From the IMG/VR virus record IMGVR_UViG_3300050821_018738, positions 1 through 39,074 of that record: 39,074 nucleotides of DNA; one strand, 5' to 3'. This DNA is from a virus. This document shows, piece after piece, positions 1 to 39,074 of this stretch; the stretch's first letter is position 1, and the number at the start of each line of letters is the position of its first letter. Position numbers and translations under genes: made by a program. The notes under the pieces are model-generated. The model worked only from the letters and a program-made list of their open reading frames with translations, did not search any database and was not told the DNA's origin.

Positions 1-97
1 TTAGCTTGCGCGACTAGGAACCACCAGAGCGGATCGGTCTCCGTCAGCCCGACTTGGGCCGCCGACTGGTAAACCGATCGGCGCCAGACCTCCGGCA
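1..97. repeat. Terminal direct repeat, left copy (circular junction)
   Basis: These 97 bases are identical to 38978-39074. The match ends exactly at the window end, and a reading frame continues through the join, so this is the overlap left when a circular molecule is written as a line, not a biological repeat. Confidence 0.97.
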
Positions 98-152
98 ATT
101 CCGGGAGTTCGGCCACGGCAGTATCGTAGGTCACCAGTCGGTTGTCATTCAT
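1..152 (-). CDS. 5' part of a junction-spanning one-TM protein gene (rest at 38416-38977)
   Basis: This is the start of the gene whose remainder lies at 38416-38977. The ATG at 152 overlaps the stop of the ParA-like gene by four bases (ATGA, 149-152). The frame stays open to base 1 and continues in the same frame at 38977, giving 237 residues in all. The first 52 residues encoded here are soluble-looking and include a WWF motif near residues 43-45. Read as a line, the gene would appear to start at a TTG at 38973, which is wrong. See the 38416 entry for the whole protein. Confidence 0.88.
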   Translation of the reverse strand, partial: MNDNRLVTYDTAVAELPELPEVWRRSVYQSAAQVGLTETDPLWWFLVAQA

Positions 153-931
153 GCCGGAACAGTCTCTTTGGTGTCCTTGGCAGTGAAGAGTCCTGTGGCA
201 TCCAGTTGTGTAAAGATGCGATCTCTCCACGTTTTAATCCTCTGCTTGTGCAGCAAGTGGAGCGGAGAATCTTTAAGCACAGCTTTTGATGGAAGTTTTC
301 CAAGAGATCTTAAAGCATCCATTCCGTGAGCTTCCATATTGGGGATTTCAATCGTTTGTATGCGATCAGAGGACACCACTTTAGGGACGAGATCTGGGAG
401 AGCCCCTTCGAACCATTCAGCAAATACCTTTTCAACAGGACCTGGGACGATTTCGTAATCAATTCGGTTTAGGGCGACAAGATATCGGGCGCGATCGCCA
501 AGTGTCCGAACCCACTGCACAACGGAACGGGCTCCCCCTAATTCTGGAGTCACTAACCCAATGGCGATGATATTTAATCCCAGCTCGCGAATAAGTTCCA
601 CCGTGGCTACTTCTTGCAGCCACCGGGAGATATCTCCCGTGGAGTTGGCCGGCAAATCGGCCAGAACAAACTGCGATCCACATTCTGCTGAGTCGGTCAG
701 CAGTCGATCGCGATCATCCGGCAGTCGCAGATTGAGAGTGTTTCCTTTTCCTTCTAACCAGTGGCTGAAGCATGTGGGCTGGCCGGCGTTCTCGGTATCG
801 CAATCAATCAAGGTTTGTTTAATGCCTTTGGACGCCAGGTAGTCCGCAATTGCGACGAGAGTAGTGGTTTTTCCATTCCCTCCCCGCCCTCCTGCAGTTA
901 AAGCCAAGGTAACTCGTGGTGTTTTAGTCAT
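149..931 (-). CDS. ParA/MinD-like ATPase of the transfer-initiation operon (StbB/TraL-like)
   Basis: A 260-residue P-loop ATPase of the ParA/MinD superfamily. The N-terminus carries a deviant Walker A, RGGNGKTT, at residues 16-23. The usual signature lysine of KGGxxK is an arginine (R16), while the P-loop lysine K21 is kept. The A' motif follows as LIDCD near residue 42. ParA-like ATPases next to oriT are known as StbB in IncW and TraL in IncP plasmids, where they affect plasmid positioning and conjugation. The start overlaps the preceding HTH gene by 8 bp and the stop overlaps the next gene by 4 bp, so the operon is tightly coupled. No ParB is nearby, so a segregation role would have to use the HTH partner. 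Family is well supported; exact role is inferred. Confidence 0.88.
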   Translation of the reverse strand: MTKTPRVTLALTAGGRGGNGKTTTLVAIADYLASKGIKQTLIDCDTENAGQPTCFSHWLEGKGNTLNLRLPDDRDRLLTDSAECGSQFVLADLPANSTGDISRWLQEVATVELIRELGLNIIAIGLVTPELGGARSVVQWVRTLGDRARYLVALNRIDYEIVPGPVEKVFAEWFEGALPDLVPKVVSSDRIQTIEIPNMEAHGMDALRSLGKLPSKAVLKDSPLHLLHKQRIKTWRDRIFTQLDATGLFTAKDTKETVPA

Positions 932-1334
932 TATAAGTTTTCATCTTTGGTTTTGGTTTGTTTTTAATCTCTTCGAGTCGTTGTTCGTAGGATTCTGGTC
1001 CTTCTTCTTTTTTGGCGTCGACGTCCTCAGTGGGGGAAGTTGCGGGTGACGGCAAATCGTGGGGTATTAAATTTTCGTCGATGGTGTACTTGGCTCTTCT
1101 TTGCCGCCCAATGGAGCGCGCTCGAACAAAACTCCAGATCGAGTTGGGGCTGATCTTGATCTTGTATTTTTGGAGAAGGATTGCCGCTATCTGCTTGTAG
1201 CTTTTCGGCTGAGGTTTCTCGTTTCGAAGCCGTGCGATCTCCTCCAAGTGAGGCACGAGTTTTGACTGAAAAGGTTTTCGTACTGATGGAGACGGTTCTG
1301 AATTCATCACAAGCTTTTGTCGAGGAATCATCAC
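924..1334 (-). CDS. HTH DNA-binding protein, candidate oriT accessory factor (TraK/StbA-like)
   Basis: A basic protein of 136 residues from a GTG at 1334, or slightly fewer from the ATG at 1331. Residues about 42-75 read as a helix-turn-helix (SYKQIAAILL followed by ISPNSIWSFV), and the C-terminal third is charged and probably unstructured. It is the first gene of the minus-strand chain leading to the ParA-like ATPase, the one-TM protein and the VirD4-type ATPase. It diverges from the relaxase across the oriT-like region. A 16-bp sequence repeated at 1331-1346 and 1405-1420 overlaps its start codon, which suggests autoregulation. Small DNA-binding proteins in this position (TraK of RP4, StbA of R388) bind repeats beside oriT; that role is inferred. 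Confidence 0.75.
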   Translation of the reverse strand: MMIPRQKLVMNSEPSPSVRKPFQSKLVPHLEEIARLRNEKPQPKSYKQIAAILLQKYKIKISPNSIWSFVRARSIGRQRRAKYTIDENLIPHDLPSPATSPTEDVDAKKEEGPESYEQRLEEIKNKPKPKMKTYND

Positions 1335-1518
1335 AGGTTCGACATAGGATACAAGCTAAAATATAGTCGGTCGGTAAAAAGCTTGTGTCAAATCCTAAGA
1401 TATGTCACAGGTATGACATATAGCCTGATTTCCGTTAGCCGAAGGCTAAGGGGATCAGCCTGAGTCCCGTTGAAGTAACCCGTACCACACCACACAAGAT
1501 AACCTCGAAAAAAACCGT
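1331..1518. other. Candidate oriT and divergent promoter region
   Basis: This segment between the divergent HTH and relaxase genes holds several ordered signals. A direct repeat, TCACAGGTNNGACATA, lies at 1331-1346 and 1405-1420 (14 of 16 identical). An 8-bp inverted repeat ATATGTCA/TGACATAT spans 1400-1421, and a hairpin TTAGCC-GAA-GGCTAA spans 1435-1449. The sequence GTATGACATATAGCC at 1411-1425 resembles the R388 nic context GTATTGTCT/ATAGCC as I remember it. The reverse strand of 1481-1496 contains GGTGTGGT, like the F nic core. A weak minus-strand promoter is possible (TTGACA at 1391-1386, TATATT at 1365-1360, but 20 bp apart). Position beside a MobF relaxase makes oriT likely; the nick site is unproven. 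Confidence 0.65.
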
Positions 1519-4401
1519 ATGTCACTGCGCATAAAAGGCATGACGAATGCCGACGCTGCTTACAGGTATTTCCTGGAGCACTACTACAGGCCGGGCGAGG
1601 AACGGGGGTTCTGGTATGGGAAGTTGCGTGATCGCCTGGAGATGGGGCGCACGATCACCAAGGAAGATTTTCGGGCCGTGCTGAATAACCGGACGCCGGG
1701 TAATCCGGCGGAGTACCTGACTCAACGCCAGAACGAAAAACGCTGGAAGACGGTGTGGGAAAAAGATGAGGTAACCAAGAAATGGGTCGAGGTGCGGAGG
1801 GAGGTTGCCAATCGACGGATTGGTACGGATTGCACGTTCAGTCTGACAAAAGAGCAATCCACGTATCTGGAAAAAACGAATGATCAGATCATGTACGTCA
1901 TTGCCAAGCAGGCCCTAATGGAGCGTCTGGACGCCATTGAGAGCGATCTTCAGACAAGGGTGAGGAAAGGCTATGTCCAAGATCTTAGGGACGCTCCCGA
2001 GACGTTGTGGGCGGTTTTCGAGGATAAGGTGGGGCGCCCGGTGGACGGACAGGTTGATCCCCATCGCCATTGGCATTGCATTTTGCCCAACGCAGTTTGG
2101 GACGGCGTAGAGGAGGAAATTAAAGCAGCCGAACTCGGGCGACTCTACGCCGAGCATGCAGCTCACGAGGCGATTTATCACGCTCGGATCAATGAGTTGC
2201 TGATCGAACAAGGGTATGGATTCCGGAGGACAGAGAAGGGGGCGATGGAGTTGACGGTGTTTCACCCGGACGAATGCCGTGTATTCTGCAAGCGGACGAT
2301 CGAGATCGAGGCGTTGGCGGCGAAACTGCACAAGGAAATGATGGGCCGGGCGGTGGCGATTGTGGAGGCTGCGGCTAAGAACGGAATCGAACGCGACGTC
2401 GAGAGTGAGTACGCCAAACTCAAAGACGAACTGGGTGAAAAGTGCAGATCAGGGAAAGGTGAGGGGATTCACAAGCCGGGAACGCCTGAGTTTCACGAGG
2501 CCCTCGCTAAGCAAATGAAGCGAGGCCGGTGGGAAGAGATAACGCAAGAAAACGCTCGCAACGGCGATCGCGTAAACTTCCTGACTTCGGAAGTTGCGAA
2601 GGCGCAGACGATTCACCATGCGTTTGAGGGGAAAAGCCGAGTTACTGAGGCAGAACTCATAAAGATTGCCTGCTCATTTTGTGAAGGGGCTATGACCGCA
2701 GACGATATTCAGAAGTTTTGCGCCACGGACCCTCGACTGACCCGTAACCCAAAACGCCCAGGCTTGGTTACGACTTTTGCCATAGCCGAGGAGGAACAAA
2801 GGATCATCAACACTGTGATTGAAGGAAAAGGGATCTATACCCCCTTGGTTCGTGTGGGTGATTGGGAGATTCGCGACAAACGCTTGGACGAGTTTCAAAT
2901 TGGAGCAGTGCAGTTGACTTTGGGGACGACCAGTCTCGCGATTTGCATCGATGGGTACACCGGCGCTGGAAAATCGAGGGCGCTCGCTGAAATGTCTCTT
3001 GCGATTAAAGAGTTGTCGGGGCATTCGCCAGTGGTCCTCGCGCCAAAAGGGAAAAATGCAATCGCTCTGGCGAAACACACTGGAGGTGCTGCGTGGAATA
3101 TCGCCGAGTACAAAGTGAATACTCGCCTGCATGTTCAAGACAGCTACATCTTCGTGGACGAGTTCTCCCAAGTCGGCAACGCAGATTGTCAGTGGCTGCT
3201 CGATCACTGCAAACAGAGTCATAATAGGCTGGTGTTCGTCGGAGATTCCACGCAATTCCAGGGGATCAGCAGAGGCGATCCAGTAGCTGACCTACTACGT
3301 GAGGGTCTTATAGAGAGCCGTTCCCTTCACAAGATTTATCGCCAGAAAGATCCGGATGTTCTTGAGGTCGTTACGCATTCCGCGGAAGGCAGGTTCAAGG
3401 AAAGCGTGGATCTCATCAAAGCGCACGATTGGTTCGTGACGGACAACACAGAGTCGGATGTTCGGGCAGCTCTTGTTCGGGATTTAGTGGACCATATCCT
3501 GAAAGAGAAACCCGCTCTGGCGATTGCGATGACACACGAGCACATCGAACAAATCACGAGAGAGGTGCGATCGAAGCTTAAAGAAGCTGGCCATATCGGG
3601 AAAGAAGATTACGAAATAAGATGGCTGAAAGACCTAAAATTCTCAGAGGCCGAGAAGTCAGACCCTGCCAGGTTCTCCCGCGGCATGGTCGTAAAGTTTC
3701 ATCAGCGGTCCAAAGGCGGCTTCGGCTCTGGGGAAACTTGGGCGTTTGAACGCCATGATAACGATCAGGTGACTGTCTCCAGGCGCGGACAAGAGCGCAT
3801 CCTTCCGCCGGAAGCGGCTAAAGCTTTTACGGTCTACGAGCAGGGAACGATGGCGAGTTCGAACGGAGACAAGTTTCTTGTCACAAAAGCGTATCCGGCA
3901 GCAGGCCTGAAAACTGGTGACGTCATCACGGCGAAAGAGATCGACGCTTCGCACATCACGTTGCCCAATGGAAAACAGATCCCCGTTGAGGAAGGGGTTC
4001 ACCTTAGGTCCGGGTACGCGTTCACAGGTTACGTTTCCCAAGGCGACGAAGCTCCAGCGGTATTTCCATTTCTACCGGCGAGCGTAGCTCACATGATCAA
4101 CCAGCGCTCTTGGCACACGGCGATATCGCGTGCGATCAGCTGGTTGAGAGTATATACCAACTGCGTTGAGATCATCGAACAACGGGCGCCAAAGCAGGAA
4201 GACCGAGAGTCCGCATTAAGTCTGATTAACGGTATGGAAGAAAGGAAGGGCGAGCGCGTTCTAGAACCAAAGATCCCCGTCCCAACCAAGACTCCTGAAT
4301 ATACGCCGCTGGTGGATCTGCAGGAATCCGCCCAGCGTTCAGAAATCTACCGTCCCCTGTACGTTCCCGAGGAAGGCCGCGAGCATGAGTTAGAAAGATG
4401 A
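1519..4401 (+). CDS. MobF-family conjugative relaxase-helicase (TrwC/TraI type)
   Basis: A 960-residue protein, close to the length of R388 TrwC. It should nick one strand at oriT, stay covalently bound to the 5' end and unwind the plasmid for transfer. The N-terminal relaxase domain has the expected paired tyrosines (Y15, Y17, Y22, Y23), an RRIGTDCTFSLTK segment near 100-112 corresponding to the RxGxDxTFS region, and a metal-binding histidine cluster H182/H184/H186 in DPHRHWH. The helicase half has Walker A GYTGAGKS at 479-486, Walker B FVDEF at 545-549, a GDSTQFQ motif, and a late GYVSQGDE/HTAISRA region typical of SF1B RecD-like helicases. No clear Shine-Dalgarno precedes the ATG. The stop overlaps the next gene by 4 bp. 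Both enzymatic halves look intact. Confidence 0.95.
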   Translation: MSLRIKGMTNADAAYRYFLEHYYRPGEERGFWYGKLRDRLEMGRTITKEDFRAVLNNRTPGNPAEYLTQRQNEKRWKTVWEKDEVTKKWVEVRREVANRRIGTDCTFSLTKEQSTYLEKTNDQIMYVIAKQALMERLDAIESDLQTRVRKGYVQDLRDAPETLWAVFEDKVGRPVDGQVDPHRHWHCILPNAVWDGVEEEIKAAELGRLYAEHAAHEAIYHARINELLIEQGYGFRRTEKGAMELTVFHPDECRVFCKRTIEIEALAAKLHKEMMGRAVAIVEAAAKNGIERDVESEYAKLKDELGEKCRSGKGEGIHKPGTPEFHEALAKQMKRGRWEEITQENARNGDRVNFLTSEVAKAQTIHHAFEGKSRVTEAELIKIACSFCEGAMTADDIQKFCATDPRLTRNPKRPGLVTTFAIAEEEQRIINTVIEGKGIYTPLVRVGDWEIRDKRLDEFQIGAVQLTLGTTSLAICIDGYTGAGKSRALAEMSLAIKELSGHSPVVLAPKGKNAIALAKHTGGAAWNIAEYKVNTRLHVQDSYIFVDEFSQVGNADCQWLLDHCKQSHNRLVFVGDSTQFQGISRGDPVADLLREGLIESRSLHKIYRQKDPDVLEVVTHSAEGRFKESVDLIKAHDWFVTDNTESDVRAALVRDLVDHILKEKPALAIAMTHEHIEQITREVRSKLKEAGHIGKEDYEIRWLKDLKFSEAEKSDPARFSRGMVVKFHQRSKGGFGSGETWAFERHDNDQVTVSRRGQERILPPEAAKAFTVYEQGTMASSNGDKFLVTKAYPAAGLKTGDVITAKEIDASHITLPNGKQIPVEEGVHLRSGYAFTGYVSQGDEAPAVFPFLPASVAHMINQRSWHTAISRAISWLRVYTNCVEIIEQRAPKQEDRESALSLINGMEERKGERVLEPKIPVPTKTPEYTPLVDLQESAQRSEIYRPLYVPEEGREHELER

Positions 4402-4946
4402 AAGAGATAATATTGACGCAAGGGAAAGTAGCTCTGGTTGATGACGATGATTTCGATCGCGTGAGTGCTTACAAGTGGTTCGCGTCATTCAGGAAGAGGG
4501 GCCAAGCGTTTTATGCTCGTCGTACAGACGAAACTGGAAAGACGGTGGAGCTTCACCGGTTCATTATGAGATGCCAAAAGGGACGAGTTGTAGATCATCG
4601 GAATGGAGACACCCTCGACTGCCGGAAAGGGAATTTAAGGATGGCAACGAACATTGAATCCCTGCGAAATAGAGGAAAACAATCTAACAACAAATCGGGA
4701 TTTAAAGGCGTGTGCGTCAGAAGACGGCGAACAAAGAAAGGAATCACCGTGAGGTGGCAAGCTAATATTGATGTGAATGGCAAGCAGAATAGAGTAGGAA
4801 CTTTCCTTAGTGCAATTGAGGCAGCTGTTGCGCATGACGCCGCGGCCAGAGAGTTGTTCGGCCCTTTCGCCAGATTGAACTTTCCAAAGCCTGGCGAGAT
4901 AGGAGCATTGAAATCCATCCCTAACCAAACTTCCCCCGAGGCTTAA
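4398..4946 (+). CDS. HNH endonuclease with C-terminal AP2-type DNA-binding domain
   Basis: A 182-residue protein with the look of a homing-type nuclease. An N-terminal beta-rich part leads to an HNH_3 core: LHR (H53), VDHRNGD (D66, H67, N69) and GNLR (N79). Residues 99-162 form an AP2-like three-strand DNA-binding domain, starting SGFKGV and including the RW, VGTF and AAR/FG elements. The ATG overlaps the relaxase stop by four bases, so it is translated with the relaxase. Its tail converges with and overlaps the end of the next minus-strand gene. Such genes are usually selfish free-standing endonucleases; stable coupling to a relaxase also allows a role in transfer, but that is speculation. 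Confidence 0.85.
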   Translation: MKEIILTQGKVALVDDDDFDRVSAYKWFASFRKRGQAFYARRTDETGKTVELHRFIMRCQKGRVVDHRNGDTLDCRKGNLRMATNIESLRNRGKQSNNKSGFKGVCVRRRRTKKGITVRWQANIDVNGKQNRVGTFLSAIEAAVAHDAAARELFGPFARLNFPKPGEIGALKSIPNQTSPEA

Positions 4947-5238
4947 AGCCCACCTCTGTGATGCCGACTCCATCCGCCCGCACCATCGTCGCGCGGCCGC
5001 GCTCTTTGCAGAACTGATCGTACAACTCCCCAGTCCTCGGTCCAACAACGACCACCGTGCCTTTTGGAAATTCCAAAGACAAACGTTCTTCGTCGGCGTA
5101 GTACTCACTGGCTACCAAACTGTAGTATTGGAATCCCAAGGAGTGGGTGGGGGATACCCAAACCCTGAAGACGAAGTCAGTCTGCGTCAACCAGGGAGGG
5201 CTATCAATCTCTTTATACTGTTCGGTTAGTTGGCTCAT
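4921..5238 (-). CDS. Conserved-looking hypothetical protein, last gene of a small-gene operon
   Basis: A 105-residue protein from the ATG at 5238, preceded by a weak GGGA. A start at 5274 would add 12 residues and overlap the upstream gene. The sequence is rich in aromatic and beta-prone residues (VFRVWVSPTHS, YYSLVASEYY) and ends with an IxxVGFKPRG tail. It has no signal peptide, membrane segment or motif I recognise. It ends inside the convergent HNH gene with a 26-bp overlap. It is the seventh and last gene of the chain that starts near 6653. Function unknown. Confidence 0.6.
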   Translation of the reverse strand: MSQLTEQYKEIDSPPWLTQTDFVFRVWVSPTHSLGFQYYSLVASEYYADEERLSLEFPKGTVVVVGPRTGELYDQFCKERGRATMVRADGVGITEVGFKPRGKFG

Positions 5239-5255
5239 GCTTGATTCCCGCAATC

Positions 5256-5804
5256 TCACTCTGTCTCCAGACAAGATGTGTGCAGAACGGCCACTAATTG
5301 GTCGTACTCATTGTCTGGAGCCAGAACACATGATTGATAGTCGATCTTAATTCTGCAGTTGTTTCCGTCATAGTCTTCAAACTCCTCGATAGAAGTAGGT
5401 AGTCCAAGACCAGTCAATATCTGCCTAGCAAGAGGTGCTGCGTCATCCAGTGGAGTTAAGGACGTGAAGGCCTGTACCAAAGTCTTTGATAACCCGGCTC
5501 GCGCGTCAGTTGATAGCCTCTCAGGATTAGCACATCGCCCTACCGCGATGACGGTTTCATAGCCTTCCTGTGCCCGGAGGATGGCGTAAGCCATGAGAGC
5601 TTGCTTCATCGCCATGACTTCTTTGACCTCAGCCTCCGTGACATTGCCTCTGGTGCACAGTTCGTGGTAGCGCGCCTCAAATAGGTCACTGTGCACTTGC
5701 AAAGCTAACTCCGCTGGGTCCATGTCGTCCGTGTCTTGATCGGGGTTATTCCTCGCCTCCTGCCAAGCCGATTCAATAATTGCGTCAAATTCTTCGTCTG
5801 TCAT
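5256..5804 (-). CDS. Hypothetical acidic helical protein, 182 aa
   Basis: An acidic, mostly helical, soluble protein. The N-terminus is MTDEEFDAIIESAWQEA, and there is a long helix around residues 55-80 (EAEVKEVMAMKQALMAYA). The C-terminal part, from about 130, is mixed alpha/beta with YDGNNCRIKIDYQSC. I recognise no family. The ATG overlaps the stop of the 35-codon frame upstream by ATGA, so it belongs to the same translationally coupled chain. Nothing in the sequence shows a catalytic site. Confidence 0.7.
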   Translation of the reverse strand: MTDEEFDAIIESAWQEARNNPDQDTDDMDPAELALQVHSDLFEARYHELCTRGNVTEAEVKEVMAMKQALMAYAILRAQEGYETVIAVGRCANPERLSTDARAGLSKTLVQAFTSLTPLDDAAPLARQILTGLGLPTSIEEFEDYDGNNCRIKIDYQSCVLAPDNEYDQLVAVLHTSCLETE

Positions 5805-5908
5805 GATGTTGGGTTATCTTTGTAATTTAGCCAGATTTTTATTGTTGTCTCGAGCGCAGCCATGGTCTGTCCATGAGCCGCCGTGGCTAACGCCAGTAAG
5901 GAAAGCAT
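5801..5908 (-). CDS. Small protein, 35 aa
   Basis: This short frame fills what would otherwise be a gap. It starts at the ATG at 5908, encodes MLSLLALATAAHG and then an amphipathic stretch LETTIKIWLNYK, and stops with TGA overlapping the ATG of the 182-aa gene by four bases. That overlap matches the rest of the operon and is the main reason to believe it. An alternative frame starting at 5921 (35 codons) uses the same DNA but looks less protein-like. Function unknown; it may be a leader peptide that couples translation. Confidence 0.45.
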   Translation of the reverse strand: MLSLLALATAAHGQTMAALETTIKIWLNYKDNPTS

Positions 5909-5920
5909 GGAAAAGCTTCA

Positions 5921-5989
5921 TCACAGGTTTGGCTTAAGGACGATTCCGACAAGCACAGCAAAGGCGATCAGAAATATTAGCACGCTCAT
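5921..5989 (-). CDS. Very small single-TM peptide, 22 aa
   Basis: The ATG at 5989 directly follows the TAA of the upstream gene. The peptide is almost entirely one hydrophobic helix (MSVLIFLIAFAVLVGIVL) ending in a short KPNL tail. Tiny hydrophobic peptides in plasmid operons can be membrane effectors, toxins of type I systems or modulators of membrane complexes; the sequence does not decide. The tight spacing supports translation, but at this length chance cannot be excluded. Confidence 0.4.
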   Translation of the reverse strand: MSVLIFLIAFAVLVGIVLKPNL

Positions 5990-6268
5990 TTAGTGGATCC
6001 GGGTGAACTCGCTCTCGTGTAGGCAGAGGTGGAACGTCGCCCGAACGTTGCTTTGGGTGTATGCATCGAGCCTGAACGTAGAAACCACATTATAGAAGCC
6101 TGGCACGCTCGAGGGTCCGATGATGCGCCAGCAGTCTCGATAACCGTGAGGGTGATCGAAGTTCAGCCTGGCGGTAGGTTGAGACTCTTCGAGCTCGCTC
6201 CCAGTTTTTAAGCCGGGCACCTTGCTGAGGCAGTCCTGAAACGCAGCCAGTTTCTGAGCGCGAGTCAT
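5990..6268 (-). CDS. Hypothetical protein, 92 aa
   Basis: The start at the ATG at 6268 is chosen because a strong GAAGGAGG ribosome-binding site lies a few bases upstream and the ATG overlaps the previous stop by ATGA. The protein begins MTRAQKLAAFQDCLSKVPG (helical), then a more beta-like part with LNFDHPHGYRDCWRIIGPSS and a VRATFHLCLHE C-terminal region. I recognise no family. It is the third gene of the minus-strand chain from 6653. Confidence 0.65.
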   Translation of the reverse strand: MTRAQKLAAFQDCLSKVPGLKTGSELEESQPTARLNFDHPHGYRDCWRIIGPSSVPGFYNVVSTFRLDAYTQSNVRATFHLCLHESEFTRIH

Positions 6269-6489
6269 TGTGCCTCCTTCGCGCCGATCGCATAAAGTTT
6301 CTCGGACAAGGCCACCGTCGCCGTGGCGCTTTCGCGGCGGGCGAGAGCTTCCTTGTCCCGCCCATGGTTGCGAGCCAGAACTTCCAGATACAACTGGCGT
6401 TTCTCGATCCAAGAGAGCGCACTGATGATTAGATTAAGCTGACTTTCCGTGAGCTCGATCTGGAACGTTTTCTCGGCAGGGTCGGTCAC
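6265..6489 (-). CDS. Small helical protein, 74 aa
   Basis: A soluble, helical, charged protein (ELTESQLNLIISALSWIEKR, then EVLARNHGRDKEALARRES). It looks like a short coiled-coil or helical hairpin and has no recognised motif. Both ends overlap neighbours by four bases (6486-6489 and 6265-6268), so it is translated as part of the chain. Its stop lies just after the strong ribosome-binding site of the next gene. Confidence 0.65.
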   Translation of the reverse strand: MTDPAEKTFQIELTESQLNLIISALSWIEKRQLYLEVLARNHGRDKEALARRESATATVALSEKLYAIGAKEAQ

Positions 6490-6653
6490 AACAAACCTCC
6501 CATATGGATCGCGGCAAAGATACGCTGTTTACGCCAGTGCTGGATGTTGATGGGCCTGTAGTGACTCCTCAGGATTGGAACGACCACCGGGTTGCCATTT
6601 AAATCTTTTTGATCGCGGCGGAGAATGCCGCTAAAACGAGATGCAGCCTGCAT
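6486..6653 (-). CDS. Small hypothetical protein, 55 aa, first gene of the operon
   Basis: The ATG at 6653 gives 55 residues. A TTG at 6704 would extend it but has no better support. The protein is basic with IRxxRR-like and SHYRPINIQHWRKQRI stretches and could bind nucleic acid, although nothing diagnostic is present. Its stop overlaps the next start by ATGA. It diverges from the HTH gene at 6784, so the operator at 6755-6791 could regulate both directions. Confidence 0.5.
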   Translation of the reverse strand: MQAASRFSGILRRDQKDLNGNPVVVPILRSHYRPINIQHWRKQRIFAAIHMGGLL

Positions 6654-6749
6654 AGGAAACTCATCCTTTCCATTGTTGGTCAGGCCGTCTTGCGGAGGTA
6701 CCAACTCTGCCAGGCGGCCGCTTTATTTTCGTTCAATCTACAAAGATGG

Positions 6750-6791
6750 TTGCAGTTGTCAAACTTTAATGTACTATTGTTGAGTGACAAC
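6750..6791 (+). promoter_or_regulatory. Promoter and operator of the HTH gene, leaderless start
   Basis: A -35-like TTGCAG (6750-6755) and a -10-like TACTAT (6772-6777) are 16 bp apart. The GTG start at 6784 is only 6 nt after the -10, so the mRNA would be leaderless. A 7-bp inverted repeat, GTTGTCA at 6755-6761 and TGACAAC at 6785-6791, brackets the -10 box and start codon, as an autoregulatory operator would. Confidence 0.5.
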
Positions 6792-7014
6792 GGAGCATCC
6801 GAAAACAAACGATCTTATCTCTGAACTTCAAAAATGGTGTGATGCCGAACACGGGCGTCGCGCAGAGTTGTCTCGAATTTTGAATGTAAAGCGTCAGACC
6901 GTTACAAACTGGTTCTCCCGAAAACACAACCCCACTTCAGAACAAACTCTCCAGCTCATCGACTTTCTGGAAGACCCTGACAAGTTTCGAAAGGTGGGAA
7001 GGGGCTTGAGATGA
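6784..7014 (+). CDS. Small HTH transcriptional regulator (Cro-like), paralogue of 25551-25796
   Basis: A 76-residue protein from a GTG at 6784. An XRE/Cro-type helix-turn-helix covers about residues 10-50 (ELQKWCDAEHG, then ILNVKRQTVTNWFSRK). The protein aligns with the one at 25551-25796: both share EL..W....G....L...L.V....(S/T)NW..R...P and a (I/Q)DF ending. The GTG lies 6 nt behind a plausible -10 box, and an inverted repeat surrounds it, so negative autoregulation is likely. The stop overlaps the next gene by ATGA. The operator probably also controls the divergent operon ending at 4921. Confidence 0.75.
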   Translation: MTTEHPKTNDLISELQKWCDAEHGRRAELSRILNVKRQTVTNWFSRKHNPTSEQTLQLIDFLEDPDKFRKVGRGLR

Positions 7015-7259
7015 ACGAAACCGAAATCACTCGCCAGCTCACGATTTTTGAAGAACTGGCCAAGCATCTGGCTACCCGAGAAGACGCCGCACTTTTAAAA
7101 GTCGATATTCAGTCGGTCAGAACCGATATGCAAAAGCTGCGTGTGGAGCTCATCCTTTGGATCATCGGCACGAACGTTGCGGTTGGCAGCGCCATTATTT
7201 GGTGGGCCAATAATCAGTTCACTCAACTAACGTTGTTTCTTCAACACTGGAAACCGTGA
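7011..7259 (+). CDS. Small coiled-coil membrane protein, 82 aa
   Basis: An N-terminal helical, coiled-coil-prone half (ETEITRQLTIFEELAKHL, then KVDIQSVRTDMQKLRVE) is followed by one transmembrane helix at about 46-64 (LILWIIGTNVAVGSAIIWWA) and a short tail. Phage and plasmid genomes carry many proteins of this coiled-coil plus TM design (DUF1640-like), with no settled role. It is coupled to the HTH regulator by an ATGA overlap, so the two are expressed together. Confidence 0.65.
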   Translation: MNETEITRQLTIFEELAKHLATREDAALLKVDIQSVRTDMQKLRVELILWIIGTNVAVGSAIIWWANNQFTQLTLFLQHWKP

Positions 7260-7282
7260 GCTAAGTCGACTTTGTCAAAGCG

Positions 7283-7357
7283 GTGTGGCCTATTCACCTT
7301 TCCACTGTCGGCCTGATTCTGGTCGGAGCGGGATTGATGCTTCACTTCCGCGTTTGA
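7283..7357 (+). CDS. Possible 24-aa membrane peptide
   Basis: In the gap after 7259 a GTG at 7283 opens a 24-codon frame that is mostly one hydrophobic helix (HLSTVGLILVGAGLMLHF). There is no ribosome-binding site I trust, and the frame is short enough to be chance. It is recorded because small TM peptides occur elsewhere in this plasmid. Confidence 0.2.
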   Translation: MWPIHLSTVGLILVGAGLMLHFRV

Positions 7358-7387
7358 AGATGACCACGTGTGATTTATTAAAGTCGG

Positions 7388-7711
7388 ATGCATAATCAAG
7401 CTGCCGCGACCGCCAGAACGTCTCAGACAAAAACGCCACCCACACCCATGTCCGCCAGGGAGGCGTTCGTAGAGGCAGTCGAGGCTTATTCCAATTGGCT
7501 GGCTTGCCAGCCAGTGCCAACAATTCCGTTTGAGGGTGGCGAAATTCCCATCAGCGAGGCGTGCAGACTGGTGGAAACATGTCAGTCATCTCTGCCGAAA
7601 GGCTCGATCGACACTCTGAAATTTTGCGACGTTGAATTGAAAACGCGGACGTACGCCGGAGCGGCTCATGCGCTGTTGTTGGCAATCCGAAAGATGCGAA
7701 AGTCACATTAA
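7388..7711 (+). CDS. Hypothetical protein, 107 aa
   Basis: A soluble protein starting at the ATG at 7388; an internal ATG at 7448 would remove a low-complexity N-terminus. From about residue 20 it reads as helices (SAREAFVEAVEAYSNWLA, then ISEACRLVETCQSSLP and AGAAHALLLAIRKMRKSH). There is no signal peptide or membrane segment, and I recognise no family. It stands between the regulator pair and the replication initiator candidate and may be expressed from its own weak promoter in 7260-7387. Confidence 0.5.
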   Translation: MHNQAAATARTSQTKTPPTPMSAREAFVEAVEAYSNWLACQPVPTIPFEGGEIPISEACRLVETCQSSLPKGSIDTLKFCDVELKTRTYAGAAHALLLAIRKMRKSH

Positions 7712-7779
7712 CAGAAAGCGGCCGAAGGCCCCGCGTGAACGGGACCATCGACCTGAGCCAAAACCCCATTGAGTAGACA

Positions 7780-9006
7780 ATGAAGAATCGACCTGAAGAA
7801 CCTGTTACCGGACAACGCTCCGGCGACAAGACAAATTCGCCCCGAACATTTAATAGGGCGGAGATTTTAACCATCCTGGAACCCACCATAGCTTTTCACC
7901 GTCTTTTTGGACTAATGGCTGGTGGCGCCGCGGGGGGTGTTTTCCTTTCTCAGCTTTACTACTGGAGTACCAGGAAAAACCCAGACCCTGACGGATGGGT
8001 GTACAAATCCGCATCCGAATGGTTCGAGGAGACTACTCTCACTCGCCGCGAGCTGGACTCGATCAGGCGCTTTCTCCGCGAAACCGGCATCATAGAGGAA
8101 ACGCTCGCCAGAGTCCCAGCGGTGACGCATTACCGCATTCAGTGGGAAAATTTCGATCGATGCTTCCAGCAAGCGTATCAGGCAATGCAGGAGTACATAG
8201 CGAAGCGTCTGGCCAATGAGAAGTATGCACCAAAACGCCAAACTGAGGCCGAGGTAAGGTCTGCACCAAAACGCCAAACTGAGCGCACCGAAACGCCAAA
8301 CAAGATTGGCGAAAACCGCCAAACTACTAATAGATCAGAGATTACAGCAGAAATTACCACAAAGATGACGAAGAAGCGCGCGAGCGAGAAGCGCGCCAGG
8401 CGCGCATCTCGGAAAGAGTCGTCGTCGTTTTTATCGGCTGTACCAGGAGAAGGGGATGGGAAGGTAACAAACGAAATTTCTCAGCCACCCTCTTCAGCGG
8501 ATGCACTCGACCCGGTGCTGCCGGCGTCACACGAGTTCGTTTACACGCCAGAAAAGGAAGAGGGAGGCGCCAGCGGTAACGGCACCCTCGCGTCGGCGCG
8601 TGTCTCCAAGCCAGGCGACGACGCGTCCGAGCTCGATGTAGCAATCTATTGCGCCGAAAAGTACGGCTACCTGATCAACACCAGAAACGGGACCAGAAGC
8701 GATCTGGCCCGCAAGCTTGACGGTTACCTGCATCGACTTGGGCCCGCCTACGTCATGGAAAAGGACGAGGTGATGCAAGACCCCAAATACGCGTCAACCT
8801 TGCGCAAATCATTCTTTGCCGCGCTCAAGGGCGATTGGCAGTTGCTGCTAAAGCCCGAACCAAAACAAAAGCCGCGGCCGGCCGAACATGGCTTTGCGCC
8901 TACTCTAGAAACAAGTCCACCCACCCCGCCGGCACCGGTGGAGGAATCCCAACAAATAGCCGCGAGCTTAAAGGCCTTCCGCCTCAATGGGCTCGCCAGC
9001 ACATGA
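7780..9006 (+). CDS. Candidate replication initiator with winged-helix N-terminus
   Basis: A 408-residue protein. Residues about 27-130 form a winged-helix-like domain (AFHRLFGLMAGGAAGGVFLSQ, then YWSTRKNPDPDGWVYKSASE and LTRRELDSIRRFLRE), a style seen in phage and plasmid replication proteins that bind DNA. A basic linker at about 150-230 contains repeated KRQTE units, and a C-terminal helical domain follows at about 280-365. The DNA for the linker holds four GCCAAAC iteron-like repeats (8227-8324). That arrangement recalls phage lambda O, whose binding sites lie inside its own gene. The same 7-mer forms the array at 17985-18350. An initiator or replisome-loader role is inferred; no nickase or polymerase motif is seen. 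Confidence 0.7.
   Translation: MKNRPEEPVTGQRSGDKTNSPRTFNRAEILTILEPTIAFHRLFGLMAGGAAGGVFLSQLYYWSTRKNPDPDGWVYKSASEWFEETTLTRRELDSIRRFLRETGIIEETLARVPAVTHYRIQWENFDRCFQQAYQAMQEYIAKRLANEKYAPKRQTEAEVRSAPKRQTERTETPNKIGENRQTTNRSEITAEITTKMTKKRASEKRARRASRKESSSFLSAVPGEGDGKVTNEISQPPSSADALDPVLPASHEFVYTPEKEEGGASGNGTLASARVSKPGDDASELDVAIYCAEKYGYLINTRNGTRSDLARKLDGYLHRLGPAYVMEKDEVMQDPKYASTLRKSFFAALKGDWQLLLKPEPKQKPRPAEHGFAPTLETSPPTPPAPVEESQQIAASLKAFRLNGLAST
8227..8324 (+). repeat. Iteron-like direct repeats inside the initiator candidate gene
   Basis: Four copies of GCCAAAC lie at 8237-8243, 8273-8279, 8295-8301 and 8318-8324. The first two sit in identical 21-bp units (8227-8247 and 8263-8283, 36 bp apart) and the third in a 17-bp near copy. 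They are all on the plus strand, in the linker-coding part of the gene, and share their core with the 17985-18350 array. Confidence 0.7.
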
Positions 9007-9068
9007 CCGATGACGCAAAAGCTTTGCTCGCCCAAGGAGCAGACTGACACGGCAGAAAAGGAAACGGC

Positions 9069-9221
9069 CTAGCGCTTCTTTTTTGAAGCCGACTTTTTCT
9101 TTGGAGCGCTCTTTTTGGGTTCCGTCTTCTTATCAGCTTTTTTCATTGGCGGAAATAGTTGCACAGCGACGTTTCTGTTTCCACCATCGTTTAAACGCCA
9201 GCGGGAGAAGCTAAAGGTCAC
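9069..9221 (-). CDS. Small protein with lysine-rich tail, 50 aa
   Basis: A GTG at 9221 opens a 50-codon frame. The first half (TFSFSRWRLNDGGNRNVAV) looks like a folded beta-type segment. The second half is a run of lysine, serine, alanine and proline (KKTEPKKSAPKKKSASKKK) like a histone-type tail, so nucleic acid or acidic-surface binding is likely. A TATACT box lies only 2 bp upstream of the GTG and a palindrome TTGATATCAA lies at 9230-9239, so start and promoter are uncertain. It converges with the initiator candidate and may be the last gene of the 13.6-9.1 kb operon. Confidence 0.5.
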   Translation of the reverse strand: MTFSFSRWRLNDGGNRNVAVQLFPPMKKADKKTEPKKSAPKKKSASKKKR

Positions 9222-9291
9222 TTAGTATATTGATATCAAGAGATCGCCTTAGTGGGCCAGAATATTGGGGCAACCCGCCGCGGTGTCGTTA

Positions 9292-9480
9292 TCATTCCCG
9301 CGGAGACCAGGATAAGAATCCCCTCGACCCAGGTTGCTCAACGAACCCGATCTGTTCTAGATAATGCTCCATATTTGACGCCCATTCCTCCGCCTCTTCC
9401 GCAGACACCTGAGTCCGCCACTCCATGACATCGACATAATCCAGGAATCGGTCATCGTCGTATTCGCTTTCGGTTTTCAT
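9292..9480 (-). CDS. Small acidic protein, 62 aa
   Basis: The ATG at 9480 overlaps the stop of the upstream gene by four bases, which fixes the start. The protein is strongly acidic (TESEYDDDRFLDYVDVMEW, then SAEEAEEWASNMEHYLEQIG) and probably two helices with a flexible tail. Small acidic proteins often act as inhibitors, immunity factors or DNA mimics, but nothing here decides among these. It follows a zinc-site coiled-coil protein in a co-directional chain. Confidence 0.6.
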   Translation of the reverse strand: MKTESEYDDDRFLDYVDVMEWRTQVSAEEAEEWASNMEHYLEQIGFVEQPGSRGFLSWSPRE

Positions 9481-10304
9481 GATATGTTCACTGTTTCCCC
9501 TGCAACGGCCAGCTCCCACATCTGAGTCGTAAACGCTGGGATTACATACCCGCGCGGCGGCGGATCGGCTAGGAGTGTCAGGCATCCACACGAGAAGGCG
9601 AATGCTTTTCTCATTTGCCCACACGGCACCGCGCGTTTGCTTCTCATCACAGGCCAGGAGCACTGGGGACAGGTTAACCTCTCAGCAATTAAATGATTTT
9701 TGTGCAACGTTTGACCACCGAAAAAATACCTAAGATCGTTGGGTCGTCGACTGAATCGCAGCACGGCTCCGTACCCAGTCCTTAGTGGCGTTCGTTCGAA
9801 ATATGCAAATACATATTCGATCCGATCCTCAACCTTGGTCAGTTCCTCTGCTAGCGCAGCCAATTTTTCGCGATGCTTGTCGCGATCACGGCGCAAGTCT
9901 CGAATGGCTGATTGAATCTGGTCCCGGCGGCTATGCAGCTCGGATAGCTTCCTAGAGCCGTTGTCCAATACTAATCTATGCCCGGTGGATTCAGCAGGTT
10001 CAAACGGACGAGGGTCATTGGCCAGCCATGGATATTGCCTCGCCGCTGTCCGAGCAATCTCGGCCGCCAATTGATCGCGATGCTCCTCGTCATACCTCCC
10101 CAGGTTGTCCAGCTCGGCGTCGTAGCCCGACAGCCGGTGGCGCAGGAAACGCAGTACGCAGGCATGAATTTCAGGCCAAGGGCTCGTATCGGCGTGGAGT
10201 TGCCACGCATCGTCGTGTCGATCGTTGTGCGTCGCTACGGCCTCACGCACGATCCTGACTGCGGGCCAGCTGGGTAATCGTTGAGCTTCAGCTGTGCGGA
10301 TCAT
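9477..10304 (-). CDS. Coiled-coil protein with C-terminal zinc site, 275 aa
   Basis: A helical N-terminal half leads to a charged coiled coil at about 115-165 (KLSELHSRRDQIQSAIRDLR, RDRDKHREKLAALAEELTK). The C-terminal region has a likely zinc site, CPQCSWPVM near 212-220 with a later PC and a CGC. The CPxCSxPVM signature recurs in the protein at 16970-17911, suggesting a shared zinc-binding fold on this plasmid. I recognise no family. The gene lies in the middle of the unknown operon and overlaps the following small gene by ATGA. Confidence 0.65.
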   Translation of the reverse strand: MIRTAEAQRLPSWPAVRIVREAVATHNDRHDDAWQLHADTSPWPEIHACVLRFLRHRLSGYDAELDNLGRYDEEHRDQLAAEIARTAARQYPWLANDPRPFEPAESTGHRLVLDNGSRKLSELHSRRDQIQSAIRDLRRDRDKHREKLAALAEELTKVEDRIEYVFAYFERTPLRTGYGAVLRFSRRPNDLRYFFGGQTLHKNHLIAERLTCPQCSWPVMRSKRAVPCGQMRKAFAFSCGCLTLLADPPPRGYVIPAFTTQMWELAVAGETVNIS

Positions 10305-10307
10305 AAA

Positions 10308-10607
10308 TTAGGGCAGCCCCGCCCAAATGCTATTCAGGAGTGGCAGATCGTACGATTGCGACACCCTGAATATGAGACTATGCGGCTCAGGCCCGGGCTC
10401 AACAACACACAGAACGTCGAGACTGTCGGCATCTAAAAGTTCCACCCGGACAGCAATCCCCGCGTTAATAAGGACGATCGCATCTTGCCAGGATTCCAGC
10501 GTTAAATCCCATTCCTCGTAGAGCTCACGATACTCGGACGAGTCGGTTTCAATTATTTCTCTACTGCCGTCGGGATCAACCTGGATATATATCGAAAATA
10601 CGTCACG
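10308..10607 (-). CDS. Open frame without a standard start; possible frameshifted gene
   Basis: This frame is open from 10646 to a TAA at 10308 and reads like a real acidic protein (VFSIYIQVDPDGSREIIETD, then SLDVLCVVEPGPEPHSLIF). It has no ATG, GTG or TTG in its first 60 codons. It begins just where the 62-codon gene upstream ends, in the +1 frame relative to it, near GGGGAAAATCCGTGA. Either one base is wrong or has mutated, ribosomes shift frame at this point, or a rare start codon is used. The next gene starts 4 bases after its stop, which supports it as a real operon member of about 95-100 residues. Function unknown. Confidence 0.45.
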   Translation of the reverse strand, partial: RDVFSIYIQVDPDGSREIIETDSSEYRELYEEWDLTLESWQDAIVLINAGIAVRVELLDADSLDVLCVVEPGPEPHSLIFRVSQSYDLPLLNSIWAGLP

Positions 10608-10791
10608 GATTTTCCCCGATGAGCTTGGCGTATTCTTTGGACAGCCCTAGATCTTGCCGTTGCATTTCCAGTACAATCGTGACGATGGCCTGGAGCAGGT
10701 CGGCGCGTGAGGTTGGCCCTGGCGAGACCTCTACTCCCACAAGTCCAGACTTTTCCTGGCGACCGGCATTAGCCTCGCCGCGACCATCCAA
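10603..10791 (-). CDS. Small protein, 62 aa, possibly N-terminal part of a frameshifted gene
   Basis: The frame begins inside the end of the upstream gene (23-bp overlap). The first 25 residues are low complexity; after that a helix is clear (SRADLLQAIVTIVLEMQRQD). It ends at KLIGENP followed by TGA. The strong-looking frame at 10308 continues immediately in the +1 phase, so the two may be one gene of about 150 residues broken by a shift or an error. No function can be assigned. Confidence 0.4.
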   Translation of the reverse strand: MDGRGEANAGRQEKSGLVGVEVSPGPTSRADLLQAIVTIVLEMQRQDLGLSKEYAKLIGENP

Positions 10792-11413
10792 AAAGTAATC
10801 TACGCCTTGCTTGGGCGTCGTTGTACTTATTGCGGATTTCGTTTAACAGTTTTGACAGATGTTCTAAGCGTGTGATTATCATCCGTGGCCGGATATTGCC
10901 CACAAGGTTGCCGTGATGGCGCATGTCAATAGTCTCTCCTTGCTCTACATAGCTCTCAACCTCATCGGGACGTATTATCTCTCCGCCCGGCCTGTGCAGG
11001 CTGTAATCGGGCGGTAAGTTAATGTTTTTCCATTTGGACAATGGAGCTCGAGCCATAGCAGCATGCCGCTCCTCTTCGCATGTCTTGATGATTGACTTCA
11101 CTTCCTGGAAGTCTGCTGTAATGCGCTCAATTACGGCCACGCCCTCTTCTGATGGTGGCCCCCAACCGTCGGGATACTCAGGTGCGTCGTGATTCCCAAT
11201 GCACGCTCCGCACTCAACCTGGTTGTCTTCATCTTCCGGCTGTCCTGCCGGATCGGCACCGAGCATCTCCATATCAGCGCGCTCACCGATATCCCTGTCC
11301 CAGTGAACGACCTCTGCCGCCAACCAGTCTTCAGGCGCAAGCGTGGCGCCGCACCTGTCGCATTTGACGGCAATTGTCATCCCTACTTTTGTGTATGTAC
11401 GATACTTGATCAT
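10769..11413 (-). CDS. Zinc-ribbon-like hypothetical protein, 214 aa
   Basis: Two cysteine pairs, C18/C21 in KCDRCG and C68/C71 in ECGACIGNHD, with an acidic stretch between them, form a likely zinc ribbon. The C-terminal half is helical and charged (RITADFQEVKSIIKTCEEER, then RLEHLSKLLNEIRNKY). The start is uncertain: ATG 11413 lies 22 nt after the upstream stop, and ATG 11380 would drop 11 residues and still keep the first cysteine pair. It belongs to the unknown operon behind the acetyltransferase candidate. No family recognised. Confidence 0.6.
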   Translation of the reverse strand: MIKYRTYTKVGMTIAVKCDRCGATLAPEDWLAAEVVHWDRDIGERADMEMLGADPAGQPEDEDNQVECGACIGNHDAPEYPDGWGPPSEEGVAVIERITADFQEVKSIIKTCEEERHAAMARAPLSKWKNINLPPDYSLHRPGGEIIRPDEVESYVEQGETIDMRHHGNLVGNIRPRMIITRLEHLSKLLNEIRNKYNDAQARRRLLFGWSRRG

Positions 11414-11435
11414 AAAATGTTTTTTGGTCTATAAT

Positions 11436-12914
11436 TCAGACAGATACTTCCGAATGGTTCTTTATCCACTCAGCCTGGATAGGGCTTGGCGCGCCCATTT
11501 TACACAGAAACGCGCGCATGTATTTACTCCATGGCGGTTCAACGCTGAAGGCGCCGTAGGTGGTCCGCCAGGCGGGCCAGCGTTTAGATAGGACGCCTTT
11601 TCGGCGCCACGTCCCGGCGATCCAGATAAAATTCAAACGCCAGCCTGGTGCGTGATCTTTCCAAAGAATCCAACTGAAGGAGGCAGTACCGACAACCAGT
11701 TGCGGTTCCTCGACCAAGAGCAGCGCATGAACGTTTTTTGTGTACTCACTGTCGGCTATTCCGCGGACCTCATTCCATTGAACGAAATCATAATGTTCCT
11801 GTTGCTGCAGATACCTGGCTCTTTGATAAACCATTTGGTGCAGCCAGGGCGGGCTTTTGCGGTCGACGCGGATATCGCCAGGCGGATAACCATCGAGACG
11901 CGGTTCTGGCACGGGGACATGTTGGCGATGGAACGCTCGATGCGCGGTGCCGTTATTGCTACCGTAATAGAGGTCGCGTCGCTTCCGGTAAACATATCGA
12001 CATATCGGACACGTCCCTCCATGCGCCAGCAGTTCGGCAACTTTGGGAATACCGTCATCTGACCGAGCAGAGTTCTTTTCTGGTAATGCCCGAAGCGCCG
12101 AGCGATCAATTGGGACGCCTAGCCGATAATTCTTGTAGCCGTGCTGAGCGAAATCGTCTTCACACGCTCTTTGAGCGTCGAGCGCTGTGGGAAAGTGACC
12201 TAGTTTTTTGGAGCTCGGCCCAGAAGCGCTAAAGGTCAAGCCTCCCTTGTGTACTTCGTAGATCCAGAGTCCTGAATGGATGTAGTAAAACTGGCTATAT
12301 CCACTCTTTCTCCACCTCGGATACGAGCGTTTAGTCAGATCGGGATCAGGATGCAGATAACAGATTGGATCAGACTCGAAATCGGTTGGAGTTTCGCCGA
12401 TAGCCGCGCGCTTTTTTTCTTCCCAGTCCCGAAACATATTGGCGGCTAATGCAATCCATTCTTGTCTAATCCACCGGTCGCAGCCAATCCGGATGTAACA
12501 TTCGAGGGCTTTGCCATAGACAGCGGCAGTCACCTCGAGAAATCGATCGGCGAACTCGTCGGTAACATGGAAAGCGCTAATCCATCGGAACCCGCCAGAA
12601 TGGAGGATGGCGCTACGGGACAAGCTGTCTATGGAATCCTGCCAAGTCTGACGGTATGGCTCGGTTTTAAAGATCGTTTTCGCAGCGTGCTCGAGCAGGT
12701 CGTTAAACAGGTCGTAGACCTGGAAGGGAGCACCATCGATTTGGCCATAATCAAGCCGAACATTGCAGAAGCGCCTAGCGGTTTGAAAATTAACGCAGGC
12801 GTAAAAAGTTCGGCCTAATATCAGCGGCCCTGGGACCAAATATTTAACTCGCGCTTTGGTGAGCTGCTGACATGTCCATCCGGCAAAACGTGAAAAGTCC
12901 TGAGGCTTAGTCAT
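11436..12914 (-). CDS. C2H2 zinc-finger plus GNAT-like protein (ESCO-type architecture)
   Basis: A 492-residue protein with three parts. Residues 1-260 are an unrecognised mixed alpha/beta region rich in aromatics. Residues 300-330 carry a C-x2-C-x19-H-x3-H zinc finger: C302, C305, H325, H329 in TCPICRYVY...HRAFH. Residues about 375-475 resemble a GNAT acetyltransferase: a strand NVHALLLVE, a strand QLVVGTASFSWIL, then FIWIAGTWRRKGVLSKRW, where RRKGVL at 437-442 matches the acetyl-CoA pyrophosphate loop. A CPxC finger followed by a GNAT fold is the layout of eukaryotic cohesin acetyltransferases ESCO1/2/Eco1. The ATG overlaps the XRE regulator stop by ATGA. Substrate unknown; the assignment rests on motif layout only. 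Confidence 0.6.
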   Translation of the reverse strand: MTKPQDFSRFAGWTCQQLTKARVKYLVPGPLILGRTFYACVNFQTARRFCNVRLDYGQIDGAPFQVYDLFNDLLEHAAKTIFKTEPYRQTWQDSIDSLSRSAILHSGGFRWISAFHVTDEFADRFLEVTAAVYGKALECYIRIGCDRWIRQEWIALAANMFRDWEEKKRAAIGETPTDFESDPICYLHPDPDLTKRSYPRWRKSGYSQFYYIHSGLWIYEVHKGGLTFSASGPSSKKLGHFPTALDAQRACEDDFAQHGYKNYRLGVPIDRSALRALPEKNSARSDDGIPKVAELLAHGGTCPICRYVYRKRRDLYYGSNNGTAHRAFHRQHVPVPEPRLDGYPPGDIRVDRKSPPWLHQMVYQRARYLQQQEHYDFVQWNEVRGIADSEYTKNVHALLLVEEPQLVVGTASFSWILWKDHAPGWRLNFIWIAGTWRRKGVLSKRWPAWRTTYGAFSVEPPWSKYMRAFLCKMGAPSPIQAEWIKNHSEVSV

Positions 12915-13639
12915 CTTGGTTTTGGTTTTACGGGCGACCGCTTCTTCCGCTTTTTCAGCTCTGGCGCCTCGTCACTCGCCCCGCCTGGAGACTGGATCTG
13001 TACGACTGCCGACTGATTAGGTGATCGTCTTAACCGCTTAGCCCGAGCTCGATAATATTTAGCGGCCGCCTTGTCGTATGCCCGCATGTCCGGATGCCAA
13101 TCGTAACTTCGGCACATGTTGCAAACCTTGTCCCGGCCTTGGAAAAGAACGTAATCGGTCGTTGTTTTGAATAAACGCCGCACCCCTGCGTCATCCGGAA
13201 CAAACGTTTCTCGGCATTCCTCCAGGCAGTCGCGCAGGTGCCAGAACAATTTCATCCAACGATCCCGAGGCACCACTTGGAATAAGCCGTCGACCCGCAT
13301 TTTGATTATTTCTGGATCGGTCTCTGGGATCGGCGCCGCGTCTGTAAGGAAGCCGGTATACTGCTGCAACAGGGACATATTCGTTGGCTGGCGAGGGCGC
13401 GAATGCAGAAAGAACCAGACCTGTTCCGCAGCATCCCATTCCGAATGCGTCCTTTGCTCAATCCGAAGCAAGAGCGCCGGCGTGAGCGATTTTATCCGCC
13501 CCATTTCAATAGATTTCAAGCTATCAGGAGACACGCCCAATAACGTTGCCATCTCTCGCTGAGGTAACGGGCGATCTCCACCCAGTTGCTCGCGCAATTT
13601 GAAGATCGGACTCGCAGTATGTGTTTGAGGTCTGCCCAT
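12911..13639 (-). CDS. XRE-family regulator, first gene of the unknown operon
   Basis: A 242-residue protein from the ATG at 13639. A helix-turn-helix at about 12-62 (IFKLREQLGG, LPQREMATLLGVSPDSLKSI) has the standard XRE pattern. The rest is helical, with CNMC at about 172-175 and a lysine/arginine-rich tail. The ATG lies 7 nt after a TACACT -10 box, so the mRNA may be nearly leaderless. Upstream ATG/GTG options to 13723 are rejected because they run through the promoter. It diverges from the replication operon and is translationally coupled to the acetyltransferase candidate, so it probably controls both directions. Confidence 0.78.
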   Translation of the reverse strand: MGRPQTHTASPIFKLREQLGGDRPLPQREMATLLGVSPDSLKSIEMGRIKSLTPALLLRIEQRTHSEWDAAEQVWFFLHSRPRQPTNMSLLQQYTGFLTDAAPIPETDPEIIKMRVDGLFQVVPRDRWMKLFWHLRDCLEECRETFVPDDAGVRRLFKTTTDYVLFQGRDKVCNMCRSYDWHPDMRAYDKAAAKYYRARAKRLRRSPNQSAVVQIQSPGGASDEAPELKKRKKRSPVKPKPR

Positions 13640-13646
13640 GTGGGAA

Positions 13647-13711
13647 AGTGTATGCAACACCAAAACACTAAGCAAGAATCTGTTGCGTGCAAGAACTTTG
13701 GTGTATATCAT
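13647..13711. promoter_or_regulatory. Divergent promoters and operator between the two large operons
   Basis: Minus strand: TTGCTT at 13675-13670 and TACACT at 13652-13647, 17 bp apart, lead to the ATG at 13639. Plus strand: TTGCGT at 13683-13688 and TATCAT at 13706-13711, also 17 bp apart, lead to the ATG at 13736. An inverted repeat, ACACCAAA at 13657-13664 and TTTGGTGT at 13697-13704, and a direct repeat GCAAGAA at 13672-13678 and 13689-13695, lie between them and could be operators for the XRE regulator. Confidence 0.5.
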
Positions 13712-13735
13712 ACGCTTATTCACACTCTGTCACAG

Positions 13736-13996
13736 ATGTCTAAAACCGCCTTTGACCATCCCATTTTCCAAAAGGCCTCGACGTACCACGAGGTTGGGGA
13801 TTTCCTCGGCACGGACTACAGATTTGTAGAGCGCGAGGCCCAGGCCGGCCGGTTACGGGTGCACAGGTTCAACTCTAGAGTCGTGAGGATTCTGCCGTGG
13901 CATCTAATCGAATATCTGCAAGCACAAGGCAGCGCTGAACCTCGCAAGCGCCGAAAACCGAAAAAGGCAACATCCCCCAATGCCCTTAACCCTTAA
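13736..13996 (+). CDS. Small winged-helix/excisionase-like DNA-binding protein, 86 aa
   Basis: The ATG at 13736 opens a frame with a MerR/excisionase-type helix-turn-helix at about 15-60: YHEVGDFLGTDYRFVEREAQ, then GRLRVHRFNSRVVRI and HLIEYLQAQ. That is the standard AlpA/Xis layout, with the second helix for recognition and an RVxR strand. A KRRKPKK tail adds nonspecific DNA affinity. It is the first gene of the plus-strand replication operon, so a regulator or accessory origin-binding role fits. Longer upstream starts run through the divergent promoter and are rejected. Confidence 0.7.
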   Translation: MSKTAFDHPIFQKASTYHEVGDFLGTDYRFVEREAQAGRLRVHRFNSRVVRILPWHLIEYLQAQGSAEPRKRRKPKKATSPNALNP

Positions 13997-14000
13997 AAAT

Positions 14001-14037
14001 GGAAACGGGCCACACTCGCAAAAGTCAGCCCGTGTCC
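14001..14037 (+). other. Hairpin between regulator and replication genes
   Basis: GGAAACGGGC at 14001-14010 pairs with GCCCGTGTCC at 14028-14037 with one mismatch around a 17-nt loop. It lies between the first and second genes of the operon and lacks a T-run, so it is more likely an mRNA stability or processing element than a terminator. Confidence 0.35.
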
Positions 14038-14055
14038 ACAATTTAGAATAAGCTG

Positions 14056-14415
14056 ATGGCAACGATAAGACCTGAGGAGCGCGAAACAAGGCGAAATCAC
14101 GCCAGTTGTTTCAAGGCTCAAAAAACCGAAGACTGGATGGCCGACTATTCGGGCGTAATTGTCTTGGAATCTGGCGAGAAATTCTGGGTAAACCTCTATG
14201 AGAAGAGGACTAACCAGGGCGATCGGTATTTTGGATTGGTGCTTCGCCCAAAACAGGAGAGCGGCAAAAAAGAGGCTCCCGTTCCGAGACTCGCGCGGCC
14301 TGCCTCCAAATCTTTCAAGGCCCCTCCAAAGCGGGAACGTAACTGGAATCGCCCGCCTCTCATGCGGGACGCCCCTCGCAACGAAAACGATGATCCGCTG
14401 GAGATCCCGTTTTGA
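14056..14415 (+). CDS. Candidate single-stranded-DNA-binding protein with SSB-type tail
   Basis: A 119-residue protein. Residues about 28-68 are beta-rich (DYSGVIVLESGEKFWVNLYE, then GDRYFGLVLRPK), compatible with a small OB-type fold. A basic proline-rich linker follows, and the C-terminus is acidic and ends DDPLEIPF. The final acidic-hydrophobic tip resembles the DDDIPF tail through which bacterial SSB recruits replication partners. It opens the run of replication genes, next to a primase-like and a helicase gene. No classic SSB core sequence is seen, so this is inference from tail and context. Confidence 0.6.
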   Translation: MATIRPEERETRRNHASCFKAQKTEDWMADYSGVIVLESGEKFWVNLYEKRTNQGDRYFGLVLRPKQESGKKEAPVPRLARPASKSFKAPPKRERNWNRPPLMRDAPRNENDDPLEIPF

Positions 14416-14720
14416 TCGCCGAATTAAAATTCTGCCACAAATTTTCGCGTTCGCTCAGTTGCATGGTCTGCGTTCTAGACGAGATCCCGGAGCCTGGAAG
14501 CCAATTGCATCTGTACATTGAATGGACCGGCCAGCCTAAGCCCAAGCACGTTCGCGAATACCGACAATGGATGCTCGGAACCCTCCAAACGCTCTGCTAT
14601 CGGTGGAACGCTAAAATCCTATACGCTCTGGAATCGAGCCCTCAAACGACAGAGTTGTGGGAATTCGAGCCCGGGAAACCGCCAAAATTGGAGAAGACAC
14701 TTCCTGTCGGACTTCCATGA
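14412..14720 (+). CDS. Hypothetical replication-operon protein, 102 aa
   Basis: It starts with a TTG that overlaps the previous stop (TTGA) and stops with TGA overlapping the next ATG, so it is coupled on both sides. The sequence is a compact alpha/beta domain (LSCMVCVLDEIPEPG, LHLYIEWTGQPKPKHVREYR, then QTLCYRWNAKILYALE). I recognise no family. Position between the SSB-like and the primase-like protein suggests a role in replication. Confidence 0.6.
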   Translation: MIAELKFCHKFSRSLSCMVCVLDEIPEPGSQLHLYIEWTGQPKPKHVREYRQWMLGTLQTLCYRWNAKILYALESSPQTTELWEFEPGKPPKLEKTLPVGLP

Positions 14721-15802
14721 CTCGCTTGTCTTCCGACCTTCCGCAGTTTTTGCACGACCTTATTGCTAGCCCGCCGCGGGCCGGTGAAGGTGTTCACGGT
14801 TGGATTTTCCGGGTAGCCAGGCAATTGCACGCCCACCGCAGCGAGGAGGATATTTTCTGGTTACTAAAGGCCTCCCTCGACGGGTGTGGGCGCCATGTGC
14901 CCGACAGAGAGTTGATTGAAGCCGTGCACCATTCTAAGGACTGCGCCTGGCAGCCGAATTACGGGGGATCGGGTTACGTGTCGCACCCGGCTAAATCGAT
15001 TTGGCCCGACCGTAACAAGCTCCAGATCGACGAGATAGTTCAAGGCGGGTTTGGACTGTATGACCTCTGGGAGACCTCGCCTGTTCGGTACGAGACTCAG
15101 TCTGAGCCTCCCACTGATCAGGAGGACTTCGACGGTGAGCTCAGTCGAACCGGTGATCCGGCATGGATTACCTCAACGGTAACCGTGGAAGGGCTTGGGC
15201 CGTTTACCGAGGAGATTATCGACCACCTCTTCCCGGGCAACCCTCTCTTGTGTGTCGGCAAATCTGCATACACGTTCGGAACCCGGCGCCGCGAGGTATG
15301 GCGCGGGCGGCTCTCTAACTGCCAGTTCATCGTTCCTTCCCCAATGGCCCGAGTAAAGGGCACAACAACCGACGGGAAACAGAGCGAGCATTGTCTCGAT
15401 AACACCGGCCCGCGGCGGTTCCTCGTCGTAGAGTTCGATTTCAGCGTCAAAGCCCGCGACGGAGTTACCGACAGCGAATGGGCACCAATGGTGCTCGCCT
15501 GGGAGGCGGATGGCGTCAGCGTTGCTGACGCATGTGCAGCACTGCTAGCGAACTTGGCCGAACGAGCCCCATTGGTGCTGGCGGTCCATTCCGCAGGTAA
15601 AAGCGTTCACGGCTGGTTTTATTGCGCAGGCCAAGCTGAACCCACATTGCGCCAGTTCATGGAGTACGCCCACATCATCGGAGCTGATCCTGCGACGTGG
15701 TGTAAAAGCCAGTTCGTCAGGATGCCAGAGGGCACCAGGGACAACGGCAAACGTCAGACCGTCTATTTTTTCAACCCTGACGCTATCGGAACCCAAATAT
15801 GA
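14717..15802 (+). CDS. Primase-polymerase-like (AEP) protein
   Basis: A 361-residue protein from the ATG at 14717, coupled by ATGA to the upstream gene. The TTG at 14657 is rejected. An N-terminal helical part (about 5-80, HGWIFRVARQLH, EEDIFWLLKASLDGCGRHVP) resembles primase accessory domains. The C-terminal half has elements of archaeo-eukaryotic primases: a possible acidic strand FLVVEFDFS (235-243; E239, D241), HSAGKSVHGWF (291-301) like the motif with the catalytic histidine, and SQFVRMPEGTRDNGKRQ (331-347). It would make primers at the plasmid origin alongside the helicase. A classical DxD is not evident, so catalytic activity is likely but not certain. Confidence 0.72.
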   Translation: MTRLSSDLPQFLHDLIASPPRAGEGVHGWIFRVARQLHAHRSEEDIFWLLKASLDGCGRHVPDRELIEAVHHSKDCAWQPNYGGSGYVSHPAKSIWPDRNKLQIDEIVQGGFGLYDLWETSPVRYETQSEPPTDQEDFDGELSRTGDPAWITSTVTVEGLGPFTEEIIDHLFPGNPLLCVGKSAYTFGTRRREVWRGRLSNCQFIVPSPMARVKGTTTDGKQSEHCLDNTGPRRFLVVEFDFSVKARDGVTDSEWAPMVLAWEADGVSVADACAALLANLAERAPLVLAVHSAGKSVHGWFYCAGQAEPTLRQFMEYAHIIGADPATWCKSQFVRMPEGTRDNGKRQTVYFFNPDAIGTQI

Positions 15803-16983
15803 GCCGAGGGACGAAATATAGAACCGATTGGCCGCAAACCGGCCCAGAAATCCCCGATCAGCCGAAAAGTCAGCCGGCAACTAATGGTGACCACCCGCCT
15901 AAATTCAAACCAGGACATTCACTGGCTTGGTACGCAAATGAAGCGATTGATCCAACTCAAACGTTACTAGGACTGCGTTATCTTTGCCGATCCGGTGGTA
16001 TGTTCGTGGTTGCACCCTCCGGAATGGGTAAATCGACACTCTCTTTGCAAATGGCCATCCTCTGGTGTTGCGGCCTCGTTGCGTTCGGTATCAAGCCCAA
16101 CGGGAAACTCCGAATTCTTATCGTTCAATCCGAAGACGATGCTGGCGATTGCAGCGAAATGGCTCAGGTAATGAACCACTTAGAACTAACCCCAGAACAA
16201 AAGATTTCTGTTGAGGAAAACACTGAACTTATCCGTTGTAATGATCTTGTCAGCTACAAGTTCATTCAGGCGCTAAAAACGCGCCTAACCGAAGCTAGAG
16301 ACGCCAATAAACCGTTCGATTTGGTGATTATTAATCCGTATGGGGTGTTTCTCGGCGCCGACGTAAAGGATACTAACGCTTGTACCAAATTCTTGAACGA
16401 GTGGCTTAACCCAATCCTTTCAGAGTTCCGTCTCGGCGCGATCCTTATCCATCATACCGCCAAAACTAATTTTCAGAATACCGAAAAATACTCTCTGTGG
16501 GATTGGGCATATCATGGCGCAGGTGCTGCATGTATCACCAATTGGGCTCGGGCAATCCTGGCAATTAAGCCTGAGTCCGAGAATATGACGCTCTTTAAGT
16601 TTATTGCAGCCAAACGCGGTAAACGCATCGGGTGGGAGAACGCTTTCGAACGTTATTTTGCATGGTCCAGCGTGCCGGGAGTCCTGCGGTGGGAAACCGC
16701 AACCGATGAACAGATTAATAGTGCCAGCAAAAAGACAGGAGTCAAAAATGCCGAGCCTGATGAGGCTCTCGCCCAAGTTCCAATCGTTGATCCGGAATTG
16801 AAAGATACCGTCCTCCTTAAAATACGCAAAACATGCAAGGTCGGGGAAAAGCTGGCGCGAACCGCCCTCAACCAACTCATTGTTGAAGGGAAAGTCAAAG
16901 AGCTGCGCATTAATAAATCAGGCCAAAAGGGATCAAGCGGACATAAAGCTGTTATCCAGTGTTCACAAGATGATGAAAATTGA
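15799..16983 (+). CDS. RepA-like hexameric replicative helicase (RecA-fold ATPase)
   Basis: A 394-residue protein of the AAA_25/RepA type, as in RSF1010. Walker A is APSGMGKST at 72-80, Walker B is FDLVIINP at 173-180, and a sensor-like strand ILIHHT is at 215-220. An N-terminal tail precedes the core, and a C-terminal winged-helix-like segment (about 335-385, KIRKTCKVGEKLARTALNQL) may contact DNA or partners. It overlaps the primase-like gene by ATGA, giving a primase plus helicase pair that would unwind and prime the origin next door. Family identification is firm; whether it acts at 17985-18350 is inferred. Confidence 0.85.
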   Translation: MSRGTKYRTDWPQTGPEIPDQPKSQPATNGDHPPKFKPGHSLAWYANEAIDPTQTLLGLRYLCRSGGMFVVAPSGMGKSTLSLQMAILWCCGLVAFGIKPNGKLRILIVQSEDDAGDCSEMAQVMNHLELTPEQKISVEENTELIRCNDLVSYKFIQALKTRLTEARDANKPFDLVIINPYGVFLGADVKDTNACTKFLNEWLNPILSEFRLGAILIHHTAKTNFQNTEKYSLWDWAYHGAGAACITNWARAILAIKPESENMTLFKFIAAKRGKRIGWENAFERYFAWSSVPGVLRWETATDEQINSASKKTGVKNAEPDEALAQVPIVDPELKDTVLLKIRKTCKVGEKLARTALNQLIVEGKVKELRINKSGQKGSSGHKAVIQCSQDDEN

Positions 16984-17911
16984 CGCATCAACCAAAGAAC
17001 AGGAGCAGGGAATTTTCCTGGACAAGTCGCTGAATGTTTTTGGCCTGGTCGCCGGCGAACCGGGCATCATCCGCAGAGGCACGGTCCTGCCGACGCCGTT
17101 ACCCGACCAGCAATGGGGCGCCACCAAAGCCGATATGCTAGAGGCGGGTGTCTGGAGTCTATTTGACTGTCCGGAATGCAGCCAACCAGTGATGACGTTC
17201 CGGGCCAAGGATCTGGAAGCGATTATCCAGACGTGTCAATGCACAGTCGTCTCTCACCTAAATCATGCCGGTATCTATACATCGCCGGATCAGTGGCGAT
17301 CATTTCAATCGTTGTACGCGAGCGAGGCCAAGCGCCCGGTTCCACGAAACGGAATGGATATGGACCCGTTTACCGGGCATCCCATGAAGCTCAACGCCCG
17401 CGGGAAAGCCTACCTGAAAAAACGACTCGGGCTTAGCCAAAAAATTGACATCAGTGATGATGGGACAGTTTTTACCTACGGGGACAGCTCCATGTCTGTC
17501 GACTCGGCCACCGGGATCCAAAGCGTGATCTACGGTAAAGACGAAACCGAGGCCGCGTTCCTGACGCTCTCCATCGCGGCGGCTAAAGCGGCAAACGGAG
17601 TTACCCAGGAAGAAGATCCACCGGTGATGGTCTACCTCGGTACCGACCCGGACTACGTCTGGCCAGAGGGAACGCCACCAGATCGCATCACCTCGCTGCC
17701 GTTCCGGTGCCCCAATTGCAGTGCCCGCGTAAAACGAATGCCGCTAAAGTGGGGCCTCATTGACGAGATGTACGAATGCTTTTGCGCTGCCGTCACATTC
17801 CAGCGATCAGCTGCCCGGCCGCGCAGCAGTGGTGAGTGGCGAGACCTCCAGATCCTCGGCCAGACCGTAGGTGTCAAACACCGGGCCAAGATCGCTCGCG
17901 GAAATTCATAA
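16970..17911 (+). CDS. Double zinc-site protein beside the origin, 313 aa
   Basis: The ATG at 16970 (or 16973) overlaps the helicase stop by 14 bp; a longer start at 16880 would overlap the helicase by over 100 bp and is rejected. It has two cysteine clusters of the same form: CPECSQPVM followed by TCQC in the first half, and CPNCSARV followed by ECFC near the C-terminus, each likely to hold zinc. The middle is alpha/beta (TVFTYGDSSMSVDSATG, AAFLTLSIAAAKAANG). The CPxCSxPVM signature is shared with the protein at 9477-10304. Last gene of the replication operon, directly before the iterons, so an origin-binding role is possible. Family unknown. Confidence 0.65.
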   Translation: MMKIDASTKEQEQGIFLDKSLNVFGLVAGEPGIIRRGTVLPTPLPDQQWGATKADMLEAGVWSLFDCPECSQPVMTFRAKDLEAIIQTCQCTVVSHLNHAGIYTSPDQWRSFQSLYASEAKRPVPRNGMDMDPFTGHPMKLNARGKAYLKKRLGLSQKIDISDDGTVFTYGDSSMSVDSATGIQSVIYGKDETEAAFLTLSIAAAKAANGVTQEEDPPVMVYLGTDPDYVWPEGTPPDRITSLPFRCPNCSARVKRMPLKWGLIDEMYECFCAAVTFQRSAARPRSSGEWRDLQILGQTVGVKHRAKIARGNS

Positions 17912-17920
17912 ACATTCTGC

Positions 17921-17939
17921 CGACAAAACCGTTTTGTCG
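17921..17939. repeat. Inverted repeat at the edge of the origin region
   Basis: CGACAAAAC and GTTTTGTCG face each other around one C (17921-17939), and a further GGTTTTGTCGCG follows at 17951-17962. It lies 10 bases after the last replication gene. It could be a protein-binding site of the origin or a terminator remnant; there is no T-run. Confidence 0.6.
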
Positions 17940-17984
17940 CGTGCCATACGGGTTTTGTCGCGCTCGCTTCACCAAAAATGAACT

Positions 17985-18350
17985 GTTTGGCAGCTGTTTG
18001 GCAGCTGTTTGGTCAACTGCCAAACTCATCGGTTTTTTGATCAGTTTGGCAGCAGTTAACCCGTTGCCCTCCAACCACTTAGCATGAGTTTGGCAGTCGC
18101 GGTTTTAGTTTTTCGCGAATATTTCGCCGATCTCGACACCCCGAACTGTTTGGCAGACACTCTTGCCAAACTGTTGCCAAACTCATCGCTTGTATCCTCA
18201 TTTCTCCTATGAAAACGAGGAGTTTTGCAGACTGCCAAACTCCTCTGCCAAACAGTTATTTTCACGTCGCCAAACCGCACAGGAACGGAGGAGGGGATCT
18301 GTTTGGCGCAGTATCCCCCCTGTAAGGGGGGTACTGCCAAACTGCTAAAC
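17985..18350. repeat. Iteron array, candidate replication origin
   Basis: GTTTGGC or its reverse complement occurs 13 times exactly, with two one-base variants. Plus orientation: 17985, 17996, 18044, 18088, 18148, 18301, and variant 18007. Minus orientation: 18019, 18165, 18176, 18234, 18247, 18269, 18336, and variant 18344. Two groups are spaced at exactly 11 bp (17985/17996/18007 and 18165/18176), one DNA turn. An AT-rich stretch (18101-18127) lies inside, and a strong hairpin at 18309-18336. It follows the primase/helicase operon and holds no gene between 17912 and 18517. It is the best oriV candidate; a partition site is the alternative. Confidence 0.75.
18309..18336. other. C6/G6 hairpin at the end of the iteron array
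   Basis: CAGTA and TACTG (18309-18313, 18332-18336) plus six C and six G (18315-18320, 18326-18331) pair around a 5-nt TGTAA loop, with one bulged T. There is no T-run, so it is more likely a cruciform or single-strand priming site of the origin than a terminator. Confidence 0.55.
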
Positions 18351-18414
18351 TCCTCCTGACGGTCAAAAATCAGAAGGAAATGTGTTCTTGGAAAAACATT
18401 CGGAGAAAAGACCC

Positions 18415-18439
18415 TAACCCCCAAAAAGGGTTACCCTTT
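18415..18439 (-). terminator. Possible terminator of the origin-flanking minus-strand gene
   Basis: Two nested short inverted repeats, TAACCC/GGGTTA (18415-18433) and AAAGGGT/ACCCTTT (18425-18439), lie downstream of the minus-strand gene at 18518. Read on the minus strand, the small hairpin is followed by TTTTT. The stem is short, so confidence is low. Confidence 0.3.
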
Positions 18440-18517
18440 AGGAAGGGGGTCGCGCGTATTGTATCCCGCGTCTGCCTCATGCAGTCTCCCCCGCCGCGGA
18501 CCGCGCTCGCGAGCTCT

Positions 18518-19330
18518 TTAGCGCCGTCCGTTGAGCTTTCGGCGCATATAATCCTGCGCCGTGTTGACGTACGGGTTCACCGGTGGCGCAACAGGATCGG
18601 GCTGGCAGATAATCTCCGGCTCACGCAACTCGTCCCAGGTTTCACGCGAGATATGACCACCGGTTGCACCGCTTGTCTGCACCTTGTTCAGCAGCATTTC
18701 GCGCTCGGACGTGGGAGATGCCGGTGGTGGAGGTGCTGGGTTGTAATCCGTCTCCCGGGGTGGAAGCGCCTCGCGCGGTTGACGCTGACGTTTGCGGGTG
18801 CTTTTGATTTTCACGCCGTTCAACCTCATTTTGATGCGGCCCAGAACCGGGTGCGATTCGCTATAGACGACCATCGCCGAGTCAATAATCAGGTTCGGGT
18901 TGAGAGCGTGGAAAGCTTTCAAATCCCCTTCGGCGCGAAGGTCGAGGCCGCTGAAATGAAAAAGCCGCCATATCCAGCCATTGAACATCACGAACTCGGT
19001 TTCCTCCGGTCGAAGCCCGGGTATTTCCGGGGCGATATGCGACCCGATTGAAAGCGATCTCCTGGCAGCGTACGCGTGAACATCCTCTTTCACGTTCGGG
19101 AAATCTCTGAACAGTTCCGAAGCGGGCACGTAGTAGTTTAACGACAAGCTTCCTAGCCGAGCTTCATAGAAACGCATCCAGGCGATGATGGTCTCATTAC
19201 TGACGAGTTTTTGAGCTTTTCGAGCTTGCTTGGGGAGACTTCGTGTTTGGAATTCTTCAAGGCGAGCTTTCTCTATCATGGACTTTAATGCTACTGCTGC
19301 CGGCTGGCGCCGCAACTCGCCGAGCTTCAC
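18518..19330 (-). CDS. Origin-flanking hypothetical protein, 270 aa
   Basis: A basic protein with a helical N-terminus (about 8-60: AVALKSMIEKARLEEFQTR, ARKAQKLVSNETIIAWMRFY) and a compact core to about 150, where WIWRLFHFSG and LNPNLIIDSAMVVYSE stand out. A KIKSTRKRQRQ basic patch, a proline-rich linker and a C-terminal tail follow. No recognised family. It is transcribed towards the iteron array, 170 bp away, which is a common position for initiator or partition proteins, so it competes with the 7780 protein as the iteron binder. It starts 4 bp after its upstream neighbour ends. Confidence 0.6.
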   Translation of the reverse strand: MKLGELRRQPAAVALKSMIEKARLEEFQTRSLPKQARKAQKLVSNETIIAWMRFYEARLGSLSLNYYVPASELFRDFPNVKEDVHAYAARRSLSIGSHIAPEIPGLRPEETEFVMFNGWIWRLFHFSGLDLRAEGDLKAFHALNPNLIIDSAMVVYSESHPVLGRIKMRLNGVKIKSTRKRQRQPREALPPRETDYNPAPPPPASPTSEREMLLNKVQTSGATGGHISRETWDELREPEIICQPDPVAPPVNPYVNTAQDYMRRKLNGRR

Positions 19331-19334
19331 AGAG

Positions 19335-19601
19335 TCACTCCGATTCAGCTAGGCGTGCGTCGTCTGATTCAATCTCATGGTCTTCGGACTTCCAAGAGAT
19401 GTCCTTCAGAATCAGGTAAACAACTTCGTTATCAACTGGCTCATACCCACCTTCATTCTCGTTCTCTGATTCCCGAACACGACGGGCTTCAACGCAGATT
19501 TCAGAAGCAGCGTGACGCATGTATTCGAGGAGATCCTCTGGTGAGTTGACGTCGCATGTAAACTCGTCGTCCCATATAAAGGCCTCAACAATGTATTTCA
19601 T
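19335..19601 (-). CDS. Small acidic protein, 88 aa
   Basis: A soluble acidic protein. It begins MKYIVEAFIWDDEFTCDVNS, which looks like a short beta-hairpin unit, continues as a helix (EDLLEYMRHAASEICVEARR) and ends with an acidic tail (SEDHEIESDDARLAESE). The gene ends 4 bp before the origin-flanking gene begins, so they share a transcript. No family recognised. Confidence 0.6.
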   Translation of the reverse strand: MKYIVEAFIWDDEFTCDVNSPEDLLEYMRHAASEICVEARRVRESENENEGGYEPVDNEVVYLILKDISWKSEDHEIESDDARLAESE

Positions 19602-19633
19602 CGCTTCGCCCTAAAGTACCACAAGCGCCTCGC

Positions 19634-19719
19634 AAGCCGAATCCGCCGACTAGGCCGAGGTGTCGTCCGTCTTTCGCTTCCTGCAAACACGACCTTCTCG
19701 CGCTGCCTCGATTCGGCTT
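19634..19719. repeat. 10-bp inverted repeat downstream of the recombinase gene
   Basis: AAGCCGAATC at 19634-19643 and GATTCGGCTT at 19710-19719 are exact inverted copies, 66 bp apart. They lie just after the tyrosine recombinase stop codon. They may be recombination half-sites, the base of a long structured RNA, or a terminator-like element. The intervening bases hold no gene. Confidence 0.45.
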
Positions 19720-19727
19720 TTAAAGCT

Positions 19728-20330
19728 TTAGTAGTAGTTGGCAAACCGATTGGGTGAGAGAGCGGTGTATCTGACTGTGTGCTGGATGTTCTGGTGTCCG
19801 AGGTAACCTTGAATACCCCGGGTGTCCACGCCTCGGTTAGCTAAATCGTAGCCGCAAGCGTGTCGTAGCATGTGTGGGTGAATGTTGAGATCGTCGAGCC
19901 CGGAGGCCTTGGCGTATTTCTGGATGAGCACCCAAACGATCGCGCGCGATAACGGAGCTCGTCGTTCAGAGATAAACAGAGTATCGCCGGCGCCGAGCTT
20001 TAACGCTTCCATGCTCATCACCTGGCGAACAGCCAGCCAATCTTTAATCGCTTTGACTTCACCATTGTAAAGCGGGTGCGTTGTTGATACTCCGCTCTTG
20101 AGGCGTTTTACGTGCAGCATCTTTTCGCGCAGGTTCACGTCCGACAGCTTGAGTTTACATGCTTCTGATACGCGTAATCCGTGGCGGACCATCAAGAGAA
20201 TCAAGCAGTAGTCTCGCTCCGAATTTCGGGAAAGGCTTGGATCCTTACTGGCAACTAGAAGCTTGGAAACCTCATCCGCAGTCAGGTGTTCCCGGGTTCG
20301 AGATCGTCGCTTTGGTGGTTGAGTGTTCAT
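19728..20330 (-). CDS. Short tyrosine recombinase (FimB/XerD-like)
   Basis: A 200-residue protein that is essentially only the catalytic domain, the length of FimB/FimE-type recombinases rather than the ~300 residues of XerC/D. The active-site set is complete: R53 (HGLRVSEA), K78 (RLKSG), H153 and R156 (HPHMLRH), H179 (LGHQ) and the nucleophile Y188 (TVRYT). Upstream is a perfect TATAAT at 20425-20420, giving a leader of about 80 nt. On plasmids such enzymes resolve multimers or invert DNA. A 10-bp inverted repeat lies just after the gene. Activity is very likely; its site is not known. Confidence 0.9.
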   Translation of the reverse strand: MNTQPPKRRSRTREHLTADEVSKLLVASKDPSLSRNSERDYCLILLMVRHGLRVSEACKLKLSDVNLREKMLHVKRLKSGVSTTHPLYNGEVKAIKDWLAVRQVMSMEALKLGAGDTLFISERRAPLSRAIVWVLIQKYAKASGLDDLNIHPHMLRHACGYDLANRGVDTRGIQGYLGHQNIQHTVRYTALSPNRFANYY

Positions 20331-20419
20331 TTTGTCTAATGTTTGAAAACTGGCAAAAACAGAGAATCAGCTCTAGGGCTTGGTTTGCGGGTAGGTCGTC
20401 GATAAGGAAAGCGCGAAAC

Positions 20420-20425
20420 ATTATA
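20420..20425 (-). promoter_or_regulatory. -10 box of the recombinase promoter
   Basis: The minus strand reads a perfect TATAAT here, about 90 bp before the recombinase ATG. The -35 region (CAGTAG at 17 bp) is poor, so the promoter may need an activator. The stretch 20331-20456 holds nothing else I can name. Confidence 0.45.
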
Positions 20426-20456
20426 CAGAATGGCCCTTTTGTCTACTGTCCTTTCC

Positions 20457-20750
20457 TTAGTAAATTACGAGCGAATCGTGGTTGCAGGCCTTCGCCTCGA
20501 GTCCTGGTCTGAGCTTGTCGAATGACTCAGGCCGAGAGTGTTCCTCGTTCTGGCATTCCGCCGCTTCGTTCGCTTGGATGAGCAGAGTTTCAGACTGCTC
20601 GCGATACCAGCGGGACAGTGCGAGTCCGATTTCGCTTTGTGGTTGTGAGGCAGCGGCCAGCGCTTCGCTGACCAGTCGCGCTTCACTCGGGCTCATTTGC
20701 AGGACAACGACATGCTCGCCGTTCGATTTAACTTTGATGTTGCTGTTCAT
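20457..20750 (-). CDS. Hypothetical protein, 97 aa
   Basis: A soluble protein with an N-terminal beta segment (NIKVKSNGEHVVVLQMSPSE) leading to two helices (EARLVSEALAAASQ, ALSRWYREQSETLLIQANE) and a polar tail. It may be a small DNA- or protein-binding factor, but I recognise no family. It follows the ArdC gene and a small gene on the same strand and probably shares their promoter at 22652-22625. Confidence 0.55.
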   Translation of the reverse strand: MNSNIKVKSNGEHVVVLQMSPSEARLVSEALAAASQPQSEIGLALSRWYREQSETLLIQANEAAECQNEEHSRPESFDKLRPGLEAKACNHDSLVIY

Positions 20751-20820
20751 ATTCTCCTTTGTTTTGGAGTCTAAGCTCCTTTGCCGACCTCCGAGGAGAT
20801 CGGCATTAGGAGCCGAAGAG

Positions 20821-20983
20821 TCACGCTGTTTGAAACCGATTGAGATACGCGAGGTACACTTCAGGATTCTCCTGGCCAGATTTCTTGTATGGTGGCCATG
20901 CCTTCTATCTCGAACTTGCGGCCAAACTTGTTGAACACGGTGACGCGTTCGCCTAAGTCAAAATTGTGTGTCTCTGTTTTCAT
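20821..20983 (-). pseudogene. Small gene, apparently frameshifted
   Basis: From the ATG at 20983 a frame reads METHNF-like start, then FDLGERVTVFNKFGRKFEIEG, and stops at 20861 after 40 codons. Near 20898 the +1 frame becomes the convincing one, reading PPYKKSGQENPEVYLAYLNRF to a TGA at 20821. Together they would make a coherent basic protein of about 54 residues. Either a single base was gained or lost in this plasmid or in the assembly, or the 40-aa product is the real one. It lies between ArdC and the 97-aa gene. Confidence 0.4.
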
Positions 20984-21047
20984 TGTTTTCTGGAGTGTCT
21001 TAACTCCGTTCCGCCCTCCGCTTGGGAGAGCGGTTTCGGAATCAAGC

Positions 21048-21944
21048 TCATGCTGCTGCTTCGAGTAGCGCTTGTTCAGCCCGAGTGTTCAAGATCCAGT
21101 CGGCAGCGTGTTGCGCTTTGCCGGCTGCGTGGACGAACAAGGTTGAATCATTTTTCAAGGTCTTGATCCAAGAGCCGATGTAGGCTGCGGTGTTCTCCTC
21201 GATCACATCGAAGATCTGGCACGTTGCGCACAGATACCCGCTCGTAAGCTCAGCAACAAGCTCCTCTTGCGCGTAAGGCTTCGAGCCGAACTTGGACCAA
21301 GCAGTGTCGCCTTGCATGCGATCGAGACGCGTCCGATGCCCGGTCGCGTGCCCTAGCTCGTGGAAGAGAACCGCATAAAATGATTCGCTGGAACGGAAGT
21401 CTCTCGCGTCTGGCATTGTCACCGTGTCGTCAGACGGGCTGTAGCAACCAGCGGACCCTCCCCTTTGCGGTTCCCCTGTCTCGATCTTTGGCTTGTTCGG
21501 CATGGCGTCCAGAATCGCTTGCGCTGATTCGATCGGGTGAAAGTCAGGAAGCGCGACCGGCTCGGGCTGCTTAACATTCTCCGTCTGTTCAAGATTAAAG
21601 ACGGTGTAGTAGCGAAGCATGGGAATATTCTTGGTTTTACCCGTCTCCTTGTTTTCCGTCTGGAAGAACTTCCAGAACACAACTGGAGTTCCATGCTCGC
21701 CTTTGCGGACGTTTCCGCCTAAGTCGATCGCTTGCTTGAACGAAAGCCAGTACGGCGATTTAAATTCGGTCCCGTAGTTCAAGATCCAGAAATTGCAGCC
21801 GTGATACGGACGATGGCTGACAAGGTTCTGGGCAAACTGCCCAGCTATCGCCCGACCCTTTCTTGGATTGCGCCATGGCACAACGCCTTTCTCAAGCTGT
21901 GCCAGGATTTTGTTGGTCACGATTTCGTAAGTGTCTGATTTCAT
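21048..21944 (-). CDS. ardC: ArdC-like anti-restriction protein with metalloprotease domain
   Basis: A 298-residue protein with the two ArdC domains. An N-terminal ssDNA-binding region (about 1-125) has VPWRNP, HRPYHGCNFW and YWLSFKQAIDLGGNVRKGE, typical of ArdC and of related relaxase-associated proteins. A C-terminal zinc metallopeptidase-like domain has the HELGH motif at 195-199 and EELVAELTS at 227-235, which supplies a further ligand. In IncW plasmid pSA, ArdC protects incoming DNA from restriction and binds ssDNA; here it would act early after conjugation. It lies behind a strong promoter and two small genes. Both domains look intact. Confidence 0.9.
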   Translation of the reverse strand: MKSDTYEIVTNKILAQLEKGVVPWRNPRKGRAIAGQFAQNLVSHRPYHGCNFWILNYGTEFKSPYWLSFKQAIDLGGNVRKGEHGTPVVFWKFFQTENKETGKTKNIPMLRYYTVFNLEQTENVKQPEPVALPDFHPIESAQAILDAMPNKPKIETGEPQRGGSAGCYSPSDDTVTMPDARDFRSSESFYAVLFHELGHATGHRTRLDRMQGDTAWSKFGSKPYAQEELVAELTSGYLCATCQIFDVIEENTAAYIGSWIKTLKNDSTLFVHAAGKAQHAADWILNTRAEQALLEAAA

Positions 21945-21952
21945 AGATCTCC

Positions 21953-22414
21953 TTACCGATCGAATGTTAAGGTCTCTATCCTGGCGAAGGCTGCCTTGGT
22001 TGCTTCATGCTTGGTTGCGTAGGCTCCTCCGCTTAAACTGGATGCGGATCTTTCTCCGACACTTCTTAAAACGTATCCGTAGTTAGGTGAATCTTCGTGG
22101 CCGTATCCAGCAAAGAGTTCTACGAGCCAGAATTCGAATCCTCTGTACTCCGGGAATAAGCGTTTGTCTTTCATAACGGTTGATTGAGTTAAGCGTTCTC
22201 TAGTTGAGTCGTCCAAATCCGCGCGGAACGGGAACTTGTGAAACTTGAGTCCGGACAACTCCAGCTCGACCAGCTTGCCGTCGAGAACGAAGCCAATGAA
22301 TTGGTCTTCGTTATTGATGATGTCCCATCCAGAGGCAGTCTGGATAGCGTCGCCATCGTAAGAAGCGGCTTCCATGTTTTTCCTGTATTCTGCGAGGTAA
22401 GCAGTGGTGTTCAT
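21953..22414 (-). CDS. Hypothetical protein preceding ArdC, 153 aa
   Basis: The ATG at 22414 has a good GGGAG ribosome-binding site 5 nt upstream and overlaps the previous stop by ATGA. Its start is therefore preferred over 22426. The protein is mixed alpha/beta with many aromatic residues (ASGWDIINNEDQFIGFVLDG, LVELELSGLKFHKFPF, RGFEFWLVELFAGYGHEDSP). No signal peptide or motif is known to me. Its place in an ArdC operon suggests early-expressed anti-defence or establishment function, which is inference. Confidence 0.65.
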   Translation of the reverse strand: MNTTAYLAEYRKNMEAASYDGDAIQTASGWDIINNEDQFIGFVLDGKLVELELSGLKFHKFPFRADLDDSTRERLTQSTVMKDKRLFPEYRGFEFWLVELFAGYGHEDSPNYGYVLRSVGERSASSLSGGAYATKHEATKAAFARIETLTFDR

Positions 22415-22599
22415 ATTTGCTCCCATCCGTCTAGCCCGAGTTTCGACACGTAGAATCCAATCGGATTCGAGAATTGCCTGTACTCACCGAAGCGAGCTTG
22501 GTTGTACTGCTTGAGATACTCGACGGCTTCTTTACGGCTCGCGAAGTCTCGCAAGATTTCGTTGCCATCCGATACTCTGTAAGAAGTGTTTTTGTTCAT
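22411..22599 (-). CDS. Small hypothetical protein, 62 aa, first gene of the ArdC operon
   Basis: The ATG at 22599 follows AAAGGAA 7 nt upstream, a fair ribosome-binding site; an extension to 22626 lies too close to the promoter. The protein begins NKNTSYRVSDGNEILRDF, followed by a charged helix SRKEAVEYLKQYNQARFG and a C-terminal LGLDGWEQI. It may fold as a small alpha/beta domain. Family unknown. It is transcribed first from the promoter at 22652-22625. Confidence 0.6.
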   Translation of the reverse strand: MNKNTSYRVSDGNEILRDFASRKEAVEYLKQYNQARFGEYRQFSNPIGFYVSKLGLDGWEQI

Positions 22600-22624
22600 A
22601 GGTGATTTCCTTTGTCTGGCTATC

Positions 22625-22652
22625 AATATAGCACTCCTGTTCTATGTGTCAA
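22625..22652 (-). promoter_or_regulatory. Strong sigma70-type promoter of the ArdC operon
   Basis: The minus strand has a perfect TTGACA (22652-22647) and TATATT (22630-22625) 16 bp apart. It lies just before the first ArdC-operon gene, so its mRNA would carry a leader of about 20 nt with an AAAGGAA ribosome-binding site. It is the clearest promoter in the window. Confidence 0.8.
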
Positions 22653-22746
22653 GTACTATCTTTTAGGTGATGCACAAATAGGTTTCGAGTGGTTCGTTAG
22701 CATCTCTTCCCATCGTGAAGGGGTGGCACGCATCCACTGATCAGAA

Positions 22747-22800
22747 GGTAGGTGTGGTGGTCGGGTGGTGGGTGGTCCTTCCTTGTGGTGGATGGTCCGG
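22747..22800. other. G/T-rich tract in the ArdC upstream region
   Basis: The plus strand is dominated by GGTGG, GTGG and GGG runs, enough for a two- or three-tetrad G-quadruplex. The intergenic stretch 22653-22905 holds no convincing gene. It also includes GGTGTGGTG, like the F-plasmid nic core, but such matches are expected in G/T-rich DNA. Confidence 0.35.
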
Positions 22801-22941
22801 CTCTCGAAGTGCGATAACTCGTGCAGACGCACAAATCGATGTGTCCGCGTTCCGAAAAGTTCCGAGGTGGTCACTAAGTTTGCTGCTTAATAAAAATTCC
22901 CACTCTTGACAGATCCCTCTTTTGTACGACAGTCGGCAAGA

Positions 22942-23343
22942 GTGAATGAGAATAAGGTTTTGATGAAACGTTTGGTGGCCTGGCGGATCCGGAACGGTCT
23001 GAGTCAGCGTGGGGCGGTAGAGGTGTTAGGGCGTCTGGACTTTGGGGAGATAGCGTTAGGGACGCTACAGAAATGGGAAGAAGAGGCTCGTGCGCCTGGG
23101 CGATTTACGGCGAAGTGTTTGAGCCGGTTTTTGGACGAACACCCGGTGATTAAAGATGTGCCTCGCGGGGGAGGTCTGCGGAAAGACCCGACGCCGGCCG
23201 GGACGGTAGCGAAGATTGTCAAGGCGCGGGGAGCGGGGGAGACGCTGCGAGCGATTGGCGAGCGCTTCGGGATCTCGGAGTCGAGTGTGTCGAAGATAGC
23301 GAAAGGCACGCGGCGAGGTGGAGGCGTGCGCAAGGCGGTCTAA
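22942..23343 (+). CDS. Double HTH DNA-binding regulator, 133 aa
   Basis: The GTG at 22942 is preferred, although TTG 22906 and ATG 22963 are possible; the TTGACA at 22906-22911 is a good -35 match and may be the promoter instead of a start. The N-terminal part is a phage-repressor/XRE-like helix-turn-helix (LVAWRIRNGLSQRGAVEVLG). The C-terminal part is a second, resolvase-like one (ETLRAIGERFGISESSVSKI), separated by a GGGLRKDPTP linker. Two HTH units could bind two half-sites. A 20-bp gap separates it from the coiled-coil gene downstream, so they are probably co-transcribed. Confidence 0.7.
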   Translation: MNENKVLMKRLVAWRIRNGLSQRGAVEVLGRLDFGEIALGTLQKWEEEARAPGRFTAKCLSRFLDEHPVIKDVPRGGGLRKDPTPAGTVAKIVKARGAGETLRAIGERFGISESSVSKIAKGTRRGGGVRKAV

Positions 23344-23362
23344 AGGGATTACTTTGAGGCCG

Positions 23363-23863
23363 ATGAATGACGATTTGCTTTATCTGCGCAACAGGATCCG
23401 CCAGTTGGAGTGGGAATTAGAGAAGTACAAGCGGGGTCGGGAGGATGCTGCGCCTCAGTCGGATGCAGAGTTACGAGAAGAAAACCTGGAGTTGTTTGAG
23501 GATAACGAGCGGTTAGAGCGCAACGGCAGGCGAGTAAAGCAGGGAGGAGCGCTTGTGAAAAGCTATCTGCTGAAATTTATCCGGCAGTGTGATGATTGGG
23601 AGAAGGAGTGGCCGCCGACATTTCTGGAGAAATCGCGAGCCGTGTTAATGGAGGCCCAGGACGGCGAAATACAAAAGCTGCACGAAATTTTAAGGACATA
23701 CTCCAAAGAGAAGAGTGAAATGGGAAAAGAGATTAGGGATCTGAGGGCGCTGCTTAAAGCGGCGAACGATCGGAACAAATCGTTGGAGAAACTGCTGGGG
23801 ATAAACCAGGGACTTGAGAGCCCGCGCTGGCTGGCCTTGGAACACCGGCCGGCTATTCACTGA
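23363..23863 (+). CDS. Coiled-coil protein, 166 aa
   Basis: The ATG at 23363 has GAGG 4 nt upstream and is preferred over 23318, which would overlap the HTH gene. The protein is nearly all coiled coil: DLLYLRNRIRQLEWELEKYK, then EENLELFEDNERLERNGR, and after a break EIQKLHEILRTYSKEKSE and LRALLKAANDRNKSLEKLL. There is no membrane segment. The C-terminal tail is short and polar. It could be a filament or partner of the adjacent HTH regulator, much as small parG/parR-type systems pair, but I see no motif to support that. Confidence 0.6.
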   Translation: MNDDLLYLRNRIRQLEWELEKYKRGREDAAPQSDAELREENLELFEDNERLERNGRRVKQGGALVKSYLLKFIRQCDDWEKEWPPTFLEKSRAVLMEAQDGEIQKLHEILRTYSKEKSEMGKEIRDLRALLKAANDRNKSLEKLLGINQGLESPRWLALEHRPAIH

Positions 23864-23926
23864 TCATCGTGGAAGCAATTATGGATCAAACAGAGCTCCA
23901 GCCCGCGTCTCTGTGAGTGGTCCAAG

Positions 23927-23953
23927 ACAAGGTTGTCCGGCGGACAACCTTGT
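23927..23953. repeat. 27-bp perfect palindrome
   Basis: Thirteen-base arms starting ACAAGG and ending GTCCG face each other around a single central G (23927-23953). The centre reads GTTGTCCGGCGGACAAC. It lies between 23863 and the gene starting at 23984, with no T-run, so a dimer-binding operator or a cruciform is likelier than a terminator. It is the longest perfect palindrome I noticed in the window. Confidence 0.85.
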
Positions 23954-23983
23954 TGAATTCGAAGGCTCATGAAGGGGGCCGGT

Positions 23984-24220
23984 ATGACGAAGAGCGAAGT
24001 AGTGGAAGCGATAAACAGGTTCCGCGAGAAAACGGGGATAAAGCCCGAATGGGCTTACGTAGGTCTGTGCACCTGGCACGAGCTGTTTGAGGAATTGGGT
24101 CTCGAAATCACCTGGGACACTGAGGTTTTCTTTGTGATCGACGGGGTGGAGATTTACACCGATTTCGCGGAGCGCGAAGGTGTAATCCGGTTTGGATGCG
24201 CCCTGTATAGCGACAACTGA
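23984..24220 (+). CDS. Hypothetical protein, 78 aa
   Basis: The ATG at 23984 follows GGGG by 5 nt; ATG 23969 would add five residues. The sequence has an N-terminal helix (KSEVVEAINRFREKTG), then W-rich and beta-like parts (WAYVGLCTWHELFEELG, EVFFVIDGVEIYTDF) and an RFGCALYSDN end. It may be a small alpha/beta domain; no family recognised. The 27-bp palindrome 30 bp upstream is a likely operator. It is followed in frame by two consecutive TGA codons. Confidence 0.55.
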   Translation: MTKSEVVEAINRFREKTGIKPEWAYVGLCTWHELFEELGLEITWDTEVFFVIDGVEIYTDFAEREGVIRFGCALYSDN

Positions 24221-24427
24221 TGACGGCCCGTCGCGGCCCTGGAGCGACCGTTACTTCCGGAACGGCGCGAGGAGCCGGCCAAGGTATCGATCGGGATCTC
24301 GGAGAACCAACACGCCGGCCAGGCCACCGCCACCCTTCCCATTCGTGACCTCCCAGAGGATAACCAGACACCATGGCAGTCTGCTCGCGGTGCCGGCGGA
24401 AACGCGACTGCAGCTCTGGCCCGCTAG
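24221..24427 (+). other. Open frame after tandem TGA stops, possible remnant
   Basis: After the TGA at 24218-24220 a second TGA follows, then the same frame is open for 67 codons to a TAG at 24427. It reads ALERPLLPERREEPAKVSIG and LPIRDLPEDNQTPWQSARG, which looks protein-like, but has no standard start. It could be a decayed end of the upstream gene, or chance in GC-rich DNA. Nothing else is seen in 24221-24423. Confidence 0.25.
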
Positions 24428-24963
24428 TCATTAACACCATTCTGGCGCGCGTCAGCCATCAACGCCTTTGCGCAGCGAATAACCTGTGCGTGCAGATCAG
24501 GAGCAAGCACTTCCTTGCAGGCCAGCATCACGTAGATGGGAAACTCAGGGTCGTCACGAAACGGCATGGCCTTGGGTGGCGCCGGTTGCCTCGAGCCGTT
24601 GCCCTTTCCTGCGGCCTTGCGTTCCCTGACCAGCTTATTTAGGCGGCCGATATCGGCCTGGGTTGACTCCAACTCCAGGTGCAGTTCCCGGCGCCTGGTC
24701 TCGACGTGCGTAATGCGGCTTGTCGGTATCGGGGTTCTTGTTTGCTGTGCTCGAATGTTCTCGGCGGCGAAGTCCGACTTCAGGGCCCGCAACTCTTCAG
24801 TCAGTTTGGCGTGTCGTGCATTGGCGCGGGCCAACGCTTTGTGAGGCGGGACGTTTTCAAGTGGCGGCTCTGGCTGGTCCGGAAGCGAGGGCCGGATCGG
24901 GAGCGAGGACCGGATCGGGAGCGCCACGGCCACCTTGACCAGGTTCTTTTTCGCTAGACTCAT
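24424..24963 (-). CDS. Coiled-coil protein with N-terminal repeat, 179 aa
   Basis: The N-terminus has a proline-rich repeat (LPIRSSLPIRPSLPDQ) coded by an 18-bp tandem repeat. A coiled-coil region follows (ALARANARHAKLTEELRALK, then ETRRRELHLELESTQADIGR). A conserved-looking C-terminal segment (MPFRDDPEFPIYVMLACKEV, LAPDLHAQVIRCAKALM) may be a folded domain. The start overlaps the upstream stop by ATGA. Function unknown; I would look for it beside the partition or regulator genes of related plasmids. Confidence 0.55.
   Translation of the reverse strand: MSLAKKNLVKVAVALPIRSSLPIRPSLPDQPEPPLENVPPHKALARANARHAKLTEELRALKSDFAAENIRAQQTRTPIPTSRITHVETRRRELHLELESTQADIGRLNKLVRERKAAGKGNGSRQPAPPKAMPFRDDPEFPIYVMLACKEVLAPDLHAQVIRCAKALMADARQNGVND
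24881..24925. repeat. 18-bp tandem repeat within the coiled-coil gene
   Basis: Two and a half copies of GGGAGCGAGGACCGGATC-type units occupy 24881-24898, 24899-24916 and 24917-24925, with two base differences. They encode the PIRSSL/PIRPSL repeat, so copy number may vary between relatives. Confidence 0.7.
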
Positions 24964-25544
24964 GATTGCGGCTCGTCCTGCTCGAGGTTCACTGTCCCGA
25001 CTTGGTGTTTTCCAACCTCAGCGCCTTCAGGCGCGGTCAGTTCTGTGCTTATGCGGATAAACAGATCGGAACCGGCCAGGGTCTGCCCTAAGAATTGAAC
25101 ACCTTGGATTGTCCGCTTGTGTTCGGGCAGCAGAGTTTCTCGGAGTTTGGCCAGCGTTGCTGCGATCCACGGCTCGCGTTTCTGGCGCACGAGAAGGAGC
25201 TCGGCGAGACACAGCCCGGCGAGTAACCCGAGCGTCGGGCCGTCGCCGTGTTCGATGGATTTCTTAACTAAAAAATGATGCCGGTTTAAGGTGATAAGTA
25301 CGGCCTTGGTTTTCGGCCCCCGGGTCGCCATAATCGTCCATCCGAAGACCTCGCGGTCGGCCCTGTCGACGGCCTCAAACCACAATTCGACGCTGGCCGG
25401 TAACGACGCTGGCCCCTGCGGCGGCAGGGTTTCCCTTGGCTCGGCCAATTTCACGGCTTTGGTTGCGGCAGCGATCTTCTGAGCGATGACCGGGTCAATG
25501 CGTCCTTGAATCTTAGGGAACGCGGATTTGGTTGATGGATTCAT
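24960..25544 (-). CDS. Hypothetical protein, 194 aa
   Basis: The gene starts with an ATG at 25544, 6 bp after the next HTH gene ends. After a basic N-terminal tail, residues about 45-190 look like one folded domain. Helices with hydrophobic faces (GDGPTLGLLAGLCLAELLLV, EPWIAATLAKLRETLLPEHK) alternate with beta-like segments (VFGWTIMATRGPKTKAVLI, GSDLFIRISTELTAPEG). No signal peptide or recognised motif. It is coupled by ATGA to the coiled-coil gene, so the two products likely act together. Confidence 0.6.
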   Translation of the reverse strand: MNPSTKSAFPKIQGRIDPVIAQKIAAATKAVKLAEPRETLPPQGPASLPASVELWFEAVDRADREVFGWTIMATRGPKTKAVLITLNRHHFLVKKSIEHGDGPTLGLLAGLCLAELLLVRQKREPWIAATLAKLRETLLPEHKRTIQGVQFLGQTLAGSDLFIRISTELTAPEGAEVGKHQVGTVNLEQDEPQS

Positions 25545-25550
25545 GAGGAA

Positions 25551-25796
25551 TCAATCGCGCTTTTGCGGCTTGATTCGATGCTTCTTGGCGAAGTCTTGCA
25601 TCAGTAGGTAGTTCTTCAGGCCAGGATCTTTTCGCCTGGCCAACCAGTTCGAGAGGAGTGCTTCACTGACATCAAGCTGATCAGCTAGCTTCTTTTGCTC
25701 TCCACGATGCGTCTTAAACCAAGCTTTCAGCTCGGCCATTAGGCGGTCGAGCGCTTCCGGTGGCATCGGTGAAAGGGTATCTGAAAGCCGGTTCAC
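25551..25796 (-). CDS. Small HTH transcriptional regulator, paralogue of 6784-7014
   Basis: From the GTG at 25796 the product is 81 residues. A Cro-like helix-turn-helix covers about 15-60 (RLMAELKAWFKTHRGEQKKL, DVSEALLSNWLARRKDPG), clearly homologous to the 76-residue protein at 6784. The GTG lies 7 nt behind a TAAAAA -10 box, so this mRNA too may be leaderless; ATG 25847 would give a longer form. It diverges from the T4SS operon, with an inverted repeat TTGTAC/GTACAA at 25861-25888 between them. Control of transfer genes and of itself is the natural inference. Confidence 0.72.
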   Translation of the reverse strand: MNRLSDTLSPMPPEALDRLMAELKAWFKTHRGEQKKLADQLDVSEALLSNWLARRKDPGLKNYLLMQDFAKKHRIKPQKRD

Positions 25797-25803
25797 GCGT
25801 CCA

Positions 25804-25889
25804 TTTTTACATACTTGTCTTTTTTGTTCAACTTTTCGATTTGACATCGGAAACGCGAAGTTGTACTGAACTTGTCCAATAGGTACAAG
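25804..25889. promoter_or_regulatory. Divergent control region of the T4SS operon and HTH gene
   Basis: Minus strand: TTGAAC at 25831-25826 and TAAAAA at 25809-25804, 16 bp apart. Plus strand: a weak TTGTAC at 25861-25866 and TACAAG at 25884-25889, 17 bp apart, with the ATG of the first T4SS-operon gene 6 nt later. The inverted repeat TTGTAC/GTACAA (25861-25866, 25883-25888) overlaps that promoter, and ACTTGTC recurs at about 25813 and 25870. All are candidates for repressor sites. Confidence 0.45.
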
Positions 25890-25895
25890 AAATAT

Positions 25896-26048
25896 ATGGA
25901 TTTTCTCCCTTATTTCGGTGGTGTCGTGTCCGGAGGCGCGGTCGGTTTCGCGTTTGCCTGGCACGCAGATTTTCGGCTTCGGTTGGCCTTAATCATTCTT
26001 GGTGTGTCCGGGATGGTTGGGTGCGCCTGGTTCGCGTTGGATCTGTGA
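25896..26048 (+). CDS. Small two-TM protein at the head of the T4SS operon, 50 aa
   Basis: The ATG at 25896 opens a 50-codon frame with two hydrophobic helices: about 6-22 (YFGGVVSGGAVGFAFAW) and about 28-48 (RLALIILGVSGMVGCAWFAL). Its placement just before the pilin gene and directly behind the presumed promoter suggests it belongs to the T4SS operon. It may be a small assembly factor or an entry-exclusion protein. No known family recognised. Confidence 0.55.
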   Translation: MDFLPYFGGVVSGGAVGFAFAWHADFRLRLALIILGVSGMVGCAWFALDL

Positions 26049-26076
26049 AAGGAAAAATAATAGGAAAGTAGGATGT

Positions 26077-26352
26077 ATGATTCACATGATTTCGTTTGAT
26101 TTGTTTGGGATGCTTGCGGCTGTCGCTGCGGGCATGAACGCACTTGCTGGAGTGATCCAGCTAGTCGGATTTATAGCCTCTGGGGGAATGCTTCTGTTTG
26201 CCGGACTTGCTGCGGCCGGGGAGCGGAGCTTGGGAAGCATGAAAGTGGCGCTTATCTGCGCGGGTGTGGCGGCGGCTGCTTTCGCCCTTAGCACCTATTT
26301 GTTTGCCGCTTTTGGTAGCACCATAACGGTCAATCCAACGAACCCGAACTGA
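26077..26352 (+). CDS. VirB2-like pilin
   Basis: A 91-residue hydrophobic protein with an AGGA ribosome-binding site. It has two membrane helices, about 5-37 (FGMLAAVAAGMNALAGVIQL, VGFIASGGMLLFAGL) and about 54-80 (VALICAGVAAAAFALSTYLF), and a short polar loop between (AGERSLG). VirB2/TrbC pilins share small size, two helices and position before VirB3 and VirB4. Without a clear signal cleavage site, identification is by shape and gene order. Confidence 0.72.
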   Translation: MIHMISFDLFGMLAAVAAGMNALAGVIQLVGFIASGGMLLFAGLAAAGERSLGSMKVALICAGVAAAAFALSTYLFAAFGSTITVNPTNPN

Positions 26353-26714
26353 TGCTTGAGTTCAATGAAAATGACTGTGCCAGAGAGGGGAAACCCAGGT
26401 TTTGGGTTTTCCAGGGGCGTTATGCCGCGTTGGTGGTCGTCGGAGCATTTCTATTCTTAATGCTGTTTAAGATCTTGTCGTCTGCCGGCGTAGATTTCTG
26501 GCCAACTGTCGCGGTAAGTCTGATTCCGATGGGTCTGATGGCGCTTTGGGTTACGACCTGTGTGAATGGTAAGGCACCATCCTATACACTGGATTGGTTA
26601 TTGTTCGGCCGGTTCAAACTGAGGTGCTGGATGTTTCGAAACGGGATCATTCAGCGAGCGCCACAATTCAACATCAGGGTCGCTCGGCCTCCTCACCCCT
26701 CCGAATATGTCTGA
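26352..26714 (+). CDS. VirB3-like inner-membrane protein
   Basis: A 120-residue protein between the pilin and VirB4, as expected for VirB3. It has an N-terminal soluble stretch and two adjacent TM helices, about 25-43 (ALVVVGAFLFLMLFKIL) and about 49-67 (FWPTVAVSLIPMGLMALWV), then a soluble tail. VirB3 associates with VirB4 in the inner membrane. The ATG overlaps the pilin stop (TGATG) and its end overlaps VirB4 by 8 bp. Confidence 0.78.
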   Translation: MLEFNENDCAREGKPRFWVFQGRYAALVVVGAFLFLMLFKILSSAGVDFWPTVAVSLIPMGLMALWVTTCVNGKAPSYTLDWLLFGRFKLRCWMFRNGIIQRAPQFNIRVARPPHPSEYV

Positions 26715-29397
26715 GCAGAGTATCCAGCTACCAGATGGGTATTTCTACCAAGGGTACGAAATTTACGGCCATCTCGGGCAAGGGGGAATCATTAGTCGCG
26801 GTTATGTGGCGAGCTTCCCCGACTTGAGCGCTTCAGACCCTCAGGCATATCTGGATCTGCAAACCGATTTGCGAATGATGTTGGCGAGGGTCGGTGCGGA
26901 GGAGCGCATCCAGATTCAATATTTCACCAGCAACGAATTTGGCGAGGACGTGGACCGTTTTGAAGGCAAAACGTTAGCGGCCAATTGTCCGGATATCACC
27001 AGAAGCGTGCGGACGGAACTTGTGGAGCGCTATCGCGATCGGATGCAATCTGGGAAGCTAATTAAGAGCAACGTTAGGATTTTTTTCTCGACGCGCATAG
27101 AGAAACTTCAGACGGAGTCCGGGAAGAGAATCCGAGGGTTTAAGGAAGTTTTCAAAGTGATCGAGCGTTCGTTCGATCAGCGTGCTGTTTACGTTAATCT
27201 GCTTTTAAAAGCCTACGGGGGCGGCATCACGCCGATGGATAACATGGCGCATTACAGGGACAAGGTGGGCTACTGGAGTCCTGCAGCGCTGCCGCTACTG
27301 GCCGGCGAACCTGATTGGTTTCGCACGATCCAAGAGTTGAGCCAGTTCTCGGAAATAAGCCACAGGCAATCTCCCGACCACGGTCTGTGCATCGACGGCT
27401 ATTACTACGGGTTGATGGTTTTCAAGTCGATGCCGGGGCGTACGCGGCAAACGACCATGGATCCGTTTCTTCACCTCGCAATTCCAGGTTTACGGGTGGT
27501 CGTCAACGCCGTGGCGCTCGACGTCGAGAGCGAGATGCGCCATGAAGAGGCGAGGTTTTCCAAGTTGATGTCTAATATAGACGTCAACAATCCGAGCCTC
27601 GTCAGTGAGGTAGGGTTGGATAAGCACCGTGACCGGATGCGCCGGCTGATGTCGGCCCAGACAATCCCCTACTCCTGTCAGATTATCGTTCTGGCACGTG
27701 ATCGTACTGCGGACGGTCTTGATAAGAAGATGGAGGGTGTGCGGGCAGTGATAGCCAAAACTGGTGCTGAATGGCATCGGCCGATGGTCCCGACGAGTGT
27801 CCTGGGCTTCTATAATTGCGGGGTGCCAGGGATCGGACTCTGGGTGAAATATTCCGATTTTTGGCACCGGATAGATGACAAGAATCTCGCCAACATGCTG
27901 CCAACCGGATCTTCGCCGAAAGCGGACCTGGAGCGGGCTGATTGGATCTGTGACAACGATTGCAATGGCTTGATGGGTGGCCGTTTCTTCTCTGGCCAGG
28001 AGCCTCTCCATTGGCTAATTCTCGGAACAACGGGATCAGGGAAAAGCGTTTTAACACAACTGCTTTTGCTTCAGGCCTTGATGTTCCGGCTCGCAGTCGT
28101 GATCGACAATGGTCTGAGTTACGTGGAGACCTGTCGCCGACTCGATCCGCGCAGCCGGCCGCTCATCATCACCTCGAAGGGCGGATATTGTTTTAACATC
28201 TTCGATACTTCAGGCGGTCCCCTTTCCTCTCATCAGAAAAACGCGGCTACGTCGCTTTGCCATCTTTTGGTCGGGAGATCCCAGGACGAGGATCGCGACA
28301 AGCTGCGCCATGCAATCCTTTCTGAAGCCATCTCGGAACTGTACGCTTCGCGATATCGGCGCTGGAGAAATGCGAACCCGGAGATGCATTTTGAGGTTTG
28401 CCAGGAGGCTGCTGCGGCACTCGGCATAACGGATCCGGACGCAGCGTTAGCATTGGACAGGAATCCTGAGACGGAACATCTGACACGCAATCTGGCGTTC
28501 AAATATTTCACTGCGAAGGAATTTCCAACCTTGTCGACGCTGCAGGATTTTTGCACGGCGAACGCTAATCAGAAGGGACCGCATCAGGAGGTTTATGCTG
28601 GTTTGGCCACTCTCCTCCGGCCGTGGTTACGCGGAGGTAATTATGGTGAGTTCTTGGATGGACCGTCAAATTTCACCTTCGGAACCAGCGACATTAAAGC
28701 GGACGATCCGCTGAGAATAGTCCATCTCGAGTTGGGAAAGGTGGCCCAGGATGAGCCTGAACTGCTCGACGTCGCAGGCTTCATCATTATCTCAAGAGTT
28801 TTGGGCCTCATCACATCGATGCCTCGGGATATAGCGAAGCAAATCGTGATCGAGGAACTATCATCATTTCTCGACGTTCCGGATGGCGCGAAGGTCGTCA
28901 AATCCTGTTACCAGACGGCGCGCAAGTACAGCACGCAAATTGTCAGTGTGGCGCAGCAATACTCGGGCATTCTAGATAGCGATTCCAGCGTGGCGAACGC
29001 GATCATTGGGAACTCCTCGGGTTTGTTCCTCTTGCGCAATCAGAATCGTGACGAGCTAAATAGGTTCTCGCAATTCATCAAGTTACCCGAGCCTGTTAAG
29101 GACCGCATTCAGCGATTCCCCAAACCGGAAGACCAGCGCGGCCAAGACGACGCGCATTCGGGTTTTTGTTACGTGTCGCTCACTGAAGCGGAACCGAAAT
29201 TTACGATTGGAAGATTAGTTTTGTCCGACGAGGTGGAGCAGATGACGAGCTCCAGCGGCGTCGATTTTGAGAGGAGACAACATGTTGAAAAGATTCATAG
29301 CAATGGCGACGGCCGCAACGGCAATGGCGAGTTGCTCGACGCCGAAACTGCCAAATACACAAACGGCGAATCAGCAATTCTCAGTGCTCGGCAATAG
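26707..29397 (+). CDS. virB4: VirB4-like T4SS ATPase
   Basis: An 896-residue protein, the usual size of VirB4/TraC ATPases, which power pilus assembly and substrate entry. The N-terminal half is the variable VirB4 domain. The ATPase half has Walker A GTTGSGKS at 440-447 and Walker B IVIEEL at 713-718 (E716/E717), with later arginine/glutamine motifs (VSVAQQYSG, NAIIGNSSGLFLLRNQ) typical of the family. The C-terminal 38 codons are overlapped in another frame by the lipoprotein gene from 29282. Nothing indicates loss of function. Confidence 0.95.
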   Translation: MSEQSIQLPDGYFYQGYEIYGHLGQGGIISRGYVASFPDLSASDPQAYLDLQTDLRMMLARVGAEERIQIQYFTSNEFGEDVDRFEGKTLAANCPDITRSVRTELVERYRDRMQSGKLIKSNVRIFFSTRIEKLQTESGKRIRGFKEVFKVIERSFDQRAVYVNLLLKAYGGGITPMDNMAHYRDKVGYWSPAALPLLAGEPDWFRTIQELSQFSEISHRQSPDHGLCIDGYYYGLMVFKSMPGRTRQTTMDPFLHLAIPGLRVVVNAVALDVESEMRHEEARFSKLMSNIDVNNPSLVSEVGLDKHRDRMRRLMSAQTIPYSCQIIVLARDRTADGLDKKMEGVRAVIAKTGAEWHRPMVPTSVLGFYNCGVPGIGLWVKYSDFWHRIDDKNLANMLPTGSSPKADLERADWICDNDCNGLMGGRFFSGQEPLHWLILGTTGSGKSVLTQLLLLQALMFRLAVVIDNGLSYVETCRRLDPRSRPLIITSKGGYCFNIFDTSGGPLSSHQKNAATSLCHLLVGRSQDEDRDKLRHAILSEAISELYASRYRRWRNANPEMHFEVCQEAAAALGITDPDAALALDRNPETEHLTRNLAFKYFTAKEFPTLSTLQDFCTANANQKGPHQEVYAGLATLLRPWLRGGNYGEFLDGPSNFTFGTSDIKADDPLRIVHLELGKVAQDEPELLDVAGFIIISRVLGLITSMPRDIAKQIVIEELSSFLDVPDGAKVVKSCYQTARKYSTQIVSVAQQYSGILDSDSSVANAIIGNSSGLFLLRNQNRDELNRFSQFIKLPEPVKDRIQRFPKPEDQRGQDDAHSGFCYVSLTEAEPKFTIGRLVLSDEVEQMTSSSGVDFERRQHVEKIHSNGDGRNGNGELLDAETAKYTNGESAILSARQ

Positions 29398-29659
29398 AGA
29401 AAAGGCGATTGCCCGCAATTTTTACGACTTGGGTGCCAGCGACAGTGTAAAGCGCTGGTACTGGGGCGAGATCGAGGGTCGGGATCCGAAACCGGCGAAC
29501 GCGGCGGCCGGTCTCAAGCGGAAGTACGTGACTATTCCGGTCCCGGCGCATACCGATCCTGATGGAACTTTGATTGAGGCGTCGAGTCAGGTCGTGGAAG
29601 TGGTCCAGTTTTGGGCGATGAGCAGGAGCCACGGGAGAACGTTGCTGATCGTCAAATGA
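29282..29659 (+). CDS. T4SS lipoprotein, 125 aa
   Basis: The ATG at 29282 follows a good GAGGAGA site. The first 18 residues are a lipoprotein signal peptide (LKRFIAMATAATAMASCS) with a lipobox-like MASC, so the mature N-terminal cysteine would be acylated. The rest is soluble (LGNREKAIARNFYDLGASDS, SQVVEVVQFWAMSRS). Lipoproteins next to VirB4/VirB5 usually serve as VirB7-like core components or assist VirB5. The gene overlaps the end of VirB4 by 116 bp in a different frame, which is unusually long. It overlaps the next gene by ATGA. Confidence 0.78.
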   Translation: MLKRFIAMATAATAMASCSTPKLPNTQTANQQFSVLGNREKAIARNFYDLGASDSVKRWYWGEIEGRDPKPANAAAGLKRKYVTIPVPAHTDPDGTLIEASSQVVEVVQFWAMSRSHGRTLLIVK

Positions 29660-30480
29660 AAAGACTAGTTCTCTTTTTTCTTATTCTGGCGTCCCAAGTG
29701 TACGCCGGAATTTTGCCCGTGGTGGACTGGACCGCGATTGCGCACGCGATCCTTTCTTATATAAAGCAGGGCGAGCAGGCGATATCGGAAGCTAACACGG
29801 AGATCAACACAAAATTGTCTGCTCTTCGTGAATTGCAGATGCTGGAGAACCAAGTCCTGCAAATGTTGAGAGCGGGAAATCCCCAAAACGTTATCAATCT
29901 GCCCGGGGTCTCCAATATTCAGACGCTCGCGGCCATCTATCAGGCCGCGCAGGAGGATGTGGCGCACTTTGCGTCCCTGGTAAATCCGTCGGGTGCTGCG
30001 TCTAACGCGCATCAGATTCTATCCATCTACGGACAGGCCGCAACGGGGTTCAGCTCCTCGACGTTCAACATTCCGCCTGCTCTCGGATTATTCCAATTCT
30101 CCACTGCTGACTACAACGCGGCGGCCTACACGCAGCAGAAGATCCGAGACTTGAATCAGGAAAAACTCACCCTGACTAAACAACGCGACCAGGCGATACA
30201 ATCCGAGCAGGCCGCGACGGACGTAGAGACCAGGACTCGTTTCCACAACCAAGTGATGTCACTCTCGGCCAGCATTGCGGATATTAATAGCCAGATCCAG
30301 CAAACCGTACAGACGGGCAATCTTCAGCAGCAACAAAATGCGGCTGCGGCAAACATGAGTCGGGCCGCGGCCACTGTTTCAGGCGCATCCTCGTTCGGAG
30401 CGGACGTGAATGCGGGACTCCATTCGGTCAATGCAGTCGCTCCAAATGACTTAAAAATTCCTCAGTGGAGAGGAGAATAA
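29656..30480 (+). CDS. VirB5-like minor pilin protein
   Basis: The ATG at 29656 overlaps the lipoprotein stop. The product, 274 residues, has a cleavable signal peptide (MKRLVLFFLILASQVYA) and is otherwise helical and glutamine/alanine-rich, with long coiled-coil parts: EQAISEANTEINTKLSALRE and TQQKIRDLNQEKLTLTKQRD. VirB5/TrbJ proteins are exported, helical, and adhere at the pilus tip. Position between VirB4 and VirB6 fits. Family sequence similarity is low, so the call is from architecture and order. Confidence 0.75.
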   Translation: MKRLVLFFLILASQVYAGILPVVDWTAIAHAILSYIKQGEQAISEANTEINTKLSALRELQMLENQVLQMLRAGNPQNVINLPGVSNIQTLAAIYQAAQEDVAHFASLVNPSGAASNAHQILSIYGQAATGFSSSTFNIPPALGLFQFSTADYNAAAYTQQKIRDLNQEKLTLTKQRDQAIQSEQAATDVETRTRFHNQVMSLSASIADINSQIQQTVQTGNLQQQQNAAAANMSRAAATVSGASSFGADVNAGLHSVNAVAPNDLKIPQWRGE

Positions 30481-30481
30481 T

Positions 30482-30730
30482 ATGAGACACATAATCGTTA
30501 TACTCTTTGCCGGATCGATGTTTTGTAACCTCTGTTACGACAACTACATGGTGAACCTGCAAGCCGAGCAGATTCGGAGCATCAACGCATCTTTAGCGCG
30601 GTTTCAAGCGGAGAGGGTAGCCCGAGAGCAATCCGAAAACGCCATAAAAAGGGATTTTGGCTCAACGGTTCAACAAATGAACCGCATGCATCCAGATGTG
30701 CAGATAGTTCCTCAATGGATCGAGAAATGA
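30482..30730 (+). CDS. Small exported or membrane-anchored protein, 82 aa
   Basis: The first 20 residues (MRHIIVILFAGSMFCNLCYD) look like a signal peptide or anchor with two cysteines; C15 might be lipidated, but the lipobox is poor. The rest is a soluble helix (QAEQIRSINASLARFQAERV). A small exported protein between VirB5 and VirB6 is where conjugative plasmids carry an entry-exclusion protein (Eex/TrbK), which would block redundant transfer; this is inferred from position only. Confidence 0.6.
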   Translation: MRHIIVILFAGSMFCNLCYDNYMVNLQAEQIRSINASLARFQAERVAREQSENAIKRDFGSTVQQMNRMHPDVQIVPQWIEK

Positions 30731-32115
30731 TCGCGATCCTCGACATTTTCACGCTTGCGCCGGATTTCCAAACGGCGGTACAGAACGTTCATAACGTGAC
30801 TCTGCCGTTTGCGCTTGTGGCCTGCGCAGGCGGCTTAACCATGACCGCGGTTAGAGCGGGTCAAGAGAAGTCGCTTCAGCACGTCTGGCCAACCATATTG
30901 AGAATAGCTTTGGTGGCGCTCTTCCTGATTGACATGCCGGCGATTGCGAATGCGACCGAGCAACTGGTTCTAAGCGTTGAGCAGGCGTCGGGCGTGGGGA
31001 ACGGCACGGCGTTCTCAGATTATATCGCGGCGCTAATGCAGAAGTTCGGGGTGGATTTGAGCGCGCTTAACGGCATCGTCCCGCAGGGTCCGTATGGAAA
31101 TGGTGCGGGGGCAGCGCCTGCTGATGCTCCGACGATTTCGACCTATGGATACGAGAAACCGGGAGATCCGAATTATGATAGCAAGTCAGCACAGGGGATC
31201 GGAGCTTTCGATTTTGACTCGGCACCTCACTCGCTTGTTCCGGGTCAGTCTTTGGCGTTATCGCCAAATTTGACTGCGGGGCTAATCCCAGGACAGCAAG
31301 TGACCGTGAACCTTGCGAACGGCCAAACGATCACGGGAATTTATGCGGATCGAACCGCTAAGACTTTCGACGGCCAGACGCTGACCAGGGTTGATATTTA
31401 TGACCCCAATCAGCAATATAGCGCGCTCTCAGGCGTAGGTGTGACGAGCATTAATGCCGGCGCTCTCCCTCAGGGAGGTAATCCTATCGGGAATTTCTTC
31501 AACGGCTTGATGCATCCTGTGGAAACCGCTGCCATCGGGATTTTCGGGATGGCTGTTTTGTTCCTCTCTTACATTGCCGTCTTTATCTGGTGGGTAATGG
31601 CACTCCTGCAGTCGGTCCTGTTCTATTCCGAAATTGCTGTGGCACCGATCTTTGTCGGTTTTTTGGTGGTGCGCGGTTTTGAGAGCATAGCGAAAGGCTT
31701 CTTGCTTTCTTTTTTCGCCATCTGTTTGTGGCCGATCGCGTTTCTGATCGTGGGTTTGGTGACGAAATTTATCATAGCCCTAGCTCTTAACACCGGCAAT
31801 AACGCAACCATGGGGACGGTGAATGCCCTTGGAATGACCTATTTCTGGTTGGTTGGCTTGGCTGTGTGGGTCATTTTCGGGTCAATTTTCGGGCCGTTAA
31901 TCATATCGAAACGAGTCGTCGCGGGTGCAAGCGGCGTGGCCGACATGATAGTGGGTGCACACTCCGCAGCATACAATGCTGCCCAAGCCGCCTATCGCAG
32001 TGCCGTCGTTGGCGCGAGCGCCGGCAGGAGCAATGGCAGCAACGGTTCAGCGCCTGTTGAAGTAGGCGAGTCCGGACGGCCCAACTATGCGGTCAAACCT
32101 GGAAGGAAGTCATGA
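30727..32115 (+). CDS. VirB6/TrbL-like polytopic membrane protein
   Basis: The ATG at 30727 overlaps the preceding stop (ATGA) and is preferred over 30715. The 462-residue protein has N-terminal membrane segments (FALVACAGGLTMTAV, ILRIALVALFLIDMPAIA), a large soluble periplasmic-type insertion at about 100-255, then five or so more helices to about 415 (FLSYIAVFIWWVMALLQSVL, FFAICLWPIAFLIVGLV, YFWLVGLAVWVIFGSIFG). The basic tail ends with a SNGSNGS linker. VirB6/TrbL proteins form the inner-membrane part of the channel. The insertion is unusual in content but its position fits. Confidence 0.82.
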   Translation: MIAILDIFTLAPDFQTAVQNVHNVTLPFALVACAGGLTMTAVRAGQEKSLQHVWPTILRIALVALFLIDMPAIANATEQLVLSVEQASGVGNGTAFSDYIAALMQKFGVDLSALNGIVPQGPYGNGAGAAPADAPTISTYGYEKPGDPNYDSKSAQGIGAFDFDSAPHSLVPGQSLALSPNLTAGLIPGQQVTVNLANGQTITGIYADRTAKTFDGQTLTRVDIYDPNQQYSALSGVGVTSINAGALPQGGNPIGNFFNGLMHPVETAAIGIFGMAVLFLSYIAVFIWWVMALLQSVLFYSEIAVAPIFVGFLVVRGFESIAKGFLLSFFAICLWPIAFLIVGLVTKFIIALALNTGNNATMGTVNALGMTYFWLVGLAVWVIFGSIFGPLIISKRVVAGASGVADMIVGAHSAAYNAAQAAYRSAVVGASAGRSNGSNGSAPVEVGESGRPNYAVKPGRKS

Positions 32116-32699
32116 CTAATCTGGTTGATGTTTTACGCCGTCGATTTATGCACGTCGTCCTCTGGCAGGGTCTTTTTGTTTTATCTGTCTTATGGGGGCA
32201 TCTGGCAGTCTACCTAAACACTGTTGAGCTGATGAGGCGGATTCACTTCGCGCTGATGAACTCGCGGGATACTTTTTACATCACCGCCGCTGGAGGATTC
32301 GAGACGATTCAGGAAGAACACCTGGAGATGGCTAAGCTTGCCGGTCAAACCTTGCTCAATCGTTCTCCAGACGGCCTGGACAGTCCCGAACGCGTAGATC
32401 GGCTGTTCAATGCCAAATGCGAAGAGCAAGTAAAGACAGACATTGCCGCCGATGCCGATACTTTTAAGATGCAGGGTCTGCACCAAAAGCTCGAGGTCGG
32501 GCATGTGCGAGAGGTCCAGCTTTCTCCTTCGACGGCAGTTGTGGAAGTGAGTGGTCAGCTAATTCGGACAGGATTTATCACGCATTCGGATCAAACCCGG
32601 CAAGTGGTTGTTGATATCCAGATGGTGGCCAATGACGAATTCGAAACGAATCACAAATTCCCGATCGTTGTCTATGCGTATCAGGTGAAGTTTTTATGA
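32112..32699 (+). CDS. VirB8/TraE-like inner-membrane protein
   Basis: A 195-residue bitopic protein with an N-terminal cytoplasmic tail, one TM helix at about 14-34 (VVLWQGLFVLSVLWGHLAVY) and a periplasmic domain that ends in beta strands (VREVQLSPSTAVVEVSGQLI, QVVVDIQMVANDEFE, IVVYAYQVKFL). VirB8 bridges the inner-membrane complex and the core. ATGA overlaps couple it to VirB6 and VirB9. Confidence 0.78.
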   Translation: MTNLVDVLRRRFMHVVLWQGLFVLSVLWGHLAVYLNTVELMRRIHFALMNSRDTFYITAAGGFETIQEEHLEMAKLAGQTLLNRSPDGLDSPERVDRLFNAKCEEQVKTDIAADADTFKMQGLHQKLEVGHVREVQLSPSTAVVEVSGQLIRTGFITHSDQTRQVVVDIQMVANDEFETNHKFPIVVYAYQVKFL

Positions 32700-33652
32700 G
32701 ATATTTGTTAGCGCTAAGTGTTCTGTTCTCCAGTCATCTAGAAGGCCAAATTGTCAGTCGCGTTCTATCTCCTGGAACAGAAATGTCGATCGCGCTCTCT
32801 CCGGGAATAGTGACGGTGTTGAAGTTTCCTTTGGCTGTGAGCGGGGCTTATGGCGGCGGCCTGGTCGCAGTCGATCCGGCGAAACCGGATGCCGCCGCGA
32901 TAGGCCAGATAGCCGTCCAACATCGTCCGGGTTCGCCCATCGTACTTCTGGAACCGCTTATCACAACCGCGCATGTACTGATGACCTGTTTGTGCGGTCA
33001 GAATCTTTACCTGTTTGACCTAAGGGTGTCCCCTACTCCGGACGTGGCTGTGACCTTGCTCGATAAATCTCCTGGAGTTGCGGAGGTGACGCCAAAAGAA
33101 ATCGTGGATGCGCGGCCCAAATACGATCCGGAGTTATTGGTCGGGTTCCTTCGCCGTGCTCGTGATGCTGCTTTACTGAAACCACTCTATCCAGATCTGT
33201 ACGATGGCTATCAAGTGCGGAAGGTGAAATATACGTCCGAGTGTGACGCCTACAAAACGACGGTGACGGAAGTGAACCGCTTTTCGAAAGACGACGCGAT
33301 TGTAGTACGCGGGACAGTGCAAAATAAAACGGATCGTCCGCTGCAATTCGATGGCCGCAGTACAACGATTCAAGTCGTCAACGAAGTTCATCCAGCGAAG
33401 CTCGTGGATGTTCTAGAACCAATTCCGGCAGGCGCTACGGTGCCTATCGACATCGTCATTCAGGGTGATTGGGACGGGTCACGGGCGAACCTGGCGATTG
33501 ACAATGAGATGAGGATCATTCTCCCGTCTGAAGGTACGGTCTGGAGCTTCAAGAACGGCGGCCCTGCTTCAGATTTCAAGGTTCCCCCACCCTTTCAGCC
33601 TAGGCAGATTCCCCTAACCCAGACTGGCAACGCACTGAAGGAGAAGCAATGA
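32696..33652 (+). CDS. VirB9/TraK-like core complex protein
   Basis: A 318-residue exported protein. The signal peptide MRYLLALSVLFSSHLEG leads to a beta-rich N-terminal domain (TEMSIALSPGIVTVLKFPLA, LYLFDLRVSPTPDVAV), a helical linker and a C-terminal Ig-like beta domain (VTEVNRFSKDDAIVVRGTVQ, TVPIDIVIQGDWDG, WSFKNGG). VirB9 binds VirB10 and VirB7 at the outer membrane. Coupled by ATGA overlaps on both sides. Confidence 0.78.
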   Translation: MRYLLALSVLFSSHLEGQIVSRVLSPGTEMSIALSPGIVTVLKFPLAVSGAYGGGLVAVDPAKPDAAAIGQIAVQHRPGSPIVLLEPLITTAHVLMTCLCGQNLYLFDLRVSPTPDVAVTLLDKSPGVAEVTPKEIVDARPKYDPELLVGFLRRARDAALLKPLYPDLYDGYQVRKVKYTSECDAYKTTVTEVNRFSKDDAIVVRGTVQNKTDRPLQFDGRSTTIQVVNEVHPAKLVDVLEPIPAGATVPIDIVIQGDWDGSRANLAIDNEMRIILPSEGTVWSFKNGGPASDFKVPPPFQPRQIPLTQTGNALKEKQ

Positions 33653-34776
33653 GACCGTTTATCTTATTTTTTGTTAAAAAGGAAGGCGTGATTCTCCTGG
33701 TCGTTTTAGCGATCATCGGCATCTGCTACTACGTCGGCAAAGCCAATCGGGAGAAGCAAGCCGCGGAGGCCGCAAAACAGCCTAAACGCGAGCTTGGTCG
33801 TGTCGTCCAGACGCCCAATAGCCAGGATACAGCACCGAAAGAGTCCGAGCTGGAAAGGCGTAACTTAACTCCAGTTAATCATCCTGCCTCACCCGTTCAG
33901 CCCCAGGTTAACCAGGCTGTTGTTTATCATCCAACCTTGGCGGCTTTTGACGAAGAGGTTCCCGTTAGTACGCCGTCGCCAACGCCGACTCCTTCAGAAA
34001 GGGAGCAAGAGGCTTTTCTACCGCCATCGATTTTCATCCCGTGTGTGTTGGTCAACACAGTTGAGTCCAGCCACATTAATACGCCGGTCGTCGGCAAAGT
34101 TGAAAGAGATGTGATTAGGGAAATCGGAGGAGTGCGGCGCGTGATTGTCCCAGCAGGCACGATTTGTAGCTCGTTCGCGCAATCGGGTGCGGTGCGAGAT
34201 CGCATCGAAGTGGCCGGCAAATGGCTCTTTGTGTTCCCGGACGGAAAGTCGTTAACAATCACCGGCATCGCTTGCAATCGCCAAGCCGATCCAAGCACTC
34301 TGCAATTTGGGCAGGAAGACGCAGGTGCCGGCCTTCAGGGTTCAATCCAAGAGTCGAATCACTGGTCTAACGCGCAAGCATTCATCACGCTTTTAATGAC
34401 CGCGACCGTGCAAACGGGTACCGCGGCCGTCAGCGGGATGACATCACGCTTCGGGGGTGGTGGCGTAGGGCTTCCGGACACAACGCCCATCCTGGCGAAG
34501 TATATAGATCAGCTTTGGAACGGTGAAACTGGCGACGGGCGGTTTGTCCAAGTTCTGGCCGGCTCAGAATTTTACGTGTTCCCGTGTGATACTCTCATCC
34601 CTTCCCATCGCTCGGCGGTAGCGAAAAGCCGTGTCGATCCCGGGAACGAATCCGCTCCGTCAACAGTTTCCGGAGATCCTCTGCGGGCGGCGCAAATGGA
34701 GAAAGAGATTTTAAGAGAGAATCAGCCGCAGGTTAGCCCGACTCCGGGGAACCCTTCACCAAATATTAGATACTGA
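33649..34776 (+). CDS. VirB10/TrbI-like core complex protein
   Basis: A 375-residue protein with a short cytoplasmic start, one TM helix at about 13-30 (GVILLVVLAIIGICYYVG), a proline-rich periplasmic stretch (about 75-120) and a C-terminal beta-barrel domain with the VirB10 pattern: IFIPCVLVNTVESSHINTPV, VVGKVERDV, VIVPAGTICSSFAQSG, GKWLFVFPDGKSLTITGIAC, LQGSI and QVLAGSEFYVF. It spans the envelope and senses ATP use. Identification is firm. Confidence 0.88.
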   Translation: MRPFILFFVKKEGVILLVVLAIIGICYYVGKANREKQAAEAAKQPKRELGRVVQTPNSQDTAPKESELERRNLTPVNHPASPVQPQVNQAVVYHPTLAAFDEEVPVSTPSPTPTPSEREQEAFLPPSIFIPCVLVNTVESSHINTPVVGKVERDVIREIGGVRRVIVPAGTICSSFAQSGAVRDRIEVAGKWLFVFPDGKSLTITGIACNRQADPSTLQFGQEDAGAGLQGSIQESNHWSNAQAFITLLMTATVQTGTAAVSGMTSRFGGGGVGLPDTTPILAKYIDQLWNGETGDGRFVQVLAGSEFYVFPCDTLIPSHRSAVAKSRVDPGNESAPSTVSGDPLRAAQMEKEILRENQPQVSPTPGNPSPNIRY

Positions 34777-34784
34777 GGAATTTT

Positions 34785-35408
34785 ATGCGAACCAAAGAAT
34801 TAACTGGCCTTTTGGCCCTGGCGATCTGCTTGAGTGCTTGCGCTGGCAAAGAGACCGTGTATGCGGAAAAGCGCGGGTCTACCATTGTGGTGCATCATGT
34901 CAGTCGCACGCCGAGAGGCACTCGGGATCGCACCGAAAAGCTGGCTACTAGGGCAATGGCGCCTTCGGAGGTGCATAGCTATAGTGTAGGCCGCATGCCC
35001 GATGACAATGGCGGGATGCGCGAGGCGGGAACTTATTACCGGGTCGTGCAAAGCGAGACTTGGGATCTGCGTTTGCCCAAGAGTTCAGGGAAATCCACCG
35101 GCCCTAAAACTGTATTCCCTCCCCCAACCTATTCTCCTCCTCCGAAGGATCAGCGAATAAACGACGCTGTCGCGGATGCTGATGAAGCGAAGCGGGAAGC
35201 GGACGAGGCCAAAGCGAAGGCTGAGCAGCAAGTGACAATCGACAACAACCAGGTCGATCAATTGAGTTCTGAAAATCAGGCACTGCGCGAACAAGTCCAG
35301 TCGGCAATGTCGGCCAAGGGGGCGGGTGCGTCAGTTTCCCCTTCCACCTCACCAGCGGGTCAGGCCGATCCGCTTGTCACTTGGGGGCAGAAGCAAACGC
35401 AGCAATAA
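34785..35408 (+). CDS. T4SS-associated lipoprotein with coiled-coil tail, 207 aa
   Basis: A lipoprotein signal with LSAC lipobox (TGLLALAICLSACAGK) is followed by a beta-like domain (STIVVHHVSRTPRG, SEVHSYSVGRMPD, TYYRVVQSETWDLRLP), a proline-rich linker and a coiled coil (AVADADEAKREADEAKAKAE, NNQVDQLSSENQALREQVQS). It lies directly after VirB10, where some systems keep an outer-membrane anchoring lipoprotein. It is longer than VirB7 and may span to the peptidoglycan. Confidence 0.75.
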   Translation: MRTKELTGLLALAICLSACAGKETVYAEKRGSTIVVHHVSRTPRGTRDRTEKLATRAMAPSEVHSYSVGRMPDDNGGMREAGTYYRVVQSETWDLRLPKSSGKSTGPKTVFPPPTYSPPPKDQRINDAVADADEAKREADEAKAKAEQQVTIDNNQVDQLSSENQALREQVQSAMSAKGAGASVSPSTSPAGQADPLVTWGQKQTQQ

Positions 35409-35418
35409 GGGGCCAATA

Positions 35419-36360
35419 ATGGAGAACCTGCTTTCCCCAATTCCGGGTATCGACGACAAAGAGTTTATTTCTCGTCTCAGTACTCTGGGTGATTTCCTTC
35501 GCGCAAACCTCATAGGGCAAGAGGAAGTAATCACTGCGGTAACCGATCTTCTATGCCGGGCGTTCTGCCGCATGCGGTTTGATGAGCAACCGATAGCCTC
35601 TATCCTGCTGCCTGGACCGACGGGTACCGGGAAGACGTTGCTGGCTGATCTGTGCAATCAGCATTTGTTCAGGACTAGATCACTATTGATGCGTTTGGAT
35701 ATGTCCGAATATTCGACGCCGTCCAGTGTTGATAGGCTGATCGGAGATAAGGATATAGGCTTGTTCGAGAGTTCTTATCGGAAATCTTTTTGCCGCGGGG
35801 TCTTGCTCTTTGATGAATTGGAGAAAGCGGAAGCAAGGGTATTAGACATTCTGTTGCAGATCCTGAGCGCGGCCCGCTTAACCGTGGGAAATGGACAAAC
35901 TCTTGACCTGTCCAAGTTCGTTGTCTTCGCCACGAGCAACATTGGTTCCAGAGTGCTGATGGCTTCTAGAAGCATGGATCGGGAGACAGTCGTTGACCGC
36001 ACCGAGACAGCGGTGGAGTCCGAGATGCGCCCTGAGATTGTCGGACGCTTTGATCTGATTGCCTCGTTCAACAAATTTTCTCATGATGATCTGACGCAGA
36101 TCGCCAAACTGCACATGGAAAAATGTCTGGCGATTATCAATAGCCGCGGGCACGAACTAACTGTGGGCGATGGAGTGTGTGGCTTCATTCAACGCCAGGG
36201 TTATTCAGAAAAGTTTGGTGCTCGACCAATTCGTAACAGTGCGATGCGAATTCTAGGCGGAGCCGTATCGAAAGCTATGCTCGCTAATGGCGGACGCCCT
36301 GTCCGTGGCGTTCTCCAATATGATCGACGGGCGAACAAATGCACCTTGGTGGGTTCGTGA
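35419..36360 (+). CDS. ClpA/B-type AAA+ ATPase in the T4SS operon
   Basis: A 313-residue AAA+ module of the Clp/Hsp100 second-domain type. It has an N-terminal LIGQEEVITAV (31-41), Walker A GPTGTGKT (66-73), Walker B LLFDE (129-133), sensor 1 FATSN (170-174), an arginine finger in EIVGRFD (R210) and a C-terminal small domain with sensor 2 in FGARPIR (266-272). No ClpP-binding or N-domain is seen. The ATG at 35419 follows AAGGGG; upstream starts run into the lipoprotein gene. It is coupled by GTGA to the next membrane protein. VirB11, the usual third T4SS ATPase, is not found, so this may take its place. Confidence 0.88.
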   Translation: MENLLSPIPGIDDKEFISRLSTLGDFLRANLIGQEEVITAVTDLLCRAFCRMRFDEQPIASILLPGPTGTGKTLLADLCNQHLFRTRSLLMRLDMSEYSTPSSVDRLIGDKDIGLFESSYRKSFCRGVLLFDELEKAEARVLDILLQILSAARLTVGNGQTLDLSKFVVFATSNIGSRVLMASRSMDRETVVDRTETAVESEMRPEIVGRFDLIASFNKFSHDDLTQIAKLHMEKCLAIINSRGHELTVGDGVCGFIQRQGYSEKFGARPIRNSAMRILGGAVSKAMLANGGRPVRGVLQYDRRANKCTLVGS

Positions 36361-36722
36361 ACGATTCCCCTTCCCCAGCTTCTCCCCCACTCCGCGAGGC
36401 TACTAGCTTCCTGACGATCTTCGCCTTCCTTTTTGGGATCGGCTGTTACTTTGCCGCGGTGAATCACGTGCCGGTGTTCGATGAATGCCTATACGGCATC
36501 GCGTCCATTCTGTACGGATGGTTTCCAATCCTGGCCGGGTTAAAGATCCCGCAGGCTGCGCAGATACTGAGTGCACTCGCGGCGGCCGTCATGTTCTTCG
36601 CTGCGGGCGTCCCGTTTACTCCAACGATTGCTCGGATGTGCGGCCCGCGGATCGGCGCCTTGGAAGGCCAGATGCGATTATTTCAGAAGAAGCGAAAACC
36701 TAGAACAGGAAAATTCAGTTAA
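36357..36722 (+). CDS. Small multi-TM membrane protein, 121 aa
   Basis: It begins with a GTG overlapping the AAA+ stop (GTGA, 36357-36360). Three hydrophobic helices lie at about 18-38 (ATSFLTIFAFLFGIGCYFAA), 44-60 (ECLYGIASILYGWFPIL) and 66-86 (AQILSALAAAVMFFAAGVPF), and the tail is basic (RLFQKKRKPRTGK). Tight coupling to the Clp-like ATPase suggests it is its membrane anchor or partner. Not a recognised VirB protein. Confidence 0.65.
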   Translation: MNDSPSPASPPLREATSFLTIFAFLFGIGCYFAAVNHVPVFDECLYGIASILYGWFPILAGLKIPQAAQILSALAAAVMFFAAGVPFTPTIARMCGPRIGALEGQMRLFQKKRKPRTGKFS

Positions 36723-36726
36723 AATT

Positions 36727-36930
36727 ATGTGCGACGATATCCACTGGTCAGAATTAGAACCCCGCGCCAATCCAATTAATTCGAAGGAGCGTCTCTTAGA
36801 CCTTCACCTACGCCTGGCCGACATGGCCGAAAAGCAGCTCAACAGACAGCCGTCCGCTTTGGAATTGGAGTGGCGCTCAGTAGTGCGTGAAGCGCGGGAA
36901 CACGAGCAAACGCGAGAAATCGAAAGATAA
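36727..36930 (+). CDS. Small helical protein, 67 aa, end of the T4SS operon
   Basis: The ATG at 36727 follows the membrane gene by 4 bp. The protein is charged and helical (SKERLLDLHLRLADMAEKQL, SALELEWRSVVREAREHEQT). Longer upstream starts run out of frame through the membrane protein gene and are rejected. It ends directly before the bidirectional hairpin. Function unknown. Confidence 0.5.
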   Translation: MCDDIHWSELEPRANPINSKERLLDLHLRLADMAEKQLNRQPSALELEWRSVVREAREHEQTREIER

Positions 36931-36961
36931 AAACGCTCCAGGATTCGATTCTGGCGCGTTT
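36931..36961. terminator. Terminator hairpin between convergent transfer operons
   Basis: AAACGCTCCAG (36931-36941) and CTGGCGCGTTT (36951-36961) form an 11-bp stem with one mismatch around a 9-nt loop. On the minus strand the stem is followed by TTTTTATC, a Rho-independent terminator for the VirD4-type operon. On the plus strand it ends in GTTT and can stop the T4SS operon weakly. Confidence 0.7.
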
Positions 36962-36985
36962 GAGCGAGTGCCTGCGGTAATGACA

Positions 36986-38419
36986 CTACCTGGATTGCGG
37001 AAATTGAGCCGTGATCCAGCGTTCCCCGTCCCAGAGCCTTCCAGCCTGGAACAAGATCCCGTCTACGGTGTAATTGTTCTTTTTCCCGCCATTACGCAGA
37101 GTCAGAAATTCTTTCTCGCTGCAGCTCGGCAACTCCACCTCGGCCATGCTCGTACTGAACACGGATGACCCTCCGGTGGCCGAGCTCGACAGCGACGGGC
37201 GGAAAATAGTTTCTTTCGCGATAAGCCGGGAAGCCCACGCATTGGTGTCAGGTTCGTCATTCCTTAAGAATAGCTTCGTCACCAAGTTCCCCAACGCTTG
37301 ATTGACGCCCAGCTTCGCTTGTTCCCCTCCCCCGTAGCTTTTAATGAAGCCCGGTAAATTTTGCGCCAATCGAACATTGCAGATTCCGTGTTTCCGGCAC
37401 GTGCTGAAGAAATTTGCATCGTGATCTGTCGAGAAGAAATTCGATTCGTCGGCGAAGACAAAAACGGGCCGGTCGCATGGAGGATTGTAGACTCGCCTCA
37501 TGGCCGCCCGCATGAAGCTTACCAGCCAGATTAACGCACAATATTGTCCCGCTTCTTCATGCACGGAAACGGGCAGATCAACTATGATTACCTTGCCACC
37601 AAAACAGTCATCGGGCGTTAGGTTGGTCTCGTTTGAGAATAGCGCGGCCATATTTCCGCGGCTGAGCGGGCCGCTGACCAGGCCAGCGTACTCGGCATCT
37701 ATCGGAGCCCGGTTCTTGTCCGCCATGGCAGCTCGGATTTGGAACCAGTAATCGTGAACTTCCGTTAACTCGGGGTGATCCGGATTCTTGGCTAACGCCC
37801 TTCTGAACAGATCGTAAAAGTAGCTGGTCTTCCTCCATTCCAGGTCTATGCCTTGTTCCACCGTCTTGGGTGCGGATTGGAGAAGCCGGCTGATCGCCTT
37901 GAGTGTCAAAGGCTCTTCCGCCAGGAGCAGCAAGCTGAGCGAGGATCTGATGAGAGCCTTTTTTTGAGGCGTGAACCAGGTCAAATCGTTGCCTGTCGGT
38001 GGCGTCCTGTGCGGGCTACAGACGTTCAGCAACAAATTTACGAGGTTATCAATCGCGTCGAGTCCGCTCGCTTCCTGCTTTGATTCGTGGCCCAAGAAAT
38101 TCAGTCGCCACGGCTGGTCGAGGCCGAATATCCGGATGTCCGCTTCCCGGCCGGCGTCCCGCATGCGCTGCACCCAAGTGTGTTTTTCCTCCTTTTCGTA
38201 GCACAAAACCAGCCCACCAAAGCCATGTTCCAAGAGCTTGCGTGAGAAGCCTGCGGCGGGGCCCGAAGTTTTGCCGCTGCCCGTACTACCCAGAATTAAA
38301 AGTCCCTGGTAGGCGTCTTCGAGTGTCCACGGCTTGCCTGAAAAGTTGCAGATCTCCAGGTCAAGAGGCCAGCGGCCGGCGACAGCCTTGGGTTTGCGTT
38401 GCCAGGGAAGAGTGATCAC
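36986..38419 (-). CDS. VirD4/TraG-type coupling-protein ATPase, lacking an N-terminal TM region
   Basis: A 477-residue P-loop ATPase of the type IV coupling protein family, which brings the relaxase-DNA complex to the T4SS. Walker A is GSTGSGKT (44-51), Walker B is FVFADES (320-326; D324, E325), and conserved regions such as VIIVDLPV and NLVTKLFLRN (378-387) follow. The GTG start overlaps the upstream stop (GTGA). The usual two N-terminal TM helices are absent; the upstream junction-spanning gene encodes a one-TM protein, which may supply the membrane anchor. It ends 25 bp from the terminator hairpin. Confidence 0.9.
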   Translation of the reverse strand: MITLPWQRKPKAVAGRWPLDLEICNFSGKPWTLEDAYQGLLILGSTGSGKTSGPAAGFSRKLLEHGFGGLVLCYEKEEKHTWVQRMRDAGREADIRIFGLDQPWRLNFLGHESKQEASGLDAIDNLVNLLLNVCSPHRTPPTGNDLTWFTPQKKALIRSSLSLLLLAEEPLTLKAISRLLQSAPKTVEQGIDLEWRKTSYFYDLFRRALAKNPDHPELTEVHDYWFQIRAAMADKNRAPIDAEYAGLVSGPLSRGNMAALFSNETNLTPDDCFGGKVIIVDLPVSVHEEAGQYCALIWLVSFMRAAMRRVYNPPCDRPVFVFADESNFFSTDHDANFFSTCRKHGICNVRLAQNLPGFIKSYGGGEQAKLGVNQALGNLVTKLFLRNDEPDTNAWASRLIAKETIFRPSLSSSATGGSSVFSTSMAEVELPSCSEKEFLTLRNGGKKNNYTVDGILFQAGRLWDGERWITAQFPQSR

Positions 38420-39074
38420 GGCTTGAGCGGGATCCGGACAGAGTTGTCGGAATACAGTACTGGATAATCGAGTTTGAATGTTCCTCCGCGGACCAAGATT
38501 CCATCCACGGTTTTGCCATCAGCGCGGTCGACGCGCGTCGGTTCAAGGTTGCCCCCACCCGAGCGCAGCACGTTTGTTAAGCTGAGGCTTGAAGATTGTT
38601 TGAGAGCATCCAGCAATCGAGCGTTGGACTGTTGATCCGCCTGCCAGTGGCCAAAGAAATAAGTCAGGACAGCAGCGGCAAGAGCGATCCCAGCGCGTTT
38701 GGCCCACTTCATCAGGGGCCCATCACCGTCTCGGCGCCGGGTCTCATTTTGAAGGGTATGGAGAATATCATTCAAGACAGGCTTTAAATCAGTATCTGGC
38801 TTTGCTTTGCGGATCTCCTCTTGAAGTGCTGCCAGATCCTTCTTTGACGCAACATCGTCACGACCCGGGAGGGCTTTCAGACTGACCGTGATCGCCTCGA
38901 GTTGGGTAGACTTCAAAACACCGTTGGTGGCAGGGACCTTCGTCGCGGGCAACTCTGCCAGAAAAGAGTGCAACTGTTTAGCTTGCGCGACTAGGAACCA
39001 CCAGAGCGGATCGGTCTCCGTCAGCCCGACTTGGGCCGCCGACTGGTAAACCGATCGGCGCCAGACCTCCGGCA
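38416..39074 (-). CDS. One-TM partner of the coupling protein, 237 aa (5' end at 1-152)
   Basis: The whole gene runs from 152 down through the junction to 38416. Residues 1-70 are soluble, and about 90-130 form a charged coiled coil (SKKDLAALQEEIRKAK, LNDILHTLQNETRRR). One TM helix lies at 146-160 (AGIALAAAVLTYFFG), and the C-terminal third looks beta-rich (TVDGILVRGGTFKLDYPVLY). The gene overlaps ParA upstream (ATGA) and the VirD4-type ATPase downstream (GTGA). StbC/TraM-like roles fit the order; serving as anchor for the soluble ATPase is a reasonable inference. Bases 38978-39074 duplicate 1-97. Confidence 0.85.
   Translation of the reverse strand, partial: PEVWRRSVYQSAAQVGLTETDPLWWFLVAQAKQLHSFLAELPATKVPATNGVLKSTQLEAITVSLKALPGRDDVASKKDLAALQEEIRKAKPDTDLKPVLNDILHTLQNETRRRDGDGPLMKWAKRAGIALAAAVLTYFFGHWQADQQSNARLLDALKQSSSLSLTNVLRSGGGNLEPTRVDRADGKTVDGILVRGGTFKLDYPVLYSDNSVRIPLKP
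38978..39074. repeat. Terminal direct repeat, right copy (circular junction)
   Basis: An exact copy of bases 1-97. Removing one copy closes a 38,977-bp circle with the one-TM protein gene intact. It marks the assembly overlap. Confidence 0.97.

Follow-up and report, generated by a model that had tools for sequence, protein, structure and literature searches.

Why does the operon of a divergent T4SS that lacks VirB11 carry, next to its end, a gene for a Clp-type AAA+ ATPase? The locus lies near the end of the window, that is, the whole 39,074-nucleotide stretch of DNA that we analysed, which is IMG/VR record IMGVR_UViG_3300050821_018738. The original prediction held that a Clp-like unfoldase, coupled to a three-TM protein, could power substrate unfolding or pilus dynamics here in place of VirB11.

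The IMG/VR record carries a 97-nt exact direct terminal repeat at both ends, which closes the plasmid into a circle of 38,977 bp; because it is closed, the absence of VirB11 is not an edge effect. Besides the T4SS operon, its genes encode a MobF relaxase, a VirD4-like ATPase, a ParA-like protein and an AAA_25 protein, which makes the element a conjugative-type plasmid and not a phage. The features that matter here are as follows.

1519-4401, + strand: MobF/TrwC-type relaxase-helicase (Pfam and NCBIfam matches)
25999-26352, + strand: putative VirB2-position small multi-TM protein, from position and hydropathy only (no family match)
26352-26714, + strand: putative VirB3-position small TM protein directly 5' of VirB4, from hydropathy (no family match)
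26707-29397, + strand: VirB4/TraC-type ATPase (Pfam TraG P-loop, 1.3e-16; best NCBIfam match TraC-F-type, 9.7e-23)
29611-30480, + strand: putative VirB5-position secreted protein with a hydrophobic segment at its N-terminus (no family match)
30715-32115, + strand: VirB6-like polytopic membrane protein (hydropathy; TAV5 match, 2.5e-7)
32112-32699, + strand: VirB8/TraE-like protein (weak TraE match, 0.012; TAV5 match, 3e-5)
32696-33652, + strand: VirB9-like protein (matches in T. mucosus, 2.9e-8, and TAV5, 4.7e-4; no family match)
33649-34776, + strand: VirB10-like protein (T. mucosus match, 5e-20; the TAV5 homologue matches Pfam TrbI, 4.5e-10)
34785-35408, + strand: lipoprotein-like gene in the VirB7/TraV position, 10 nt 5' of the AAA+ gene
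35419-36360, + strand: standalone Clp/ClpB-D2-type AAA+ ATPase, 313 aa, with the pore-1 loop deleted
36339-36722, + strand: membrane protein ORF with three hydrophobic segments, 127 aa, overlapping the AAA+ gene
36986-38419, − strand: VirD4-like coupling ATPase with no predicted TM segment, convergent with the T4SS operon

We also observed an ArdC/zincin-like antirestriction-type gene (21048-21944, − strand) with ~45% identity to plasmid homologues from several phyla. The VirD4-like ATPase finds its best plasmid relatives on elements exemplified by a Skermanella plasmid, which carries phage-type genes too.

The operon had been described as having VirB2-B6 and B8-B10 homologues, a description that our searches bear out for VirB4, VirB6, VirB9 and VirB10 and, weakly, for VirB8, while VirB2, VirB3 and VirB5 are assigned by position and hydropathy only. 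The VirB4 assignment is solid (Pfam, NCBIfam), that of VirB10 rests on its TAV5 homologue, which scores above the cut-off for Pfam TrbI, and those of VirB9 and VirB6 rest on homology to the other two plasmids discussed below (TAV5 and T. mucosus). A single-sequence structure model of VirB8, which is of low confidence, has a TM helix followed by helices and strands. The placement of the AAA+ gene within this operon was confirmed. The genes from VirB6 through VirB8 and VirB9 to VirB10 overlap by 4 nt each, gaps of 8 nt and 10 nt flank the lipoprotein gene, and the AAA+ gene, the penultimate gene of the operon, then runs into the 127-aa membrane ORF. Given the 4-nt overlaps and the tight spacing, the AAA+ gene and the membrane ORF appear to end one packed transcription unit. 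The sequence AAGGGG lies a few bases 5' of the AAA+ start codon, and scans for promoters and terminators returned nothing beyond chance level.

The AAA+ ORF begins with an ATG at 35419, and its stop ends at 36360. Its product matches Pfam AAA_2 (2e-29) and ClpB_D2-small (1.6e-9), and its NCBIfam match to ClpB (2.9e-52) covers the D2 half only (model positions 555-833) and lies far under the cut-off. An AlphaFold2 model built with 21 Clp relatives reached a pLDDT of 91 and a pTM of 0.88, and the solved structures closest to this model are those of ClpB NBD2 (Foldseek 1.5e-27; VIA Z about 32-33, 28-32% identity). By sequence and predicted fold, then, the gene product is a standalone Clp/ClpB D2 ring domain. 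It retains Walker A (GPTGTGKT, 66-73), Walker B (VLLFDE, 128-133), sensor 1 (ATSN, 171-174), an arginine finger (R210) and sensor 2 (GAR, 267-269), so that the full set of motifs originally claimed is present in its catalytic part. The pore is another matter: when the window protein is aligned with about 35 D2 domains of Clp type, the ClpB pore-1 loop RLIGAPPGYVGYEEGG is seen to be deleted from it, leaving RLIGD-KDIGLFESS. The N-domain, NBD1 (D1) and M-domain are all absent from the 313 residues, and no ClpP-docking loop (IGF/IGL/VGF) occurs between sensor 1 and the arginine finger (stretch 171-213, ATSNIGSRVLMASRSMDRETVVDRTETAVESEMRPEIVGRFDL). With its ATPase motifs kept and the other Clp parts gone, the protein would be a Clp-lineage ATPase, yet one without the defining features of ClpB or of a ClpP partner. 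A deletion of ~4 residues across the GYVG pore loop was also seen in Clp D2 domains of Patescibacteria-type genomes (loci L013-L015, L022-L024, L026-L028, L030, L032), a point against the T4SS-dedicated role that we favour below.

The missing pore loop bears directly on the predicted role as an unfoldase. The plasmid also encodes a large MobF relaxase, which, like the Clp-type ring fold, would suit an enzyme that unfolds the relaxase, or other proteins, before export. However, none of the three T4SS-linked AAA+ proteins, that of the window and two described below, has an intact aromatic pore-1 loop, the loop being either deleted or degenerate, and the window protein has neither an N-domain nor an adaptor domain. 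To our knowledge, export of the F relaxase needs no such Clp-like protein. Substrate unfolding seems improbable to us on these grounds, and a ring that remodels the T4SS inner-membrane complex is the most likely role.

To place the system among its relatives, we turn to a set of 72,556 plasmids, only two of which carry this T4SS subtype: those of Opitutaceae TAV5, a cultured bacterium of the termite gut, and Termitidicoccus mucosus. The sole match to the window VirB4 over at least 80% of its length in this set is on TAV5 plasmid CP007054.1 (22% over 93%, 1e-39), and the sole match to the window VirB10 is on T. mucosus NZ_CP109797.1 (5e-12); used as a query in turn, the T. mucosus VirB10 retrieves itself and TAV5 only. 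Both plasmids (2/2) carry a standalone Clp-D2-like AAA+ gene with a degenerate or absent pore loop. The TAV5 gene (350 aa, L006:1049-2101) lies on the same strand as VirB8-B9-B10, 3.9 kb upstream and with other genes between, while the T. mucosus gene, which is read in separate frames, is divergent from VirB4 at a distance of about 1 kb, an arrangement found in each copy of a region that occurs twice. By comparison, a Clp-like match of any kind occurs on 2,229 of the 72,556 plasmids (about 3%), and among the matches listed by name full-length ClpK, ClpB and ClpL predominate. A link between the AAA+ protein and the T4SS is thus supported by co-occurrence in both of the other plasmids of the subtype, in a sample of three plasmids of which two come from one termite-gut bacterial family.

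Several peculiarities of the two relatives deserve mention. The TAV5 AAA+ protein is permuted, with the ClpB D2-small domain N-terminal (residues 23-75) and the AAA large domain following (157-312), which may be a real permutation or the remnant of a tandem duplication. The T. mucosus T4SS region (L050, L051) is present twice on NZ_CP109797.1 with most long genes frame-split in both copies, and these splits may be sequencing errors or decay. Type IV pilus/T2SS-type genes (GspE/PilB-type, PilT, T2SSF and prepilin-like) lie near the T4SS in both Opitutaceae plasmids (L046 and L047 of CP007054.1; L050:37478-45580), where they perhaps encode a second, thin pilus.

The membrane ORF does not share this distribution. 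Its three hydrophobic segments agree with the predicted three-TM protein, and an alternative start, GTG at 36357, overlaps the AAA+ stop (GTGA). It has no family match in Pfam or NCBIfam and no match among the 72,556 plasmids, and no comparable ORF adjoins the AAA+ gene in the TAV5 or T. mucosus plasmid. Of the gene pair to be sought in other T4SS operons, the AAA+ member recurs in 2/2 of the other plasmids of the subtype and the membrane member in 0/2; the membrane partner is not conserved.

The loose linkage in TAV5, with its roughly 3.9 kb of other genes between, would be consistent with an AAA+ gene that is unrelated cargo, a stress, defence or regulatory gene that came to sit behind the T4SS operon by chance. 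ClpK, ClpB and ClpL genes are common plasmid cargo, and PADLOC weakly matched the protein to the ClpB-like DolB and the candidate PDC-M37B. Cargo Clps, however, are two-ring proteins with intact pores, and the DolB-type match is a generic AAA+ match with no Dodola partner family in the adjacent ORF. Moreover, the window gene is packed into its operon with no promoter space between it and the preceding gene, and chance acquisition leaves unexplained why an AAA+ gene occurs in 3/3 plasmids of the subtype and adjoins VirB4 in T. mucosus. We consider a cargo gene unlikely.

Whether the three AAA+ proteins descend from one T4SS-linked ancestor is less clear. All three share the ATPase motifs, the sequence RPEI (usually RPEF or RPEL) before the arginine finger and the lack of GYVG, and those of the window and TAV5 further share AAR-T..NG-T-DLSK...FATSN. 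In a phylogenetic tree these two group at 89/90 on long branches, but once T. mucosus is included the three do not group, nor does the AU test reject their grouping (p 0.21), and the window protein is 35.5% identical to the TAV5 AAA+ versus 35.8% to an ordinary ClpB. Because the tree, the AU test and the identities leave common descent unproven, a Clp D2 module may have been recruited repeatedly.

Beyond the plasmids, close-relative scans found no relatives of the AAA+ protein, VirB4, VirD4 or the relaxase in viral contigs and none of VirB4 in genome contigs. In genome contigs the AAA+ query retrieved, for the most part, long Clp proteins of two-ring size, none beside T4SS genes of this type, and the motif T-x-D-L-S-K...F-A-T-S-N was absent from the viral contigs and 297 genomes. 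A VirB4 profile, which retrieves the T. mucosus record that had no part in building it, found no match in 294 genomes sampled from a planctomycete's phylum or in 398 from that of an alphaproteobacterium, the search being centred on these phyla and not on Verrucomicrobiota or Acidobacteriota. MobF plasmids of planctomycetes carry neither this type of T4SS nor such an AAA+ gene, and the phage Clp-like genes at L036-L038 are without T4SS genes. We found no published report of such a T4SS component in the open-access literature, and a report elsewhere is possible; the terms 'Clp' and 'unfoldase' are absent from a 2025 review of T4SS nomenclature (PMC12857230).

The absence of VirB11, as predicted, holds for the whole closed plasmid, on which a diverged VirB11 was looked for with PF00437 (T2SSE) and TIGR02788; no match to either was found, for TIGR02788 even at E<=10. 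A recognised VirB11 is likewise found in neither (0/2) of the other AAA+-bearing plasmids: the TAV5 T2SSE matches were rejected as VirB11 since their scores place them with GspE/PilB and PilT, and the T. mucosus T2SSE-type ATPases bear either a PilT/PilU annotation or an unspecified T2SS/T4P/T4SS one. VirB11 is needed in most Gram-negative T4SSs, the F system excepted (PMC12857230); the F T4SS is tabulated without VirB11 (PMC12624023), and the 2025 review finds the function of F-type systems without it curious (PMC12857230). The best NCBIfam match of the window VirB4 is TraC-F-type, under the equivalog cut-off. As the F T4SS works without VirB11 and this VirB4 is closest to the F-type TraC, the absence alone leaves no gap that needs a substitute, and the original wording 'in place of VirB11' is not supported. 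We do not file the system as MPF_F because profile comparisons of the window VirB8, VirB9 and VirB10 with F TraE, TraK and TraB gave nothing significant; none of the F-specific TraU/W/F/H/N was recognised among the ORFs scanned.

The main rival to our reading is nonetheless a VirB11-like one, in which an AAA+ hexamer docks under VirB4 and aids pilin extraction and the switch between pilus and DNA modes without unfolding anything. VirB11 is missing from the closed plasmid, the T2SSE ATPases of TAV5 (GspE/PilB- and PilT-type) and T. mucosus (unclassified or PilT-type) include no recognised VirB11, and VirB11 rings dock on VirB4 without threading, just as the AAA+ protein has lost its threading loop. 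Against this stand the F precedent and the TraC-like VirB4, and also the fold and lineage of the AAA+ protein, which differ from those of VirB11; docking on VirB4 is conjecture. We regard such a stand-in as rather unlikely, and relaxase unfolding as less likely than this.

Rather, we hypothesize that the AAA+ protein is a third, cytoplasmic, non-threading and Torsin-like ATPase dedicated to a divergent F-like, VirB11-less T4SS, a functional reading that we hold about as strongly as we doubt it. The protein would be a single-ring AAA+ derived from a Clp/Hsp100 D2 module, probably hexameric and ATP-hydrolysing, that would no longer thread polypeptides because the gripping pore loop is gone. Its ATP-driven assembly or conformational change could, as in Torsins, remodel a partner at the inner-membrane complex, for which VirB4, VirD4 and the pilin machinery are candidates, as is the neighbouring membrane protein in this plasmid. 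The step served might be assembly, disassembly or switching of the T4SS, probably assembly or disassembly. More tentatively, this could be an undescribed class of VirB11-less T4SS in which a Clp-derived non-threading AAA+ is the standard third ATPase, recruited in several bacterial lineages. If a T4SS subtype does have its own Clp-derived ATPase, another ATPase can join the machine, and TAV5, being cultured, offers a host in which its role is testable.

Compared with known systems, the window protein would resemble VirB11/T2SSE ATPases in being the third hexameric ATPase of a T4SS but differs from them in AAA+/RecA lineage and domain make-up. The T4SS itself shares with F-type (MPF_F) systems a TraC-like VirB4, a weakly TraE-like VirB8, a MobF relaxase and the lack of VirB11, whereas the F operon compared has no annotated Clp-like gene. 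Relative to ClpB/Hsp104 NBD2, the fold (TM 0.82-0.88 to the AAA+ model, VIA Z up to 33) and catalytic motifs are alike, but the window protein stands alone, without N-domain, NBD1 or M-domain and with the pore-1 GYVG deleted. Human Skd3/CLPB likewise has a Clp-type single-NBD2 ring (VIA Z about 29), at a lower identity of 25%; Skd3 differs in carrying an ankyrin domain and in having a ring that works as a disaggregase. No Torsin chain was among the 50 entries listed in the VIA structural comparison of the AAA+ model, a list that speaks neither for nor against kinship; the likeness to Torsins such as TorsinA is drawn from their described features. Torsins are Clp/Hsp100-lineage ATPases with a single ring domain and no aromatic pore loops that act through dynamic assembly with membrane cofactors (PMC5425593). 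They are, however, eukaryotic and reside in the ER lumen; a further difference is that the window protein keeps its own arginine finger. If our reading is right, the window protein would be a bacterial Clp-lineage ring that kept its ATPase motifs and dropped threading, a combination so far best known from the eukaryotic Torsins.
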